The notes below the pieces were generated by a model, which was given only the letters and a program-made list of their open reading frames with translations, searched no databases and had not been told where the DNA came from. From Bacillus sp. Y1 (GTDB lineage: Bacteria > Bacillota > Bacilli > Bacillales > Cytobacillaceae), in the NCBI RefSeq assembly GCF_003586445.1, contig NZ_CP030028.1, positions 1,998,501 through 2,062,500 of the forward strand: 64,000 nt of DNA, read 5' to 3'. Each line of letters begins with the position of its first letter. The first letter of the stretch is position 1. Below, one piece after another: positions 1 to 64,000 of this stretch. The position numbers and the translations under genes are program-made.

Positions 1-203
1 AACAGTTGATAATTAAGGGAATATTCTAAAATACCCTGTTTATTAATTAACCCGACTAACTCTCCATTTTTAATGCTTTCACCTTTAATACTTGCATGAA
101 TGAGTCGGTCGTATTGTTTGAAAGAAAAAATCGTTCCACTAGGGAAAAGTGGTGTAGCGTCAATGGTTGTGCAAATAAATAATTTATTGTTGTAATCACT
201 CAT
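1..203 (-). CDS. Hypothetical protein, N-terminal part only
   Basis: Reads leftwards off the window edge; only about 67 residues are visible, beginning MSDYNNKLFICTTIDATPLF. The ATG overlaps the TGA stop of the upstream gene (ATGA arrangement), so the two are probably translationally coupled. The visible part is soluble, without signal peptide or membrane segment. I do not recognise the family and propose no function. Confidence 0.6.
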   Translation of the reverse strand, partial: MSDYNNKLFICTTIDATPLFPSGTIFSFKQYDRLIHASIKGESIKNGELVGLINKQGILEYSLNYQL

Positions 204-355
204 TCTTCTTCATCCCCCAACCGTTTTCTGTTATAGTCAATAAAATAATCATCAAATGTACGAATTGGAACTACAAGAATGGTAGATCCTTCAGCCTTAA
301 TCGTTAAATAAGCGAAAAAATAAATGGTGAAGCATAGTGCAATTAACCCTAACAT
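200..355 (-). CDS. Small membrane protein, 51 aa
   Basis: A 51-residue protein with one N-terminal hydrophobic helix (about residues 2-19) followed by a charged tail ending DEEE. The start is the ATG at 355, which has a GGGGG ribosome binding site about 8 bases upstream; a longer in-frame start at 424 has none and runs into the upstream intergenic DNA. Its stop overlaps the start of the next minus-strand gene by ATGA, so the pair is an operon. Function unknown; a small membrane partner of its neighbour is only inference. Confidence 0.6.
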   Translation of the reverse strand: MLGLIALCFTIYFFAYLTIKAEGSTILVVPIRTFDDYFIDYNRKRLGDEEE

Positions 356-520
356 CTTACTTCCCCCTTCTTTGTGTATGGAGAAAAGGTAAAAGATGAT
401 AAGATTACTAGTAAGATATACCATTCTAATGAAAAACCATTTCTCCCTGTTTATTACATTTTTAGCATAAATGGTGAAACGCGTTTCAGAGCAAGTAAAA
501 GTTTTTTAAAGGGTGAGTGT

Positions 521-1483
521 ATGGCAAATATTCGAGAAATAGCAAAAATGGCTGGGGTTTCTGTTACGACTGTCTCCCGTGTATTAAATGATCACCCATA
601 TGTGAGTGAAGAGAAAAAGGCAGCAGTACACCAAGCGATGGAGGAAGTGAATTATCAGCGTAATATCAATGCTGTTCACTTAAGTAAGGGAAAGACGTAT
701 TTGATAGGAGTGGTTATTCCTTTCTCGAATTCTCCCTATTTCGGATTTTTAGTAGAGGGAATCGCAAATGAAGCAGTAAAAAACAATTACAAGCTAGTTC
801 TTTTTCAAACAAACTATGAGTTGAATAGAGAAATAGAAGCATTAAATATGCTTAAGCAAAAACAAATCGATGCCTTAATTATTTGTTCAAGGATTAGTGG
901 CTGGGAAGTAATCAATGAGTATAAATCATATGGACCGATTATTTTAAGTGAAGAAGTAGATGACAAGATCGTGTCTTCAACTTATATTGATCATTATAAA
1001 AGCTTCACGATTGCCTTAAATTATTTGCATCAAAAGGGGCACCATCGAATCGGTTATTGCATCGGGAGAAAATCAGGAACGAATAGTGAAATGCGAGAGG
1101 CCGCTTATAAGAATTTCCTTTTAGAACATGGGCATCCATTTTTACAGGATTATATTTTTTATGATAGCTTTCGTTTTGAAGATGGGGAGGGAATCATCGC
1201 CCGTTTAAAAGAAATGATCTCTCCCCCAACCGCTTTATTGGTTACAAGTGATCAAGTAGCTGCAGGAATTATTACTTGTGCGAGAGAATTAGGAATACTT
1301 GTTCCTCATGAGTTAGCTATTATGGGTTTTGATAATCAACCAATTGCCAAAATTATGAACATCACTACACTCGAAATTCCTCTAGTTGAGGTTGGAAGAA
1401 AATTATTTATTCAAGCGATGCAGTACCCAATGATCTTTCAGGAAGAAATTGAAGTGAAGTTAATTGAGCGATTAACAGTGTAG
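521..1483 (+). CDS. LacI/GalR-family transcriptional regulator
   Basis: A 320-residue repressor-type protein. Residues 1-48 form the LacI helix-turn-helix and hinge (IREIAKMAGVSVTTVSRVLN), followed by a periplasmic-binding-protein-like effector domain (about 60-320) with the usual IGVVIP and MGFDNQPIA stretches. The ATG at 521 follows GGGTGAG; an upstream in-frame start at 374 would add about 49 residues that do not resemble the family. It lies 63 bp before an alpha/beta hydrolase on the same strand, a plausible but unproven target. Ligand unknown; no sugar operon is adjacent. Confidence 0.85.
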   Translation: MANIREIAKMAGVSVTTVSRVLNDHPYVSEEKKAAVHQAMEEVNYQRNINAVHLSKGKTYLIGVVIPFSNSPYFGFLVEGIANEAVKNNYKLVLFQTNYELNREIEALNMLKQKQIDALIICSRISGWEVINEYKSYGPIILSEEVDDKIVSSTYIDHYKSFTIALNYLHQKGHHRIGYCIGRKSGTNSEMREAAYKNFLLEHGHPFLQDYIFYDSFRFEDGEGIIARLKEMISPPTALLVTSDQVAAGIITCARELGILVPHELAIMGFDNQPIAKIMNITTLEIPLVEVGRKLFIQAMQYPMIFQEEIEVKLIERLTV

Positions 1484-1546
1484 TTCATATTAAAATGTCC
1501 CATGAATATAGTCTACAGAAAAGACTATAAGAATGGTGGGATTGGC

Positions 1547-2359
1547 GTGGGGTATTATGTAAAAGTGGAACCAGGTGTATCTGTTCATGTGGAGGATTTA
1601 AATCCAAGGAGTGAAAAAGCTATTCTGTTTCTTCATGGCTGGCCGGCCAATCACAAAATGTTTGAGTATCAATTGAACCAGCTCCCACAACAAGGCTATC
1701 GCTGTATTGGAATGGATGTAAGAGGATTCGGAAAATCGGATAAACCTTTTACCGGGTATGATTATAACCGGTTGGCAGATGACGTAAGAGCAGTGGTGGA
1801 TGCTTTACAATTAAGAGATATTACTCTTGTTGGTCACTCAACAGGCGGTTCAATTGCAGTAAGATACATGGCCCGTCATGGTGGATATGGAGTATCAAAA
1901 CTAGTACTACTGGCTACGGCGGCGCCTAGTCTCATTGAGCGGTCCTATTTTCCATATGGATTAAAAAGGGAAGCTGTCCTAAAAATAATTCAAGGGACAT
2001 ATACCGATCGTCCCAAAATGCTTGAAGACTTTGGGAAAATGTTTTTTTATCAATCAGTTTCAGAACCATTTTCTTCGTGGTTTTTTCACTTAGGATTAGA
2101 AGCGGCGAGCTGGTCAACGGCTGCGGTTGCGAACACTTGGCTATACGAGGAACAGTTATTTTATGATCTCGGAAACATTCGAGTACCAACATTAATTCTT
2201 CACGGAATTCATGACAAAGTTTGTCTCTTTCCACTCGCCCATGCGCAAAAACAAAGTATCCCTAACTCTAAGTTGATTCCGTTTGATCACAGTGGTCACG
2301 GACTGTTTTGGGAAGAGCGAGAGAAGGTTAATCGGGAAATAGTTGCGTTTGTGGGGTGA
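1547..2359 (+). CDS. Alpha/beta hydrolase (esterase/haloperoxidase-like)
   Basis: A 270-residue single-domain alpha/beta hydrolase. The oxyanion-hole HGWP is near residue 30, the nucleophile elbow GHSTGG has Ser98, and Asp223 (GIHDKV) and His251 (HSGHGLF) complete a catalytic triad. I chose the GTG at 1547, preceded by GGTGGG; the ATG at 1502 has no ribosome binding site and adds residues absent from typical members. Substrate cannot be read from sequence. It follows the LacI-type regulator and ends before a terminator shared with the next gene. Confidence 0.85.
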   Translation: MGYYVKVEPGVSVHVEDLNPRSEKAILFLHGWPANHKMFEYQLNQLPQQGYRCIGMDVRGFGKSDKPFTGYDYNRLADDVRAVVDALQLRDITLVGHSTGGSIAVRYMARHGGYGVSKLVLLATAAPSLIERSYFPYGLKREAVLKIIQGTYTDRPKMLEDFGKMFFYQSVSEPFSSWFFHLGLEAASWSTAAVANTWLYEEQLFYDLGNIRVPTLILHGIHDKVCLFPLAHAQKQSIPNSKLIPFDHSGHGLFWEEREKVNREIVAFVG

Positions 2360-2390
2360 GGGGACTTTGTGATTGTTTGATGCCCGCTGT

Positions 2391-2421
2391 TACCAAAAAT
2401 TAGTGATTTGAGGGAACTAAA
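2391..2421 (+). repeat. Solitary copy of the 51-52 bp intergenic repeat
   Basis: About 30 bp here match the last unit of the tandem array at 49443-49907 (positions 49869-49897) almost base for base: CCAAAAATTAGTGA, one mismatch, then TTGAGGGAACTAAA. It sits between a stop codon and a terminator, as the large array does. This suggests a repeat family dispersed over the genome. Confidence 0.6.
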
Positions 2422-2443
2422 AGTTTTATCATAAACCAAATCA

Positions 2444-2482
2444 CCCCACACCTAACTAGATACAGAAGGGTGTGGGGTTTGT
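2444..2482. terminator. Rho-independent terminator between convergent genes
   Basis: Nine-base perfect stem CCCCACACC / GGTGTGGGG with a 16-base loop, then TTTGTTTT on the plus strand. It lies between the hydrolase stop (2359) and the stop of the convergent small gene (2484), so it may serve both. Confidence 0.8.
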
Positions 2483-2483
2483 T

Positions 2484-2624
2484 TTACATCCCGGATTTAG
2501 GGTTTGTATTGAACTTGCCGTTTTTGTTTTCTTTTTCATGCCCGTGCAATTGATCGCCGCCGTTACCCTTCTCTTTTACAATTTTTTCACCTAGTTTAAC
2601 ATTTGGGTTATCTTTTTCAGTCAT
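2484..2624 (-). CDS. Small hydrophilic protein, 46 aa
   Basis: A 46-residue ORF rich in Lys, Asn and Gly, with no membrane segment: it begins MTEKDNPNVKLGEKIVKEKG and ends NPKSGM. The ATG has a strong GGAGGTG ribosome binding site 7-8 bases upstream, the main evidence that it is real. The composition resembles small spore-associated proteins, but I do not recognise a named family. Convergent with the hydrolase across a shared terminator. Confidence 0.6.
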   Translation of the reverse strand: MTEKDNPNVKLGEKIVKEKGNGGDQLHGHEKENKNGKFNTNPKSGM

Positions 2625-2941
2625 GATTTTTCACCTCCATCCTCTTTACTATCCAAAAAGAGGGAGGATTCTATTCAAGTACGAAAAACTTTTATTATCA
2701 AGAAATGGAATCAAACTAATGATGGGCGAATTTGTCACTTTGTCACTTGATACCAAATAAGACAGGGGTCAAGTGTCCGCCTGAGACGGACAAATCACCC
2801 CGAACTGTCCACGAAGGGTGACAGACACCGTAACCAACATTGGTGAAGTAATTAGGTTAAACTTTATGGTAGAAAAGTAGTGTTTCATATTTTGCAATGA
2901 TGAAAAATATGGTATGGTACTTTATGGTGATAAAATTGTTG
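2625..2941. other. Gene-free stretch with a hairpin and GGTGTC-type motif
   Basis: No credible ORF on either strand. It contains a perfect short hairpin, TGTCCG (2774-2779) / CGGACA (2787-2792), and a GGTGACAGACACC-like partial palindrome near 2817-2830. Motifs of the GGTGTCTGTCACC type recur in Bacillaceae intergenic DNA from my general knowledge. I see no convincing promoter for the downstream cyclase gene. Confidence 0.45.
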
Positions 2942-4024
2942 ATGATTAAAGATTTGTTTACGAATTTAGCTATTGTTGTTTCTTTACTTTTCCTATACTC
3001 ACATATCTTTTCGACGAGCCCTCTAACAAAAGACTCCACCTTTCTGAGAAAAATTTTGTTGGGTGTAGTTGGTGGGTTGTTTTCTAATATTCTCATGCAA
3101 TACGGCATTCGAATAGATACAACAATCGTTGATCTAAGACATATTCCGATTATTTTGCTCGCGTTTTTTGGTGGTTCTTTGCCGGCTTTCATTGGGATGG
3201 TATTAGTCATTATAGGTCGTTTTTTTATTGGCGTGAATACCTCTGCGTATGCATCTGTCATTCTTATGGTTCTTATTACTTTATTTTCTATTTTGATTTC
3301 TCCACAAAGGATATCCAAGAAAAACAAGGTTATATGGATGCTTACGTTTTCCAATATTATTTTTACCTTTGTGATTATTTATTTAGTAAATGACCTTTCT
3401 TTACTAGTCAAATTGATCCCCCTATATTGGATCATTTCATATATAGCAGGTTTTCTATCTTTTTATATTCTAGATTTTATTAGAAAAAGTCAGTTTTTAC
3501 TGGAAAAATATAAATCGGAGTCTACAACGGATGGATTGACGGGGTTAAATAATGTTCGGAAATTTGATGAAGTATTTAACGGGTTACTTAACGAATTGAA
3601 TAAAAGTATTCAAAGTTTGTCTCTCCTATATATTGATATTGATTTCTTTAAAAAAATTAATGATACGTATGGTCACTCGGAAGGGGACCTGGTTTTAAAG
3701 CGACTAGGAACGTTATTAACCGTAAGTACCAGAAACTTTGACATCGTTAGCCGGAATGGAGGAGAGGAGTTTACCATCCTTCTGCCGGATACTTCTGTCG
3801 CAAGAGCAATGGATATTGCGGAGCATATCAGAAAAACGGTTGAAAATACGGAGTTTCCCTTATCAGGTGGTGGAGTGATAAAGGTAACGGTATCCATTGG
3901 GGTCGCATCTTATAAAGATACAACGGACAACCCAAGCATGCTAATAGAGGATGCGGATAAAGCTTTGTATGTAGCGAAAAAAACTGGACGCAACAAAGTT
4001 TGTTGCCATAATTCAATAGATTAA
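2942..4024 (+). CDS. Diguanylate cyclase with 5TMR-LYT membrane sensor
   Basis: An N-terminal block of five or six hydrophobic helices (about residues 1-185) of the 5TMR-LYT sensor type is followed by a GGDEF domain. The signature reads GGEEF, compatible with active c-di-GMP synthesis from two GTP, and RNFD five residues upstream matches the RxxD inhibitory site, suggesting product feedback. Start is uncertain: the ATG at 2942 fits the usual beginning of the family (MIKDLFTNLAIV), but ribosome binding sites are weak and starts at 2897 or 2924 are possible. A terminator follows. The signal sensed is unknown. Confidence 0.85.
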   Translation: MIKDLFTNLAIVVSLLFLYSHIFSTSPLTKDSTFLRKILLGVVGGLFSNILMQYGIRIDTTIVDLRHIPIILLAFFGGSLPAFIGMVLVIIGRFFIGVNTSAYASVILMVLITLFSILISPQRISKKNKVIWMLTFSNIIFTFVIIYLVNDLSLLVKLIPLYWIISYIAGFLSFYILDFIRKSQFLLEKYKSESTTDGLTGLNNVRKFDEVFNGLLNELNKSIQSLSLLYIDIDFFKKINDTYGHSEGDLVLKRLGTLLTVSTRNFDIVSRNGGEEFTILLPDTSVARAMDIAEHIRKTVENTEFPLSGGGVIKVTVSIGVASYKDTTDNPSMLIEDADKALYVAKKTGRNKVCCHNSID

Positions 4025-4033
4025 ATACCTTGA

Positions 4034-4064
4034 GCTCGGGACAAGTTTGTCTTGGGCCTTTTTT
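4034..4064 (+). terminator. Rho-independent terminator after the diguanylate cyclase
   Basis: Stem GCTCGGGACAA / TTGTCTTGGGC, with G-U pairs, directly followed by CTTTTTT. Confidence 0.75.
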
Positions 4065-4228
4065 ATGTTAAAATTTACTTCTTCTTATGTAGTACCGGAA
4101 ATTTTACCATGAGAAACAATTTTGGATATTCAACATTTATATAAAGAGATGAAAAAAGGTTGCTGTAGACCCACCCAACTTTCGATTGTTATCCTTATAA
4201 AGGAGGTTTTGGGCTCGGAGGTGTGAAT

Positions 4229-5098
4229 ATGGACAAAGAAAGATATGAACAGTTAAGGCTAGGCGAGCGTGGGGCAATGATCAGTATCGCTGCCTATATT
4301 TGCCTTTCTATAATCAAATTACTTATTGGATTTTCTGCCCAGTCTGAGGCGTTAAAGGCGGATGGGTTTAATAACTTGACAGATATAATTGCTTCAATCG
4401 CTGTATGGATAGGATTAAGAATGTCTCAAAAACCACCAGATGAAGATCATCCATATGGCCATTGGAAGGCGGAGAATATTGCGTCATTGGTTGCTTCTTT
4501 TATTATGGTGGCAGTAGGATTAAACGTATTACATAAAGCAGTTGTTTCAATCTTCTCAGATGAATTGGTGGTTCCAGACATGCTAGCGGCGTGGACCGGA
4601 CTTCTATGTGCAATCGTCATGTATTTTGTCTATCGATATAATAAAGCACTTTCGGAGAGAGTGAAAAGCCAATCTGTACTCGCGGCAGCTAAGGATAATC
4701 TATCAGATGCATGGGTGAGTATAGGAGCAGCCATTGGAATAATAGGTTCACAATTTCAACTGCCATGGCTTGATCCATTAGCGGCTATTATTGTTGGGCT
4801 TCTAATATGTAAAACAGCCTATGATATTTTTTATGATTCCTCTCATCAATTAACAGATGGATTTGATGAACAAATAATTGAGGAATACAAGAAAAGCATA
4901 TTAAATACTACTGGAGTAGCTGGCATAAAGGATATTCGTGCAAGAAATTACGGAAATAACACAGTCGTTGACATTATTATCGTAGTAAACGAAAACTTAA
5001 GCATCCGAACAGCACATGATATCTCTAGTAAAGTAGAAGAAAAGCTTATTTCGGAATATGATGTATACAATGTACATGTTCACGTTGAACCAAGCTAA
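4229..5098 (+). CDS. Cation diffusion facilitator, MneS/YeaB-like
   Basis: A 289-residue CDF-family efflux protein with six predicted membrane helices and a C-terminal cytoplasmic domain ending in His-rich NVHVHVEPS. The metal-site motifs read ADGFNNLTD and DNLSD, the variant I associate with B. subtilis YeaB (MneS) and manganese export rather than the zinc-type HxxxD; this assignment is from memory of the family. The ATG at 4229 has GGAGGT about 6 bases upstream. It would exchange cytosolic Mn2+ (or Fe2+) for protons. I looked for a yybP-ykoY manganese riboswitch upstream and did not see one. Confidence 0.8.
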   Translation: MDKERYEQLRLGERGAMISIAAYICLSIIKLLIGFSAQSEALKADGFNNLTDIIASIAVWIGLRMSQKPPDEDHPYGHWKAENIASLVASFIMVAVGLNVLHKAVVSIFSDELVVPDMLAAWTGLLCAIVMYFVYRYNKALSERVKSQSVLAAAKDNLSDAWVSIGAAIGIIGSQFQLPWLDPLAAIIVGLLICKTAYDIFYDSSHQLTDGFDEQIIEEYKKSILNTTGVAGIKDIRARNYGNNTVVDIIIVVNENLSIRTAHDISSKVEEKLISEYDVYNVHVHVEPS

Positions 5099-5121
5099 GA
5101 AAGGAAGAGGGGGAAGAAATA

Positions 5122-5322
5122 ATGCGTGGCACAAAGTCTGAGTTTCCTAAACTTGCCAAACCTGCTATAAGAGCTTTAGAAAGTGCAGGTTTGTTTCGAT
5201 TACAACAATTGACTGAAGTTCAAGAAGAAGACCTTGCTAAGCTTCACGGAATGGGCCCGAAAGCAATCGAACAGCTTCGATTGGCCCTATTAGAAAAAGG
5301 GTGGCAGTTCAATAAAAAATGA
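5122..5322 (+). CDS. Small helix-hairpin-helix protein (RNAP alpha-CTD-like)
   Basis: A 66-residue protein that is essentially one domain resembling the DNA-binding C-terminal domain of RNA polymerase alpha: LPKLAxPAxRALxxAG followed by LxxLHGMGPKAIEQLR, a helix-hairpin-helix. Preceded by GAGGGGGAAG. Co-directional with the CDF gene (23 bp gap) and the following VOC gene, so likely one operon. It probably binds DNA without sequence-specific contacts; role unknown. Confidence 0.7.
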   Translation: MRGTKSEFPKLAKPAIRALESAGLFRLQQLTEVQEEDLAKLHGMGPKAIEQLRLALLEKGWQFNKK

Positions 5323-5340
5323 AACTAAGGAGAGATTAAA

Positions 5341-5751
5341 ATGACGAATCAAGTTTGGATTAACTTGCCGGTAAAAAATCTCGAAAAATCATTGGAATTT
5401 TATAAAAACATAGGTTTTCGAGTCACTTCTCATATGAATGGACAAGCTGGGATTCAAATGGGTGAAGCTCCTATTCAGTTTATGTTATTTCCTGAATCAA
5501 CCTTTAAGGGTTTTACACAAAATGCAATATTAGACTATAAAAAAGGGACAGAGGTTCTGTTCTCAATTGGAGCGGATTCTCGCGATGAAGTAGATAAAAT
5601 GGCTTTTTTAGCAAAAGAAGCAGGTGGCCAATTGTATGAGGAGCCTTCGGAGCATGACGGTTGGATGTATGGGTGTGGAATGATCGATTTAGACGGTCAT
5701 CGATGGAATGTGTTGTATATGGATATGGAGAAACATAAAAAGAATTTGTAA
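5341..5751 (+). CDS. VOC (glyoxalase/bleomycin-resistance fold) protein
   Basis: A 136-residue protein of the vicinal oxygen chelate fold: WINLPVKNLEKSLEFYKNIGF opens the first beta-alpha-beta-beta-beta module and GMIDLDGHRWNVLYMD closes the second. AAGGAGAG precedes the ATG. Members include glyoxalases, dioxygenases and antibiotic-binding proteins; the residues do not decide which. Third gene of the apparent operon starting at 4229. Confidence 0.75.
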   Translation: MTNQVWINLPVKNLEKSLEFYKNIGFRVTSHMNGQAGIQMGEAPIQFMLFPESTFKGFTQNAILDYKKGTEVLFSIGADSRDEVDKMAFLAKEAGGQLYEEPSEHDGWMYGCGMIDLDGHRWNVLYMDMEKHKKNL

Positions 5752-5881
5752 TTTTAGTTTAGATTGTTGATAGTGTGAAGTGCTGGAATGTTTTACCATA
5801 AAAAAAATTTCAAAGAATTCAATTTTCCCCAATAATTTCTATGATATGATAACAGTAAAAATCCATTATAGAGGCAAGCTT

Positions 5882-7120
5882 ATGAAAATCTGGGGTCAAA
5901 TCACTTTTGTATTTTTCACATTAGGAATAACCACTTACCATAATTTCTCTCATGGAGAGAGCGTCTTCACCGTCGAGCTCCTCTTCTATGGGGCTCTAGC
6001 ATGGTTCCTTGGAAGGCAGTATGATAAGGCAAAGTATTTTGAAAAGATTGCTAGAATAAGTGAGAAGAGTTATAAGAATTTATTAGACTCTCTACCTAGC
6101 ACAATTATTATACATAAAGATCAGCGGGTCATTTACGTAAATGATCTAGCGGTTACCATGTTTCGTGCTCCTAATCGTGAAGCATTAATTGGTAAACCAA
6201 CTTTAGAACTCGTTACGCCTAAGTATGCAGATCAATTGAAAAAGAGGACGAAAGCTGCATCAAGTGGAATTAAACCTTTGAAAAGCATTGAATACAAGTT
6301 GAAACGACAAGATGGAACTACGATGGATTTTGAGGTGTCATCACTAAAAATTATTTTTGAAGGTGTAGAGGCTGTTCTTTCTATTGGTAAGGATATTACG
6401 GAGAAGAATGAGCAGACAGATCAATTACTACAAAAATCAGAAAAACTCGCCCTTTTGGGACAAATGGCAGCGGGGATTGCTCATGAAATTAGGAATCCTT
6501 TAACTTCTATTCGTGGGTTCGTTCAATTGTTTAAAGGGGATCAAGATCAAAATGTGTATTATGATATCGTTCTATCAGAATTAGATCGGATCAATGGTAT
6601 TGTAGGAGAGTTTTTATTTCTCTCGAAACCTACCACGACAGCGATGCAGGAGCGTGACGTAAAAAAGCTGATAAATGATGTTGTACCATTAATTCAAACT
6701 CAAACAATCCTTAGCAATATCCAAATAGGTATGGAATATGAAAGTAATCTCCCATATGTTTATTGTGATGAAAATCAGTTAAAGCAAGTATTTCTAAATA
6801 TACTTAAGAATGCTACTGAGGCGATGCCAAATGGAGGAACCATTGACTTAAAGGTTAAAAAGGGTAAAGCAAAAGGAGTACTCATTCAAATCGCTGATCA
6901 AGGTGTGGGTATACCAAAAGAACGGATCCCGAAGCTCGGTGAACCTTTTTACACAACAAAGGAAAAGGGGACAGGGTTAGGTTTAATGACTTGTTATAAG
7001 ATTATAGAGAACCATAAAGGTCAACTTCAAATAGAAAGTGAAGTAAATAAAGGGACTACAGTTCAAATTATCTTACCTTCTGCAAGTGATGTATTAAAAG
7101 AAACGGTCACAAGATTTTAA
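5882..7120 (+). CDS. PAS sensor histidine kinase (sporulation-kinase type)
   Basis: A 412-residue kinase. Two short hydrophobic segments (about residues 5-20 and 31-45) are followed by a PAS domain (about 62-175), the phosphoacceptor motif GIAHEIRNPLTSIRGF, and a HATPase domain with N-box ILKNATEAMP, G1 DQGVGIP and G2 GTGLGL. The H-box is the class shared by B. subtilis KinA-KinE, so a phosphorelay role feeding Spo0F is plausible but inferred. The ATG at 5882 follows GAGG; the longer in-frame start at 5780 lacks a ribosome binding site. No response regulator gene is adjacent. Confidence 0.85.
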   Translation: MKIWGQITFVFFTLGITTYHNFSHGESVFTVELLFYGALAWFLGRQYDKAKYFEKIARISEKSYKNLLDSLPSTIIIHKDQRVIYVNDLAVTMFRAPNREALIGKPTLELVTPKYADQLKKRTKAASSGIKPLKSIEYKLKRQDGTTMDFEVSSLKIIFEGVEAVLSIGKDITEKNEQTDQLLQKSEKLALLGQMAAGIAHEIRNPLTSIRGFVQLFKGDQDQNVYYDIVLSELDRINGIVGEFLFLSKPTTTAMQERDVKKLINDVVPLIQTQTILSNIQIGMEYESNLPYVYCDENQLKQVFLNILKNATEAMPNGGTIDLKVKKGKAKGVLIQIADQGVGIPKERIPKLGEPFYTTKEKGTGLGLMTCYKIIENHKGQLQIESEVNKGTTVQIILPSASDVLKETVTRF

Positions 7121-7175
7121 ATGTTCAAGATAACGTTATAACCTGTCATATAAAAGTTGAGTCTTGGGGTGGAAT

Positions 7176-7631
7176 ATGATTGTCGTTAGTGCGTGTTTAG
7201 CAGGATTGCCAGTTCGATATAATGGGCTTAGCTCCTTAGAAGAAAAAATACATAAACTAGTAAGTGAAAAGAAAGCAATCACTGTATGCCCTGAATTGCT
7301 AGGCGGACTAGAAACTCCCAGGGAGCCAGCTGAAATTGTTGGTGGTACTGGAGAAGATGTGCTGGATGGAAAGGCTAAGGTCATAGATTGCAAGGGAACG
7401 GACGTGACAGACGCTTTTATTAGAGGGGCCAATGAAACACTTGATGTTATTAGAAAAATCCAAGCGACAGTAGTCGTATTGAAGGAGAACAGTCCATCAT
7501 GTGGAAGCGAGAAAATCTATGATGGTACCTTTACAGGTGAAAAAGTCGAAGGGCACGGTGTAACAGCAGCTTTGTTGATCAGAAACGGAGTACGAGTCAT
7601 TTCGGAGAGGCAATTTCTAAAAGAATTTTAG
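7176..7631 (+). CDS. DUF523 protein (TudS-like)
   Basis: A 151-residue protein with the three conserved cysteine motifs of DUF523: SACLAG near the N-terminus, CPE in the middle and SPSCG later. These cysteines hold an iron-sulfur cluster in TudS, a DUF523-containing thiouracil desulfurase; whether this one desulfurates tRNA-derived thiouracil is inference. Start set at the ATG at 7176 (GGGGTGG just upstream); a TTG at 7164 is the alternative. A terminator follows. Confidence 0.75.
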   Translation: MIVVSACLAGLPVRYNGLSSLEEKIHKLVSEKKAITVCPELLGGLETPREPAEIVGGTGEDVLDGKAKVIDCKGTDVTDAFIRGANETLDVIRKIQATVVVLKENSPSCGSEKIYDGTFTGEKVEGHGVTAALLIRNGVRVISERQFLKEF

Positions 7632-7640
7632 AGGATGAAG

Positions 7641-7668
7641 AAGCGCAAGGTTACTCCCTGCGCTTTTT
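7641..7668 (+). terminator. Rho-independent terminator after the DUF523 gene
   Basis: AAGCGCA...TGCGCTT stem with inner GG/CC pairs, followed by TTTTTAT. Confidence 0.7.
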
Positions 7669-7807
7669 ATATTGAATGTTAAAAACCAAGTTCTTCTCTT
7701 TTTTACGTCTAAAGTCTTAGTTAAAACTACTGCGTGTGCTCGTGTGCTCTCCTTCTTTTTCCAAGTATGATAAATACAGATCATATGAGATGGAAGGTGT
7801 TACGTAG

Positions 7808-8728
7808 ATGACAGGTATCGTTCAGTTACAAAATGTGACGAAGACTATTAAAGGGAAAACAATTATTAACTCTCTAAGCTTTGAAGTCAATAAAGGGGAG
7901 GTGTTTGGTTTTCTTGGACCAAACGGTGCTGGTAAAACGACCACAATCCGTATGATGGTTGGGTTAATCGGGATGACCTCAGGTGATATAAAAATCGGAG
8001 GCCATAGCATTCAATCTAATATTGAGCAAGCGGTGAGTCAAGTAGGTGCTATTGTTGAGAATCCAGAGATGTACAAATTTTTAACAGGCTATGAAAATCT
8101 TATCCATTTTGCCAGATTGTCCAATCAAGTCAATAAAGAGAAGATTGATGAGGTCGTTAAGCTCGTTAACTTATCTGATCGAATCCATGACAAAGTTAAG
8201 AATTATTCACTTGGGATGCGTCAAAGATTAGGAGTTGCACAGGCACTTTTACATGAACCAGAAGTCTTAATACTTGATGAACCAACAAATGGGCTTGATC
8301 CTGCAGGAATTCGCGAAATGAGAGACCATCTTAAAATGCTAACAAGAGAAAAGGGATTAGCCGTAATCGTTTCTAGTCACTTGCTTTCTGAGATGGAGAT
8401 GATGTGCGATCGAATTGCTATTCTTCAAAAGGGAAAGCTTGTTGACGTCCAAACCATTCAAGATTTTAGAAATGGTGTTGACCAGGAGATTGAATTTGAC
8501 GTTGCTCCAATTGAAAAAGCTCTAGCCATTTTTCAGACAATGGGTATGGCGGCACGAAGAGGTGAAACAGGTTTTATTTGCAGTATTAAGAAAGAGGAGA
8601 TTCCATCCGTTGTAAATAGGTTAGCCAGCGAAAATATAGACATATTTGGAATAAAGGAAGTAACCAAATCATTAGAGGAACGTTTCCTTGAAGTAACAGA
8701 AGAAAGAGAGGTATCCCTCCATGCTTAA
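7808..8728 (+). CDS. ABC transporter ATP-binding protein (BcrA-like)
   Basis: A 306-residue ATPase with Walker A GPNGAGKTT, signature YSLGMRQRL (LSGGQ equivalent), Walker B LILDEPTNGLDP and switch His in SSHLLSEME. The roughly 80-residue C-terminal extension is typical of bacitracin/lantibiotic-type exporters (BcrA, YhcH). It overlaps the permease gene by 8 bp, so the two form one translationally coupled exporter. Substrate unknown. Confidence 0.88.
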   Translation: MTGIVQLQNVTKTIKGKTIINSLSFEVNKGEVFGFLGPNGAGKTTTIRMMVGLIGMTSGDIKIGGHSIQSNIEQAVSQVGAIVENPEMYKFLTGYENLIHFARLSNQVNKEKIDEVVKLVNLSDRIHDKVKNYSLGMRQRLGVAQALLHEPEVLILDEPTNGLDPAGIREMRDHLKMLTREKGLAVIVSSHLLSEMEMMCDRIAILQKGKLVDVQTIQDFRNGVDQEIEFDVAPIEKALAIFQTMGMAARRGETGFICSIKKEEIPSVVNRLASENIDIFGIKEVTKSLEERFLEVTEEREVSLHA

Positions 8729-9671
8729 GTTATTACAAAATGAGTGGATGAAAATTTTTAAACGTCCAGGAACATTTGTGATGATGAGTCTTTTATTAGT
8801 AACCATTGTCCTTATGGGTGGAATCATTAAATACGAGAATCAAGATGTGAAGTTAAATCCGAACTGGCAGCAGGAAATCCAAACTACTATTGCTGAACAG
8901 AAGCAAAGTCTTGCACAGATGGAGAATGCTGCACAGGGGCAAAGAAAATATTTGGAGAAAAATATTGCCATTAATGAATATCGATTGGATCATAATCTCG
9001 CTCCGAATGGGGAATATGCTATATGGAGCTTTGTTCAAGATGCATCAAGTTTAATCCAACTAGCAGGATTATTTACAATTATTGTAGCAGCGGGAATCGT
9101 GGCGTCTGAATTTAACTGGGGCACAATCAAATTGCTTCTTATTCGACCAACCAGCCGGGCAAAAATCCTTTTAGCAAAGTATACAACTGTAATTTCTTTT
9201 GCACTACTTATGCTGACTTTACTATTTGCCTTTTCCACTCTAGTCGGATGGATCGCATTTGGAATGCCAGAACACGCAAAACCTTATTTAAATTACTTTG
9301 ATGGCAAAGTAACGGAAGAATCGATGATTTTTCACCTGATTAAATTTTATGGATTAAACTCGATTAGCATGATTATGCTTTCGACCATGGCTTTTATGAT
9401 TTCTGCAGTATTCAGAAACAGCTCACTTGCTATCGGATTATCTATCTTCCTTATGTTTACCGGGGCTCAATTTACGAATTTAATTGCTATGAAGTTTGAT
9501 TGGGCAAAGTATATTTTGTTTGCGAACACAGATCTTATGCAGTATTTTGAAGGAATGCCACTAGTAGATGGGATGACATTAACTTTTTCTGTTCTCATGC
9601 TTGTCGTTTATTTTGTCCTTTTCCATAGTTTAGCCTTTTTCGTTTTCAAGAAAAGAGACGTGGCTGCATAG
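8721..9671 (+). CDS. ABC-2 type permease
   Basis: A 316-residue integral membrane protein that begins MLKLLQNEWMKIFKRPGTF, the usual opening of ABC-2 permeases. One N-terminal helix is followed by a large extracytoplasmic loop (about residues 40-105), then five C-terminal helices including the conserved ASEFNWGTIKLLLIRPTSR loop. Start codon lies inside the ATPase gene. Its TAG stop is only 6 bp before the left end of the IS3 element, so any natural terminator has been displaced. Confidence 0.85.
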   Translation: MLKLLQNEWMKIFKRPGTFVMMSLLLVTIVLMGGIIKYENQDVKLNPNWQQEIQTTIAEQKQSLAQMENAAQGQRKYLEKNIAINEYRLDHNLAPNGEYAIWSFVQDASSLIQLAGLFTIIVAAGIVASEFNWGTIKLLLIRPTSRAKILLAKYTTVISFALLMLTLLFAFSTLVGWIAFGMPEHAKPYLNYFDGKVTEESMIFHLIKFYGLNSISMIMLSTMAFMISAVFRNSSLAIGLSIFLMFTGAQFTNLIAMKFDWAKYILFANTDLMQYFEGMPLVDGMTLTFSVLMLVVYFVLFHSLAFFVFKKRDVAA

Positions 9672-9696
9672 AGAAAATGACCACCATTTTGTACTG

Positions 9697-9734
9697 CACC
9701 CCAAAAGTTAGAGTGAAATCTACTTTTTGGGGTG
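9697..9734 (+). promoter_or_regulatory. Hairpin covering the orfA ribosome binding site
   Basis: CACCCCAAAAGT (9697-9708) can pair with ACTTTTTGGGGTG (9722-9734, one bulged T), and the GGGGTG of the second arm is the orfA ribosome binding site. A T-run follows. In transcripts entering from the ABC operon this would block translation and perhaps terminate; protection of this kind is known for other IS elements. Confidence 0.55.
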
Positions 9735-9742
9735 TATTTTTT

Positions 9743-10309
9743 ATGAATAAATATAGCGAACAATTTAAATTAGCATTAGTTAGAGAATATCAAGAAGGAA
9801 AACTGGGTTATTATCTGTTGGCTAAAAAGCATGGTATAAAAAGCAGTACAGCAATTAAAAACTGGGTGAAAGTATACGAAAAGTACGGGATGGAGGGGTT
9901 AATGCTGAAGAAACACAATGACGTTTACTCTGTTCAATTTAAATTGGATGTATTAGACTATATGAAAAATACAGGTGCTTCTGTAATGAATACTGCACTC
10001 AAATTTGGACTAACAAACCCTCCATTAATCACAACTTGGAAAAAGGTTTATTTAGAGGGAGGTCTAGAAGCGCTGGATAAGCCGAAAGGGTGGCCCTCTA
10101 TGTCTGATAAACCAAAGAACAGAAAAAATAAAAAAACTACTGAAGAAAAAGAACTAACATACGAGCAAAAGTTAGAAAGAGAGAACGAGCTTCTTCGTTT
10201 AGAGGTAGAATACTTAAAAAAGTTGCGAGCTTTTCAGATGGATCCGGATGGCTATCTAGAAAAGCACAAACAGCTTTATCATTCGAACTCAAAGAAACCT
10301 TCAAATTAA
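9743..10309 (+). CDS. IS3-family OrfA (transposase DNA-binding subunit)
   Basis: A 188-residue protein with two helix-turn-helix modules (FKLALVREYQEGKLGYYLLAKKHGI and the related repeat starting FKLDVLDYMKNTG) and a C-terminal leucine-rich coiled region (EKELTYEQKLERENELLRLEVEYLKKL). ATG at 9743 follows GGGGTG; an upstream in-frame start at 9677 would lie in the inverted repeat. It binds the IS ends and, by -1 frameshifting, yields the OrfAB transposase. Confidence 0.85.
   Translation: MNKYSEQFKLALVREYQEGKLGYYLLAKKHGIKSSTAIKNWVKVYEKYGMEGLMLKKHNDVYSVQFKLDVLDYMKNTGASVMNTALKFGLTNPPLITTWKKVYLEGGLEALDKPKGWPSMSDKPKNRKNKKTTEEKELTYEQKLERENELLRLEVEYLKKLRAFQMDPDGYLEKHKQLYHSNSKKPSN
10216..10222 (+). 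promoter_or_regulatory. Programmed -1 frameshift heptamer A AAA AAG
   Basis: The classical slippery heptamer sits in the orfA frame (Leu-Lys-Lys codons). After a -1 shift the frame is open through to orfB with no stop, which I checked codon by codon. Known for IS3/IS150 elements; use here is inferred. Confidence 0.65.
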
Positions 10310-10368
10310 GAGATGTTTTACAAATAGTTGGTATTCCTGAATCCTCTTACCATTATCATATTAAAAAC

Positions 10369-11136
10369 ATGCAGAAGGAGAATCCAAACCAAGAATTGGA
10401 GGAAAGTATTCAATCCATTTTCGAAGAACATAACGGAAATTATGGTTATCGTCGTATTCAATTAGAATTGAAAAACCGTGGGTTCAAAGTGAATCATAAG
10501 AAGGTTCAACGCCTAATGAGAAAACGTGGACTTAAAGGAGATAAGTTCAGATTAAAATCACGTAAGTACAGCTCTTATAAAGGAACGACGGGAACTGTTG
10601 CCAAGAACCTTATTAATCGCCGCTTTCATACAAACGTGTGCCATCAAAAACTAGCCACAGATATTACTGAATTTAAGTGTTCAGACGGTTTGAAGCTGTA
10701 TTTAAATCCCATTATGGATATGTTCAATGGTGAAATTCTTTCTTTTGGGATAGGTATGCGTCCTACCTTAGAATTAGCTCTCACCCCCCTTGAGGAAGCT
10801 TTAGAAATAGTAATAGATTCAAAGTTTAGAACTACTATACATACTGATCAGGGGTGGCATTATCAACATAATAAGTGGGTAAAAACACTGAAGGAAAACA
10901 AGGTGTTCCAGAGTATGTCTCGGAAAGGAAACTGTTTAGATAATTCGCCAATGGAGAACTTCTTCGGGTTAATGAAACAAGAAATGTATTATGGGGAACC
11001 ACTTTACTCATATGAGGAATTAGAAAAGAGAATAGAAGAATATATTCATTATTATAATTACAAGCGCATAAAGCAAAAATTGGCAGGCATGAGCCCGGTA
11101 CAATACCGTGTCCATACCAGCCAAATCGCTGCTTAA
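10369..11136 (+). CDS. IS3-family OrfB (DDE integrase domain)
   Basis: A 255-residue ORF from its first ATG, though the real product is probably OrfAB made by frameshifting. It contains the HTH_21-like region (NYGYRRIQLELKNRGFKVNHKKVQRLMR) and the rve integrase core with Asp in LATDITEF, Asp in HTDQG and Glu in ENFFGLMKQE, preceded by SRKGNCLDN. All three catalytic residues are present. No ribosome binding site precedes 10369, which supports the fusion model. Confidence 0.85.
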   Translation: MQKENPNQELEESIQSIFEEHNGNYGYRRIQLELKNRGFKVNHKKVQRLMRKRGLKGDKFRLKSRKYSSYKGTTGTVAKNLINRRFHTNVCHQKLATDITEFKCSDGLKLYLNPIMDMFNGEILSFGIGMRPTLELALTPLEEALEIVIDSKFRTTIHTDQGWHYQHNKWVKTLKENKVFQSMSRKGNCLDNSPMENFFGLMKQEMYYGEPLYSYEELEKRIEEYIHYYNYKRIKQKLAGMSPVQYRVHTSQIAA

Positions 11137-11177
11137 TATAAAACTCTAACTTTCGGGGGGCACCTCATTTTGGGTGG

Positions 11178-12257
11178 TCATTTTCTTATCTTAATAAATC
11201 GAATTACTTCAACGATTAGGATAACTAGCACTAAGAAAAATAAAGCAGTATATATGGGGAATAGCAACAAGGCATTGACCCAAAGGTTTTTTGTCCACAT
11301 TTTATGAATAAGAAGGGGTTCAATTCCTCTTTTCCTGCTGAAACGTGGAAACATAAAAAAGAGAAATACTGTTGCTAAAGCAAAGACCCCTATTCCTGTG
11401 GAACCACTGCTTTGCTCTCTACCAATCGGTTGTGCTTGCTCCAAATTTTCCTCAGTGGAAGAGTCATTCTTTTCCGAACTGGTAGTTGCCGCTACTTCCT
11501 TAGAAGCATCCTCTTGAATATTCTCTACTTCTTTATTTACGGAGTACAATCCAACACCATTGGATTTGGCCTCGAGCATTGCCGCTTCGATGCGGTCTTC
11601 GTACTTATAGGTACCATAATCGTAAAAATCCTCGACTAAGCCAGCCTTCGTAATTTCCTCCTGGTGAAGCTTGCCATCAACAAACACCCAAGCTAACAAC
11701 CGGTCATATTTGTCATAAAGGGAAGGTCCATCGGTTTCAATGGTTATTTGTCCTTTTTGTAACAAGGAACACGAGTAGTCACTTGCTTCTTTGCCGTAAG
11801 GTTCCTGTTCGTTCGTGCTTTCCGGTGTATCAATGTATAAAAGTCTGGTTTTATAGGAAGATCCGTTAATTGAAAATGTAGCAGTATCACCGTCTGTACA
11901 TTTTTCTAATGTGGCATTGTACGTCTTCCCTAATTCCAATGGAATATTTGTTGAAGTCGATGTGGAAGCAACAGCACTTTTTGAAAAAGTATACCCTTCA
12001 AGGTCCACTTTGCTTTCGGTTAATCCACTCGCACATGAGTTACTATTATTCTTTTTAATTAAGGTGATGAGCTCTGACATATTGGTGGAGCTTTTAGCAA
12101 GCTCCGTTGGCTCATGTAATAAGTACACACAATCAGCTCTTCGGAAATGTCCTCCAAGCTCATCTCTTGATCCGTTATGCGCAAATGCCTGGAAAGGAAG
12201 GATGGACATAAGTACAAGGGTAATCATGATGGTAATAATCGGGGTCTTTCTAGTCAA
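11178..12257 (-). CDS. Secreted/membrane-anchored thermonuclease-family protein
   Basis: A 359-residue protein. Signal peptide about 1-26 (cleavage likely after AFA), then a short YHYH-like segment (HNGSRDELGGHFRRADCVYLLHEPT), a staphylococcal-nuclease domain at about 110-249 with Arg138, Glu146 (TRLLYIDTPE) and Arg176 (YDRLLAW) in the catalytic positions, a Ser/Glu-rich linker and two C-terminal hydrophobic helices. Start is TTG with AGGAGG 8 bases upstream. Its TGA stop is formed by the last three bases of the IS3 element, so the natural C-terminus may have been trimmed by the insertion. Confidence 0.8.
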   Translation of the reverse strand: MTRKTPIITIMITLVLMSILPFQAFAHNGSRDELGGHFRRADCVYLLHEPTELAKSSTNMSELITLIKKNNSNSCASGLTESKVDLEGYTFSKSAVASTSTSTNIPLELGKTYNATLEKCTDGDTATFSINGSSYKTRLLYIDTPESTNEQEPYGKEASDYSCSLLQKGQITIETDGPSLYDKYDRLLAWVFVDGKLHQEEITKAGLVEDFYDYGTYKYEDRIEAAMLEAKSNGVGLYSVNKEVENIQEDASKEVAATTSSEKNDSSTEENLEQAQPIGREQSSGSTGIGVFALATVFLFFMFPRFSRKRGIEPLLIHKMWTKNLWVNALLLFPIYTALFFLVLVILIVEVIRFIKIRK

Positions 12258-12396
12258 TAACGTTTCCTCCTAAATCTAGTTCTATCAGCTAATATATCAT
12301 AACGAAAGAAATGCTGAAATAGTAATAAACCTGAAGCGGAGGTAATAAGAATGAATTGACTTCAAGGTTTCATTAATGAAAGGGGGCTGCATTTCA

Positions 12397-13545
12397 ATGA
12401 AAGCTTCTTTTTTAACAGATGATCATGATATGTTTAGAAAGGCTCTACACAAAATGCTTGAAAAGGAAGCCTATCCATCCTTTAAACTATGGGAAGACAA
12501 ACGCCACATACCAAAGGAATTTTGGATCAAGCTTGGTGAAAATGGTTTTTTGTGTCCGTGTATTGATGAGAAATATGGTGGCTTAGGGTTGGATTTTTCG
12601 TATGCAATGATATTAATTGAAGAGCTAGAAAAGGTAGGACAGGGAGTTGCTAGCGGTATTTGTTTACACTCTGAAATTGTAAGCCCTTACATTGAGCAAT
12701 TAGGAACGGAAGAGCAAAAGGAAAAATGGTTACCTGGCTTTATCAGTGGACAAATAATATCAGCCATTGCAATGACAGAGCCAGGTGCAGGTTCAGATTT
12801 AGCTGCCATACGAACGACGGCGAGGAGGGACGGAGACTTTTTCATCGTTAATGGAGAAAAGACATTTATTACGAATGGAAAAGAAGCAGACCTTGTGGTG
12901 ATTGTGTGTAAGACAGACTCGAAAGCTTCACCTGCTCATAAAGGGATTAGCTTACTTGTCGTGGAAGAGGGGACACCTGGTTTTAAAAGAGGTAAGAAAC
13001 TAGATAAAATTGGTATCCATAGTGGAGATACTGGTGAGCTAATTTTTGAGGATGCAAAAGTCCCAGTAAGTAATTTACTTGGTGAAGAAGGAAAAGGCTT
13101 TTATTATTTAATGGAAAATCTACAGCAGGAGCGCTTAGTTGTCGCTCTACAATGCCAGATTGAAGCGGAAGTAATGCTTGAATTAACCATCGACTATGTG
13201 AAAAATCGCCAAGCATTTGGTCAATCGATAAGTAAATTCCAGAATACTCAGTTCAAAATTGCAGAAATGGCTACAGAAATTGATCTAGGAAGAGTGTATG
13301 TGAATCAGCTGGTCGAACGCCATGTGAATGGAGATTCGATTGTTAAGGAAGTGTCGATGGCCAAGTGGTGGATTAGTGAAATGGCCAAGCGCGTCGCAGC
13401 CGAATGTTTGCAGCTTCACGGCGGATACGGGTATATGGAAGAATACGAGATAGCTAGGCGATATCGTGACATTCCTGTTGCCAGTATTTACGCTGGTTCC
13501 ACGGAGATTATGAAGAATATTATCGCCAAACATCTAAAGCTATAG
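12397..13545 (+). CDS. Acyl-CoA dehydrogenase (long-chain type)
   Basis: A 382-residue flavoenzyme with the family signatures AMTEPGAGSDLAAI and LQLHGGYGYMEEYEIARRYRD. The C-terminal IYAGSTEIMK has Ala where medium-chain enzymes carry the catalytic Glu; the Glu in ENLQQERLV is in the position used by long-chain and isovaleryl-type enzymes. It would oxidise acyl-CoA to trans-2-enoyl-CoA, passing electrons to ETF. The ATG at 12397 follows AGGGGG; a start at 12376 lies upstream of that site. Single-gene unit with its own terminator. Confidence 0.88.
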   Translation: MKASFLTDDHDMFRKALHKMLEKEAYPSFKLWEDKRHIPKEFWIKLGENGFLCPCIDEKYGGLGLDFSYAMILIEELEKVGQGVASGICLHSEIVSPYIEQLGTEEQKEKWLPGFISGQIISAIAMTEPGAGSDLAAIRTTARRDGDFFIVNGEKTFITNGKEADLVVIVCKTDSKASPAHKGISLLVVEEGTPGFKRGKKLDKIGIHSGDTGELIFEDAKVPVSNLLGEEGKGFYYLMENLQQERLVVALQCQIEAEVMLELTIDYVKNRQAFGQSISKFQNTQFKIAEMATEIDLGRVYVNQLVERHVNGDSIVKEVSMAKWWISEMAKRVAAECLQLHGGYGYMEEYEIARRYRDIPVASIYAGSTEIMKNIIAKHLKL

Positions 13546-13550
13546 TATAG

Positions 13551-13577
13551 GCTTGAGGAAATCCTCAAGCTTTTTTT
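13551..13577 (+). terminator. Rho-independent terminator after acyl-CoA dehydrogenase
   Basis: GCTTGAGGA / TCCTCAAGC stem directly followed by TTTTTTT. Confidence 0.85.
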
Positions 13578-13620
13578 GTGATAATATGAATGTATGATTT
13601 CACTCAAGAGGAGAGTTGTT

Positions 13621-14241
13621 ATGGAGACAGAATTGCTGCGGATTTTTAATAAAGAGCATGAGCCAATTGGAGTTGCCACACGGGCTGAAATACATGAAAA
13701 AGGATATTGGCACGAGACGTTTCATTATTGGTTGATGGAGAAGGAACAAGGAATCGATTATATATTTCTTCAGCTTCGAAGCCCAAAGAAAAAAGATTAT
13801 CCGCACCTTTTAGATATTACCGCCGCCGGCCATTTACTTGCTAATGAAACAGTAGAAGATGGAATACGAGAGGTGAAAGAGGAGATAGGGTTGACTGTCC
13901 ATATGGAGGAGCTGATATCTCTAGGAATCCTGAAGTATTCTGTTAAAATGGAGCCCTTACTAGATAATGAGTTGGCTCATGTATTTTTACATAGAAAAAA
14001 TGTCCCATTCGATTCGTTTGTTCTACAAGAAGAAGAGGTCGCAGGTATATACCGAATGAAGTTTACGGATTTTTCTGCTCTTTGGAGGGATGAAACGGAG
14101 CACATTCCAATGCAGGGCTTTGAAGTGGAAAATGGAGAGAGATATTTTTATGTAAAATCTGTTTGCAAGGAACAATTTGTCCCTCATGATCAATCGTTCT
14201 ATCAGGCTTTAATCAATAAAATACAGCAGGAGCTAAAATAG
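13621..14241 (+). CDS. Nudix hydrolase
   Basis: A 206-residue Nudix protein. The box reads GHLLANETVEDGIREVKEEIG: Gly, Glu and the REVxEExG helix are all present, but the spacing between the first Glu and REV is one residue shorter than the textbook motif, as in a larger Nudix subfamily related to isopentenyl-diphosphate isomerase. The opening (LLRIFNKEHEPIGVATRAEIHEKGYWHETFHYWL) fits that group. ATG at 13621 follows AAGAGGAGAG. Its end overlaps the convergent MocR gene by 9 bp. Substrate unknown. Confidence 0.8.
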   Translation: METELLRIFNKEHEPIGVATRAEIHEKGYWHETFHYWLMEKEQGIDYIFLQLRSPKKKDYPHLLDITAAGHLLANETVEDGIREVKEEIGLTVHMEELISLGILKYSVKMEPLLDNELAHVFLHRKNVPFDSFVLQEEEVAGIYRMKFTDFSALWRDETEHIPMQGFEVENGERYFYVKSVCKEQFVPHDQSFYQALINKIQQELK

Positions 14242-15654
14242 CTCCCAAGCTGTATGTAGTAGGTTAATCCCGGTATAAATTTCGCTTTCACTTACTCCAC
14301 CATATCCGATCAATACCTTTGGCGTAAGCGGCAGGCTATTGCTGTCATAATAAACGGAAGTAGGATACACCCTAACGCCGACTTTTTCAGCATTGCTAAT
14401 TAATTCGCTTTCGGTCATGTTGTTATGTACCTCGAGTAAAATATGTAATCCAGAATCAACTCCAATCACTGTTACGTGTTTTCCAAATTTCTCTGTGATA
14501 AGAGAGAGCAAGGTGGATTGTTTTCTTCTATAGGTGGTTCGCATTTTCTGTAAATGACGACTCCAGTGACCTTCTTTCATAAACAGATACAAAGTTTGTT
14601 GATGCAGTCTTGATACGGTCTGCTTATAAATGGAAAAGCGATTTTGATATCTTGAAAGAAGGGGAGGAGGAAGCACCATAAAGCTAATTCTTAAAGAAGG
14701 AATCAATGATTTTGAAAAGGTACCAAGATAGATAACTCTCCCCTGATGATCAAGACCTTGTAGCGAAGGAATGGGTCTTCCTGTATGGCGAAATTCTCCG
14801 TCGTAATCATCCTCAATAATATAACTATCCGTTTCCTTTGCCCATTTTAATAGTTCCATTCTTCGTGAAATTGGCATCACCATTCCCAATGGAAACTGAT
14901 GCGAGGGTGTCACATACACTACGGTTGCCTCACTGTCTCTTAAATCTTCCATTTTAATACCATCTTGATCTAAATTAATTCCGAGAAGCTTGACACCTTG
15001 GTCCTTAAACGCCTCCCGCGAGCGGTGAAAGCCCGGATTCTCCATTGCATAGACTCTTTCTCGTCCAATGAGCATCGTTAGAAAGGTAACCATATATTGT
15101 GTGCCAGAGCCAATTAAGATTTGATTAGGTTCACATCTAACTCCACGCGATTGGTATAAATACTTGGCGATTTCGACACGAAGAGGGAAGTCCCCTTGCC
15201 GATCACCACTTAATAAGAGATGGCTCTCATCTTCATAAAGGCTTTGTACAGTCAGTTTACGCCAGGTAGTAAACGGAAACTCATTTAATGCAATGTTTCC
15301 GTGGCCAAAATCCACTTTTATTGGATTTGCTTTAGGTATCTTTTGAGGGCTGTCACGCTCTTCGGTGTGTTCTTTTTCGATCGGTTGCATATCCATTTCC
15401 AGTTCAGTGACAAACAATCCCTTTCGCGGTTCACTTTTGACATACCCTTCCGCGATTAACTGTTGATAAGCTGTTTCAACGGTTGTTAGACTGATTCCCA
15501 AATGTATAGAGAGCTTTCTTTTTGAAGGCAATTTTGTTTCTGGAGTCAGTCTCCCTTCAACCATTTCTTTTTTAAAAAAAGTATAAAGCTGTAGGTAAAG
15601 TGGCTCCGCATGATTTGGATCTAAAGTTACTGTAATTTCAAGGATATTTATCAC
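14233..15654 (-). CDS. MocR/PdxR-type GntR regulator with aminotransferase domain
   Basis: A regulator of about 470 residues: GntR winged helix (about 10-78, LPSKRKLSIHLGISLTTVETAYQQL) joined to a fold-type I aminotransferase domain (about 120-470) with the PLP-lysine region TFSKSLIPSLRISF and EDDYDGEFRH. Such proteins sense PLP or amino compounds and often control a divergent gene, here an acetyltransferase 97 bp away. The only canonical start, GTG at 15654, lies inside the AAGGAGGTG ribosome binding site; see findings. Overlaps the Nudix gene end. Confidence 0.82.
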   Translation of the reverse strand: MINILEITVTLDPNHAEPLYLQLYTFFKKEMVEGRLTPETKLPSKRKLSIHLGISLTTVETAYQQLIAEGYVKSEPRKGLFVTELEMDMQPIEKEHTEERDSPQKIPKANPIKVDFGHGNIALNEFPFTTWRKLTVQSLYEDESHLLLSGDRQGDFPLRVEIAKYLYQSRGVRCEPNQILIGSGTQYMVTFLTMLIGRERVYAMENPGFHRSREAFKDQGVKLLGINLDQDGIKMEDLRDSEATVVYVTPSHQFPLGMVMPISRRMELLKWAKETDSYIIEDDYDGEFRHTGRPIPSLQGLDHQGRVIYLGTFSKSLIPSLRISFMVLPPPLLSRYQNRFSIYKQTVSRLHQQTLYLFMKEGHWSRHLQKMRTTYRRKQSTLLSLITEKFGKHVTVIGVDSGLHILLEVHNNMTESELISNAEKVGVRVYPTSVYYDSNSLPLTPKVLIGYGGVSESEIYTGINLLHTAWELF

Positions 15655-15751
15655 CTCCTTCTATTCAAACTGGCATGGTTAATTATAACATATCTGGCAC
15701 TTTGGAAATGGCCAGTGGATGAGTAAAATGATAAAAAAGGAGGAATGAAAC

Positions 15752-16150
15752 ATGATTACAATACAATATGAAGAAAGTAGAAAAATTACTGCAGAGGAAC
15801 TGGCAAACGTTTTTAGTAAATCTGGCATAAGAAGACCTGTTGAGGACCTGCCTAGACTACAAATAATGATCGACCAAGCAGATATTACTGTGACAGCATG
15901 GGACGGAAGGAGGCTTGTTGGTATTGCGAGAGCCATCACCGATTTTAGTTACTGCTGCTATTTATCAGATTTAGCCGTTGATCGAGACTACCAGAATCAG
16001 GGGATTGGAAAAGAACTCGTGAGACGCGTTCACGAACGGTTGGGAGAGGAAATTTCTTTAATCCTTTTAGCATCACCGATAGCCATGGATTATTACCCGA
16101 AAATTGGATTTCAAAAAATCCAAAATGGCTATATCATCCCAAGAAAATAA
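15752..16150 (+). CDS. GNAT-family N-acetyltransferase
   Basis: A 132-residue GNAT protein. Motif A, LSDLAVDRDYQNQGIGKELVRRV, holds the acetyl-CoA loop (QxxGxG type), and the C-terminal MDYYPKIGFQKI is motif B. AAAAAGGAGG precedes the ATG. Divergent from the MocR regulator with a 97 bp shared control region, so it is the most likely regulated gene; acetyl acceptor unknown. Confidence 0.8.
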   Translation: MITIQYEESRKITAEELANVFSKSGIRRPVEDLPRLQIMIDQADITVTAWDGRRLVGIARAITDFSYCCYLSDLAVDRDYQNQGIGKELVRRVHERLGEEISLILLASPIAMDYYPKIGFQKIQNGYIIPRK

Positions 16151-16250
16151 AAAAAACCAAATTTAATGGGGAATTTGTATGATTCCATGAAGAATTTTGT
16201 CGAAATATGGAATACTGTATATTAAGAGAATAGAGAAGGAGTGGTCACTT

Positions 16251-17114
16251 ATGAATTATCATTCCGTCTGGTATATTGCGTTAGTGGCCGCAAGTAGTTT
16301 TCTTTTCTTATATACTTACTATAAAAAGAGGAATCAGCCTGTTTTCTTATTATTGTTAGCGGCTATTGGGTTCGGTTATATCATTGAGGGTGTTATTTAT
16401 AACTTTCTGCATAGTTACGTGTATTACCCACGTTTTCTTACTAATAATCCTACGTATGATAGTAATCTTGGAGCGATTGCTTCTAATGCATTTGTCTTAC
16501 CAGTTATCGCAGTTTTTCTAGCAACCTTTAGAAAGAATTGGAGATGGTCACTGTTCTTTTCGCTATTGCTCATTGGTATTGAATGGTTGTTCGAAGAGCT
16601 ATCCATCTATAAACATAATTGGTGGAGAAATGAGTTTACCTTTTTCGGATTATTAGTTGTTTATTTTCCAATCATCAAATTATTGTACCGTTGGTTACTG
16701 AATAAACAAGTAGGAATTCGCCACTTTTTATTATTGTTCTTGATTGTTAGTCCCATTTTAGGAACGATTCACATGCTTCCCCTCATGTTATTATCCAATC
16801 GTTATTACGATTTGGGATGGTATGAAAATGTGTTTCAGGATACCAATGCATTTGCAGCCATTTACTATATATGTTCAGGTCTAACTATATCGGCCTTAGC
16901 AAAATGGAAGATAAGATATAGATGGCTTAAATTTATCTTTTTAATAATCAGCCTGTTTTCTATTACCCGTTTCTTGTTATTTACCGGAATCCTACACATC
17001 TTTGTTTGGTGGGACCCGTATTTTTATATTACATTCCCTGCAATAGTTTTAATTTTAGCAGAAAAGATCAGTAAGATATTGGGAAAGCGTGCCGAATTTC
17101 CATCCGAAGAATAG
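16251..17114 (+). CDS. Polytopic membrane protein of unknown function
   Basis: A 287-residue protein with about eight hydrophobic helices and a short charged tail. No transporter signature, no signal peptide beyond the first helix. ATG at 16251 follows AGAAGGAG; the start at 16197 lacks a site. It is followed by a CBO0543-type membrane protein on the same strand. I do not recognise the family. Confidence 0.65.
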   Translation: MNYHSVWYIALVAASSFLFLYTYYKKRNQPVFLLLLAAIGFGYIIEGVIYNFLHSYVYYPRFLTNNPTYDSNLGAIASNAFVLPVIAVFLATFRKNWRWSLFFSLLLIGIEWLFEELSIYKHNWWRNEFTFFGLLVVYFPIIKLLYRWLLNKQVGIRHFLLLFLIVSPILGTIHMLPLMLLSNRYYDLGWYENVFQDTNAFAAIYYICSGLTISALAKWKIRYRWLKFIFLIISLFSITRFLLFTGILHIFVWWDPYFYITFPAIVLILAEKISKILGKRAEFPSEE

Positions 17115-17139
17115 CACAGTGAGTCAACTGTGCTATTTG
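17111..17139 (+). terminator. Probable terminator
   Basis: Perfect 10-base stem ATAGCACAGT / ACTGTGCTAT with a 6-base loop, overlapping the stop codon; the T-run after it is short (TTT), so efficiency may be modest. Confidence 0.5.
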
Positions 17140-17224
17140 CTGTGTAAAAGTTCATTATTATGGAGAAACTCGAAACATAGGGGGAACCTCCTGAAAAATG
17201 TATGCAAATAGGAGATGCTCGGTC

Positions 17225-17752
17225 ATGGTAAATGTACTCTATGCGTCCGCCTGGATTTTTGCGATGTGGAAATGGGGCGATTGGGAAAATTGGCAAAAAT
17301 ACTACCCAACCATTCTTTTTTTTATCTTAGGAGATTTTCTCTATTTGTATTTATTGTCAGATCTCTATCCTATGTGGCGATACCATCCACCTGAAATCGA
17401 CAAACAAGCAGGACTCACGAATACACATATTTCATTTTCCATCATGATAATTAAATATCCTGCCACAGCACTCATCTATTTATCCAAATTCCCGGGCACA
17501 CGTAGCAAACAGATTTTTTACATATTAGGATGGACTTGTTTGTACATGATCAATGAAGGGATCGACTATAAAACAGGTCTCATTCAATACTCTAATGGTT
17601 GGAGTTTCAAGTGGTCTATTGCATTTAATATGATGATGTTTACTATATTATGGGTCCATCATCGTAGACCAATTTTAGCATGGGCTATTTCTATTTTATT
17701 CATCCTTTCATTGTGGCAAATCTTTGATGTACCCTCCAAGGTTTTCCGGTAA
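17225..17752 (+). CDS. CBO0543-type membrane protein
   Basis: A 175-residue protein with about five hydrophobic helices. The pattern WxxWQKYYPTILFFILGDFLYLYLLSDLYPMWRY and INEGIDYKTGLIQYSNGWSFKWS matches what I recall of the CBO0543 family common in Bacillaceae; function unknown. Start uncertain: ATG 17225 follows AGGAG by 10 bases, ATG 17198 is the alternative. Confidence 0.65.
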   Translation: MVNVLYASAWIFAMWKWGDWENWQKYYPTILFFILGDFLYLYLLSDLYPMWRYHPPEIDKQAGLTNTHISFSIMIIKYPATALIYLSKFPGTRSKQIFYILGWTCLYMINEGIDYKTGLIQYSNGWSFKWSIAFNMMMFTILWVHHRRPILAWAISILFILSLWQIFDVPSKVFR

Positions 17753-17851
17753 AAAATACTTACGATTTTCACAGGTTAGACATGAAAATTGTCGGGTTTT
17801 GTCCGATATAGAAACTGACACAGAAATTATTACATCTATGCGGAGAAAAAG

Positions 17852-19405
17852 ATGAATAAAAGAAAAATCACTTTACAATCAATCATATTATTATTAATAG
17901 CCTTTGCGATGCTTGGAACGTATCTTGGAGTGATGATTTCGAGTATCGTCGTTAGTAAAGAAAATAGAGAAAAAGGCTATTTAAGTGAAAATCAAGTGTA
18001 CGCAGAAAAGCTGGCAGACACAACAGACTTACTTTTTCGAAATATGTTGCAAACGCTTAAGGTGAGTGCCGATTCGATTTATCCACTTACTCAGAATAGT
18101 GATCAACTATATGCAGAGTTAAACCAAGTATTAACTTCAACAAACTTTTTTAATTCGGTTTTTTTAGTCGATAAAGAAGGAAAAATTGTCCGCTCTGCTC
18201 CACATTTTGATTTAGAAGGAGTAAAGATTGATACTTTTGGAGTAAATGAAGCCATTAACAAGAAAATGCCGCTGATTTCCCAGCCATATATAAGTAAGGT
18301 GACGAATAAACTAATAATCCTCATCTCTATACCAGTATTTGATGATAAGGGAGAGTACTTCGGTTTTCTTGGTGGAACGATTTATTTAAGTGAAGACAAT
18401 AGCATCAAAGATACTTTAAGTCTTCATCCGAAGCATGCAGTCGATTCATATGTGTACGTAGTGGATTTAGAAGGGAATATCATCTATCATCCAGAGAAAA
18501 ATCGAATGGGTGATAATGTTATAGAAAATGGTGCCGTCAAACGTGTGGTAGAGGGTAAAGATGGTAACATTGAAATAACAAACTCGAAAGGAATTAGAAT
18601 GCTGGCTGGTTATGCATATGTAAAAACGAGCGAATGGGGAATTGTGAGCCAGACTCCTAAAAATTCATATATTCAACCTTCTATCGAGTTAATAAAGCAG
18701 GTTGGAAAGGTTACTCTTCCGTTCGAAATCTTGGTTTTGGTCATTTCTATTTACCTATTGAGAAAATTTGTACATCCACTTCGAGAGTTAGCCCAGTATG
18801 CACATCAAGTGGCTGAAAAAACAACGATTAAAAGGCCAGAAATTTCTGAAGGTTATTTTGAAGTGAATGAGTTAAAACATACGATGTTTTTAATGGTAGA
18901 CCATTATCGAACACAAATTCAAATGTTTGAAAATGAAGCTACACTAGATCCGTTAACTGGTTTGTTAAATCGTCGAACTCTACAAAAGCGAATACATGAA
19001 TTTAAAGAGTATTCAATCATTCTATTCGATATTGATCATTTTAAAATGGTCAATGATACGTATGGACATTTAATGGGGGATGAAGTTTTAAAATTCTTAT
19101 CAGACCTTATTCGTAATCAAACAAGAGAATGTGACATTAGTTTCCGTTACGGTGGAGAAGAGTTTTTGATTCTCCTACCAAATACTACTATAGAAGAAGC
19201 GTACCAAATTGCTGAGCGAATAAGGATAACAACAGAAGAAACAATCAGTCCCATAGGTAAAGCAGTCACGATTTCAGTTGGTGTTGGAAATATGCCAAAC
19301 ACCGCCAGCCATCACAATGAGTTATTTAATTTGATTGACCAAGCCTTATACCTAGCAAAAGGGAATGGACGAAATCAAACAGTTAAGGCGGACGAAGCCA
19401 ATTAA
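17852..19405 (+). CDS. Diguanylate cyclase with extracellular dCache sensor
   Basis: A 517-residue protein: N-terminal helix (about 10-32), large extracytoplasmic region with two PAS-like folds (dCache, about 40-275), second helix (about 285-303), then a GGDEF domain (about 365-510). GGEEF is intact and RECD five residues upstream fits the RxxD inhibitory site, so it should make c-di-GMP in response to an external small ligand. CGGAGAAAAAG precedes the ATG. Second of three c-di-GMP genes in the window. Confidence 0.88.
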   Translation: MNKRKITLQSIILLLIAFAMLGTYLGVMISSIVVSKENREKGYLSENQVYAEKLADTTDLLFRNMLQTLKVSADSIYPLTQNSDQLYAELNQVLTSTNFFNSVFLVDKEGKIVRSAPHFDLEGVKIDTFGVNEAINKKMPLISQPYISKVTNKLIILISIPVFDDKGEYFGFLGGTIYLSEDNSIKDTLSLHPKHAVDSYVYVVDLEGNIIYHPEKNRMGDNVIENGAVKRVVEGKDGNIEITNSKGIRMLAGYAYVKTSEWGIVSQTPKNSYIQPSIELIKQVGKVTLPFEILVLVISIYLLRKFVHPLRELAQYAHQVAEKTTIKRPEISEGYFEVNELKHTMFLMVDHYRTQIQMFENEATLDPLTGLLNRRTLQKRIHEFKEYSIILFDIDHFKMVNDTYGHLMGDEVLKFLSDLIRNQTRECDISFRYGGEEFLILLPNTTIEEAYQIAERIRITTEETISPIGKAVTISVGVGNMPNTASHHNELFNLIDQALYLAKGNGRNQTVKADEAN

Positions 19406-19588
19406 GTGTCACAAGAAACGCTTGTCTCTTATAGGGGCAAGCTTTCCTTATGTAGGTTTGCTTCCAATCTTACTAGGGAAAAAGTAGAGGGATGAAAAGA
19501 CAATGATTTAAAAAGGAAAACTAGGGGATTTACAGAAACCCTTTTTTTCGTTAGACTGTGCAGAGTGAAAATGAAAGGAGGAATATGT

Positions 19589-20143
19589 ATGATTAAAGAT
19601 ATTATTCTCGTACTAGTTCTTCAGTTAATTTACGTTCCAACCTTTACACTGAGAACCATTTTCCTAGTAAAAGGGTTGAGAATGCAGGCAGCATTTTTAG
19701 GGTTACTTGAGGCACTAATATACATATTCGGACTATCGATCGTATTTAATGGGGAGCAAAATGTAGCTGTGATGATTGTGTATGCCATTGGATTTGGATT
19801 AGGTATCATCATTGGATCCATGATTGAAGAAGCATTAGCAATTGGATATACAACGATTCAAGTGATTTTAACCAATAAAAATATGAACCTCGTTGATCAG
19901 CTTCGTAAAGATGGATATGGCGTGACTGTTTACGAAGGTGAGGGAATCGAAGCGATTCGATATAAGTTAGAGGTATTAACGAAGAGAAACCAAGAAGAAG
20001 GTTTATACGACATGATTCAGCAATATGAACCGAATGCATTTATAATTGCCTATGAACCAAAAACTTTTAAAGGTGGTTTCTTGCTTAAGGCAATGAAGAA
20101 AAGGAAGAAAATGAAAAAACAGATAGAGCAAAACCAAGCCTAG
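19589..20143 (+). CDS. UPF0316/DUF2179 membrane protein (YebE-like)
   Basis: A 184-residue protein with three N-terminal hydrophobic helices (about 1-85) and a cytoplasmic DUF2179 domain containing GYGVTVYEGEGIEAIRYKLEVLTKR. Length and architecture equal UPF0316 proteins such as B. subtilis YebE. ATG at 19589 follows AAAGGAGG. DUF2179 is thought to bind small ligands; no function is established to my knowledge. Confidence 0.75.
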   Translation: MIKDIILVLVLQLIYVPTFTLRTIFLVKGLRMQAAFLGLLEALIYIFGLSIVFNGEQNVAVMIVYAIGFGLGIIIGSMIEEALAIGYTTIQVILTNKNMNLVDQLRKDGYGVTVYEGEGIEAIRYKLEVLTKRNQEEGLYDMIQQYEPNAFIIAYEPKTFKGGFLLKAMKKRKKMKKQIEQNQA

Positions 20144-20156
20144 GTACTAATAGTTT

Positions 20157-20192
20157 TATCCCTTGCATTTTTATATGTAAGGGTATTTTTTT
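20157..20192 (+). terminator. Rho-independent terminator
   Basis: ATCCCTTGCAT / ATGTAAGGGTAT stem (one G-U) followed by TTTTTTT. Confidence 0.75.
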
Positions 20193-20243
20193 ACAATTTC
20201 AAATTATACAATTACACTATAGATAAAAGGGGTGTTGGATACG

Positions 20244-20879
20244 ATGAAAAAATTTACTTATAAAGAAACGATTTGTATAGAGGATGAACTTCGATCGATG
20301 ATGGGGTTTCCAAGTGAACTGGTAAAAAACAAGACCATTTTTACTATTGATTACCATTGTAGAGATTTTATTTCAAAGTCGCCTTTTTTAGTATTATCCA
20401 CGTCTGACAAGGAAGGGTATTGTGATGTGTCACCGAGGGGAGATTTACCTGGATTTGTACACGTATTAAATGAAAATCAGTTAGTCATCCCTGAAAGACC
20501 TGGGAACAAGCGAATGGACTCTATGCGCAATATTTTATCTAACCCACGAGTGGGCTTGATCTTTTTCATCCCTGGTTTGGGTGAGACATTGCGAGTAAAC
20601 GGACAGGCTACCCTGATAAAAGATCCGGAAATACTGGAGAGTATGGCGGTAAAGGGAAAGGCGCCGTTAGTAGGTATAGCTGTTGAGGTGGAAGAGTGTT
20701 TTATTCATTGTGCAAAAGCATTTATTCGATCAGGTTTATGGGATCCGTCTTCATGGCAGGAGAAAGGATTATTGCCTTCCGTGGCTTCTATCATTTCTGA
20801 CCATGTGAATTTACCGAATACGACTGCTAAGACGGTAGAGGAAGGGCTGAAAGAAAGCTACAAGGAAAGACTTTATTAA
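20244..20879 (+). CDS. PPOX-type flavoprotein (pyridoxamine-phosphate-oxidase fold)
   Basis: A 211-residue FMN-binding split-barrel protein: FISKSPFLVLSTSDKEGYCDVSPRGD, then IPERPGNKRMDSMRNILSNPRVGLIFFIPG and TLRVNGQATL. These stretches match the MSMEG_1061-like branch of the superfamily; the reaction is not known, and it is not a true PdxH. ATG at 20244 is preceded by AAAGGGGTG; a GTG at 20232 is possible. No terminator is visible before the alarmone synthetase promoter. Confidence 0.75.
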   Translation: MKKFTYKETICIEDELRSMMGFPSELVKNKTIFTIDYHCRDFISKSPFLVLSTSDKEGYCDVSPRGDLPGFVHVLNENQLVIPERPGNKRMDSMRNILSNPRVGLIFFIPGLGETLRVNGQATLIKDPEILESMAVKGKAPLVGIAVEVEECFIHCAKAFIRSGLWDPSSWQEKGLLPSVASIISDHVNLPNTTAKTVEEGLKESYKERLY

Positions 20880-20913
20880 GACAGTGTGAGAAAATTCGTC
20901 CTTGTGTTTTAAA

Positions 20914-20942
20914 TTGACAATGTTTGTGAAGAGGTGTACATT
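20914..20942 (+). promoter_or_regulatory. Sigma-A-type promoter for the alarmone synthetase
   Basis: TTGACA (20914-20919), 17-base spacer, TACATT (20937-20942), placing transcription start about 40 bp before the ATG. I saw no clear stress-sigma (ECF) promoter. Confidence 0.6.
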
Positions 20943-20987
20943 TAACTCGGGTTAAATACTTCTTTCTTAAAGGGTGAAATAGAACCG

Positions 20988-21734
20988 ATGAGTTCCAATC
21001 AAGCACTAGACTTAAAGCTACTAAAAAAGTTTAAAAACGAATTAACAAGATTTATGATGCTATATCAATTTGGTATTGATGAGTTAAATACGAAAATCGA
21101 TATTTTAAAGCAGGAATTTCAATATATTCATGATTACAGCCCTATTGAACATGTGAAATCTAGAATCAAATCACCAGAAAGTATTCTTAAAAAGGTACAA
21201 AGAAAAAATCTAGATTTATCATTGCCAAGTATAAAGGAAAACATTAAAGATATTGCGGGAATTCGGATTACCTGCTCCTTTATTTCTGATATTTTTGAGA
21301 TAAGTAGAATGCTGGAGAACCAAAGCGATATTGAAGTAGTAGAAAAGAAGGATTATATTAATCATCCTAAACCAAATGGCTATCAAAGCTTGCATTTAAT
21401 CGTGAAAATTCCAGTTTTTATGTCGAATGGCATTGAAAATGTATATGTGGAAGTGCAAATCCGTACCATTGGGATGGATTTCTGGGCAAGTCTTGAACAT
21501 AAGATTTATTATAAATATGATAACGAAGTTCCCTCTTATTTATCAAAAGAACTGAAAAACGCTGCAGATACAGTAGCGATGTTAGACAAAAAAATGGAAG
21601 TTTTACATGAAGAAATACGTAAGCTGGATAACGATGATGACATAGAAAATGAGCTTAACCTTTTGAATGCTAGTGGAAAAAAATTAAATATTCCGATAGC
21701 ACTTTTAGAGAGCTTGTCTAAGGATAAAGAGTAG
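20988..21734 (+). CDS. Small alarmone synthetase (RelA/SpoT synthetase domain only)
   Basis: A 248-residue protein carrying only the (p)ppGpp synthetase domain: KNIKDIAGIRITCSFISDI, HPKPNGYQSLHLIV and VEVQIRTIGMDFWASLEHKIYYKY contain the ATP- and GTP-binding residues. There is no HD hydrolase, TGS or ACT domain, so it is a SAS of the RelP/RelQ (YwaC/YjbM) type; I cannot decide between the two. Product pppGpp/ppGpp lowers GTP and slows growth. Start ATG after AAAGGGTG. It shares a bidirectional terminator with the convergent guanylate-kinase-like gene. Confidence 0.88.
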   Translation: MSSNQALDLKLLKKFKNELTRFMMLYQFGIDELNTKIDILKQEFQYIHDYSPIEHVKSRIKSPESILKKVQRKNLDLSLPSIKENIKDIAGIRITCSFISDIFEISRMLENQSDIEVVEKKDYINHPKPNGYQSLHLIVKIPVFMSNGIENVYVEVQIRTIGMDFWASLEHKIYYKYDNEVPSYLSKELKNAADTVAMLDKKMEVLHEEIRKLDNDDDIENELNLLNASGKKLNIPIALLESLSKDKE

Positions 21735-21749
21735 CAGAAACATATGGAA

Positions 21750-21786
21750 AAAGGACGATTGAATACATTTCAATCGTCCTTTATTT
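21750..21786. terminator. Bidirectional rho-independent terminator
   Basis: Perfect 14-base stem AAAGGACGATTGAA / TTCAATCGTCCTTT, T-rich on the plus side and preceded by AAAAAG for the minus strand; lies between convergent stops at 21734 and 21791. Confidence 0.88.
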
Positions 21787-21790
21787 CATA

Positions 21791-22381
21791 TTAATAATCT
21801 GTCACAACGAAGTCTCTATCAAGGAAAGCTTCAATTACTTCACTGATGCGGAAAGAAGTTTGTGGTGAATCATAGTTTTCAAATGCATGCTCACAGTTAT
21901 TTTTATAAGCCATGGTTTCATCATAATGAGACATATGGCGGTTAATAACTTCCTCATTGTCCTGACGTTCCTTTTGACGGGAGATAACCGTATCACGATC
22001 TGCATAAATGAAGAAACGCATAACACGTTCACCATACATTTCCTTCAATTTTTCAGTACCTTCAGGATTGAGTGTCAAATAAATCAGATTATGTGATTCA
22101 AAGGCTTTAACAATATCTTCTTCACGTATTCCGTAATGGAAACCATCGATTTCTACGCTCTCAAGAAATTCTCCATTGTCCTCCATTTTCTTGAAGGTGG
22201 CTTCATCAATAAAATGATAATCTTCTCCATTTTGTTCGTAATGACGAGGTGAACGAGTGGTATAAGAAAGAACTGTTTCCATGTCAAAAGCAGTAGCAAC
22301 CATTTTAGCAATCGTTTTTCTTCCAGAACCATCAGGACCAGTGTAAATAAATAATTTTTCTTTATCTTTAATTTCGTACAT
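21791..22381 (-). CDS. Guanylate-kinase-like protein
   Basis: A 196-residue P-loop kinase of the guanylate kinase fold. P-loop GPDGSGRKT is followed by the GMP-binding segment SYTTRSPRHYEQNGEDYHFI and lid region RQKERQDNEEVINRH. AGGAGG precedes the ATG. The housekeeping gmk normally lies in another cluster (with rpoZ), so this is probably a paralogue; the conserved Ser/Arg/Tyr suggest GMP is the acceptor. Its position opposite a (p)ppGpp synthetase is notable because (p)ppGpp inhibits guanylate kinases in Bacillus. Confidence 0.8.
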   Translation of the reverse strand: MYEIKDKEKLFIYTGPDGSGRKTIAKMVATAFDMETVLSYTTRSPRHYEQNGEDYHFIDEATFKKMEDNGEFLESVEIDGFHYGIREEDIVKAFESHNLIYLTLNPEGTEKLKEMYGERVMRFFIYADRDTVISRQKERQDNEEVINRHMSHYDETMAYKNNCEHAFENYDSPQTSFRISEVIEAFLDRDFVVTDY

Positions 22382-22651
22382 AGATTACCTCCTGAAAAAT
22401 ATATTTAGAGTATTTCAAACAAACTAAGAAGTGAGAAAAAGTAAATAAATATCTATATCATCCTATTATAGCAGAAAAGGCCATATTAATCTGATAACAA
22501 ATATTTGAAGATTATATATTAGAAGACGAATCTAGGTGGCATTTGGTTTCATCCTATACATTAATATGTAAAATATTCTGATAACTTAATTTAAGAATGC
22601 CAAATTAGAGAGAAAAATGCAAGAGGTTCCCTCTTTTTTTGAATATTTTGA
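22382..22651. other. Long intergenic region between divergent genes
   Basis: Together with the promoter and Fur box listed separately this is a 350 bp gap. It is very AT-rich, with no ORF supported by a ribosome binding site. A small stem AAGAGG / CCTCTT with seven T follows at 22622-22640 and would terminate a plus-strand transcript, but no plus-strand gene precedes it. A short RNA between about 22450 and 22640 is possible but I see no clear promoter. Confidence 0.3.
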
Positions 22652-22680
22652 TTGTCATAATGTTAAAAAGGTCGTATAGT
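22652..22680 (+). promoter_or_regulatory. Sigma-A-type promoter of the ferredoxin-NADP reductase gene
   Basis: TTGTCA (22652-22657), 17-base spacer, TATAGT (22675-22680). The predicted start point falls at the edge of the Fur box. Confidence 0.6.
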
Positions 22681-22690
22681 TATAGTTAAT

Positions 22691-22709
22691 GAGAATGATA
22701 ATCAATAAC
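22691..22709 (+). promoter_or_regulatory. Fur box
   Basis: GAGAATGATAATCAATAAC matches the 19-base Fur consensus GATAATGATAATCATTATC at 16 of 19 positions and lies over the predicted transcription start, so iron-replete Fur should repress the gene at 22736. Confidence 0.75.
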
Positions 22710-22735
22710 AATTGGTTATATAGGAGTGTGTGACA

Positions 22736-23785
22736 ATGGAGAAAATGGATCTTTTTGATGTAACAATAATTGGAGGCGGGCCGGCAGGGCTGTACTCTAC
22801 TTTTTATAGTGGTTTAAGGGAAATGAAGACGAAGCTAATTGAATTTCAGCCCCAATTAGGTGGAAAGATTCATGTGTATCCAGAAAAAATGATTTGGGAT
22901 GTTGGGGGATTGACACCAGTTCCTGGAGCAAAACTCATCGAGCAAGTGGTTGAACAAGGACTTACCTTTAACCCTACCGTGGTTCTTAACGAAAAGGTTG
23001 TTTCTATCTCACGGACCGAAGACGGGGTTTTTGTTCTTGAAGGTTCTTCAGGAGATTTTCATTATTCGAAAACGGTGATTGTTGCCGTCGGCAGTGGAAT
23101 ACTGAAACCGCAAAAGCTGAACATAGAAGGAGCCGAACGGTTTGAGGTATCGAATTTAAACTATACCGTGAAATCATTAAAGCAATTTAAGGATAAAACC
23201 GTAATCATTTCAGGTGGTGGAAATTCTGCTCTCGATTGGGCAAATGAGCTAGAGCCTGTTGCGAAGAAAGTCTACATTACGTACCGAAAAGACAAAATGT
23301 CAGGTCATGAAGCACAAGTGTCCCAATTACAAAATAGTTCAGTGACTTGTTTAAGTAACACGTCCATAACGAAATTAATAGCGACTAACAATCAGGAAAT
23401 AATTGAAAAGGTAGAGATTACTAATAACTTGACTGGAGAAGTCACTCTGTTATCTGTTGATGAGGTAGTGATTAATCACGGTTATGAACAGGATACGGGC
23501 CTACTGAAAAACAGCCATTTACATATTAATATGCTCGAGGATTTTTATATTGAGGGGAACTCTTGTAGTGAAACCTCGGTTCCTGGTTTATTTGCGGCCG
23601 GTGATATTCTTAAGTTCGATGGGAAACTGAACTTAATCGCGGGAGCCTTCCAAGATGCAGCCAACGCTGTGAATAAAGCAAAGAAGTATATCGAACCAGA
23701 TGCTCATCAAGCAGCAATGGTTTCTTCACACAATGATGTGTTCAAGCAGCGCAATCGGGAGCTTGTGAAACAATTGGTTAGATAG
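22736..23785 (+). CDS. Ferredoxin--NADP+ reductase (YcgT/YumC type)
   Basis: A 349-residue thioredoxin-reductase-like flavoprotein without the redox CxxC. FAD-binding GGGPAGLYS at the N-terminus, NADPH-binding ISGGGNSALDWANEL in the middle, and the C-terminal GDILKFDGKLNLIAGAFQDAANAVNKAK of the ferredoxin-NADP reductase 2 family. ATG at 22736 with TAGGAG 9 bases upstream; a GTG at 22730 is too close to it. The Fur box fits a role supplying reduced ferredoxin or flavodoxin under iron limitation, as I recall for B. subtilis ycgT. Confidence 0.85.
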   Translation: MEKMDLFDVTIIGGGPAGLYSTFYSGLREMKTKLIEFQPQLGGKIHVYPEKMIWDVGGLTPVPGAKLIEQVVEQGLTFNPTVVLNEKVVSISRTEDGVFVLEGSSGDFHYSKTVIVAVGSGILKPQKLNIEGAERFEVSNLNYTVKSLKQFKDKTVIISGGGNSALDWANELEPVAKKVYITYRKDKMSGHEAQVSQLQNSSVTCLSNTSITKLIATNNQEIIEKVEITNNLTGEVTLLSVDEVVINHGYEQDTGLLKNSHLHINMLEDFYIEGNSCSETSVPGLFAAGDILKFDGKLNLIAGAFQDAANAVNKAKKYIEPDAHQAAMVSSHNDVFKQRNRELVKQLVR

Positions 23786-23809
23786 TTTAGAAATATTATT
23801 ATGTGCTAG

Positions 23810-23840
23810 AAGGTTAACGAAATGGTTAACCTTTTTTTTA
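23810..23840 (+). terminator. Rho-independent terminator
   Basis: AAGGTTAAC / GTTAACCTT perfect stem with 6-base loop and a run of T. Confidence 0.88.
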
Positions 23841-23918
23841 TATACTTTTTATATGGAAAAGCAATATCTCAAGGTTTAGACATATGTATTTATAAACCTT
23901 TTGAACGGAGGTGTTTTT

Positions 23919-25367
23919 TTGCCGGCAATAAATGGTCAAGAATTTATGAAAAGAATTCATCAACTTCAACCTGAGATATGGCTTGAAGGGAAGAAAATAA
24001 CAGATATATGTAATCATGAAGCGTTTAAGGGCATTTTAACAAGTAAAGCAGAACTGTTTGACTTACAGATGAACAAAGATCACAAGGATTTGATGACTTA
24101 CGTTTCTCCAGTAAGTGGAGAACGGGTAGGAACGTCATTTATGCAGCCAAAAACAAAAGAGGATTTAGAAAAGAGGAGGCTTTCTACCCAAGCATGGGCG
24201 AAGTTGTCAGGAGGAATGATGGGAAGATCTCCAGATTATATGAATTCCTGCCTGATGGCTCTTGGAACAGCCTGGGATCATTTTCAAGATTCGCGTTTAA
24301 TTGGAAAACATATATTACAAATGTATGAGCGTGCTAGAGAAAATGATTTAACGCTTGCTCATACATTTGTGAACCCACAAGTGAATCGATCCATGCTTTA
24401 TTTTGAAGATGAAGAACATCCGATTTCCGCAAAAGTAGTAAAGGAAACGAGCGATGGAATTATTATTAAGGGTGCTAGATTGTTAGCTACTCAAGGTGGA
24501 ATTACAGATGAATTGCTCGTCTTACCAATCGGGGGAAAGTATATCGGAGAATCATTTATTTACGCATTTAGTATCCCAAGCAACACCCCGAATTTACGAT
24601 TTATTTGTAGAGAATCTTTTCGTTACCGCTCTTCCGCATTTGATCATCCGCTAGGTGCTAGATTTGAAGAAATGGACACCATAGTTGTGTTTGATGATGT
24701 TTTGGTCCCATGGGAACGGGTATTTTTATACAACGATTACGCCATTTCTATGCAACTAGCAAGTGAAACAAGTTATTTTACTTTTTTACTTCATCAAGCA
24801 ACTGCACGTCAGGTGGTGAAAACAGAGTTTCTTTTGGGGCTCGCGCAGTTGATTGTGGATTCGATTGATATAGGAAGCTATACCCATGTTCAAGGAAAAG
24901 TTAGCGAGATCATTTCCGCACTAGAGACATTAAAAGCTTTATTACAAAGTTCGGAGATGAATGCCAAGCTTGATAAGAGAGGGAGGATGGTTCCTGATGT
25001 TAATCCATTATCGGCTGCTATAACCACCTTTCCTCGTTTGTATCCTAGATTCATTGAAATTTTAGAAACGTTAGGAGCAAGTGGTTTAATATCGATTCCA
25101 ACTGAAAAAGACTTTGAGTCACCCATACGCGGAGATTTGGATCATTATCTACAAGGTGCGTCATGTGATGCTAAAGAACGAACCCAATTGTTTCGTTTAG
25201 CATGGGATGTCTGTTTAAGTGCTTTTGGGGGAAGACAAAAACAATACGAAAGATTCTTTTTTGGAGATCCGGTTCGATTAGAATCTGGGCTATATAATAG
25301 CTACTCTAAGGAATCTGCTGTGAATCTAGCAAAATCCTTACTAAATAGTAATCTGAAAAAGGAATAA
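23919..25367 (+). CDS. hpaB: 4-hydroxyphenylacetate 3-monooxygenase oxygenase subunit (HpaB family)
   Basis: A 482-residue acyl-CoA-dehydrogenase-fold, FADH2-dependent aromatic hydroxylase, full length for the family. Characteristic stretches are HTFVNPQVNRS, GARLLATQGGITDELLVLP, FDDVLVPWERVFLY and SHFGGRQ-like SAFGGRQKQYERFFFGDP. Start is TTG at 23919 with CGGAGGTG 6 bases upstream; the TTG at 23901 precedes that site. It would hydroxylate 4-hydroxyphenylacetate or a related phenol and needs a separate flavin reductase, which is not adjacent. Single-gene unit. Confidence 0.85.
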   Translation: MPAINGQEFMKRIHQLQPEIWLEGKKITDICNHEAFKGILTSKAELFDLQMNKDHKDLMTYVSPVSGERVGTSFMQPKTKEDLEKRRLSTQAWAKLSGGMMGRSPDYMNSCLMALGTAWDHFQDSRLIGKHILQMYERARENDLTLAHTFVNPQVNRSMLYFEDEEHPISAKVVKETSDGIIIKGARLLATQGGITDELLVLPIGGKYIGESFIYAFSIPSNTPNLRFICRESFRYRSSAFDHPLGARFEEMDTIVVFDDVLVPWERVFLYNDYAISMQLASETSYFTFLLHQATARQVVKTEFLLGLAQLIVDSIDIGSYTHVQGKVSEIISALETLKALLQSSEMNAKLDKRGRMVPDVNPLSAAITTFPRLYPRFIEILETLGASGLISIPTEKDFESPIRGDLDHYLQGASCDAKERTQLFRLAWDVCLSAFGGRQKQYERFFFGDPVRLESGLYNSYSKESAVNLAKSLLNSNLKKE

Positions 25368-25375
25368 CAGTAACA

Positions 25376-25406
25376 AGCATCTGCTTTTATAGGTAGATGC
25401 TATTTT
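25376..25406 (+). terminator. Rho-independent terminator
   Basis: AGCATCT / AGATGCT stem, 12-base loop, then ATTTTG. Confidence 0.65.
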
Positions 25407-25431
25407 GTAAGTAAAAAACATCAGTGTTTTA

Positions 25432-25443
25432 GTAAAAGTTTAC
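25432..25443 (+). promoter_or_regulatory. Candidate operator upstream of the sucrase promoter
   Basis: Palindrome GTAAAAGTTTAC directly abuts the -35 box. The shape resembles sugar-repressor or cre-like sites but lacks the central CG, so the binding protein is unknown. Confidence 0.3.
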
Positions 25444-25444
25444 G

Positions 25445-25474
25445 TTGACATAAAATCTTTAGGATGGATACAAT
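25445..25474 (+). promoter_or_regulatory. Sigma-A-type promoter of sacA
   Basis: TTGACA (25445-25450), 18-base spacer, TACAAT (25469-25474). It places the transcript start near 25481, downstream of the ATG/TTG starts at 25464-25473, which supports the GTG at 25518. Confidence 0.65.
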
Positions 25475-25517
25475 GAAGTCTAAGAATGCTAAAGCGTTTT
25501 CTTATGGAGGTAAGTTT

Positions 25518-27004
25518 GTGAATAGATTACATACTGCAATAGAATCAGTTATAAAAGAACAACCAAAAGTAAACAAAAATTATTGGAGATTGAATTATCA
25601 TGTAAGCACTCCGGCCTATTGGATGAACGATCCGAATGGATTCAGTTTTTTTAATGGAGAATATCATCTATTCTATCAGCATCACCCGTATTCACCTGAA
25701 TGGGGTCCCATGTTCTGGGGACATGTGAAAAGTAAAAATCTTGTTCACTGGGAACATATGCCGATTGCTCTTGCGCCAACGGATGAATACGACCAGGATG
25801 GTTGCTTTTCGGGAAGTGCGATCGAAAAAGACGGAAGTATGTATGTAATGTATACGGGTAATACGTGGACAGGGGATGACCATGATAAAGATTTATTACA
25901 GGTGCAATGCCTGGCGGTAAGTGATGATGGAATTCACTTTACAAAGTTAAGAGAAAACCCGGTTATAGCTGAAGCTCCTACAGGTGATGTTCATCCCTAT
26001 CATATACGTGATCCAAAAGTGTGGAAACAGGGTAATGACTATTATTGTGTGTTAGGTTCAAGAACAAAGGATCATCATGGACAAGTGTTGCTTTATCGTT
26101 CTAGTGATTTATTACATTGGGAATTTATAAGTGTTATGGCTAAAAGTGACGGGGATTTAGGGTATATGTGGGAGTGTCCTGAGTGTTTCGTTTGGAAGGT
26201 CATGATGTTCTCATGATGTCACCGCAAGGCGTCAAGCCGAAAGGAGATTTGTATCATAATCTCCATCAAGCAGGCTATGTTTTAGGTGAATTAGATTACC
26301 ATACAGGTGTACTTTCGCATGGCGATTTTCATTTGTTGGATTATGGATTCGACTTTTATGCTCCTCAAACGATGGAAGATCCTAAAGGAAGACGTATTAT
26401 GATTGCATGGATGGCGATGTGGGAAAGTCACATGCCTGAGCAAGAATACAATTGGGCAGGAGCTATGACGATTCCTCGACAGCTTGAATGGGTGGATGGA
26501 GAAATTTACAGCAAACCTGTTCCAGAGTTACAGGAACTTCGTGGGAATATGGTTCAGCTTGAACATGTGACGGTAAAGGAAGAGCAGGCTATTCCTGAAC
26601 TTATGGGGGAAAGTTATGAGCTTGAGGTAACAATTGATGCAAAATCCGCCGAACAGTTTGGTGTGAAGGTTCGGGTGAGTGAGAAAGAGGAAACAGCTAT
26701 CGCATATAGTCGATTAGATGGAAAGGTGATCTTGGATCGAGAGCGGTCTGGTAAAGGGCCAAAGGGAATACGAAAAGCTCCAGTACAACTTAAAGAAAAT
26801 CTTCTCCATCTGCGCGTATTTGTTGATCACTCTTCGGTAGAAGTATTTATTAACGAGGGAGAAAAAGTCATGTCAGCAAGAGTATATCCAAGCGAAAACT
26901 CTACGGGTATTAGCTTTTTCTCTGATAAAGAGATAACTATTGTCAGCTTACAAAAATGGGACTTGAAAAAATGTATTCACCCATTGAGTGATAATTTTGC
27001 TTAA
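25518..27004 (+). pseudogene. sacA: Sucrose-6-phosphate hydrolase (GH32), frameshifted
   Basis: Two overlapping ORFs together make a full glycoside hydrolase family 32 protein of about 495 residues. The nucleophile WMNDPNG, the RDP motif (HIRDPKVW) and the acid/base ECP motif (MWECPECF) are all in the first part; the second resumes with RLEGHDVLMMSPQGV and the C-terminal beta-sandwich. The frame breaks near 26186-26188: one extra T in TGTTTCG restores a continuous protein. Start GTG at 25518 follows GGAGG. It would cleave sucrose-6-phosphate after PTS uptake; no sucrose PTS gene is nearby. Real inactivation or a sequencing error cannot be told apart. Confidence 0.85.
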
Positions 27005-27020
27005 AAGCAATTAAAATGTG

Positions 27021-27062
27021 AAACCCACGACCTTTCTGTTAGGTAAAGGTGTGGGTTTTGTT
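27021..27062 (+). terminator. Rho-independent terminator after sacA
   Basis: AAACCCAC-A-CCTTT / AAAGG-T-GTGGGTTT stem of about 14 bp, then TTGTT. Confidence 0.85.
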
Positions 27063-27166
27063 CGTATAGGGGATTAAACTGCTTATACTGCTTATACTTG
27101 TAAAATATTTCTTTTTTTAGTCAAAGATACTTTACAGGAAGAAAACTAAGATGTAGAATTTCTATA

Positions 27167-27185
27167 TACCTAAAAAAACTAGGTA
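27167..27185 (+). promoter_or_regulatory. Candidate PadR operator
   Basis: Perfect inverted repeat TACCTA-N7-TAGGTA ending 9 bp before the padR start codon, overlapping the ribosome binding region. PadR proteins usually bind such dyads in their own promoters; here assignment rests on position only. Confidence 0.4.
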
Positions 27186-27194
27186 GGTGAGAAG

Positions 27195-27542
27195 ATGTTT
27201 AATCGTGAATTGGTTAAAGGTAGTACTTCGCTTTTGTTACTTCAGCTTTTAGAAGAGCGGGATATGTATGGTTACGAACTTGTTAAAGAACTAGAAAACA
27301 GAAGCGGAAATGAGTTTTCGGTGAAAGAGGGCACTTTATATCCGGCACTACATAAGCTTGAAAAGCAGGAATATATTGAGTGCTACTGGAAAGAACAGGA
27401 AAAAGGTCCAGCTCGTAAATATTACAAAATTACAGAAGCGGGAAAAGAGATGCTGCTGGAAAAAACACGTGAGTGGAATGATTTTGTTTCAGTAATGAAC
27501 AAGATGATGGGGAGAAAGAAACATGGAACGGCTGAAGAGTGA
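27195..27542 (+). CDS. PadR-family transcriptional regulator
   Basis: A 115-residue winged-helix protein: [26 protein letters not shown] and [21 protein letters not shown] are the PadR signatures, followed by a short dimerisation helix. It overlaps the next gene by 20 bp and heads a three-gene operon of the PadR/HAAS/membrane-protein type found widely in Firmicutes, where the regulator represses the operon. Confidence 0.85.
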
Positions 27543-28158
27543 GTTTTTAGAAAGCCTGAAAGAAAGCCTCGGAAACCACAAAGAAAAGGAATCCATAATA
27601 GCTGAATATGAAATGCATTTGGATGAGCTTTTATTAAGTTTATACAAAATGGAGTATGACGAGATTCGGGAAGAAGTATACTCAAGATTCGGCACACCAG
27701 AAGAGATTGCTGCGATATGGAAAGAAGAGCTTTCATTTTCACCGAGTAATATGAAGTGGTTGTTTATTGCTGTGAATATTCTTTTCTTTACAGGTGGGGC
27801 CGTTCTCACACTTGCTCATAATCTTCTTGACTGGAAATGGCTGACAAATTTATGGTCTAATCTTACGTCCTTTCCTATCATCATTGCTTTCATTTATATG
27901 TTCTTTTGGGCACTTCTAGGATATGAGATTGGGAGAGGCTTTGGTCATAAAGGGAAAAGGGTTATGAAAAAGACCTTTATTTTAGCGTTAATACCGAATG
28001 TAACTTTAATGGTCTTAACGGTCTTCCATCTTATCCCACGTGAATGGTTTCATCCACTATTAACTGAAACCTTTATCGGCGTCTGTATTTTTTTAACACT
28101 TCTACTTTATCCAGTATGCATCATCAGCTATCGATGGGGGAAAAAAGCGTCAATCTGA
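27523..28158 (+). CDS. HAAS (DUF1700) domain membrane protein
   Basis: A 211-residue protein. The N-terminal 75 residues form the helical HAAS/DUF1700 domain ([51 protein letters not shown]); four hydrophobic helices follow. GGGAG precedes the ATG, which lies inside padR. Such proteins pair with PadR regulators and are thought to signal at the membrane; detailed function unknown. Confidence 0.8.
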
Positions 28159-28228
28159 GCTTTTTTTTTACCATAGTACATAGTAAAACTATGTATATAG
28201 AAAAACAATATAAATGGAGGAAACCATG

Positions 28229-29698
28229 ATGAATGAAAAACTGTTGAAAAACGATTGGATCTTTTTGGCTCTATGTTTCATCTTAGGAATCGTTGGGGAA
28301 GAGGCTTTTTTTAAAGATCAAATGGGAATATCCTATTTTGTTTTTATCATTTTCTTCTATACGGTATTTTTCTGGAGATTTCGTAAGTTTCCGTTTACTC
28401 ACCAAAGGGTTGGATATTTCGTATTAATCTGTATTTGGTTATTAACCGCTGGATACTATCTTTATGACACACAGCTTTTTTACGTGTTAAATATTGTTGT
28501 CATCCCAGCTCTTGTGATCTTTCATTTGTCTCTAGTAACATCCTCTAAAAATAGAGTTTGGCATAATTTGTATTTCTTCCTTTATACATTTCTACGTGTA
28601 ATTGACGGATTGCGTTATCATGGGTTTTTTTTCAAATACATTACAAACCTTTCAAAGAAGGGGAACCAAAGGAACTTTGCAGTATGGAAAAAAATATTAC
28701 TGGGTATTACCTTATCCGTTCCCGTTTTATTCATTGTTTTAAATCTTCTGATCTCTGCAGATGCCCAGTTTGAACGATTGGTAATGGAGATTCCGTATTT
28801 ATTTAGCATTAATGTGGAGTTACTTTTTAGAACCATCATTGTACTTGTTTATACATTTGGCTTCTTCGGATTTATGCAAGCCCTATTTATAATGAACAAT
28901 AAAATCATACAAAAAGAAGGACCATTTAAGCCCTTATCGATGGACGGAGTCGTTACACTGACCGTATTACTTTTATTAGATTTAGTGTATATCACTTTTG
29001 TTGCCGTACAATTTACGTACTTTTTTAGTGGCTCATTAGAGGATGGATATACGTATGCTGAGTATGCACGGCGCGGTTTTTTTGAATTGCTCTTTGTAAC
29101 CATGATCAACCTATCTGTTACAACAGGTTCTATTCAACTTTCGAGAACAGTATACGGTACGTTAAAGAAGTTCATTCGTATTGCTTTGTCTGTTTTAGTA
29201 CTTTCAAGTGTTGTTCTTCTTATCTCAGCGTTTATGCGTATGACAATGTACGAAGAGGCGTATGGCTTTACTTTTACAAGAGTACTTGCTCATTCATTTA
29301 TGATATTTTTAACTGTGATATTTGCTTATACACTGGTGAAAATTTGGCTTGAGAAACTATCTTTGTTTCATTTTTATTTCATTGCGGCCCTCGTCTATTA
29401 TGTAGGTATTAATGTCGTAAATATCGACCAGTTTGTTGTCGAACAAAATATTAAGAGGTACGAAACAACTGGAAAAATTGATATTTATTACTTAAACAAT
29501 CTCTCAGACACGGGAACACTTGGGCTTATTGATCTGTATCAAAGTGGAGCCAATATACCCGGATTAGAAGAGTTGCTTGAGCAAAGGAAAGCAGAACGGT
29601 TTTATTTAAAAAATACCTCTTGGCAGTCCTATAACTTAACCCGAATGAAGACATATAATGAGCTTGGAAATTTAAATTTTTTAAAGGAAAGTAAATGA
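28229..29698 (+). CDS. DUF4173-type polytopic membrane protein
   Basis: A 489-residue protein with about twelve hydrophobic helices and a cytoplasmic C-terminal tail. The segment [23 protein letters not shown] is the hallmark of DUF4173/DUF4153-like proteins. GGAGG precedes ATGs at 28226 and 28229; the second has the better spacing. Third gene after padR and the HAAS gene (55-70 bp gap). Function unknown. Confidence 0.8.
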
Positions 29699-29765
29699 TG
29701 CATACAAAAGTCGTTTTCTCACAAACTATAATGCACAACAATGGAAAGAAAGGAAAGATGAGAAA

Positions 29766-30401
29766 ATGACAAAAGTTCTATACATTACTGCACATCCACA
29801 CGATGACACACAGTCTTATAGTATGGCTGTAGGTAAAGCATTTATTGAAACGTACAAACAAAAGAATTCAGATCATGAAGTTGTACACTTAGATCTTTAC
29901 AAAGAGGATATACCTCAAATTGATGTAGACGTGTTCAGTGGCTGGGGGAAACTACAGTCAGGAAAAGGTTTTGACGAGCTTTCTTCAGAGGAAAAGGCGA
30001 AGGTGGCGCGCCTTGGAGAACTATGTGATCAATTTATCTCTTTTGACAAGTATGTATTTGTTACTCCGCTTTGGAATTTCTCATTCCCTCCAGTGATGAA
30101 GGCGTATCTTGATGCAGTTTCTGTTGCTGGGAAAACATTTAGATACACAGCCGAAGGTCCAATAGGGTTATTAACGGATAAAAAAGCTTTACATATTCAA
30201 GCGCGTGGTGGGATTTACTCCGAAGGTCCTGCTGCAGGCCTCGAAATGGGACACCGTTATTTAAGTGTTATTATGCAATTTTACGGAGTGCCTTCGTTTG
30301 AAGGATTATTTGTAGAAGGTCATAATGCAATGCCAGATAAAGCACAAGAAATCAAAGAGAATGCGATTGCAAGAGCAAAGGATTTAGCCCATACATTTTA
30401 A
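29766..30401 (+). CDS. azoR: FMN-dependent NADH-azoreductase
   Basis: A 211-residue flavodoxin-fold quinone/azo reductase. FMN phosphate loop [19 protein letters not shown], the [28 protein letters not shown] stretch and [18 protein letters not shown] are the AzoR signatures. GGAAAGATGAGAAA precedes the ATG. It reduces quinones and azo dyes with NADH and FMN; in Bacillus such genes respond to quinone/diamide stress. Its convergent neighbour shares a terminator. Confidence 0.88.
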
Positions 30402-30404
30402 AAC

Positions 30405-30437
30405 AAAGAGCCAACGAAAAAATCGTTGGCTCTTTTG
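30405..30437. terminator. Bidirectional rho-independent terminator
   Basis: Perfect 13-base stem AAAGAGCCAACGA / TCGTTGGCTCTTT between convergent stops. Confidence 0.88.
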
Positions 30438-30439
30438 AT

Positions 30440-30985
30440 CTATTGCTTTAGAATTTGTTGTTCCCATTCTGATCTTAAAATCCCCATCATAATACGATCG
30501 GAATAATGCCCGTCACGATAAATAGCAGAACGAAGTCTTCCTTCTTCGGTAAAACCTGCTTTTTCATATGCACGGATTGCACGATTATTATAGCCAATGA
30601 CATCCAAACCGACTCGATGTAAATTTAATTCATGAAATGCATAACGAAGAATAAGCTGTAATGCCTCACTACCATAACCTTTATTTTGATAGTTCGAATT
30701 TCCTATTCCAATGGCTAAAGAACCGACCCGATTATTCCATTCAATGGAGTGGATGACAACAAAACCGATTAAACTATCATCTTTTATCGTTCGTAAACGA
30801 AAATACGCTGAATTGTGGCTTCGTTCTTTATCTTCTTCAAGTTCGGCAATCGAATGCGGGTAGGCGATATCCGTATCAAGATTGCGTAAATAGTCTGAGT
30901 TTTCTTCCCAAGACGCCATAATCGCTGCATCCTCTGCTCGGACCGTAGTAAGTTTTAATAATGTCCCCTTAAATAAATTCGTCAT
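30440..30985 (-). CDS. GNAT acetyltransferase (RimJ/RimL-like)
   Basis: A 181-residue GNAT enzyme of the RimJ/RimL branch: SLAIGIGNSNYQNKGYGSEALQLILRYAFHELNLHRVGLDVIGYNNRAIRAYEKAGF carries the acetyl-CoA loop and the typical HRVxLxV...N..AIRxYEKxGF. The ATG at 30985 has GGGAG upstream; 13 more in-frame codons to 31024 are unsupported. Substrate unknown; could be a protein N-terminus or a small amine. Confidence 0.8.
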   Translation of the reverse strand: MTNLFKGTLLKLTTVRAEDAAIMASWEENSDYLRNLDTDIAYPHSIAELEEDKERSHNSAYFRLRTIKDDSLIGFVVIHSIEWNNRVGSLAIGIGNSNYQNKGYGSEALQLILRYAFHELNLHRVGLDVIGYNNRAIRAYEKAGFTEEGRLRSAIYRDGHYSDRIMMGILRSEWEQQILKQ

Positions 30986-31212
30986 ACTGTTCTCCCTTTT
31001 TTTGTATTTATATGAAGGAATCACATCATGCTACGCAATAAAATCTTGCCTCCTAAAATCTAGATAACTTAATTTTAATGTTCTTTTTGGTATTCAGCAA
31101 TCACTTCTTATAAAAGTTTATTAGCTATATGATTAGGGAGAAGGAAATATTTTCATATATATCGAATGTTTAGTCTAGGAGATTTACATCATGTTTTATA
31201 GGAGTGGCAACG

Positions 31213-32205
31213 ATGGTCATAGAAACAGAACGGTTAATTATCAGAGTTTTTGATAAAAACGACTACCATGCAGTTTACGAATATACATCAAATCCTGATG
31301 TGATGAGGTATATTCCAGAAGGGGTTTTCACTAAGGAAGATGCCAAGCAGTTTGTGGAGAAAAATATAGGGGAGAAGGTTGAGAAGTACCCGGTAATTTT
31401 AAAAGAAAGTAGCACTCTGATCGGGCATATTGTATTTCATCGTTACTTTGGTGAACATACTTATGAAATTGGATGGGTGTTTCATCCGGATTATTATAAC
31501 AAAGGCTTTGCCTCCGAGGCTGCGAAGGCTATTTTGCAATATGGGTTTGAGGAATTAAAGTTACATCGAATCATCGCTACATGTCAGCCTGAAAATATTG
31601 GTTCCTACAGTGTAATGGAAAAAATCGGGATGAGACGGGAAGGATACTTTAAAAAATGTATCCCTGATGGTGATAGCTGGTGGGATGAATATTACTACGC
31701 CATTCTTCAAGAAGAGTGGAGGGTGCAAATGAGTCAAACAATGAATATCAGTCTTCATCTATACGAACCTAAATATAGGGAAGGGTTGCTTTCGTTTGAA
31801 CTTCCTAACGATCAAGAGAAGTTCACTGCCTTGCCGAGTAAAGCGCTAGATGTACAAGAGGGACAATTTCCGATTGTGATTGTGGAAGATAACATTCCAG
31901 TTGGTTTTTTTATGTTGCATTCGACTTCACGTGTTAAGGAATATTCAAACAACCCCAATGCCATGCTTTTAACGGCATTCTCCATTGATTACATAAAACA
32001 GGGGAGGGGCTATGCAAAACAGGGATTGCGTTTGCTAAAGAAATATATACAATATCAATTTCCAAACTGTGACGAAATCGTTCTAGGGGTTAATCATCAA
32101 AATATCCCCGCACAAAATCTGTATGTAGGAGTGGGATTTTATGATACGGGTAGAAGAGTGATTGGTTCACTCGGAGAACAGTTTGTAATGAGCCTACGTA
32201 TATAG
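31213..32205 (+). CDS. Tandem GNAT acetyltransferase fusion
   Basis: A 330-residue ORF with two GNAT domains. Residues 1-172 are RimJ/RimL-like (IETERLIIRVF, EIGWVFHPDYYNKGFASEAAKAI, LHRIIATCQPENIGSYSVMEKIGM); about 175-330 are a second GNAT (AFSIDYIKQGRGYAKQGLRLLKKYI, ILGVNHQNIPAQNLYVGVGF). At the junction GGAGGG at 31718 lies 5 bases before an in-frame ATG at 31729, a good ribosome binding site, so the second domain may also be made alone. Start ATG 31213 after AGGAG. Confidence 0.75.
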   Translation: MVIETERLIIRVFDKNDYHAVYEYTSNPDVMRYIPEGVFTKEDAKQFVEKNIGEKVEKYPVILKESSTLIGHIVFHRYFGEHTYEIGWVFHPDYYNKGFASEAAKAILQYGFEELKLHRIIATCQPENIGSYSVMEKIGMRREGYFKKCIPDGDSWWDEYYYAILQEEWRVQMSQTMNISLHLYEPKYREGLLSFELPNDQEKFTALPSKALDVQEGQFPIVIVEDNIPVGFFMLHSTSRVKEYSNNPNAMLLTAFSIDYIKQGRGYAKQGLRLLKKYIQYQFPNCDEIVLGVNHQNIPAQNLYVGVGFYDTGRRVIGSLGEQFVMSLRI

Positions 32206-32282
32206 TAGAGACAGATCATACCCTACTATCGTAAAAATGGATACGGTACGACAACGGGACCGATGGATTACTTTCCTAGCTA

Positions 32283-32311
32283 AGAGCTGCTATTCAGGTA
32301 GCTCTTTTTTA
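32283..32311 (+). terminator. Rho-independent terminator
   Basis: AGAGCT / AGCTCT stem with an inner C-G region and 8-base loop, followed by TTTTTT. Confidence 0.7.
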
Positions 32312-32405
32312 TATTGAGGGATATTTTTCCGTTGTTGCACTTAATAAATTGCAAGAGCTTACCGATATAAAGAGTATTAGTACGTGCTGAAAGTAGGAAA
32401 ATAGT

Positions 32406-34523
32406 ATGACCTCCCTAGAATTAGACTTTAATATCAATATACTATTGTTTCTTTTTGTGTACCTACTAGCTATTTTGACAGTGGTACTACTTTCAAGGAA
32501 ACTAGTAAAAAGAAAATTGTCTGAACCTCCTAAGCAGTTTGGGAAAACTCCCACCATATTATTTGTGTTATTTTCAATGGTCCTTTTGATTTTCGGATAT
32601 GTACTAGATAGTACATTACGGGAAAGAGAGTATAACGAATACTATGATATGGCAAAAAATATGGGAACTATTTTTAGTCGTGACCTAAGAAATGAAGGTC
32701 ATGCTACTCTGTATCAATCAGATACAGATAGGAGTAAGGAATATACGCGTATTCATAAAAAAATGACGGAATGGCAAAATCATATTAAAGAAGTACAATC
32801 AGTCTATACGATGAGAATGAATGACAATGGTCAAATATACTTTGTAGTGGCACCCCCGACCGATTATAACAAGGACGGTCGGATTCGTGGAGAAATCGAA
32901 AAACGTATACCTATGGGTACCATTTACACGAAAGAGATTCCTGAATTACAACGTGCTTTTGATGGGGAATTTTCGATGGAGAAGGAACCTACAAACGATG
33001 AATGGGGTTACAGTATTGGTGCCTTTATTCCTGTTTTTAATGGGAAAGGAGAGGTGGAATCTGTACTAGGAATTGATTTTGATGGATTTCAATATATAGA
33101 ACGCAAAGCAAATGAAAGATGGAAGGTTTTAAGTCTTGTCTTATTAATTTTCATTGTCTTTGTATTAATTTATGTACTCACTCTATTATCTACAGCAGAA
33201 AGATTACTTACAAATAAGCATAAAGATGAGCTTCGTAAAATGGCTTATTACGATGAACTTACGGGATTACCTAATCGAAATTATCTAAACAACATTCTAC
33301 CTTTAGTTGAGTGGGGGGAAGAGAAAGTAGTAGCAGTGATACTCTTCGGGTTTGAAGGATTGGATGCCATAGACGATCTACTTGGGAATTCGAAATGCGA
33401 TAATGTGTATGTAGCCTCGATAAGAAGAATCGAAGCTAGTTTGAAAGAAGAAATGAAGTTGGTCAGATGGAGTGAAAGGGAGCATTTAATCATTGTAAAG
33501 GACTACGCTTCTGAACAGGAGATTCTTAGTTTTGCAGAATCGTTGGTTAAACAATTTGTAACCCCTATTCATGCGGGAAGTAGAGATTTTTATATCTCGC
33601 CGAAGTTTGGCATTTGCTTTTATCCTAATGATGGTTTTGATTGGAACGCACTTGTGAAAAATGCGAATTTAGCCAAAATGCATGTTCCTTCAGAAAATGA
33701 CAAAAGAGTCATGAAATATAATAGCCATCTTCTTACAGAATCCAATGAAAAGAGAGACATTGAACTAGAGCTTCACCACGCTGTAATTGCTGAACAATTC
33801 GAGGTGTTTTATCAACCTCAGCTTTCCTTAATTACAGGGAAACCTATTGGGATGGAAGCTCTCATTCGTTGGAACCACCCAACGAAAGGAATTATTTCTC
33901 CCTTGAAGTTTATTCAGCTTGCGGAGGAATTACATTTAATTAATCATATTGGTTTATGGGTATTGAAAAAGGCTTGTACGCAAACGGTGCAGATAAATGA
34001 GTTGTATGGACTTGATTTAAGGGTGTCTGTTAATTTATCCTCGTTACAACTTCAGCATCCTCAATTTTTACAAGATATTAAAAATATTCTAAAAGAAACT
34101 GGATTGGAACCGAGGTTATTAGACTTAGAAATTACAGAAGGAAGCCTATTTAATTTTGAAAAATCGAGTCAAATACTTGAAGATATCAAGAGTTTAGGAA
34201 TTCATATTAGTTTAGATGATTTCGGTGCCGGGTACAGTGCACTAAGTTATCTAAAGAAATTAAGTATTCATCGTCTAAAAATCGATCGGATATTTCTATT
34301 AAATATACCGAAAGAGGAAGATACCCTTATGACATCGATCGTAACCTTGGGTCATAACCTGAACCTAAAGGTACTGGCAGAGGGGGCCGAAACGATAGAA
34401 CAGGTGAATTTTCTAAAGGCAATTGAGTGTGATGAAGTGCAAGGCTATTATTTTGCAAAGCCTTTACCATATCATGAGTTTATTGCTTATCTTGATAAAC
34501 AATATAGACTAACACGCGATTAA
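32406..34523 (+). CDS. c-di-GMP phosphodiesterase: membrane sensor, degenerate GGDEF, EAL
   Basis: A 705-residue protein: two N-terminal helices (about 9-30, 46-66), an extracytoplasmic domain, another helix (about 240-262), a GGDEF-fold domain (about 275-435) and an EAL domain (about 450-700). The cyclase motif is lost: the GGDEF position reads SEREH. The EAL side is intact (MEALIRW, VNLSS, EITEG, LDDFGAGYSAL, LKIDR, AEGAE, QGYYFAKPL), so it should hydrolyse c-di-GMP to pGpG, with the dead domain perhaps sensing GTP. ATG after AGGAAAA. Confidence 0.88.
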   Translation: MTSLELDFNINILLFLFVYLLAILTVVLLSRKLVKRKLSEPPKQFGKTPTILFVLFSMVLLIFGYVLDSTLREREYNEYYDMAKNMGTIFSRDLRNEGHATLYQSDTDRSKEYTRIHKKMTEWQNHIKEVQSVYTMRMNDNGQIYFVVAPPTDYNKDGRIRGEIEKRIPMGTIYTKEIPELQRAFDGEFSMEKEPTNDEWGYSIGAFIPVFNGKGEVESVLGIDFDGFQYIERKANERWKVLSLVLLIFIVFVLIYVLTLLSTAERLLTNKHKDELRKMAYYDELTGLPNRNYLNNILPLVEWGEEKVVAVILFGFEGLDAIDDLLGNSKCDNVYVASIRRIEASLKEEMKLVRWSEREHLIIVKDYASEQEILSFAESLVKQFVTPIHAGSRDFYISPKFGICFYPNDGFDWNALVKNANLAKMHVPSENDKRVMKYNSHLLTESNEKRDIELELHHAVIAEQFEVFYQPQLSLITGKPIGMEALIRWNHPTKGIISPLKFIQLAEELHLINHIGLWVLKKACTQTVQINELYGLDLRVSVNLSSLQLQHPQFLQDIKNILKETGLEPRLLDLEITEGSLFNFEKSSQILEDIKSLGIHISLDDFGAGYSALSYLKKLSIHRLKIDRIFLLNIPKEEDTLMTSIVTLGHNLNLKVLAEGAETIEQVNFLKAIECDEVQGYYFAKPLPYHEFIAYLDKQYRLTRD

Positions 34524-34547
34524 AAAGGAAAATCGCGTGTTTTTTTG
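34513..34547 (+). terminator. Rho-independent terminator overlapping the stop codon
   Basis: CACGCGATT / AATCGCGTG stem, then TTTTTTT; the left arm is the last codons of the EAL gene. Confidence 0.85.
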
Positions 34548-34626
34548 ATTAGAAAAAATGAAACCAGCGTAGCAGTTGTTCCGTATTACATGTACCACAA
34601 GTAAAAGGGAAACGAGAGGATTCGGA

Positions 34627-36246
34627 ATGAAAGTTCAAAGTAAGTTCATTCGTATGACAAAGGTGTTGTCTCTAGCCTTTACTATTTTTCTGCAAATCTA
34701 CTGGTACAAGCTACGAAGAAGGCCTGAGTCAGAGTGGGAGAAGTTGTGGGGGAAGATCGGTGAGAGGTTTCGGAAAACGCTGTTCGAATTAGAAGGTCTA
34801 TTGATTAAAATTGGTCAAATATTAAGCATTCGTTCAGATCTACTTCCACGCGCGTTTATCAAACAAGTGGAAGACCTGACTGATCATGTGCCGCCGTCAA
34901 AATGGGAGGATATAGAGCACATTCTTGAAAAAGAATGGGGAGGCTCTATATACCAGCATATAGAATATATAGAAAAACAGGCGATCGCATCTGCCTCTAT
35001 CGGCGAAGTGTACCAAGCGTTATTAAAAAATGGAACGAAAGTGGCTGTAAAAGTTCAGCGTCCAAACATTCAATCTATCGTTCAAATAGATTTTCGAACA
35101 CTGCGAATCATCATTTGGTTTGCTGACCATTTTGTCCCCGTACCAAAAGGATTTATTAATTTTCAAATGTTATTTAAGGAATTAAAAGAAGTGATTGAAA
35201 GGGAACTAGACTTTGCAAAAGAGTTGGAGGCCCTGCAATCATTTAATAGTCGATTCAAGGATCGTGACACTGTTAAAATACCTAATGCATTTCCAGAGCT
35301 TTGTACGAACAAGGTACTTGTCATGGAATGGGTAGAAGGAATTAAGCTAACGGATGTCGAAGGATTAGAACAGGTAGAAATCAGTCGAAAAGAAATCGCT
35401 CAAGAACTTATTGAACTCTTCCTTCCACAATGGTTAGAACCAGGTTATTTTCATGCCGATCCCCATCCGGGAAATGTTATGGTTAGTCAAGAAGGAAGAA
35501 TTATTTTATTAGATTTTGGGATGGTAGGACAAATCAGTAAAAAAGATGCCTCCTATTTTCAATCACTCATTGAGGCATTCCTAGCCAAGAACTACAAAAA
35601 GGCAGTAGAGTGTTTGGCACAATTAGGATTCTTGCTTCCAGATGCAGATACTCGAACAATCGAAAGACTTTTATCTGAGCTCTTGTCCTTTCAAATGGGT
35701 GAGTTGAAAAATATGGACTTACTTGCTTTAAAATTAGAAATGAACGACATGATTCAAGCCCTTCCTATTCAGGTGCCAACAAGATTTGTGTTTTTAGGTC
35801 GGTCTGTTGGGACGATAGAGGGGATTCTACGAAACGTGGCTCCAGAAGAAGAACCACTCGATCTCGGGAAGCCTGTGTTCATGGAATGGCTCAGAAATCA
35901 AAGTAATAAATGGACCTTTATCTGGCAATGGCTACAATCACAACCAATCTTTAAAGTGCTTCACTCAGTCAATGAATTCCTTCAAGCACCGCAAAAGCTT
36001 GAGCAACTAAAGGAAACCGAACAAAGACGAGAGTTCCTATTTATCGCTCAAGAAAATCATAAAAAACAAATGTTTCAGCTTTTGTTAGTCGGATTAATGG
36101 GTGTAGGGTTTGGGTTGTATGTAATGAACCCTTTCATTTGGAAACTAGGCGTGGGATTATCAGCAGCTTCCTTTGTAGGCTATTTGGTGGCGAGCTATAA
36201 GCAGAAAAAATGGATGAAATACATGCCGGAGAGGAAGCGGGGATGA
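34627..36246 (+). CDS. ABC1/UbiB (AarF) family atypical kinase
   Basis: A 539-residue protein of the UbiB/ABC1 fold. KxGQ motif LIKIGQILSIRSDLLP, Ala/Ser-rich loop ASASIGEVYQA in place of a P-loop, VAVKVQRP lysine, HADPHPGNV catalytic loop and LLDFGMVG metal-binding loop are present. Two C-terminal hydrophobic helices anchor it. In proteobacteria UbiB supports ubiquinone synthesis; Bacillus makes menaquinone, so the role here is open. ATG at 34627 after GAGAGG; longer start at 34576 unsupported. Confidence 0.85.
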   Translation: MKVQSKFIRMTKVLSLAFTIFLQIYWYKLRRRPESEWEKLWGKIGERFRKTLFELEGLLIKIGQILSIRSDLLPRAFIKQVEDLTDHVPPSKWEDIEHILEKEWGGSIYQHIEYIEKQAIASASIGEVYQALLKNGTKVAVKVQRPNIQSIVQIDFRTLRIIIWFADHFVPVPKGFINFQMLFKELKEVIERELDFAKELEALQSFNSRFKDRDTVKIPNAFPELCTNKVLVMEWVEGIKLTDVEGLEQVEISRKEIAQELIELFLPQWLEPGYFHADPHPGNVMVSQEGRIILLDFGMVGQISKKDASYFQSLIEAFLAKNYKKAVECLAQLGFLLPDADTRTIERLLSELLSFQMGELKNMDLLALKLEMNDMIQALPIQVPTRFVFLGRSVGTIEGILRNVAPEEEPLDLGKPVFMEWLRNQSNKWTFIWQWLQSQPIFKVLHSVNEFLQAPQKLEQLKETEQRREFLFIAQENHKKQMFQLLLVGLMGVGFGLYVMNPFIWKLGVGLSAASFVGYLVASYKQKKWMKYMPERKRG

Positions 36247-36292
36247 GTATTTTCTCACTTAATATTATTAATTGAAAAGAGGCTTATTAACA

Positions 36293-36628
36293 ATGAAACA
36301 TATCCTTTTATGCTGTGGTGGGGGATTTTCCTCAAGTTTATTAGTAACAAAAATGCAGGAAGTAGCGAAGCAATACGGAGAGGATGCCTATCATATTTGG
36401 GCAATTGGTGTAGGAGAGGTTGAGCGACATTTAGAACATTTACGAAAAGCAGATGTGTTACTGGTTGCTCCACAGGTACGTTATTTACTTCCTGACTTTC
36501 AAAAATTAGCAAAAAAAGAGGGGTTTCAGCTTCCAATAGATATGGTTCAACCTATCCATTACGGAACTTGTAATGGTGAAGCCGTTTTAACCTTCGCAAA
36601 TGAATTAATTAATAAAAATTGCTCATAG
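36293..36628 (+). CDS. Orphan PTS lactose/cellobiose-type IIB protein
   Basis: A 111-residue IIB domain. LLCCGGGFSSSLLVTKM aligns with the phosphocysteine loop LICSAGMSTSLLV of cellobiose IIB, with Cys8 as the likely phosphorylation site. No IIA, IIC or glycosidase gene is adjacent. AAAAGAGG lies 10 bases before the ATG at 36293; a TTG at 36272 is an alternative. It may work with a distant permease or have a regulatory role. Confidence 0.75.
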   Translation: MKHILLCCGGGFSSSLLVTKMQEVAKQYGEDAYHIWAIGVGEVERHLEHLRKADVLLVAPQVRYLLPDFQKLAKKEGFQLPIDMVQPIHYGTCNGEAVLTFANELINKNCS

Positions 36629-36638
36629 GGGATTTGAG

Positions 36639-37004
36639 ATGAATTTGAAAGAGCATTTAAGACAGTTAGAGGAGAGTCATATCAATCTTGATATCCGAAG
36701 AAGTAAGGAAAAACTAGATGAAATATTAGCAGATGATTTTTTTGAAATTGGCAGTTCGGGTACCATGTTTACGAAAAAAGAATGTCTGGTGACGGGTGTC
36801 GTATTAACAGAAATGACGCTCCACAATTACGAAATTCATCCTTTAGCAAATGACGTCGTGTTATCCACCTATTTTATAAAAGATACAACAAGAAACCGAA
36901 ATACCCTTAGAAGTTCCATTTGGAAACTGATAGATGGCAGATGGCAGCTTTATTTTCACCAAGGGACGATTACAAATCAAGAACCTGATGAGCTGAAAAA
37001 ATAG
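36639..37004 (+). CDS. DUF4440 (NTF2-like) protein
   Basis: A 121-residue protein with the cone-shaped NTF2-like fold: LEESHINLDIRRSKEKLDEILADDFFEIGSSGTMFTKKE and SIWKLIDGRWQLYFHQGT are the DUF4440 hallmarks. Starts 10 bp after the IIB gene, GGGGATTTGAG upstream, so probably co-transcribed. Function unknown. Confidence 0.75.
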   Translation: MNLKEHLRQLEESHINLDIRRSKEKLDEILADDFFEIGSSGTMFTKKECLVTGVVLTEMTLHNYEIHPLANDVVLSTYFIKDTTRNRNTLRSSIWKLIDGRWQLYFHQGTITNQEPDELKK

Positions 37005-37026
37005 ATCACTCAAATCGAGTGATCTA
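36995..37026 (-). terminator. Terminator for the minus-strand gene at 37035
   Basis: Perfect 10-base stem TAGATCACTC / GAGTGATCTA; on the minus strand it is followed by TTTTTT. It overlaps the end of the DUF4440 gene. Confidence 0.75.
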
Positions 37027-37034
37027 CCTGCTGA

Positions 37035-37715
37035 TTACCGGTCATAGTTAAAGTCAGATAAGGAATCCATATGGCTCGCGATCATGGCGATAATCGTACT
37101 CGCTTCCTCTTTAGAGAAGATAAAATTGGTTTCGTCTCTAATTAACTCGTCGTCATCTGTCCAAATTCGGTTTACTCTGCGTAGAACACCGTCCCCTGTT
37201 TCTTGGACAATACCGAATTGGTAGGAAACTTCAATTTCATCTTCGTACATAAATGCCGTCACTTCAGGCGTTTCCCACTCGACATCAACTTGTTCTAGTA
37301 TATCATCGCTTTCATCTTCATTGTCCATGAGAACATAATCAACTTCAACATCGTCATCATCGTCGTCGTCCACTTCGTAGTAATCATCATCATCGAAATC
37401 ATCATCATTCATAAAGTCATGCAAACTTTCATGAACCGCATCTATTATGTCCTCAATATCAGCAAGGATTGTTTTTGAAGTTTGCCCAAGATCTACATCA
37501 ATGGAATCAATATAGAACTCTTCGTTATGTGGATCGAAATAAAGGGTACAAAAATACTCGCGATCAGCGTCCTCTGTTTCTACGTAAAACTCCATTCGTG
37601 GATGTTTTGCACCACGATCAACAGACATATGCCCCACTTGATCATACTTATCACAGATAGACTCTAGATGATCTTGTAATTCACCACTAACTCGGTCAAA
37701 CCACTCTAAAGACAT
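37035..37715 (-). CDS. Acidic protein with Asp-rich centre, unknown function
   Basis: A 226-residue soluble protein. Residues about 1-95 and 160-226 look folded; between them lies an Asp-dense segment of about 25 residues (DDDFDDDDYYEVDDDDDDDVEV). ATG at 37715 follows GGGAGGG at good spacing; upstream in-frame residues to 37793 are unsupported. No family recognised. The Asp-rich stretch could bind cations or act as a flexible linker; this is speculation. Confidence 0.65.
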   Translation of the reverse strand: MSLEWFDRVSGELQDHLESICDKYDQVGHMSVDRGAKHPRMEFYVETEDADREYFCTLYFDPHNEEFYIDSIDVDLGQTSKTILADIEDIIDAVHESLHDFMNDDDFDDDDYYEVDDDDDDDVEVDYVLMDNEDESDDILEQVDVEWETPEVTAFMYEDEIEVSYQFGIVQETGDGVLRRVNRIWTDDDELIRDETNFIFSKEEASTIIAMIASHMDSLSDFNYDR

Positions 37716-37793
37716 AGAAAATCCCTCCCTTTCAAGGTTATCGTTCATATTATTTCCTACTTTTTCATTAAGGTACGTACCATAAAATACCAA

Positions 37794-37985
37794 TTAAATA
37801 TGGTGGCTCTCACAATAGATATCGACGATCTTTTCTATTTCATCGTGGTTCGGAAATTTCCCATGAAAATTAAAGGTAATTTCTTCTTTATAATCACCAT
37901 GATGATACACTTGAATCGATCCCTTTTGTTGAATCACACTAAATTCGGTCTCAAACGTCCAGCCATTTCTTTGAATTGCTCCCAA
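37794..37985 (-). CDS. Small DUF5370/YbxH-like protein, 63 aa
   Basis: A 63-residue soluble protein (GAIQRNGWTFETEFSVIQQKGS..., ending DIYCESHHI) resembling small conserved Bacillus proteins of the DUF5370/YbxH type as I remember them. Start is TTG with GGAGGG 7 bases upstream. Same strand as the acidic protein, 78 bp upstream of its start, so possibly one operon. Confidence 0.55.
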   Translation of the reverse strand: MGAIQRNGWTFETEFSVIQQKGSIQVYHHGDYKEEITFNFHGKFPNHDEIEKIVDIYCESHHI

Positions 37986-38092
37986 ACTTTATTCCCTCCT
38001 ATGCCCTTTTAACAATAGTATTTACCTAACGAAATATTTTCCTACATAGTTCTGATTCTTTAAAGCATCCTATCATTAGGAGGTGTGTGAAC

Positions 38093-38299
38093 GTGGAACC
38101 AAGAAAACCTGGAAGCGATAAACTACCTGATTTTGAACAATTGGATGATCGTGTAATCGCCAAACATACAGAAGCGCCCATGTTAGTCATTAAAACAAAT
38201 TTAGATCCAGAGGATTCTACAGTAGATAATCCTTATTATAAAAATAAAGACCAAACAGATACGAAGGAATTTAGAGACTACTTTGAAGAGAAAAAGTAA
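38093..38299 (+). CDS. Small hydrophilic protein, 68 aa
   Basis: A 68-residue charged protein without membrane segments. AGGAGGTG at 38078-38085 is ideally spaced for the GTG at 38093; the GTG at 38087 is too close. Followed by a terminator, so a single-gene unit. Family and function not recognised. Confidence 0.65.
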   Translation: MEPRKPGSDKLPDFEQLDDRVIAKHTEAPMLVIKTNLDPEDSTVDNPYYKNKDQTDTKEFRDYFEEKK

Positions 38300-38308
38300 T
38301 GTACACAA

Positions 38309-38341
38309 ACACTTCTTCCGAATAGGGAGAAGTGTTTTTTC
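38309..38341 (+). terminator. Rho-independent terminator
   Basis: ACACTTCT(T)CC / GGGAGAAGTGT stem followed by TTTTTT. Confidence 0.8.
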
Positions 38342-38411
38342 TATAAAGAAGGACAATTATATGCCGGTCAAGAATGTATTATATGAATTTCCATAAAAAG
38401 GAGCTGGAATT

Positions 38412-38729
38412 GTGAGTCAGTATGGTTTGTTTGGTAAGTTTACCGTCAAAGAAGGGGAACGTGACTCAATGGTAAGGATTTTGCTAGAAGCAGCTCAGTC
38501 AATGAATGAGTTAGACGAATGTGAGGTGTACTTAGTCAGTACATCTGATACAGATCCAAATTCAGTTTTTGTTTACGAAGAGTGGAAAAATGAAGATGCT
38601 CACCAAGCTTCTCTTGGGTTGGAATCAACACAAACCTTAATCAAACAAGCGAAGCCAATTATTACGGGCATGGAAAGAATAAGTACATTAAAGCCAATGG
38701 GTGGAAAATCGCCTCAAATGAAATCGTAA
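38412..38729 (+). CDS. ABM-domain monooxygenase-like protein
   Basis: A 105-residue antibiotic-biosynthesis-monooxygenase (dimeric alpha/beta barrel) protein: GLFGKFTVKEGERDSMVRILLEAA, then VFVYEEWKNEDAHQASL. Start GTG after AAGGAG. Relatives include quinol monooxygenases and heme-degrading enzymes; the reaction here is unknown. Confidence 0.75.
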   Translation: MSQYGLFGKFTVKEGERDSMVRILLEAAQSMNELDECEVYLVSTSDTDPNSVFVYEEWKNEDAHQASLGLESTQTLIKQAKPIITGMERISTLKPMGGKSPQMKS

Positions 38730-38773
38730 TGAAAAAAAATTAATGTCTCATTCACAAGCTGCATATTTAATCA

Positions 38774-38806
38774 AAAGATCTTCTATTTAGAAAGGTCTTT
38801 TTTTAA
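38774..38806 (+). terminator. Rho-independent terminator
   Basis: AAAAGATC / GGTCTTTT stem (with G-U), followed by a T-run. Confidence 0.6.
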
Positions 38807-38943
38807 GTAAATAACCATATATGTGAAAAATATGTAACATTAACAAAAAATTCCCGTCTACCTTAATAGTGGAAACAGATACAGCAAACAACATAGCATT
38901 GGATAAACCACCCATTTATTGTTAGGAAAGGGTGCAAGGCGGA

Positions 38944-39690
38944 ATGTTAAAAACTAGATTATTATTACTTATTGGGATCGGACTCTTTATAGTGTTGCTA
39001 TTTCTAACACCAAGTTTCTTACCTACAAAAGCTGTCCCGGTATTGGATCTTTCTGCAAAGGCAGAGGAAAAGGTAACAAAAGAAGTAAAAGAAAAAAAGA
39101 AAATTACAAGTGTTGAATGGAAAGGATATATATATCGAGATCTTGAAACACATTATTATCTTTTTTCTACTACTAAAAAAGGCACGATTAATGTAACTTG
39201 GGGACCGAATACAGATGGTTCGGATTTTATCATTACTGATCAAAATTGGGGAGCCATGTATGGTAATGGAGATGTATTACCAGCAGGTGACTATATGTTT
39301 GTTGTCACTTCCAATCCTTCCGAATCACCGGAAGACCCGGCACTTCTTGCTTACGAATTTACACTTAAAGGCATTTCGTTCAAAGAAGAACCAAATACTA
39401 TTCTTCCTAAATTAACAATCGAGAGTCCTGTTGATTTGGTAACTCATCTACCTGAAGGGGATCATACTATCACCTTTAAAGGTAGGTCAGATGCTGATTT
39501 CTTACTATTTGGTGCTTCTCGATTTGGGGATGAAGTGACGGAGACCTTAACAAGTTCATTTGAAAAGACCCTTGTATTCAATGAGAAAAGTCCAGCCTAT
39601 AATTTTTACAGAATATCTGCTACCAATGATTATGGGAATGCTGTTAATCGTTATTTTGAAGTATTGTATGAGGGTGGTATAAGAGAATAA
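38944..39690 (+). CDS. Membrane-anchored extracellular protein, unknown
   Basis: A 248-residue protein with one N-terminal hydrophobic helix (about 5-25), a Lys/Glu-rich linker and an all-beta extracellular region: about 55-150 (SVEWKGYIYRDLETHYYLFSTTKKGTINVTW) and a second beta domain at about 155-245. No lipobox. Start uncertain: ATG 38944 or GTG 38932, both near AGGAAAGGG. I do not recognise the family. Confidence 0.6.
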   Translation: MLKTRLLLLIGIGLFIVLLFLTPSFLPTKAVPVLDLSAKAEEKVTKEVKEKKKITSVEWKGYIYRDLETHYYLFSTTKKGTINVTWGPNTDGSDFIITDQNWGAMYGNGDVLPAGDYMFVVTSNPSESPEDPALLAYEFTLKGISFKEEPNTILPKLTIESPVDLVTHLPEGDHTITFKGRSDADFLLFGASRFGDEVTETLTSSFEKTLVFNEKSPAYNFYRISATNDYGNAVNRYFEVLYEGGIRE

Positions 39691-39697
39691 AAACATG

Positions 39698-39733
39698 AGC
39701 TGATGGGCTATTTAAGTAGCCATCAGCTTTTTC
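39698..39733 (+). terminator. Rho-independent terminator
   Basis: AGCTGATGGGCTA / TAGCCATCAGCT stem followed by TTTTT. Confidence 0.85.
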
Positions 39734-39789
39734 TATATCGATATAAGTAATGTTATAATTACTAAATGGATAGAAAGGGAATATTTCAC

Positions 39790-40116
39790 ATGCAACCATT
39801 TACACAGCAAGTAGTAATGATTATTAAAAATATCCCCGAAGGAAAAGTAATGACGTATGGACAAATTGCCAGACTTGCCGGTAGTCCAAGAGCTTCTCGC
39901 CAAGTTGTTCGCATCCTTCACTCGATGAGTAAAAAGCATCGTTTACCTTGGCATCGTGTCATAAACGCTAAAGGGCAAATCTCTATTCAGGATGATTCTT
40001 CTTATCATGATCAAGTCTTATCCTTACAAAGCGAGGGAGTGAAAGTAAGCGAAACGGGGATGGTTTGTTTAGATAAATATCAGTGGTACCCAGAAGGGAT
40101 AGAGATTAGCAACTAG
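39790..40116 (+). CDS. Alkyltransferase-like (ATL) DNA-binding protein
   Basis: A 108-residue protein with the DNA-binding domain of O6-methylguanine-DNA methyltransferase (IPEGKVMTYGQIARLAGSPRASRQVVRIL). The active-site PCHRV reads PWHRV: the methyl-accepting Cys is Trp, which defines ATL proteins. ATLs bind O6-alkylguanine and hand the lesion to nucleotide excision repair. ATG at 39790 after AGAAAGGGA; a start at 39766 precedes that site. Terminator overlaps the stop. Confidence 0.85.
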   Translation: MQPFTQQVVMIIKNIPEGKVMTYGQIARLAGSPRASRQVVRILHSMSKKHRLPWHRVINAKGQISIQDDSSYHDQVLSLQSEGVKVSETGMVCLDKYQWYPEGIEISN

Positions 40117-40140
40117 TTGTTGCTAATTCTCTCTTTTTTT
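40101..40140 (+). terminator. Rho-independent terminator
   Basis: AGAGATTAGCAAC / GTTGCTAATTCTCT stem with a 5-base loop, followed by CTTTTTTT. Confidence 0.85.
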
Positions 40141-40141
40141 G

Positions 40142-40169
40142 ATAATATCGTTTCATAGCTAACGATTAT
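40142..40169 (+). promoter_or_regulatory. Candidate MarR operator
   Basis: Imperfect dyad ATAAT(AT)CGTT ... AACGATTAT just upstream of the marR start. Position and symmetry suggest autoregulation; no direct evidence. Confidence 0.3.
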
Positions 40170-40181
40170 GAAAATTAAGAG

Positions 40182-40703
40182 GTGAGAAATATTCACTCAT
40201 TTAACGAAAAAGGTAGTTTACTTCCTGAAGAGATTGATACTATTAATCTTCTTACAAAATTGCCAATTCATTCACTAAACTTAGAAGCAATTGCAGTAGT
40301 GACTAATATATATCGTATTGCACAGGGCTTAAGAAATAAGATGGAACGAGAGGTCTTATCTGAATATGGATTATCGTGGACATCGTTTTCGATTCTTTAT
40401 GATTTGTGGATTTGGGAATCTGTAGAGACAAAAAAACTAGCTGAGTCTGCTGGAGTATCAAAGGCAACGATTAGCAATATTACGAATACGCTAGAACGAA
40501 AAGAGCTCTGCTATCGTAAAGTCGATAAAAGAGACCGTAGAATTACGTATGTTGTTTTAACCGAAAAGGGGAAAAAAGTGATGGAAGAGCTTTATCCACG
40601 ATTTCATGTGGGAGAAGTAGATATAGTCTCAAGTTTGTCTGAAGCTGAGCAACGAAGTATTTCTTCACTATTGAGAAGAGTTATAAAGGAAAATAAATTT
40701 TAA
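40182..40703 (+). CDS. MarR-family regulator (YwaE-like), upstream of tyrS
   Basis: A protein of about 170 residues with a MarR winged helix: WTSFSILYDLWIWESVETKKLAESAGVSKATISNITNTLERKELCYRKVDKRDRRITYVVLTEKG. Its place just before a T-box and a TyrZ-type synthetase matches the B. subtilis ywaE-tyrZ pairing, where the MarR protein represses tyrZ. The only canonical start, GTG at 40182, lies within the GAGGTGAG ribosome binding site; an ATT at 40191 has ideal spacing (see findings). Confidence 0.82.
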   Translation: MRNIHSFNEKGSLLPEEIDTINLLTKLPIHSLNLEAIAVVTNIYRIAQGLRNKMEREVLSEYGLSWTSFSILYDLWIWESVETKKLAESAGVSKATISNITNTLERKELCYRKVDKRDRRITYVVLTEKGKKVMEELYPRFHVGEVDIVSSLSEAEQRSISSLLRRVIKENKF

Positions 40704-40714
40704 TATAGTAAAAG

Positions 40715-40937
40715 TGATGACGGGAAACCGAGTAGTAGTTATCTCCCTGTAACAGAGAGTCGGTGGTTGGTGTGAATCGACACAAAGATAACATGAAATA
40801 CATTCCCTGAGCTGTCTTTGCCGAGCAAAGAACGGACGCGAACCGTTAATCGTTAAGTGGAAGAACAAGTTTCTTCAATAAGGGTGGTACCGCGTGCAAG
40901 AACCACGTCCCTTTTTTAGGGATGTGGTTTTTTATTT
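40715..40937 (+). promoter_or_regulatory. T-box riboswitch (tRNA-Tyr) upstream of tyrS
   Basis: The T-box core AGGGTGGTACCGCG is at 40881-40894; its UGGU would pair with an ACCA 3' end, matching discriminator A of tRNA-Tyr. Stem I landmarks (AGAG, GGTTGGTGTGAA) are at about 40756-40776. The presumed specifier is the Tyr codon TAC at 40799-40801. A terminator, AACCACGTCCC / GGGATGTGGTT with a T-run, is at 40901-40937. Uncharged tRNA-Tyr should prevent termination. Confidence 0.92.
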
Positions 40938-40957
40938 TAATAAAGGAGGAAATAGAG

Positions 40958-42208
40958 ATGAAAAAGATATTACAAGAACTAACGTTGGAACAAATAGCAG
41001 AAGTGAAAAGGCAGATGTCGATATATACTCAAGGAGTACAAGAAATCATCCCCACAGAAGAGCTTGAAGCGAAAATAGCCAAATCAGTAAAAGAAAATAA
41101 GCCTTTAAAAATTAAGCTTGGATTAGATCCATCGGCACCTGATGTTCATCTTGGACATACAGTCGTTTTGAATAAGATGAGGCAGTTTCAGAAGAATGGT
41201 CATATCATTCAAGTGATTATTGGTGATTTTACTGGGAAAATTGGTGACCCTACTGGAAAATCAGTAGCAAGAAAACAATTATCAGATGAAGAAGTGAAGC
41301 ATAATGCCAAAACATACTTCGAACAGTTTGCCAAAATAATAGATATGTCAAAGGTGGAACTTCATTACAATTCAAAGTGGTTATCCAAGCTAAACTTCGA
41401 GGATGTTATCCAATTGGCGGGGAAAATTACGGTTGCTAGGCTGCTAGAAAGAGACGACTTTGAAGAACGAATTGCCTTTGGAAAGCCCATCTCCTTGCAT
41501 GAGTTTTTCTACCCATTGATGCAAGGGTACGATTCAGTAGTGTTAGAATGTGATATTGAACTAGGTGGAACAGATCAACATTTTAATATATTAATGGGCA
41601 GACATTTTCAAGAGAAGTTTGGAAAAGAAAAGCAAGTGTCCATGTTAATGCCTTTATTAGAAGGGCTTGATGGTGTGGAGAAAATGTCTAAATCTAAGAA
41701 AAATTACATTGGTATTGATGAGAGTCCAAAAGAAATGTATGGAAAAGCGATGTCGATTCCAGATAAGTTAATGATTAAATACTTTGAATTGGTTACTGAT
41801 ATACCGCCTGAACAAGTACAGGTCATGAAAGAGGAAATAAATAATGGGGATTTACATCCTAGAGATGCAAAAATGTTACTAGCCAAAACAATTGTACGGA
41901 TGTACCATGGAATAGAACAAGCCGAATTAGCAGAACAGAATTTTATTTCAGTTTTTCAACAAGGCTCAATTCCAAATGATATCCCAACCGTTAAATGGGA
42001 AGGGGAAACAAAGATGTCCTTGATTGAGCTTTTGTTAGCACTAAAAATGTTAGATTCGAAAAGTGAAATAAGACGAATGATAGAGAACAAGGGTGTTAGA
42101 GTAAATGGAGAAAAGGTAGAAGATATCCATTTTCATTTAACCATTTTTGACGGTTTAATTATTCAAGTCGGTAAAAGGAAATTCGTCCAAATACAATTAA
42201 ACAAGTAA
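40958..42208 (+). CDS. tyrS: Tyrosyl-tRNA synthetase (TyrZ type)
   Basis: A 416-residue class I synthetase. HLGHT (HIGH equivalent) in [20 protein letters not shown] at [10 protein letters not shown], tyrosine-binding [20 protein letters not shown], and a C-terminal S4 RNA-binding domain ([19 protein letters not shown]). The sequence is of the TyrZ rather than the TyrS branch, judged by HLGHT and MarR/T-box context. AAAGGAGG precedes the ATG. Probably transcribed from both T-box-controlled and possibly upstream promoters. Confidence 0.93.
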
Positions 42209-42219
42209 AGGTGATCATA

Positions 42220-43056
42220 TTGAAAAAAGTAATTTTTATGGATATCGATGGAACACTTGTAAATGAACACGGAGTAGTACCTGAATCAGCGAAAATGGCC
42301 ATTCAACAGGCGAGAAAAAATGGACATCAAGTATTTATTTGTACCGGTCGTTCAAAGGCAGAGTTATTTCATGATATCATGGAAATCGGGTTTGATGGGA
42401 TTATTGGTGCTGCTGGGGGTTACATTGAAGTAGACGAAAAGGTCTTAATTCATGAGCGAGTTTCTACGGAAGATGTCATACATTTAGTTGAGTTTTTCAA
42501 TAAGCATCAAATAGATTTTTATCTTGAGTCAAATGGAGGCTTATTTGCGAGTAAGAATTGTAAGAAGCATATACAAGGGATTATTAATAACTTTTTAGCA
42601 GAAAATCCACATGCCAAAGAAGAGGTAACAAAGGGAATACAGCCTTTTCATGATTGCTTAATTGATGATGAGGATTTAATTCGTGAGGATATAAATAAAA
42701 TTTCTTTTTTAGGGTCTAACGTTCCCATTGAAAAAATCAAGCAGGAATTCTCATCAAAATTTAATGTGATACCAAGTAGGGTTCCTCTGTTTGGAGAAAA
42801 TAGTGGAGAATTATCTGTACCTGGAATTCATAAGGCGGTGGCGATTGAGAAATTGCTTGAGCATTTACAAGTTGATCGGGAGCACACATACGCGTATGGG
42901 GATGGTATGAACGATTTAGAGATGTTGCAATTTGTAAAATTTGGCATTGCGATGGGCAATGCGAAAGAAGCACTGAAAGAAGCAGCCGATGATATTACAG
43001 ATACGCATGATAACGATGGGATTTATAATAGTTTTAAAAAATATCTATTAATATAA
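42220..43056 (+). CDS. Cof-type HAD hydrolase
   Basis: A 278-residue HAD phosphatase of the Cof/IIB type: motif I FMDIDGTLV, motif II ICTGR, motif III Lys in INKIS, motif IV YGDGMNDLEML. Start is TTG at 42220 with AAAGGTGAT upstream; GTG 42211 lies in that site. Follows tyrS by 11 bp, so it may be read through from the T-box operon. Typical substrates are sugar phosphates or FMN. Confidence 0.83.
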   Translation: MKKVIFMDIDGTLVNEHGVVPESAKMAIQQARKNGHQVFICTGRSKAELFHDIMEIGFDGIIGAAGGYIEVDEKVLIHERVSTEDVIHLVEFFNKHQIDFYLESNGGLFASKNCKKHIQGIINNFLAENPHAKEEVTKGIQPFHDCLIDDEDLIREDINKISFLGSNVPIEKIKQEFSSKFNVIPSRVPLFGENSGELSVPGIHKAVAIEKLLEHLQVDREHTYAYGDGMNDLEMLQFVKFGIAMGNAKEALKEAADDITDTHDNDGIYNSFKKYLLI

Positions 43057-43065
43057 AACATTGTC

Positions 43066-43088
43066 AGCTACCGTACCGGTAGCTTTAT
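43066..43088 (+). terminator. Rho-independent terminator
   Basis: AGCTACCG / CGGTAGCT perfect stem, then TTATT; short T-run. Confidence 0.6.
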
Positions 43089-43114
43089 TCATGCGGATTC
43101 AAGAAAAAAGTATG

Positions 43115-43149
43115 TAACGGAAGTAGTGGAAGCTACTTCCGTTTTTTTG
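43115..43149 (+). terminator. Second rho-independent terminator
   Basis: AACGGAAGTAG / CTACTTCCGTT stem followed by TTTTTG; stronger than the one 30 bp upstream. Confidence 0.8.
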
Positions 43150-43261
43150 TGATTGATTGGGTTGATATAGTAGATAGACCTTTGGTACAGTAATTATGTA
43201 ATGAATATTCAGAATACTCCGTTGTTGCAAGAAATAAGATAGTGTAAAAAAGAATATATGT

Positions 43262-43275
43262 TGTAAACGTTTACT
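43262..43275 (+). promoter_or_regulatory. Catabolite-responsive element (cre) for CcpA
   Basis: TGTAAACGTTTACT matches the consensus TGWAARCGYTWNCW at every position and is a perfect GTAAACGTTTAC palindrome. It lies 66-79 bp before the thiolase start, so carbon catabolite repression of that gene is likely. Confidence 0.75.
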
Positions 43276-43340
43276 ATAAGTTGATGACATTATTACAGAT
43301 AAAAATGGGAACATGAAAATAAGGGAGGGTAAAAACAAAT

Positions 43341-44522
43341 ATGACAGATGTGTATATCGTAGATGGTGCACGTACGGCTTTTACGAAATTTGGTGGTGTG
43401 TTTTCACAAATGGGTGCTATGGAGCTAGGGACAGCGAGTGCCATTGAAGCACTACGTCGCTCGAAGGTGGAGCCGAATCAGATAGATCATGTAATTTATG
43501 GAAATGTGATTCATACAAGTAAAAATGCATCCTATTTATCAAGACATATCGGCTTACACAGTGGAGTTCCTCAAGAGATTCCAGCGCTTACTTTGAATCG
43601 ATTGTGCGGTTCAGGGCTTCAATCCGTTGTAACTGCTGCACAGCATATTTTAGTTGGTGATGCAAGCCTTGTTCTTGCAGGAGGAGCAGAAAATATGTCG
43701 CAATCCCCCTACTCTAATTTCTCACAGCGGTTTAGCGGATCTAAAATGGGGAATCTCCAATTTGACGACATGCTGCTGGAAACATTGACCGACCAATATA
43801 CAGGAAGTGGAATGGGGATGACTGCTGAAAAGCTGGCCCAAATCTATGAGATTACGAGAGAAGAGCAGGATCAATTTGCTGTAGAATCACATCAGCGAGC
43901 GGCCCAATCTGCAAGTAAGGGAATCTTAGATGAAGAAATTGTACCTGTTGAGGTGAAAACAAGAAAGGGTATTCAGATTGTTAAGACAGATGAACATATT
44001 AAGCCTGATGCAAATATAGAGGCACTTCAAGTTCTTAAATCTGCTTTTAAAATAGATGGAACCGTTACAGCCGGAAATGCCTCAGGAATTAATGACGGTG
44101 CAGCATCTCTTGTTATTGCTAGTAAAAAATTCATTCAAGAAAACCGTCTAAAACCGATTGCAAGAATTGTATCCTGGGCCGTGGCAGGAGTAGATCCAAC
44201 GATAATGGGTATTGGTCCTGTTCCAGCAATTACTCAAGCGTTAAAACGTGCCAACCTTACTCTTGATGACATGGATATAATCGAAGTGAACGAAGCATTT
44301 GCAGCACAATATTTAGCTGTTGAAAAAGCACTTGGATTAAACCGTGCGAAAACAAATGTGAATGGAGGGGCAATTGCGCTTGGTCATCCGGTTGGAGCAA
44401 GTGGAGCAAGGATTTTACTAACTGCGGCTTATGAACTAAGAAGGAGAAATGGTCAGTTTGCTGTTGTTAGCTTATGTATCGGTGGTGGCCAAGGAATTGC
44501 AATGGTAATAGAGCATAGATAA
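43341..44522 (+). CDS. Acetyl-CoA C-acetyltransferase (thiolase)
   Basis: A 393-residue thiolase. Nucleophilic Cys in LNRLCGSGLQS, IEVNEAFAAQ, catalytic His in GGAIALGHPVGASGAR and second Cys in SLCIGGGQG are all present. GGGAGGG precedes the ATG. It either condenses two acetyl-CoA or cleaves 3-ketoacyl-CoA; the cre site suggests a catabolic role. Single-gene unit with its own terminator. Confidence 0.9.
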   Translation: MTDVYIVDGARTAFTKFGGVFSQMGAMELGTASAIEALRRSKVEPNQIDHVIYGNVIHTSKNASYLSRHIGLHSGVPQEIPALTLNRLCGSGLQSVVTAAQHILVGDASLVLAGGAENMSQSPYSNFSQRFSGSKMGNLQFDDMLLETLTDQYTGSGMGMTAEKLAQIYEITREEQDQFAVESHQRAAQSASKGILDEEIVPVEVKTRKGIQIVKTDEHIKPDANIEALQVLKSAFKIDGTVTAGNASGINDGAASLVIASKKFIQENRLKPIARIVSWAVAGVDPTIMGIGPVPAITQALKRANLTLDDMDIIEVNEAFAAQYLAVEKALGLNRAKTNVNGGAIALGHPVGASGARILLTAAYELRRRNGQFAVVSLCIGGGQGIAMVIEHR

Positions 44523-44525
44523 TGG

Positions 44526-44551
44526 AAGCGTAGATATCTACGCTTTTTTTG
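44526..44551 (+). terminator. Rho-independent terminator after thiolase
   Basis: AAGCGTAGA / TCTACGCTT stem followed by TTTTTTG. Confidence 0.88.
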
Positions 44552-44629
44552 TTTCTTCTATTAAGTAGCTAAAGATGTTAGAAACAATGTCGATATAATC
44601 CCTAGTAATATATTCAGGAGGGACTATGC

Positions 44630-46321
44630 TTGAAGATACAGAGTAAATTAATTGTTCTAGTTACTATTCTATTCCTATCGCTTATCGTTACAGGGACTTT
44701 ATCTGTTTTTCAATTACATTCTACTAAAAACGCTTACCTTGAAATGCAGGAAGACCAAGAAATTCAATTGTTCTTGAAGTCTCTTCAGTATCGATTTACA
44801 GGAATATCTAATGATGAAAGAGCCTTTCTTCTAACAGGTGATATGGAGTTAGTTGATGGGATTGCAAAGAAAGTAGAAGAAATAGAGAGTTATTTTTCTA
44901 TATTAACTTCAATGAATAGCTTAGCATCTGAGGATAAAGAGGAAATTAAAGAGATTCAAGCGAATCTTCAACCCTATTTTGAAAAAAATCAACAAATGGT
45001 CGAGTACTATACAAGTGGTGAGCAAGAAAAAGCATTAAAGATCCACATGGAAGAGGAAAGAAGTATTCGAAAAGAACTAGTAGATCCAAGCATAGAAACT
45101 TTTCTCACAAAAATAAATAAAGAAATAGAAGCTGATAAAAAGATAGTAAATGAGGATCAAAAAACAGGTTCGTTGATCCTATACATTGTAATTGGTCTAT
45201 CTATTATCTTTGGAGTAATAGTAGCATTTTTCATTATTAGATCAATTGTGAAGCCTTTAAATGAGATGACTAAACGGTTGAAAGATATTGCAGAAGGTGA
45301 AGGCGATCTCACACATGTTATTCATTTAAAATCCAAAGATGAGCTAGGTGTGATGGCTAATTCGTTCAATCAGATGGTAGGGAAATTACGCGATTTAATG
45401 AAACAAGTAAGTGACAATGCAGATCAGGTGGCAGCAGCTGCTGAGCAACTAAACGTTAGCTCGCAGGAAACAACAAAAGCAACGGAACAGATTGCTTCCA
45501 CGGTAGAACAAGTTGCAGTAGGAACAGATCAACAAGTAATAACAGTTAAAGATACCTCGATTAAAGTGAGCGATCTATCATCAAGATTAAGTTCCATTGC
45601 TTCAAAAACTGAATGGGTTGCTAGCAATGCGTTATCAACAGCAACAGGAGCTGTTGAAGGGAACAAAGCAATTGAAGGTATTGCTGGAAAAATGGATGAT
45701 ATTCATTCAACTGTAGAGCAATTATCACAAGAGGTTAGAAAACTAGGAGAACGATCTGGTCAAATCAGTGAGATTGTTAAAGTAATCACTGGAATCGCTG
45801 AGCAAACGAATCTTTTAGCATTAAACGCTGCCATTGAAGCAGCGAGAGCCGGAGAAAATGGAAGAGGATTTGCCGTTGTTTCAGATGAAGTTCGGAAATT
45901 AGCAGAACAATCTGCAGCATCCGCAAGTCAAATTTCTCAACTAATTGGCATCATTCAATCTGACACCAATCAAACATTACGTTCTATGGATGAAACAACA
46001 ATTAAAGTAAATGAAGGTACATCATACATTCAACATGCTGGACAGTCGTTTAAAGAAATAGAACAATCGGTATCTGAGGTTTCTTCTGAGATCCTTAAAA
46101 TGTCACGTTCAGTTCAAGAAATATCAAAGGAGACGGAACAAATGGTTGTTGCCATTGAAAAAGTAGGTGACACTTCAGAAATGACAGCAGCTGGAACCCA
46201 GAGTATGGCGGCATCAACAGAAGAGCAGCTGGCAGCAATGGATGAAATAAGTTCATCATCAAACTCTTTAGCAAAAATGGCAGAAGATCTTCAACAGGTA
46301 ATAGGGAAATTTAAAGTGTAA
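44630..46321 (+). CDS. Methyl-accepting chemotaxis protein
   Basis: A 563-residue chemoreceptor: helix 7-29, an extracytoplasmic four-helix-bundle sensor (about 30-180), second helix about 183-205, HAMP about 206-258, and a long signalling coiled coil whose hairpin tip is [30 protein letters not shown]. No C-terminal CheR-binding pentapeptide. Start is TTG with AGGAGGGA upstream; the ATG five bases earlier is out of frame and stops at once. Ligand unknown. Confidence 0.9.
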
Positions 46322-46324
46322 CTT

Positions 46325-46364
46325 AAAACAGCAGCTTCCTAGTAATGGAGGCTGCTGTTTTATT
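46325..46364. terminator. Bidirectional rho-independent terminator
   Basis: AAAACAGCAGCTTCC / GGAGGCTGCTGTTTT stem (one mismatch) between the chemoreceptor stop and the convergent kinase stop. Confidence 0.85.
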
Positions 46365-47964
46365 AGGTTTCCTTATGAGTGGGGAGTTCAATCTCAAAAG
46401 TTGTTCCTGAATTCTCCATACTTTTGGCAGTCATTTGACCATTGTGGTTCTCGATTATTTTTAGCGAGACCGATAGGCCTAATCCTGTCCCCATATCCTT
46501 TGTTGAAAAGAATGGTTCGAAAATATTCGTCACAATAGAGGCAGGAATACCTTTCCCATTATCACTGAACTTTATCTGGATATGTTCATCTTTTAAATTA
46601 GTACAGATACTTACGGCTAGGGGAATATCCCGTTCAGCCTGTAAAGAATTTTGAAATAGATTAATAAATACCTGAAGCAACTCTTCGCGATTGCATAAGA
46701 TGAAAAGATTCTCCGTATGTGGTGGTATATTAAAGTCCAGATTTACATTGTGCAGCAAAGCTTCACTTTTAAGGAAATTCCATAAGTAGTCTGTAAAGAA
46801 ATGCTTAATTTGGATGCGTTCAAACACTTTTTCGGAAGGCTTTGCAATACTTAGAAAATCTGTAATAATTTTATTCGCTCGATCAATTTCCGGAATGAGT
46901 AGATTCGAAAATAATTGACCGATATCACTCCCCACCTCTTTTTCAAGAAATTGGAGGTACCCACGAACAGTTGTTAGAGGATTTCTTATTTCATGCGCGA
47001 TACCAGCCGCAATTCGCCCTGCTAGTACTTGTTTTTCAGTGGTCTTTATCTTTTCCTCCATAAAAAAGCGGTCTGTCATGTCACGTAGTTGTCCGTACGC
47101 TCCAATGACCTTCTCACCCTCATATATCGGTTGTGCATCAAAAAGACAAATAATTGGGTCTCCTAAAGCACTTTGGAAAATGACTTCTTTACTATCATAA
47201 ATTTCCTCCATAGTAAGGACACTCTTGAAATAGTCTCCTAAAATGGGAAGTTCATAAATACTTGTAAAAGGTTTATGAAAAATTTGCTTAGCAAAATCAG
47301 TAAATTCTAAAATCATCCCATTTGCATTAGAAATAATGATTCCGTTTCTAGCTCCATTTATTAATACTTGATTAAAGATATTAAGCTTACGATTTTGTTT
47401 TCTTAAAAGCAATTCTCTCTCAATGGAATCCACTAATTGGGTAAGCATTGGCAAAAATAAGGGATTGTGAAAAGCAACAGGGACCATGATATTTACACTA
47501 CCTAATAGATTATCCTCATCTGTGTAATGAAAAGGAGCGCCATAGCACGCCATTTCATGAAGAAAGGTGTGGTAATGGTTCTCTCCCACTAACTGAACGG
47601 GATGCTGGTGTTCTAACGCCAAACTAACTACATTCGTTCCTGAATCTTCTTGTCTAAATAAACTTCCCAAGTGAATACCAAATTGATCTATAGTAGACTT
47701 TATGAGGTCGTCACCTGCCAGGTCTAATAAGTAACCTTCTGAATCCGAAATAGCGATGAAAATTGGCGTTTCTTGTAAAGTGAAAATCAGTTTTTCTGAA
47801 AAGAAACGAACAACGGACAGTATTTCTCTATACGCTTCTTGTCTTTTTTGAACCTCTAATTTGGATAAAGTTACTCTGGGACGAACGATCTCATTTGGAT
47901 CCATCCCGACTTCTTTACACTTCCGCTTTGAAAGTGTGATATAACGTGGTTCCTTTTCGTTCAT
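46363..47964 (-). CDS. Sensor histidine kinase with AcoR-type GAF-PAS input
   Basis: A 533-residue soluble kinase. Residues about 40-185 form a GAF-like domain with AISDSEGYLLDLAGD, DSGTNVVSLALEHQHPVQLVGENHYH and APFHYTDEDNLLGSVNIMVP, wording that is typical of AcoR-class sigma-54 activators. A PAS domain (about 200-310), H-box GIAHEIRNPLTTVRGY and HATPase with DNGKGIP and GTGLGL follow. No membrane helix. ATG at 47964 after GAGGTG. KinA/E-type output suggests phosphorelay input; signal unknown. Confidence 0.85.
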   Translation of the reverse strand: MNEKEPRYITLSKRKCKEVGMDPNEIVRPRVTLSKLEVQKRQEAYREILSVVRFFSEKLIFTLQETPIFIAISDSEGYLLDLAGDDLIKSTIDQFGIHLGSLFRQEDSGTNVVSLALEHQHPVQLVGENHYHTFLHEMACYGAPFHYTDEDNLLGSVNIMVPVAFHNPLFLPMLTQLVDSIERELLLRKQNRKLNIFNQVLINGARNGIIISNANGMILEFTDFAKQIFHKPFTSIYELPILGDYFKSVLTMEEIYDSKEVIFQSALGDPIICLFDAQPIYEGEKVIGAYGQLRDMTDRFFMEEKIKTTEKQVLAGRIAAGIAHEIRNPLTTVRGYLQFLEKEVGSDIGQLFSNLLIPEIDRANKIITDFLSIAKPSEKVFERIQIKHFFTDYLWNFLKSEALLHNVNLDFNIPPHTENLFILCNREELLQVFINLFQNSLQAERDIPLAVSICTNLKDEHIQIKFSDNGKGIPASIVTNIFEPFFSTKDMGTGLGLSVSLKIIENHNGQMTAKSMENSGTTFEIELPTHKET

Positions 47965-48122
47965 CGAATAGCACCTCAAAAATAATAAATGCAAATTGTA
48001 TTATAACATGAAATATGTATCTTTTATCCTAGTGATTTGCCACATAGGAGGAATTTAAATAGATGTGCACAATTAACGAGAAAATCGAGCTAGAGTAAAA
48101 GGCGCAATCGGTAGCGCGTTCA

Positions 48123-48131
48123 TGTTATAAT
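48123..48131 (+). promoter_or_regulatory. Extended -10 promoter before the TraB-like gene
   Basis: TGTTATAAT: a perfect TATAAT with an upstream TG. No good -35 box is visible. Confidence 0.45.
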
Positions 48132-48204
48132 GGACAAAAAGAACATAGACATCATTATTAGGTTAGTAGACAAATCACGTGATGGTTTTTAAAGGAAGGT
48201 ATCT

Positions 48205-49370
48205 ATGGTAGAAGAAAACATTACAAGAATTCATCTTGACGGAAAAGAATACATACTTATTGGGACCGCCCATGTGTCGAAGCATAGTGCAGAGCAGGTG
48301 AAAGAGGTTATTGAAGCTGAGAAACCTGATGCTGTCTGTGTAGAGTTGGATAAGCAAAGATATCAATCGATTACGGATGGAAATAAGTGGAAGGAAATGG
48401 ATATCATACAAGTGATTAAGGAAAAGAAAGCTTCCTTATTGTTAATGAATTTAGCTATTTCTTCCTTTCAAAATCGGATGGCTAATCAATTTGGCATAAA
48501 AGCAGGACAGGAAATGATTCAAGGAATTGAATCAGCGAAAGAAACAGGCGCAACACTTGTACTCGCCGATCGGAATATCCAAATTACCTTTGCTAGAATT
48601 TGGGGTGGAATTGGCCTTAAAGGGAAAGCGCTTCTTTTAAGCCAAGTGATCGCAGGTATTTTTAGTAAGGAAAGTATTACGGAAGAAGAATTGGAAAAAA
48701 TGAAAAGTCAGGATACGCTTCAAGCGATCCTTAATGAATTTACGGAAACCTTTCCGCGATTAAAGAAACCTCTTATCGATGAACGAGATCAATATCTTGC
48801 ACAAAAAATAAAAGAGGCGCCAGGGGAGAAAATTGTTGCCGTACTTGGAGCAGCACATGTACCTGGAATCAAGGAAGAAATTAAAAAAGAACAGGACTTA
48901 ACAAAGCTAACATCTGTCCCCCTAAATCAAAATGGCCAAAAATCATTGGCTGGAGTATTCCTGTGATGATCTTAGCAATCATTGCGTATACGTTTATGGC
49001 GAACCCGCAAGCAGGGTTATCTCAAACATTCAGTTGGATTTTGTGGCATGGTGGGTTATCAGCATTAGGAGCAGCAATTGCACTCGGACATCCATTGACG
49101 GTTTTAATCGCCTTTTTGGCAGCTCCGATTACATCCTTAAACCCAGTTCTCGCATCAGGCTGGTTTGCCGGACTTGCCCAAGCTTATGTCAGACGCCCAA
49201 GTGTTAAAGATTTTGAAACACTGTCTGAAGACGTGTTTAGTGTAAAAGGATTCTGGAAAAACAAAGTTAGCCGAATATTGCTAATCGTTGTATTATCAAA
49301 CCTTGGAAGTACACTTGGAACAGTCATTGGCGGAGCAGATGTCATCCGAGTGTTCTTCGAGAACTTATAA
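48205..49370 (+). pseudogene. TraB/PrgY-like membrane protein, frameshifted
   Basis: Two overlapping ORFs make one TraB-family protein of about 388 residues. The first (48205-48966) has LIGTAHVSKHSAEQV, VCVELDKQRY and VLGAAHVPGI; the second (to 49370) has the C-terminal hydrophobic helices and GHPLTVLIAFLAAPITSLNP. The frame breaks near 48918: with six instead of five C the reading continues PPKSKWPKIIGWSIPVMILAI. TraB/PrgY proteins are metalloprotease-like inhibitors of peptide pheromones in enterococci; the role in Bacillus is unknown. Real decay or a base-call error. Confidence 0.8.
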
Positions 49371-49376
49371 TATAGG

Positions 49377-49409
49377 AAGATGAAGATCCGAAGGGGTCTT
49401 CATCTTTTT
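49377..49409 (+). terminator. Rho-independent terminator
   Basis: AAGATGAAGA-CC / GG-TCTTCATCTT stem followed by TTTA. Confidence 0.8.
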
Positions 49410-49442
49410 ATTATTTTGGGCGGGAGCCATTGTTACGGGTTC

Positions 49443-49907
49443 GTTACTTAGATATCCAGAATTTAGTGGATAGGGGGAAGTAAATTAAGAAATGGTTCCT
49501 TAGATATCCAGAAATTAGTGGGTTTGAGAATCAAATTAAGAAATAGTTCCTTGGATATCCAGAATTAGTGGGTTGGGGGAATCAAATTAGGATTTGGTTC
49601 CTTAGATATCCAGAATTTAGTGGATAGGGGGAAGTAAATTAAGAAATGGTTCCTTAGATATCCAGAAATTAGTGGGTTTGGGGAAGTAAATTAAGAAATA
49701 GTTCCTTGGATATCCAGAATTAGTGGGTTGGGGGAATCAAATTAGGATTTGGTTCCTTAGATATCCAGAATTTAGTGGGTTTGGGGAATCAAATTAAGAA
49801 ATGGTTCCTTGGATATCCAGAAATTAGTGGGTTGGGGGAATCAAATTAGGATTTGGTTCCTTAGATATCCAAAAATTAGTGAGTTGAGGGAACTAAATCA
49901 CCATTTT
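49443..49907 (+). repeat. Tandem repeat array, nine units of 51-52 bp
   Basis: Nine head-to-tail units, most starting GTTCCTTAGATATCCAGAA and containing TTAGTGGGTT-GGGGAA-CAAATTA. Units start near 49443, 49495, 49546, 49597, 49649, 49701, 49752, 49804 and 49856. Units 1-3 are nearly repeated as 4-6, so the array grew in blocks of three. There are no unique spacers and no usable long ORF. The last unit is the most diverged and nearly matches a lone copy at 2391-2421. Confidence 0.88.
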
Positions 49908-50061
49908 GTGCATGCGTTTTCCAGTAAATAGTAGAATAATAGAACTAAATCAGTGTTTAAAACATGAAACTTCCAGAGATTGGTGTAATCGGTGTGCTAA
50001 TAAAACATGTGATTTCCAATAATTATTAGAATGAGTTAATTAAATCCGTATACAAAACCTA
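49908..50061. repeat. Degenerate tail of the repeat array
   Basis: Three weak echoes of the unit can be seen at about 49919, 49970 and 50013 (TTCCAGTAAATAGTAG, TTCCAGAGATTGGTG, TTCCAATAATTATTAG), spaced about 43-51 bp. They look like old, decayed copies. No ORF. Confidence 0.4.
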
Positions 50062-50091
50062 TTGAATTTCCCCAACCGATTATGATACATT
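50062..50091 (+). promoter_or_regulatory. Sigma-A-type promoter of the hisS leader
   Basis: TTGAAT (50062-50067), 18-base spacer, TACATT (50086-50091), giving a transcript start near 50097, about 20 bases before the leader-peptide ATG. Confidence 0.5.
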
Positions 50092-50116
50092 ATATGGAAA
50101 CTTGAGGTGACGAAAA

Positions 50117-50167
50117 ATGCAGTACATAACTACCTATACATCACAATTTCATCATCATAACCATTAG
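50117..50167 (+). CDS. Histidine-rich leader peptide, 16 aa
   Basis: A 16-codon ORF, MQYITTYTSQFHHHNH, with GAGGTGA six bases before its ATG. Four of the last five codons are His (CAT CAT CAT AAC CAT TAG). It lies between the promoter and a strong terminator in front of hisS, the arrangement of classical his-operon leader peptides. When charged tRNA-His is scarce the ribosome should stall on these codons and favour readthrough. Confidence 0.82.
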   Translation: MQYITTYTSQFHHHNH

Positions 50168-50215
50168 TCTTACTATTCGATTAAAAAATCGTACATAGGA
50201 AGGCTATTTCTCATG

Positions 50216-50265
50216 AACCGTATTTGCTTAAGTTTCTAACTTATCGAGTGCGGTTTTTTTTATTT
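50216..50265 (+). terminator. Attenuator terminator in the hisS leader
   Basis: A stem of about 17 bp: AACCGTATTTGCTTAAGTT (50216-50234) pairs with 50238-50255 around a TCT loop, with one small internal loop, followed by eight T. It lies 48 bp after the leader-peptide stop and before hisS. The 10 bases 50227-50236 can instead pair with 50097-50106 over the leader-peptide ribosome binding site, a candidate antiterminator. No T-box sequence is present. Confidence 0.8.
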
Positions 50266-50291
50266 AACTAAAAGTAGGAGGCTGACAGAAT

Positions 50292-51569
50292 ATGAAGAAA
50301 ATGGATTATCAAAATGTAAGAGGAACACAGGACTATTTACCGGAGGCCGAGGTGTTGAGAAGAAGAGTAAGAAGAACGTTGGAAGATGTATTTATTCAAT
50401 ATGGTTGTAAACCTTTAGAGACACCAATCTTAAACTACACAGAGTTGCTCGCATCTAAATATGGGGGTGGAGCTGAGATACTTGAAGAAATGTACACATT
50501 ATCTGATCGTGGAAAAAGAGAATTAGCCTTGCGCTACGATTTGACGATTCCGTTTGCGAAAGTAATAGCCATGAACCCGTCAGTTAGAATGCCTTTTAAA
50601 AGATACGAAATTGGCAAAGTGTTTCGTGATGGTCCTATAAAAACAGGAAGGTTTCGAGAGTTTACTCAGTGTGACGTAGATATGGTAGGTGTGGATTCAC
50701 AAATAGCTGAAGTTGAACTTATGATGATGGCATTGGATGTGTTCAGAAAACTTGGATTAGAAGTAACCATTCAATATAACAACCGAAAACTTTTAACAGG
50801 GTTACTAGAGGTCTTTCAAACTCCTGCCGAAAAAATGAATAAAGTTGTGTTAATCCTTGATAAGCTTGAAAAAGTAGGGGCAGGAGGAGTTGTAAATGAA
50901 TTAACTGACCTTGGGTTAGAGTCAACAACCATCCATAACATCAAACAATTCCTAAACTCTAAAAACAATACAGAATACAGTTATTTTAAGCCTTTTACAA
51001 ATAAAAACTCTCTTCTCCAAAAGGGACTAAATGAACTAATGGAGCTTGAAGGCTATTTGGAGGAGCTTGGTATGAAAACAGAATGTATTTTTAATCCTTT
51101 TTTAGCAAGAGGGTTAGATATCTATACGGGTAGCATTTACGAGATTTTTTTAACGGATGAGTCTATTAAATCTAGCATTGGTAGTGGTGGAAGATACGAT
51201 AACGCAATTGGTGGATTGCTTGGAACAGATCAGAAATTTTCAACCGTGGGAATTTCATTTGGGTTAGATGTAATCTATACTGCCATAAGCTACAAGCAGA
51301 TGAACCAGGAGGAATCTACTATTGATTATTATGTCATTCCCATTAATACGGAAAAAGAGTCATTAAAAGTGGCGAGGCAGCTTAGGGAAAGGGGTTACAA
51401 TGTAGAAATGGAACTAGGAAGAAAGAAACTTGGGAAGTTGATGGAAAAAGCCAACAAAGAAGGTTTTCCAAATGTCATTATCATAGGAGAAGAGGAAGTA
51501 AAATTGAATCAAATAAAAATAAAAGAGATGAAATCGGGACAGGAAAGAACAGAATTCTTTCATTTTTAA
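50292..51569 (+). CDS. hisS: Histidyl-tRNA synthetase paralogue (HisS2)
   Basis: A 425-residue class II synthetase. Motif 1 region NVRGTQDYLPEA, motif 2 FRDGPIKTGRFREFTQCDVDMVG, the histidine-binding RGLDIYTGSIYEIF and SGGRYDNAIGG, and a C-terminal anticodon-binding domain ending before TEFFHF. It is full length, so a synthetase rather than the short HisZ regulator. The main Bacillus hisS lies with aspS; this is therefore probably a second, conditionally expressed copy, though I cannot see the rest of the genome. AGGAGG precedes the ATG. Controlled by the His leader peptide. Confidence 0.88.
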   Translation: MKKMDYQNVRGTQDYLPEAEVLRRRVRRTLEDVFIQYGCKPLETPILNYTELLASKYGGGAEILEEMYTLSDRGKRELALRYDLTIPFAKVIAMNPSVRMPFKRYEIGKVFRDGPIKTGRFREFTQCDVDMVGVDSQIAEVELMMMALDVFRKLGLEVTIQYNNRKLLTGLLEVFQTPAEKMNKVVLILDKLEKVGAGGVVNELTDLGLESTTIHNIKQFLNSKNNTEYSYFKPFTNKNSLLQKGLNELMELEGYLEELGMKTECIFNPFLARGLDIYTGSIYEIFLTDESIKSSIGSGGRYDNAIGGLLGTDQKFSTVGISFGLDVIYTAISYKQMNQEESTIDYYVIPINTEKESLKVARQLRERGYNVEMELGRKKLGKLMEKANKEGFPNVIIIGEEEVKLNQIKIKEMKSGQERTEFFHF

Positions 51570-51621
51570 AAAAAAAATGGTGTATAATGGAAAGTACCAT
51601 GACAGTAGGTGAGAATTCTAT

Positions 51622-52074
51622 ATGAAAATACGAAAGCTTAATACAGGGGAATCAGTCCCATTCGATTTGTTGCTTGAAGCTGATCCTTCTCGAAAAATAG
51701 TAGAAGAGTATATTAGAAGGGGAGATTGCTATATAGCTGAAGACTCCAACACAGTAGTTGGTGTTTACGTTCTACTCCCTACTAGACCTGAAACTGTTGA
51801 GCTAGTGAATCTTTCCGTTTTAGAGAGTGAACAAGGGAAAGGGCTTGGCAAAAAGCTTGTTTTGCACGCTATTCAGATAGCTATAGATCGTGGATTTCAA
51901 CGAATAGAAATTGGTACGGGTAATTCCAGTATTGGACAGCTGGCTCTTTATCAAAAATGTGGCTTTCGGATTGTGGGTGTAGAAGTCGACTTTTTTAGTA
52001 AGAATTACCCAGAGGAAATCTACGAAAATGGTATCCATTGTAGAGATATGATTCGACTATCAAGAGATTTGTAA
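51622..52074 (+). CDS. GNAT acetyltransferase (YvbK-like)
   Basis: A 150-residue GNAT enzyme: LVNLSVLESEQGKGLGKKLVLHAIQIA is motif A with the acetyl-CoA loop, RIEIGTGNSSIGQLALYQKCGFRI is motif B. ENGIHCRDMIRL near the end is distinctive and matches B. subtilis YvbK as I remember it. A TATAAT with upstream TG at 51581-51588 may give it its own promoter after hisS. Substrate unknown. Confidence 0.82.
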   Translation: MKIRKLNTGESVPFDLLLEADPSRKIVEEYIRRGDCYIAEDSNTVVGVYVLLPTRPETVELVNLSVLESEQGKGLGKKLVLHAIQIAIDRGFQRIEIGTGNSSIGQLALYQKCGFRIVGVEVDFFSKNYPEEIYENGIHCRDMIRLSRDL

Positions 52075-52093
52075 GAAAAAAGGGGAGTTTTTT

Positions 52094-52387
52094 ATGATTT
52101 TAGAAGCGGTTATGCTTCAGGTTAGAGAGGGTCTTGAAGAGGAATACGAGGAGGCATTTCGACAAGCATCCGGAATTATTTCCAGTATGAGAGGCTATCA
52201 GTCACATGAGTTACAGCGCTGTTTGGAAGTGAAGGGAAAGTATTTGTTACTTGTGAAGTGGGACACATTAGAGGATCACACAATTGGATTTCGTGGGTCA
52301 GCAGAGTACCAGGAGTGGAAACGTTTATTACACCATTTCTATGACCCGTTTCCGACAGTAGAGCATTTTAGTAAGGTTGAACATTAA
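52094..52387 (+). CDS. ABM-domain protein
   Basis: A 97-residue antibiotic-biosynthesis-monooxygenase-like dimeric barrel: EAVMLQVREGLEEEYEEAFRQASGIISSMRGYQSHELQRCLE and LLLVKWDTLEDHTIGFRGSAEYQEW. Starts 20 bp after the GNAT gene with AGGGGAG upstream, so likely one operon. Reaction unknown. Confidence 0.75.
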   Translation: MILEAVMLQVREGLEEEYEEAFRQASGIISSMRGYQSHELQRCLEVKGKYLLLVKWDTLEDHTIGFRGSAEYQEWKRLLHHFYDPFPTVEHFSKVEH

Positions 52388-52401
52388 CTCGGAGGCAGAC
52401 T

Positions 52402-52692
52402 ATGAGGGTCCTATTAGAACTAGTGAGAATCATATTATTGTTCGGTTTTCTTGGGAGCTTGTTAGGGATGCTATTTACATTTATTTATGAATTTCTAGGA
52501 GTAAATATAGCTAATAAAGAGTGGATGGTTTCTCTTTCTATCTTTATTCTCTTATTTGTTTTATATCGGAATAGATGGCAGTTTAGTGGATGGTATAAAG
52601 GGAAGGGAAGAGAAAAGCTTCCAAAGAAAGTTACGAATATACTTGTTTCAGGTGCAAGTTTACTTCTCATTTTAGTTCCCTTTTTAACATGA
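52402..52692 (+). CDS. Small membrane protein, 96 aa
   Basis: A 96-residue protein with three hydrophobic helices (about 7-30, 41-56, 78-95) separated by basic loops. Starts 15 bp after the ABM gene with TCGGAGG upstream. No family recognised. Confidence 0.6.
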   Translation: MRVLLELVRIILLFGFLGSLLGMLFTFIYEFLGVNIANKEWMVSLSIFILLFVLYRNRWQFSGWYKGKGREKLPKKVTNILVSGASLLLILVPFLT

Positions 52693-52766
52693 AAAGGTCC
52701 GTTACACGATGAGGGGGATGTATAGAAATATGCTTGTTGTTTATATTTGGAAGAGGAGTGTACAGG

Positions 52767-53612
52767 TTGTCTCATCAAACTATAACAAACAAAGGTCTTT
52801 TTATAAATTATAAAGCTGATTGTGAAAATTGTTTTGGTTTATGCTGTGTCGCTTTGCCATTTATCAAATCAGCTGATTTTGCAGTAGATAAAGATGGAGG
52901 GGTACCTTGTAAAAACCTTCAGGAAGATTATCGTTGCGGAATTCATGAGGGTTTACGGGGGAAGGGATATAAAGGCTGCACCGTGTATGAATGCTTTGGA
53001 GCTGGACAAAAAGTTTCTCAATTTACTTATAAAGGTAGAGATTGGCGGGAAGACAAGAATGCAGCAAAAGAGATGTTTCATGTTTTTCCAATCATGCAGC
53101 AGCTTCACGAGATGTTGTATTACTTACAGGAAGCACTTATTCTAGCAGAAACTCGTTCCATTCATAATGAGATACAAAAGGTACTAGACGACACGGAAGC
53201 CCTTACGAAACTTAATCCGAATTCATTAATGGATCTTAATGTATCAAATCATCGTGAGGTCGTAAATGAATACCTTTTAAAATCAAGTGAGCTTGTTCGT
53301 CATAAAGTGAAAAAAGATGAAAATCATCAGAAAAAAGTTGGAAAAGGAATGGATTTAATTGGTGCCAAGTTAAAAGGTGCAAACTTAAAAGGGATGAGTT
53401 GGAGGGGCGCATTTCTAATTGCTGCGGACCTTCGGGAAAGTGATTTACGGTATTGTGACTTTATTGGTTCCGATTTGAGGGATGCCAATTTACATGGCGC
53501 TAATTTACAAGGCAGTATCTTTCTTACACAAGCACAAGTAAATGCCGCGGAAGGCGACAAAAACACTAAATTACCATCTCACTTAAAAGTACCGGAACAT
53601 TGGTTAACGTAG
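52767..53612 (+). CDS. Pentapeptide-repeat protein with N-terminal Cys cluster
   Basis: A 281-residue protein. Near the N-terminus CENCFGLCC, then VPCKNL, YRCGIH and GCTVYECFG give a cysteine set that resembles a metal or Fe-S cluster site. The C-terminal part (about 195-255) is a right-handed pentapeptide helix of A(N/D)LxG repeats (LIGAKLKGANLKGMSWRGA, SDLRDANLHGANLQGS). Start is TTG at 52767 after AGAGGAG; 52734 is unsupported. Function unknown. Confidence 0.75.
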   Translation: MSHQTITNKGLFINYKADCENCFGLCCVALPFIKSADFAVDKDGGVPCKNLQEDYRCGIHEGLRGKGYKGCTVYECFGAGQKVSQFTYKGRDWREDKNAAKEMFHVFPIMQQLHEMLYYLQEALILAETRSIHNEIQKVLDDTEALTKLNPNSLMDLNVSNHREVVNEYLLKSSELVRHKVKKDENHQKKVGKGMDLIGAKLKGANLKGMSWRGAFLIAADLRESDLRYCDFIGSDLRDANLHGANLQGSIFLTQAQVNAAEGDKNTKLPSHLKVPEHWLT

Positions 53613-53717
53613 GTTAACATATATCACAGGAGAATTTACAAATGATTCAGATCAGGGTGGGCGGTGTAAATTTCATTTACATTGCTTTTTTATTTTTTTT
53701 CAGTGGGAGATATATTT

Positions 53718-54281
53718 ATGGAAATCTCTTTAATAAGGCATGGAAGATCAAAATGGGTACAGAATGATTGGATTACAGTTAAACAGTTTGAAGACTGGGT
53801 AACTAGGTATGATGACCATGGGGTTTATGAAGAAGAAACTTACCCGAAGGAAACGCAAAAAAAATTGGCAATAGCCAGCATGGTCTATACAAGTGATTTA
53901 TATAGGTCTAGAGAGTCTGCAAAATTATTAATTCCCACAGTGGACCTTGTTTCCGATTCCTTGTTCAGAGAAACAGAGTTGCCAACAATATCAGGATTTT
54001 TCTCGAAAGTAAAATTACAGCCTAGCGGATGGGCAGTCTTGATGAGGTGCTTGTGGGTTGCGGGTTATTCTAGAAAATGTGAATCCTTTGCGGATGCAAA
54101 AAATCGAGCCAAACAAGCTGCAGAGGAACTAGTCCGTTCGGCTGAAAAATCCAAATCTGTGGTATTGGTCGGACATGGATTTTTTAATATCTTAATAGCG
54201 AAAGAACTTTTACAAATGGGATGGACAGGCGCGAAGAGACCTGCGACGAAGCATTGGCAAGTTACTACATATACTAAATGA
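53718..54281 (+). CDS. Histidine phosphatase (phosphoglycerate-mutase-like)
   Basis: A 187-residue branch of the histidine phosphatase superfamily. SLIRHGRSKW holds the phospho-accepting His, RETELP the acid, and LVGHGFFNILIA the second His. The ATG at 53718 follows GTGGGAGA; upstream in-frame codons to 53682 lie in a T-run. Substrate unknown. Confidence 0.8.
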   Translation: MEISLIRHGRSKWVQNDWITVKQFEDWVTRYDDHGVYEEETYPKETQKKLAIASMVYTSDLYRSRESAKLLIPTVDLVSDSLFRETELPTISGFFSKVKLQPSGWAVLMRCLWVAGYSRKCESFADAKNRAKQAAEELVRSAEKSKSVVLVGHGFFNILIAKELLQMGWTGAKRPATKHWQVTTYTK

Positions 54282-54293
54282 ATTTTATTGAAG

Positions 54294-54326
54294 GAGTTAA
54301 TCAAACAGGTTTGACTCTTTTTATTT
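54294..54326 (+). terminator. Probable rho-independent terminator
   Basis: GAGT-TCAAA / TTTGA-CTC stem with a bulge, then TTTTTATTTTT. Confidence 0.55.
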
Positions 54327-54338
54327 TTCAAAAAAATC

Positions 54339-54370
54339 TTGACCCTCACATTAGTGTTACGGTTTAGAAT
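54339..54370 (+). promoter_or_regulatory. MerR-type promoter with long spacer and dyad
   Basis: TTGACC (54339-54344) and TAGAAT (54365-54370) are separated by 20 bp, and the spacer holds the dyad ACC-T-ACA-TA-TGT-A-GGT. Over-long spacers with a dyad are the hallmark of MerR-regulated promoters, so the adjacent MerR protein should act here. Confidence 0.75.
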
Positions 54371-54403
54371 GGAAGTATTAAGAGTATGAAAGGAGTCTCC
54401 TCA

Positions 54404-54753
54404 ATGAAAATCGGTGAGTTATCTAAATTAACGGGGTGAGTATCCGTTCCCTAAGGTATTATGAGGAGCAGGGGATTTTAAGTCCGACGAGATTATCGAA
54501 TGGCTATCGCATTTACAATGAAACAGCCATTGACCAAGTCCATACGATCAAGTTTTATTTGGATTTAGGACTGTCCATAGATCAGATTTCTGGATTTTTA
54601 CACTGTGTTCTTAAAAATAAAGAAACGTTTTGTAAAGAAGTACTGCCGATTTACGAGGAAAAACTGGAGGAAATTGAAAAGCAGATTGATACGCTTCAAA
54701 TGATTCGATTAAATTTAATGGAACGTGTGGCAGCGATTAAAGATGACCGATAA
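54404..54753 (+). pseudogene. MerR-family regulator, frameshifted at codon 11
   Basis: MKIGELSKLTG starts at 54404 with AAAGGAG upstream, but GGGG at 54433-54436 puts the next codon out of frame (TGA). With one more G the protein continues VSIRSLRYYEEQGIL and the whole is a normal MerR regulator of about 116 residues with helix-turn-helix and coiled coil. Two cysteines in the effector region (LHCVLKN and ETFCKEVL) could sense redox or metals. The gene is followed after 14 bp by a thioredoxin. Base-call error or real mutation. Confidence 0.8.
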
Positions 54754-54767
54754 AGGAGGACCAAGTA

Positions 54768-55082
54768 ATGTTGGAATTAGGTAAAGAAACATTTCATGAA
54801 CAAGTAGAAAAAAAGGGAGTTGTATTAGTGGATTTTGGTGCTCCATGGTGCCCTCCGTGTCGTGTGCAAGAACCGATTTTAGAGGAACTTGAAGTGAAAT
54901 ACGGAAGTGGTGTGGTGATTGCGAAAGTTGATGCGGATGAAGAACCTGAACTAGCATCCCAATTTGGAATTATGGGGTTGCCAACGCTATTAGTATTCAA
55001 GGATGGGGAGCTGATCAATACGATGCGTGGTCTGCATAGTAGAGAACAAATTAGTACAATCATTGATCGTTTCATCATATAA
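54768..55082 (+). CDS. Thioredoxin-like protein with CPPC active site
   Basis: A 104-residue thioredoxin fold: VVLVDFGAPWCPPCRVQEPILEEL, KVDADEEPELASQFGIMGLPTLLVFKDGE with the cis-Pro. The active site is WCPPC instead of WCGPC, which changes redox potential in engineered and natural variants. AAAGGAGG precedes the ATG. Probably co-transcribed with the MerR gene from its MerR-type promoter. Confidence 0.85.
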   Translation: MLELGKETFHEQVEKKGVVLVDFGAPWCPPCRVQEPILEELEVKYGSGVVIAKVDADEEPELASQFGIMGLPTLLVFKDGELINTMRGLHSREQISTIIDRFII

Positions 55083-55117
55083 CAAATATGATAAAATGAT
55101 ATTTATGGAAATAAAAT

Positions 55118-55142
55118 GGCTACCTTCATGGTGGCTTTTTTA
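55118..55142 (+). terminator. Rho-independent terminator after the thioredoxin gene
   Basis: GGCTACC / GGTGGC stem (one G-U), 5-base loop, T-run. Confidence 0.7.
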
Positions 55143-55160
55143 CTGCTAGGGGGAAAATGG

Positions 55161-55691
55161 ATGAATCGAAAGGTTGTTCTTTTTATAGCGACGAGCTTGG
55201 ATGGATATATTGCCACTAATGAAGAATCACTGGACTGGCTTTTTCAAGTAGAAGGCGAAGGAGATAATGGATACTCAGATTTTTATGAAACAGTAGACAC
55301 TATCCTCATGGGAAGAAGGACCTTTGACTGGGTGATGAACCAAGTAAATGGACAATTTCCGTACGAAGGAAAAGAGAGTTTTGTATTTTCAAGAAGTAAA
55401 CAACCGGTGCACGATCAACATGTGAAGTTTGTTGCGGGTGACGTTATTCCTTTTATAAATAAGCTTAAAGCACAACAAGGGAAATCTATTTGGTTAGTTG
55501 GTGGAGGAGACTTGATTCACTCGTTTTTAAAAGAGAAGCTTGTGGATGAGCTCACGATTACCGTAGCTCCGGTTTTACTTGGGGCAGGGATTCCGTTATT
55601 TAAGGAATACGAGCTTGAACAGAAGCTTGAGTTAAAGGGAATTAAAAGATTCAATCAATTTGTTGAGTTGCATTATATGGTTAAAAGATAG
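55161..55691 (+). CDS. Dihydrofolate-reductase-like (RibD C-terminal) protein
   Basis: A 176-residue RibD_C/DHFR-like oxidoreductase: VVLFIATSLDGYIATNEESLDWL, TILMGRRTFDWV and IWLVGGGDLIHSFLKEKLVDELTITVAPVLLGAGIPLF are the family hallmarks (B. subtilis YyaP/YwjB type). ATG at 55161 after AGGGGG. Substrate unknown; not a canonical folate enzyme. Confidence 0.8.
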   Translation: MNRKVVLFIATSLDGYIATNEESLDWLFQVEGEGDNGYSDFYETVDTILMGRRTFDWVMNQVNGQFPYEGKESFVFSRSKQPVHDQHVKFVAGDVIPFINKLKAQQGKSIWLVGGGDLIHSFLKEKLVDELTITVAPVLLGAGIPLFKEYELEQKLELKGIKRFNQFVELHYMVKR

Positions 55692-55701
55692 GAAGGAAAT
55701 A

Positions 55702-56015
55702 ATGTAAAAACATATAAGTATTTATTTTTTGATATAGATGATACGTTATTAGATTTTCAAGCTACGGAGAAGGAAGCATTACGCGCTCTCTTTGCAGAAC
55801 AAAATATGGACTTAACGGCAGAAGACGAACGCAGGTATAAAGAGATAAACCAGGGTTTGTGGAATGCTTATGAAAACGGAAAAATTGATCGAGACGAGGT
55901 ACTCAACACGAGATTTTCGACTTTCTGTATGCATTACGATTTGGAAGCGAATGGAAGTTTATTAGAAAGTAAGTATCGCAGTTATTTATCCGTTTCCGAT
56001 GGAGACAATATATAA
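55702..56015 (+). pseudogene. HAD hydrolase remnant (YfnB-like N-terminal part)
   Basis: From about 55706 the frame reads KTYKYLFFDIDDTLLDFQATEKEALRALFAEQNMDLTAEDE and then GLWNAYENGKIDRDEVLNTRFSTF, the N-terminal third of a YfnB-type HAD phosphatase with motif I DIDDT. The ATG at 55702 is followed at once by TAA; one extra G (ATGGTAAAA) would join it to the frame. The protein stops after [14 protein letters not shown], so motifs II-IV are missing. Certainly not functional as it stands. Confidence 0.75.
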
Positions 56016-56172
56016 ATGGGAGTCTATTGAAAGTGATGTTACTCGTATGACTCTTCGAAATCGGGGAAATCCAACTGGTTTTTCTAAACTTTTCTCTCCT
56101 TTTATGGCTACGATGATGAAGAAAGCGAATATGAAGGATTTGAAAAAGATCAAAAAGATACTTGAGGACTAA
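55999..56172 (+). pseudogene. SRPBCC-family protein, C-terminal remnant
   Basis: The last 57 codons of another gene: [53 protein letters not shown]. The [19 protein letters not shown]...A..KDL wording is the usual end of SRPBCC (polyketide-cyclase-like) proteins. It is joined in another frame to the HAD remnant, so a deletion has removed the end of one gene and the start of the other, with its junction near 55985-56000. Confidence 0.65.
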
Positions 56173-56272
56173 GAATAGCAGGTTTTACCAATAGTAATAA
56201 TAGGCATTCGCCCTTCTGATCTCTTTCTATCATCATAGGATAGTATTGTAACTCTGAGGGAGGTTTGAATGA

Positions 56273-56350
56273 ATGTATAACAATAGTTTTGCGTTAATCG
56301 TTGTACTATTCATCTTGTTAATTATTGTTGGTACAGCATTTGGTGCCTAA
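56273..56350 (+). CDS. YjcZ-family mini sporulation protein, 25 aa
   Basis: A 25-residue protein, MYNNSFALIVVLFILLIIVG then TAFGA. The SFALIVVLFILLIIVGxAF core is the YjcZ/SscA-type sporulation peptide, a single membrane helix. GGGAGG lies 9 bases before the ATG and a terminator follows, so it is a monocistronic unit. Related peptides take part in spore coat assembly and germination. Confidence 0.82.
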   Translation: MYNNSFALIVVLFILLIIVGTAFGA

Positions 56351-56368
56351 ATGGCATTGTGAATATGT

Positions 56369-56401
56369 AAAGAGTCAGCCATAACTGGTTGACTCTTTTT
56401 G
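56369..56401 (+). terminator. Rho-independent terminator
   Basis: AAGAGTCAGCCA / TGGTTGACTCTT stem followed by TTTG. Confidence 0.85.
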
Positions 56402-56509
56402 AGTTTAATAAAATTTTGTTATTGTGTGAACGATTTTAGTATGATATTGTATCTTTGTAACTTATTAAAGATATTTAATAAGTGTCTTGGAACGGTGGTG
56501 AATGAATAG

Positions 56510-57529
56510 ATGAGTGACTTAATAGCAACTCCGAAATCAATGAAAAACGTCATCTTAAGGGGAATCCGATCTGGATTAATTGAACTTGGGAGTGCAACAA
56601 AAGTCGAATTAAGCAATAAATTAGGAATTAGTTTTCCTACGATTAGCAAATTTCTCGCGCAAATGGAAAAGGATGGAGAACTGTTGGTCGTTGGCCTTGA
56701 TGATTCGAGTGGAGGAAGAAGAGCCAAACGCTATTCATACAATCCAGAGTTTATGCTGGGCTTGGCGATTTTTTTAGAAAGTAATGAAACCCACTATACC
56801 GTATTTAATTGTTTGGGTGAGGTAAAAGAACAAGGGAACACGTCAAGCGTACTAAAGAATAACGATTTGAGTTTATTAACCAAATGTATTCAGGGCATCA
56901 TTACTGAGTATCCAAAAGTTTCCTCCATTGCGATTGGCGTACCTGGATCGGTTGATAATGGACGTATATTTTACATACCTGATTATGACCATTTACAGAA
57001 CTTTGATTTAAAAGGGTATTATGAAAATCTTTTTTCTATCCCTGTCGTAATCGAAAACGATATGAATGCAGCGGTACTTGGCTACTATAAATCGCTTGAG
57101 CATATGGACAATCAGTCCCTCGTATACTTGTATTTTGGCAAGAATGGTCCAGGTGCCGGAGTTCTAATTAATGGAGACGTGGTGCGTGGGAGTTCCTTTT
57201 TCTCAGGTGAAGTATCATTTGTTCCACAGTACGAAAAACAAAACTTTTTTCAAGCCTTAGAAAATCGAGAGGCATTTCTTGATGATCATACTTTGGATGC
57301 GGTAAGTAGGTTAGTAGCTACATTTGTTGCCATAATAAACCCTCATATGGTTATTTTTTGTCATGATGAAGTGAATGAAGAAGTTCTTGAAGAGATTAAA
57401 AAGAAAAGCTCGACCTATGTTCCACGTGAACATCTTCCTCAATTAACCGAAAGCAATTGGAAACAAGACTATTTGTTAGGTTTACAGAATTTAGGGCTGG
57501 AGCTCATGATCACTAAAACAAGTAAGTAA
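56510..57529 (+). CDS. ROK-family transcriptional regulator
   Basis: A 339-residue protein: N-terminal winged helix (about 10-75, SATKVELSNKLGISFPTISKFLAQMEKDGEL) and a ROK domain with IAIGVPGSVDNG, VVIENDMNAAVLGYY and GPGAGVLINGDVVRG. The usual ROK zinc motif CxCGxxGC is absent, so it is a diverged regulator rather than a sugar kinase. It starts about 24 bp upstream of an MFS transporter gene's start and very likely controls it. Ligand probably a sugar; unknown. Confidence 0.82.
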   Translation: MSDLIATPKSMKNVILRGIRSGLIELGSATKVELSNKLGISFPTISKFLAQMEKDGELLVVGLDDSSGGRRAKRYSYNPEFMLGLAIFLESNETHYTVFNCLGEVKEQGNTSSVLKNNDLSLLTKCIQGIITEYPKVSSIAIGVPGSVDNGRIFYIPDYDHLQNFDLKGYYENLFSIPVVIENDMNAAVLGYYKSLEHMDNQSLVYLYFGKNGPGAGVLINGDVVRGSSFFSGEVSFVPQYEKQNFFQALENREAFLDDHTLDAVSRLVATFVAIINPHMVIFCHDEVNEEVLEEIKKKSSTYVPREHLPQLTESNWKQDYLLGLQNLGLELMITKTSK

Positions 57530-57553
57530 ACAGACAAGAGAGGAGAACTTCTA

Positions 57554-58774
57554 ATGGCAACATTTTTCTTAGTGATTATTTATTTGGCTTTTATAAGCTT
57601 AGGATTACCAGATTCCTTGTTAGGAGTTACATGGCCATTAATGAGAGCAGAATACGGAGCACCTATGGAAATGGCTGGATGGCTGTTTATGACGATTGCA
57701 GGTGCCACGATTGTTTCGAGTCTTTTTACAGGAAAAGTTCTTAATAGGTTCGGTACTGGTAAGGTGACTTTTGTTAGTTGTCTCCTGACGGCTGTAGCAA
57801 TACTTGGATTTAATTTTGCACCATCAATAATTTGGCTGTTTATTTGTGCAATCCCTCTTGGTTTAGGAGCGGGTTGCGTGGATGCTGCTTTAAACAATTA
57901 TGTGGCTGCCAACTATAAGGCACACCACATGAGTTGGCTTCACTGCTTTTGGGGAGTGGGGGCTACGCTTGGGCCAATTATTATGTCTTCGTTTCTTACG
58001 GGAGATCAATCGTGGAGAAGTGGATATATTACCATTGCTGGCCTTCAATTTGGATTAGTCGTTATTCTTTTCTTAACCTTGCCGTTATGGGAAAAGGTAG
58101 CTAGTAAATCGACTAACAAACTAAACACTGAAATAGATTCTTCTATCAGTCAAATTACAAAAAATGAAAAACCTCTTAAAATTAAGGGTGTAAAGTTAGC
58201 CATGGCTACGTTTTTATTTTATTGCGGTGCTGAAGCAGGTGTAGGTCTTTGGGGAAGTAGTTATTTGGTAAACGTAAAAGATCTGTCTGTTGGTGTAGCT
58301 GCTCAGTGGATTTCTTTATATTATGGAGGCATTACGATAGGAAGGTTCTTGACCGGATTTATTACGCTAAAGGTTGATAATAAAACATTAATTCGCTCAG
58401 GTCAGATAACAGCTCTCGCTGGAACGATCCTTATGTTATTACCCATACCATCAATCTTTTCACTTATAGGTTTAATATTAATTGGTTTAGGCTTGGCACC
58501 CATTTTTCCATGTATGTTACACGAAACTCCAACGCGATTTGGAAAGGAACATTCTCAGACGATCATGGGTTATCAAATGGCGCTTGCGTATACGGGAAGT
58601 ACCTTCTTACCTCCAATACTAGGATTGGTGGCTTCTCATACAACGATAGGTATTTTTCCTTATGTGATCGTACTCTTTGCAATTGGTATGCTTTTGGCTT
58701 CAGAAAGGTTAAATAGAACCATGATCGATAGGAAGACCTTATTGAAAAGAAATACTGAATCAACTGCTATGTAA
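57554..58774 (+). CDS. MFS transporter (sugar-permease-like)
   Basis: A 406-residue protein with twelve hydrophobic helices and a central cytoplasmic loop (about 185-215). The N-terminal [22 protein letters not shown] and the loop 2-3 motif [12 protein letters not shown] place it in the Major Facilitator Superfamily, near the fucose/glucose permease group. AGAGGAG precedes the ATG. Operon with the ROK regulator and a VOC protein. Confidence 0.83.
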
Positions 58775-58797
58775 CCAATAGGGAGGGGCGGAGTGAA

Positions 58798-59178
58798 TTG
58801 AAAATTGAGCATATAGCCATCTGGGTTAAAGATTTAGAAAAGATGAAAGCTTTTTATGAAAGATACTTTAACGGAAAGTCAAATGAAAAGTATCATAATG
58901 TGAAAAAAGGTTTTGAATCTTATTTTATTCAATACGAAAGTGGAGCGCGTTTAGAGATTATGCGCAAAGTAGGTGTGGATAAAGAAGATCAAGCTGACAG
59001 AATCGGTTGGGCACATGTCGCGTTTTCACTTGGCAGTAGAGAAAAGGTCAATGAACTTACGGAAAAGCTTCAAGAATATGGGTATGTGCTCGTAGATGGA
59101 CCACGTCTGACGGGCGATGGCTATTATGAAAGTGTAATAGAGGACCCTGAAGGGAATCTAATTGAGTTAACCGTTTAA
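58798..59178 (+). CDS. VOC-family protein (glyoxalase-like)
   Basis: A 126-residue VOC protein: [43 protein letters not shown], and [19 protein letters not shown]. The His/Glu positions of glyoxalase metal ligands (IEHIAI, EIM, AHVAF, IEL) are kept. Start is TTG after GGGAGGGG. Third gene of the ROK/MFS operon; a lyase or isomerase acting on the imported compound is possible. Confidence 0.8.
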
Positions 59179-59190
59179 TACTTACTTAAC

Positions 59191-59219
59191 AAGGCTACCT
59201 TTCAGGGTGGCTTTTTTTG
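59191..59219 (+). terminator. Rho-independent terminator
   Basis: AAGGCTACC / GGGTGGCTT stem (G-U pairs) followed by TTTTT. Confidence 0.8.
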
Positions 59220-59235
59220 TTTCCATTATGTTGGC

Positions 59236-59694
59236 CTAGCTATCTTTTACCAAAACAGGCTCCAACCATTTTTGGAAACCATAAATCAATACGGCTACAA
59301 ATAAGCTGAGTAAAAGAACACCAAAAGAAGTAATATTTATTAACTTGTAAATACCTAAATACTCATACCATTTGCTAATCCCAAAAGCTAATAATGAATC
59401 CATTACCAAATTCGTAAGCATGTACAGTAGAAATTTTCCATAAGTAAAGTACATGATGATCACCGTTCCAACTAAAAACAAACCGTACACAAATGTGGTT
59501 GTATTCGTGAGGAGAATAATATTCTCTTTGATTTCCCACCACTTAAATCGATCAGCAAGTTGAAAGACGAAAGTTAAAACTAGTGAACCAAATACTCCAG
59601 CAGGAAAGAACCGTTTCAATTTGTTCTTTTTTAGAAAAAATAGTAACAACCAGGGACCAAGTAGTAACGTCCATAATAAAATTTGATTGAACAT
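59236..59694 (-). CDS. Membrane protein, 152 aa
   Basis: A 152-residue protein with four or five hydrophobic helices, Lys/Arg-rich loops and no transporter motif. It starts MFNQILLWTLLLGPWLLLFF; a GTGGTGTACC region upstream gives a weak ribosome binding site (AGGTGG). It loosely resembles the small membrane proteins at 16-18 kb, but I do not recognise a family. Confidence 0.6.
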   Translation of the reverse strand: MFNQILLWTLLLGPWLLLFFLKKNKLKRFFPAGVFGSLVLTFVFQLADRFKWWEIKENIILLTNTTTFVYGLFLVGTVIIMYFTYGKFLLYMLTNLVMDSLLAFGISKWYEYLGIYKLINITSFGVLLLSLFVAVLIYGFQKWLEPVLVKDS

Positions 59695-59880
59695 GGTACA
59701 CCACCTAGTGCATTTTTACATAATATTCCCTTAATTTTTCGTATTAAGTCATTTGTATGATTTTACATTAATTTAAGATTATTATGACCTAGCTTTAAAG
59801 AGGGGCATTTTAAAAATTTAGGCATATGATGAAATGCATGATTAATTATAAATAGATAACATGAGTAGGAGGTTGTATCT

Positions 59881-60570
59881 ATGTACAACTACGGCAACCC
59901 ATATTACTATGCCTACAATTATCAACCAGTCCCACCGTATTATTATTATTATGAAGATCCATCTGTTTCTACATTAAGACAACCAGTGGATTTAGGTACA
60001 AGATGGGAAGTGGAAGAAGGTGGCTGGAGAGCCGTTTGGACAAGACGAGGAAACAGCAATGTGTTTGATGGCAGATGGACGAGAGCCGGACAAACGCCAA
60101 TTACCGCTGTATTGAGAATGACTGTGGACGGCAATTTCGTGTGTATTTCAAGAAGAAATAGTAGCGATGGAAACAATTGTCAGTACGTAGGCAGAATTGA
60201 AGGAAACAGAGTAGTAGGTAGCAATGTGTGTAACAGAGGCGGCGGTTCTTGGAGCGGTACGATTTTAAGAGGATCAGCAGAACCAGATTTAGGAAGAAGA
60301 TGGGAAGTAGTAGAAGGTGGATGGAGAGGAATTTGGACACGACGAGGAAATAGCAATGTATTTGATGGCAGATGGACTAGACAAGGTGCAAATCCAATAA
60401 CAGCTGTCTTACGAATGCAGCAACAAGGAAACCAGGTTCGAATTGAACGTCGAAATAGCAGCGATGGAAACAACTGTACCTACACAGGTAGAATAGAAGG
60501 GCGAAGAGCATCCGGAAACTTTACTTGTGACCAAGGTGGAGGAAATTGGAGTGCTACAATCACTGGATAA
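59881..60570 (+). CDS. Tyr-rich protein with two tandem beta-type domains
   Basis: A 229-residue protein. Residues 1-36 are extremely rich in Tyr, Pro and Asn. Two repeats of about 93 residues follow (about 37-130 and 135-229), roughly 60% identical: WEV-EGGWR--WTRRGNSNVFDGRWTR, PITAVLRM, RRNSSDGNNC and RIEG. Each has two cysteines. No signal peptide, so secretion is not indicated; a spore-surface or coat role is a guess based on the Tyr-rich start. GTAGGAGG precedes the ATG. No named family recognised. Confidence 0.75.
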   Translation: MYNYGNPYYYAYNYQPVPPYYYYYEDPSVSTLRQPVDLGTRWEVEEGGWRAVWTRRGNSNVFDGRWTRAGQTPITAVLRMTVDGNFVCISRRNSSDGNNCQYVGRIEGNRVVGSNVCNRGGGSWSGTILRGSAEPDLGRRWEVVEGGWRGIWTRRGNSNVFDGRWTRQGANPITAVLRMQQQGNQVRIERRNSSDGNNCTYTGRIEGRRASGNFTCDQGGGNWSATITG

Positions 60571-60662
60571 TGAAATTGAGAAGGGCTACTAATTAGTAGT
60601 CCTTTTATTGTATAAATGGATGCTCCTATTTGATAAAATGGAAATAGTAGGAGGTTGGTGCT

Positions 60663-60815
60663 TTGATCTTGGTATTTCTAGCTTCTGTTTTCATTGTTAT
60701 TTCGTTTGCTTTCTGGATTGATTGGAAAAGAAAGAAAAATAAGAATAATCCCCACATCCCAACCAACCCGGAACTCGAAACCTGGAGACAGCACAAACTA
60801 TATGATGGGGGATAA
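60663..60815 (+). CDS. Small membrane protein, 50 aa
   Basis: A 50-residue ORF starting TTG with AGGAGG about 9 bases upstream: one hydrophobic helix (ILVFLASVFIVISFAFWI), then a basic and polar tail (DWKRKKNKNNPHIPTN...). The strong ribosome binding site and clean architecture make it credible. Function unknown. Confidence 0.55.
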   Translation: MILVFLASVFIVISFAFWIDWKRKKNKNNPHIPTNPELETWRQHKLYDGG

Positions 60816-60868
60816 TAAATATACGGGTGGATCTCAATAATTGTGGTGAAACAAGTAGGAGTGGTAAA

Positions 60869-61474
60869 TTGAATAAGTCTGACAAACTCATCATTGTAAT
60901 CCATGAAATATATGGAGTTAACCAACATATTAAGACATACTGTAATCATTTTGCCAAGTTGGGATATGAGGTTTTTTGCCCTAATCTTTTAAATAAAGAA
61001 CAACCCTTTCCCTATGACCAAGAAGAAACAGCATATCAGCATTTTATGAATGAACTCGGTTTTTTAATGGCTAGAGACAAGATCAATAAGATGATCAAAG
61101 AATATAGGGAAAAGTATAAGAAAATTTATCTTGTCGGATTTAGTGTGGGCGCAACTATTTCTTGGCTTTGTAGTGATGATGAAGGCATTAATGGGATAAT
61201 TGGATATTATGGGTCGAGAATAAGAGATTACATGAATGTCTATCCAAAATGTCCTGTAATACTATTTTTTCCTGAAAAAGAAGAAGCTTTTCATGTAGAC
61301 GACTTAATTTCTAAATTAATAGAAAAGAAAGTGGATGTACACAAATTCGAAGGAAATCATGGATTTAGTGATCCCTTCTCTATGAATTATAATAAACATT
61401 CTGACGAAGAAGCATTTCAAAGTGTGGTAGATTTTTTAGATAGTCTAGAGGTGCCCAAAATACCCATCAATTAA
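60869..61474 (+). CDS. Dienelactone-hydrolase-family protein
   Basis: A 201-residue alpha/beta hydrolase of the DLH type: LIIVIHEIYGVNQHIKTYCNHFAKLGYEVFCPNLL, nucleophile motif GFSVGATISW (Ser rather than the Cys of true dienelactone hydrolases), GIIGYYGSRI and final His in GNHGFSDPFS. The acid residue is not obvious (the position reads FPEKEEAF). Start TTG at 60869 after TAGGAG; a start at 60827 lacks a site. Substrate unknown. Confidence 0.78.
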   Translation: MNKSDKLIIVIHEIYGVNQHIKTYCNHFAKLGYEVFCPNLLNKEQPFPYDQEETAYQHFMNELGFLMARDKINKMIKEYREKYKKIYLVGFSVGATISWLCSDDEGINGIIGYYGSRIRDYMNVYPKCPVILFFPEKEEAFHVDDLISKLIEKKVDVHKFEGNHGFSDPFSMNYNKHSDEEAFQSVVDFLDSLEVPKIPIN

Positions 61475-61496
61475 ACGGTCAAAAACACAGTGGAGA

Positions 61497-61530
61497 GGGA
61501 AAATCTCCACTGTATTTTATTCTGAAAAAG
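61497..61530. terminator. Rho-independent terminator between convergent genes
   Basis: Perfect ACAGTGGAGA / TCTCCACTGT stem, ATTTTATT after it on the plus strand; the minus-strand side runs into the next gene's 3' end. Confidence 0.8.
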
Positions 61531-61771
61531 AAATAGGAGATCCCGTTGATGTGTGTTGATTCATCCATTCTAGAGAGACTTTTGAGACCGTTTGCCAATC
61601 AGGAATTTCTGATTTGTGCTGCTCAACCCAACTCATGCAGAATTGTGAGTCAATGCCGTTTTCTTCACATTGTTGTAAAAATGACTGGATACTGGATTCA
61701 GTACAATTTTCGAATGAGCCGCAAGTGTTTAAGAATATGTTTTTCATTCGAATTGAATTTTCCTCAACCAT
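61517..61771 (-). CDS. Small Cys-containing protein, 84 aa
   Basis: An 84-residue soluble protein with four cysteines (NTCGSFENCTES, LQQCEENGIDSQFC) and a Ser/Thr-rich end. GGGAGG precedes the ATG with good spacing. No family recognised; the paired Cys could bind a metal. Its end overlaps the convergent terminator. Confidence 0.55.
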   Translation of the reverse strand: MVEENSIRMKNIFLNTCGSFENCTESSIQSFLQQCEENGIDSQFCMSWVEQHKSEIPDWQTVSKVSLEWMNQHTSTGSPISFSE

Positions 61772-61843
61772 AATAAATTCCTCCCATCAATATTAGTTAG
61801 CAACTTAAGTATCTCCAAGTGCCTATAAAATATATCTAAAATA

Positions 61844-61878
61844 TAAAAAAATCGGAATCCTTCTCAAGATTCCGGTTC
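61844..61878 (-). terminator. Rho-independent terminator of rocR
   Basis: Stem AACCGGAATC / GATTCCGATT on the minus strand followed by TTTTTT. Confidence 0.85.
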
Positions 61879-61883
61879 ACTAA

Positions 61884-63305
61884 TCAATTTGATTCTATAT
61901 GTAACTTTTTCATTCGGTACTGTAGACTTTGTCGACTGAGTCCAAGTAAGTTGGCTGACTTTGAAATGTTAAAGTCATTTTTCTTTAGAACATGTTCAAT
62001 ATATGATCGTTCAAACAATTCCATTTGGTCCTTTAGCGGGACGGTGACATCATTGCTCTCTTTAATAAAATGGTCCACTGTTGATAAGGGGATCATCATT
62101 TCTTTCATTTGCATTTTGCTTCGATATTGGAAAGGTAAATGAGAGTATTGAATCTCATCTTCATCCATAATAATGTTCATGGCAGCTTCAATGATATGTT
62201 CAAGTTCTCGAACATTTCCGAGCCAATCATATTCCATGAAGGATCTAGTCACTTCTTCAGATAAACCTTTTACATTCATTTGAAAACGTTCATTATACTT
62301 TTCAATAAAATGTTGAACAAGAAGGGGAATATCTTCCTTTCGATCCCTTAACGGTGGAACAAAGAGAGTGACAACTCCCAGTCGATAATACAAGTCTTTT
62401 CGTAAATGATCATTGGCAATCGCATCAATTGGGTCCTCGTTAATATTGGCAATGACTCTTACATCTACCGCTGTATCCTTTGTATCACCCACACGACGAA
62501 TCATTTTTTCCTGTAGAACTCGTAATAATTTGGCTTGAAGATTTAGATTTAAGGAGTTTATTTCATCCAGTAATAATGTACCGCCATTTGCTTGTTCAAA
62601 TAACCCTGGTGAGTCAACAGCACCTGTAAATGCTCCACGTTTTGTTCCGAATAATAGACTTTCTATTAAATTATCGGGTAGGGCTGCACAGTTTTGTGAA
62701 ATAAAAGGAGCCGAAAACCGGCTGCTAGCATTATGAATACTTTGCGCAAACAGCTCCTTTCCCGTTCCGGTTTCACCAACAATTAACACATAAGAAGAGG
62801 TTCGTGCAGCACGTTTCGCAAATTCAATCACTTCTTTTATCGCAGGACTATTGCCGATAATATGATCGAACGTAAACCGAGTCGTCCCTTTTGTATTCAT
62901 ATTTCCTTTTATAAGGCGTTCTAGTTTCGTGACATCATTGGCAATTTCAACGGCTCCTTGAATTTCACCATCTTTAAAAATAGGGAAAGTATTGTTGATC
63001 GTTGTAATTTCTCGACCTTTATTGTTGAAGTAGGTTTGTTTTACATTCGTGGTCTCTTTGCCTTCTTGAAGTGCTTGTACAAGAGTACTAGATTGATCGT
63101 CTTTAAACATAAACACATCTAGTAGGTTTTTATCAATTACATCGTGTAAATCCATTGATTCCATCTGCATCATTTTCTTGTTATAAATTATGGTCTTCCC
63201 GGTTTCGTCCACTGCGTGAACGCCAACCTCTACCTCGTCCAAAATCCTCTCATATAACTTATTTACATATTGAAGATACGATAATGATTTCTTTGAATTT
63301 TCCAT
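61884..63305 (-). CDS. rocR: Sigma-54-dependent activator RocR
   Basis: A 473-residue enhancer-binding protein: PAS sensor (about 15-130), AAA+ domain (about 150-385) with Walker A GETGTGKE, the sigma-54-contacting GAFTGA loop and Walker B GGTLLLDEIN, and a Fis-type helix-turn-helix at the end (NISKSANLLGLSRQSLQYRMKKL). The ATG at 63305 follows GGGAGAA. It lies divergent from rocA with two palindromic sites and a -24/-12 promoter between them; in B. subtilis RocR activates arginine/ornithine catabolism in response to ornithine or citrulline. Confidence 0.88.
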   Translation of the reverse strand: MENSKKSLSYLQYVNKLYERILDEVEVGVHAVDETGKTIIYNKKMMQMESMDLHDVIDKNLLDVFMFKDDQSSTLVQALQEGKETTNVKQTYFNNKGREITTINNTFPIFKDGEIQGAVEIANDVTKLERLIKGNMNTKGTTRFTFDHIIGNSPAIKEVIEFAKRAARTSSYVLIVGETGTGKELFAQSIHNASSRFSAPFISQNCAALPDNLIESLLFGTKRGAFTGAVDSPGLFEQANGGTLLLDEINSLNLNLQAKLLRVLQEKMIRRVGDTKDTAVDVRVIANINEDPIDAIANDHLRKDLYYRLGVVTLFVPPLRDRKEDIPLLVQHFIEKYNERFQMNVKGLSEEVTRSFMEYDWLGNVRELEHIIEAAMNIIMDEDEIQYSHLPFQYRSKMQMKEMMIPLSTVDHFIKESNDVTVPLKDQMELFERSYIEHVLKKNDFNISKSANLLGLSRQSLQYRMKKLHIESN

Positions 63306-63365
63306 GAGTGTTCTCCCTTGAATTAGTCCCATTACCAACTATTTAATCAAAACAAACTTCATAAC

Positions 63366-63381
63366 GCAAAATAATTTTTGC
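63366..63381 (+). promoter_or_regulatory. RocR upstream activating site 1
   Basis: Perfect palindrome GCAAAA-TAAT-TTTTGC about 100 bp before the -24 box. Shape and position match RocR enhancer sites. Confidence 0.65.
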
Positions 63382-63408
63382 TATTTGTGACAAAAAAACG
63401 AAAAAAGC

Positions 63409-63423
63409 GCAAAAATTTATTGC
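63409..63423 (+). promoter_or_regulatory. RocR upstream activating site 2
   Basis: Imperfect palindrome GCAAAAATTTATTGC, centred about 42 bp (four helical turns) after site 1, so both face the same side of the helix. Confidence 0.6.
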
Positions 63424-63465
63424 ATCTAAATAAAGCGAAACCTTTATGTGGCGCAAAAATAAAAG

Positions 63466-63483
63466 TTGGCACAAAACTTGCAT
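63466..63483 (+). promoter_or_regulatory. Sigma-54 (SigL) -24/-12 promoter of rocA
   Basis: TTGGCACAAAACTTGCAT: GG and GC are separated by exactly 10 bp, matching the YTGGCAC-N5-TTGC consensus. It sits 35 bp before the rocA start codon. Confidence 0.9.
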
Positions 63484-63517
63484 TAAACATTTTGAAGAAT
63501 CAAAAGGGGGAAAAAGA

Positions 63518-64000
63518 ATGAAACCTTATACACATGAACCATTTACCAAATTTTCAATTGAAGAAAATAAACATTCCTTTCAAGAAGCTCTAGCTTATGT
63601 CCAAACACAACTAGGAAAAGATTACCCAGTGATCATTGGAGATGAAGAAATTACAACAGAAGAGAAAATCGTTTCAATTAATCCTGCGAATAAGGAAGAG
63701 ATGATTGGTACCGTATCTATGGCTAATCAAGAGCTAGCGGAGAAAGCGATGCAGGCTGCTCTGACAGCATTTGAAAGCTGGATAAAGTGGAAACCTGAGC
63801 ATCGTGCAAACATATTATTCCGTGCTGCTGCAATCATGCGCCGACGTAAACATGAATTTTCTAGTTATCTAGTAAAAGAAGCAGGGAAACCGTGGAACGA
63901 AGCGGATGCGGACACAGCAGAAGCCATTGATTTTCTTGAGTATTACGGGCGTCAAATGCTGAAGTTGAAGAACGGAATGGATGTGCAAAGTCGAGTAGGT
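63518..64000 (+). CDS. rocA: 1-pyrroline-5-carboxylate dehydrogenase, N-terminal part
   Basis: Runs off the right edge; 161 residues are visible, starting [20 protein letters not shown]. The aldehyde-dehydrogenase N-terminal half is clear ([87 protein letters not shown]), and wording such as [19 protein letters not shown] fits RocA. It oxidises glutamate-5-semialdehyde to glutamate with NAD+. AAAGGGGG precedes the ATG. Driven by the sigma-54 promoter and RocR. Confidence 0.9.

Follow-up and report, generated by a model that had tools for sequence, protein, structure and literature searches.

In the genome of Bacillus sp. Y1, the gene for a second histidine--tRNA ligase (hisS2) follows a short open reading frame (ORF) that ends in a run of histidine codons and a terminator-like hairpin. 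This arrangement raises the question of whether hisS2 is controlled by a ribosome that senses the charging of tRNA-His while translating a leader peptide, and if so, how the signal might reach RNA polymerase. The locus was analysed within a window of 64,000 nucleotides (contig NZ_CP030028.1, forward strand) and compared with its relatives in other genomes.

A leader ORF and two hairpins in front of hisS2

By direct reading, folding and comparison with relatives, we identified the following features (positions in the window):

50081..50086, + strand: TATGAT, possible -10 box of the leader transcript (by eye)
50104..50109, + strand: GAGGTG, Shine-Dalgarno-like site of the leader ORF (direct reading; similar sites in relatives)
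50117..50167, + strand: leader ORF of 16 codons, MQYITTYTSQFHHHNH and a stop codon, with its ATG at 50117 (direct reading)
50165..50206, + strand: hairpin A:B, with the leader's stop codon at its base (folds, covariation)
50216..50261, + strand: predicted terminator-like hairpin T1:T2 with eight T (reading, fold, covariation)
50276..50281, + strand: AGGAGG, Shine-Dalgarno-like site of hisS2 (direct reading)
50292..51569, + strand: hisS2, second histidine--tRNA ligase of 425 aa with 2 His (NF009085, 625.5 bits against a cut-off of 540)

The original prediction described a 16-codon ORF with its own ribosome binding site and the ending His-His-His-Asn-His-stop, a hairpin with eight T located 48 nt past the stop, and then a second copy of hisS. 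All of these elements are present: CAT CAT CAT at 50150-50158 is followed by an Asn codon, CAT at 50162-50164 and the stop codon TAG at 50165-50167, the hairpin starts at 50216 and its eight T lie at 50254-50261, and the genome contains another hisS and a hisZ-like gene besides hisS2, the product of which has HisRS as its best PDB matches. The observation of a leader ORF and hairpins before a second HisRS gene is thus confirmed. The expectation that synthetases are otherwise controlled by T-boxes also held, with a T-box found upstream of the other hisS of the same genome and another at 40708-40915 of the window, 5' of an ORF which we take from its motifs to be TyrRS-like. Absent from the original prediction was the second hairpin, A:B, with the stop codon of the leader at its base; its inner mismatch is A.G in the window and G.G in most relatives.

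Among the ORFs of 6-45 codons on both strands of the window, the leader ORF alone has HHH in its last nine residues, and the fold of the leader region has z = -2.64 relative to shuffles. Stretches similar to TATGATA are found at the place of the -10 box in many relatives; a consensus scan listed no promoter before the leader ORF, TATGAT included. The internal loop of the T1:T2 hairpin probably explains why a consensus terminator scan did not list it either. A tandem array (49443-49892) with a 52-bp unit, 8.7 copies and 85% matches separates the upstream gene from the hisS2 promoter region.

Conservation of the leader and its linkage to hisS2

A protein search of genome contigs yielded 77 loci, which together with the window and locus L005 gave 79 loci for examination. 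Loss of the His codons from orthologous leaders had been set beforehand as the finding that would speak against a histidine leader; instead, HHH was found among the last nine leader residues, within 500 nt upstream of hisS2, in 68 of the 79 loci. The eleven others comprise the clostridial-type relatives L068-L074, two loci in which the upstream region was replaced as far as the 3' end of the terminator (L020, L075), a fragment with a similar terminator end (L079) and a leader with Gln-His-His in place of HHH (L082). In Oceanobacillus sp. J11TS1, a single contig carries two hisS2 genes (L020, L021) at a distance of about 13 kb, and one of the two lost its leader.

Around HHH the leader residues vary, the next most conserved being a Gln two positions before the run (47/68), and the run is followed by two residues in 56 leaders, one in 9, none in 2 and six in 1. 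The His codons of the 68 leaders are 198 CAT and 6 CAC, compared with 244 CAT and 63 CAC in the long ORFs of the window, a bias given without a probability because the rows are related.

Furthermore, the RNA model R1 was run against 397 genomes of the order, some of which may also have contributed to the model. Matches were obtained in 68 genomes, while hisS2 was present as 62 genes in 61 genomes, and 61 of these 62 genes have the RNA element 27-390 nt upstream. The single hisS2 without an R1 element (genome G209) follows a leader that ends QLHHT and has the long-type structure described below. No conserved neighbours of hisS2 were detected, the commonest flanking family occurring in 8 of 61 loci. 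Within the genus, hisS2 was found at E <= 1e-120 in two of five genomes, its own included, and the leader region of genome G004, from the same genus, resembles that of Robertmurraya korlensis (L013), so that Robertmurraya is the probable genus.

Ten R1 matches were not located upstream of hisS2. Two of them (G149, G292) overlap the genome's own element on the other strand, and the other eight are L116-L123. Among these, L116 (HAD-like ORF, two His) and L117 (broken hisS2-like start) look like remnants of the element, and L120, L121 and L122 look like chance or partial matches; L122 shows a terminator-like remnant with neither leader nor hisS2, and its genome (G119) is devoid of hisS2 matches. 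Genome G394 contains two copies of the element with hisS2 (one of them L125), where the hisS2 match starts at residue 46, the element lies 390 nt from the match and the gene seems to be interrupted at its 5' end.

Structure and covariation of the compact element

Alignment A1 contains 62 of the 63 elements found by a pattern search, L013 being omitted as the same element as L005. The search was empty in 14 loci, of which L010, L012 and L024 do carry a leader, and L064, L067 and L076 had been omitted from it beforehand. Alignment A2 contains 36 diverse elements of 50. In A2, 95% of the cells are paired, 15 of 20 pairs show changes in both partners, and both hairpins covary, with none of 500 shuffles reaching any of five measures, in a test where the structure came from the same alignment and is favoured by it. 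When the partners were slid, pairing fell to 36-58%. What a mutual-information scan picked up was mainly the difference between Bacillus-like and Lysinibacillus-like rows.

Among the 62 elements of A1, the triplet at the base of A:B is TAG in 51, TAA in 9, CAG in 1 and AAG in 1; in leaders with two residues after HHH (56 of 68), this triplet is the stop codon. The third base of the triplet pairs as GC in 52 elements, AU in 9 and GU in 1, therefore the stop codon and its partner change together. In addition, the distance from the first His codon to the base of A:B is 15 nt in 60 of 62, the inner mismatch is G.G in 58 of 62, and the sequence of A:B together with its 3' flank is unusually fixed for a hairpin. 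The energy of the terminator is -20.6 kcal/mol in the 47 Bacillus-like rows and -15.9 kcal/mol in the 15 Lysinibacillus-like rows.

Compact and long leaders

Nine distant leaders are longer (Fictibacillus L076, Lutispora L064, Syntrophomonas L067, and G380, G209, G279, G534, G617 and G422) and have four alternating helices, A:B, B:C, C:T1 and T1:T2, the segments of which, T1 arms included, were named by eye. Their C:T1 helices range from -12.1 to -19.2 kcal/mol with z of -0.7 to -2.8, some of these pairings being, by composition alone, not far from chance. The leader of G209 has only two His, and that of G422 reads His-Tyr-Tyr-His.

In the 62 compact elements, potential upstream partners of T1 occupy scattered sites with an average gain of 0.7-2.0 kcal/mol per modelled state, and shuffled sequences offer partners just as good (mean z +0.51 for the best partner). 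No antiterminator of the textbook kind stands out from chance in the compact type. A pause-like TTNTTT motif near A:B is present in only 11 of 62. Moreover, an Rfam scan of the element gave no family matches at gathering cut-offs or at E up to 5, the proteobacterial His leader RF00514 and the T-box RF00230 included. The original prediction of a textbook proteobacterial his-leader layout is not supported, because the antiterminator does not rise above chance and the Rfam His leader is unmatched.

A glutamine version of the element

Two of the R1 matches without hisS2, L118 and L119 (in G212 and G236), correspond to leaders with a Gln run located before an rRNA-methyltransferase-like gene and glnS, where glnS scores well over its cut-off and the methyltransferase below its own cut-offs. 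GlnRS was found in 153 of the 397 genomes, and among the best 30 of these 153, five (G212, G321, G160, G073 and G236) combine the same kind of element with a leader that has three or more Gln close to its end; G342 has a Gln-containing ORF with no T run after it. Eight more genomes of that family were inspected further upstream: G134 has Gln-Gln-Gln with a displaced stop and a similar terminator, and nothing convincing was seen upstream in the other seven (the family members G029 and G186 lie outside this sample). The codon run thus fits the downstream gene, His with hisS2 and Gln with glnS, and judged by sequence the Gln version is a natural codon swap of the same compact RNA. In the literature covered we found no paper on a Gln leader before glnS. 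The codon-free model R2 matched 73 of the 397 genomes at E up to 0.05; its matches were examined to E 1e-7, with the weaker ones starting at 0.004, which leaves room for a third amino-acid version.

In G380, a long-type His leader (MFNTTMFVQLHHHT; L123:293-527) that ends QLHHHT precedes a basic amino acid antiporter-like ORF, which scores below the curated cut-offs.

A histidine-poor HisRS

The best 120 of 5777 relatives of the hisS2 protein, itself included, contain on average 0.70 His, and 72 of the 120 have none, compared with 6.59 His (range 5-10) in the best 120 of 7999 relatives of the other hisS product. The hisS2 proteins from the loci contain on average 0.96 His (n=72). In the 65 hisS2 proteins outside L068-L074, His amounts to 0.18% versus 2.34% in the long ORFs of the window and Trp to 0.08% versus 1.02%, the remaining residues being within about a third of the window values. 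Trp is also rare by count, with 0.12 per protein among the best 120 hisS2 relatives versus 1.03 in the other-hisS set. Members without the HHH leader are His-poor as well, with 1-5 His in L068-L074 and 0-2 His in L182, L184, L185, L188, L189, L190 and L191; therefore the trait belongs to the subfamily and is on its own no proof of a role of the leader. Gln depletion was not seen in the GlnRS behind Gln leaders, with a mean of 10.0 Gln (6 proteins, G134 counted) versus 11.7 (24). Cognate bias has been described, as far as the cited text extends, for amino-acid biosynthetic pathways (PMC4209129), and a synthetase without its own cognate residue would extend it beyond those pathways.

Proposed mechanism and alternative explanations

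We consider it likely that the leader, A:B and the terminator-like hairpin constitute a transcription attenuator operated by the ribosome, through which a shortage of charged tRNA-His would raise hisS2. We favour this reading because of the conserved HHH, the linkage to hisS2, the 15-nt spacing and the covariation, and further because of the Gln codon swap, the nine long leaders, the His-poor enzyme and the T-box of the other hisS. It is weakened by the compact antiterminator that was not found, by the 11 of 79 loci without HHH, by the Gln-leader GlnRS that is not Gln-poor and by the leaderless subfamily members that are also His-poor. Stall geometry follows from the position of the ribosome's leading edge. 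Halted at the first His codon, the ribosome would stand flush against A:B and leave the hairpin intact, and once at the stop codon it would mask the 5' strand of A:B; an intact A:B would favour readthrough. In the long leaders, a stall on the codon run would keep A:B and free C, which could then capture T1. In the compact type, without such a C, the role might fall to an effect of A:B on RNA polymerase or to a C of very low strength, and we infer the sign of its regulation from the long relatives, because in its own fold it is the masking of A, and not a His stall, that frees B. The hisS2 product would serve as a backup HisRS, needing almost no histidine for its own translation; hisS2 may be a conditional HisRS and the leader its charging sensor, perhaps of independent design, as the original prediction proposed. 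Ribosome stalling on a leader is described in B. subtilis as preventing termination (PMC6851288, in its account of that leader).

A more specific version is considerably less probable and is put forward tentatively, namely a codon-swappable ribosome sensor without any RNA antiterminator, where the stall would keep A:B and A:B would make the polymerase ignore the terminator, the His version driving a starvation-proof and essentially histidine-free HisRS. If true, a Firmicute leader-peptide attenuator has swapped its sensor codons together with its gene (His/hisS2, Gln/glnS), the swap would be a natural experiment on what an attenuator senses, and the compact form would dispense with the antiterminator, the defining part of textbook attenuation, in bacteria whose ribosomes and polymerases are generally regarded as loosely coupled.

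Other explanations may account for parts of the data. The fixed sequence of A:B with its 3' flank and the G.G mismatch (58/62) would suit a protein or uncharged tRNA that binds A:B directly, with the leader ORF secondary; we regard such a trans factor as improbable, since the His run and the 15-nt spacing are equally conserved (60/62), the codon run changes together with the gene, divergent rows change the stem sequence while keeping the pairing, and no T-box match was obtained at the element. Somewhat less probable still is an arrest peptide, the nascent chain of which would hold the ribosome near the stop codon, mask A, free B and disturb the terminator. The stop codon does lie in the base of A:B, where a ribosome would free B, and weak B-T1 pairing exists in some rows, but HHH alone is fixed while the number of residues after it varies, the match of Gln leaders to glnS fits codon sensing, and with A masked the sequestration of T1 averages only 1.1-2.0 kcal/mol.

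That the ORF and hairpins are a remnant or chance arrangement without a regulatory role could be suggested by the element standing beside a lost or broken hisS2 in some genomes (L116, L117); the conservation, the hisS2 linkage and the covariation make this very hard to sustain. Hungry codons favour frameshifting, so ribosomes starved at the His codons might shift, pass the stop and translate through T1. This is disfavoured and the least credible of the explanations, as, of the 62 elements, just 7 keep one of the alternative frames free of stops across T1 and 9 the other. The attenuator reading thus remains the preferred one.

Comparison with known systems

The T-box (RF00230), which senses tRNA charging at synthetase genes, is found on the other hisS and not at the hisS2 element. 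The proteobacterial His leader RF00514 resembles the element in its His codons, terminator and cognate gene and differs in controlling the his operon (PMC9413887, main text). RNA attenuators of his operons have also been predicted in the B. cereus group, Eubacteriales and Erysipelotrichales (PMC9413887); like the window element, they have consecutive His codons (three to five there) directly 5' of the attenuator, whereas they include a predicted antiterminator and control his operons, hisS not appearing in the main text. The leucine-rich ilv attenuator of S. aureus is similarly an amino-acid-responsive, cis-acting leader in a Firmicute, but, in the text describing it, one of a biosynthetic operon and of Leu (PMC5794164). 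In the tlrB (yxjB) leader of B. subtilis, stalling of a ribosome on the leader ORF likewise prevents termination; there, according to the passages on this leader, a macrolide arrest motif is used and the stalled ribosome covers the base of the terminator (PMC6851288), while the base of the hisS2 terminator lies 58 nt past the last codon of the CAT run. Moreover, tlrB needs NusG pausing (PMC6851288), and the pause-like motif is the one found near A:B in only 11 of 62 hisS2 elements.

The literature covered, with supplementary files and most subscription papers outside its scope, yielded no report of the long/compact split, the missing antiterminator, the Gln version or the histidine-poor enzyme. 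The element itself had a forerunner: in 2010 Naville and Gautheret predicted a histidine leader before a Bacillus hisS paralogue (hisS*) and hisZ (PMC2965389). Leader sequence, spacing, the A:B hairpin, a Gln version and the long/compact split are all absent from their section on it. As in the window, it comprises an ORF with His codons and a terminator before a hisS paralogue, with a T-box on the other hisS, and from this description the window element is almost certainly the same histidine leader. The hisS2 leader is thus a real member of a kind already predicted.
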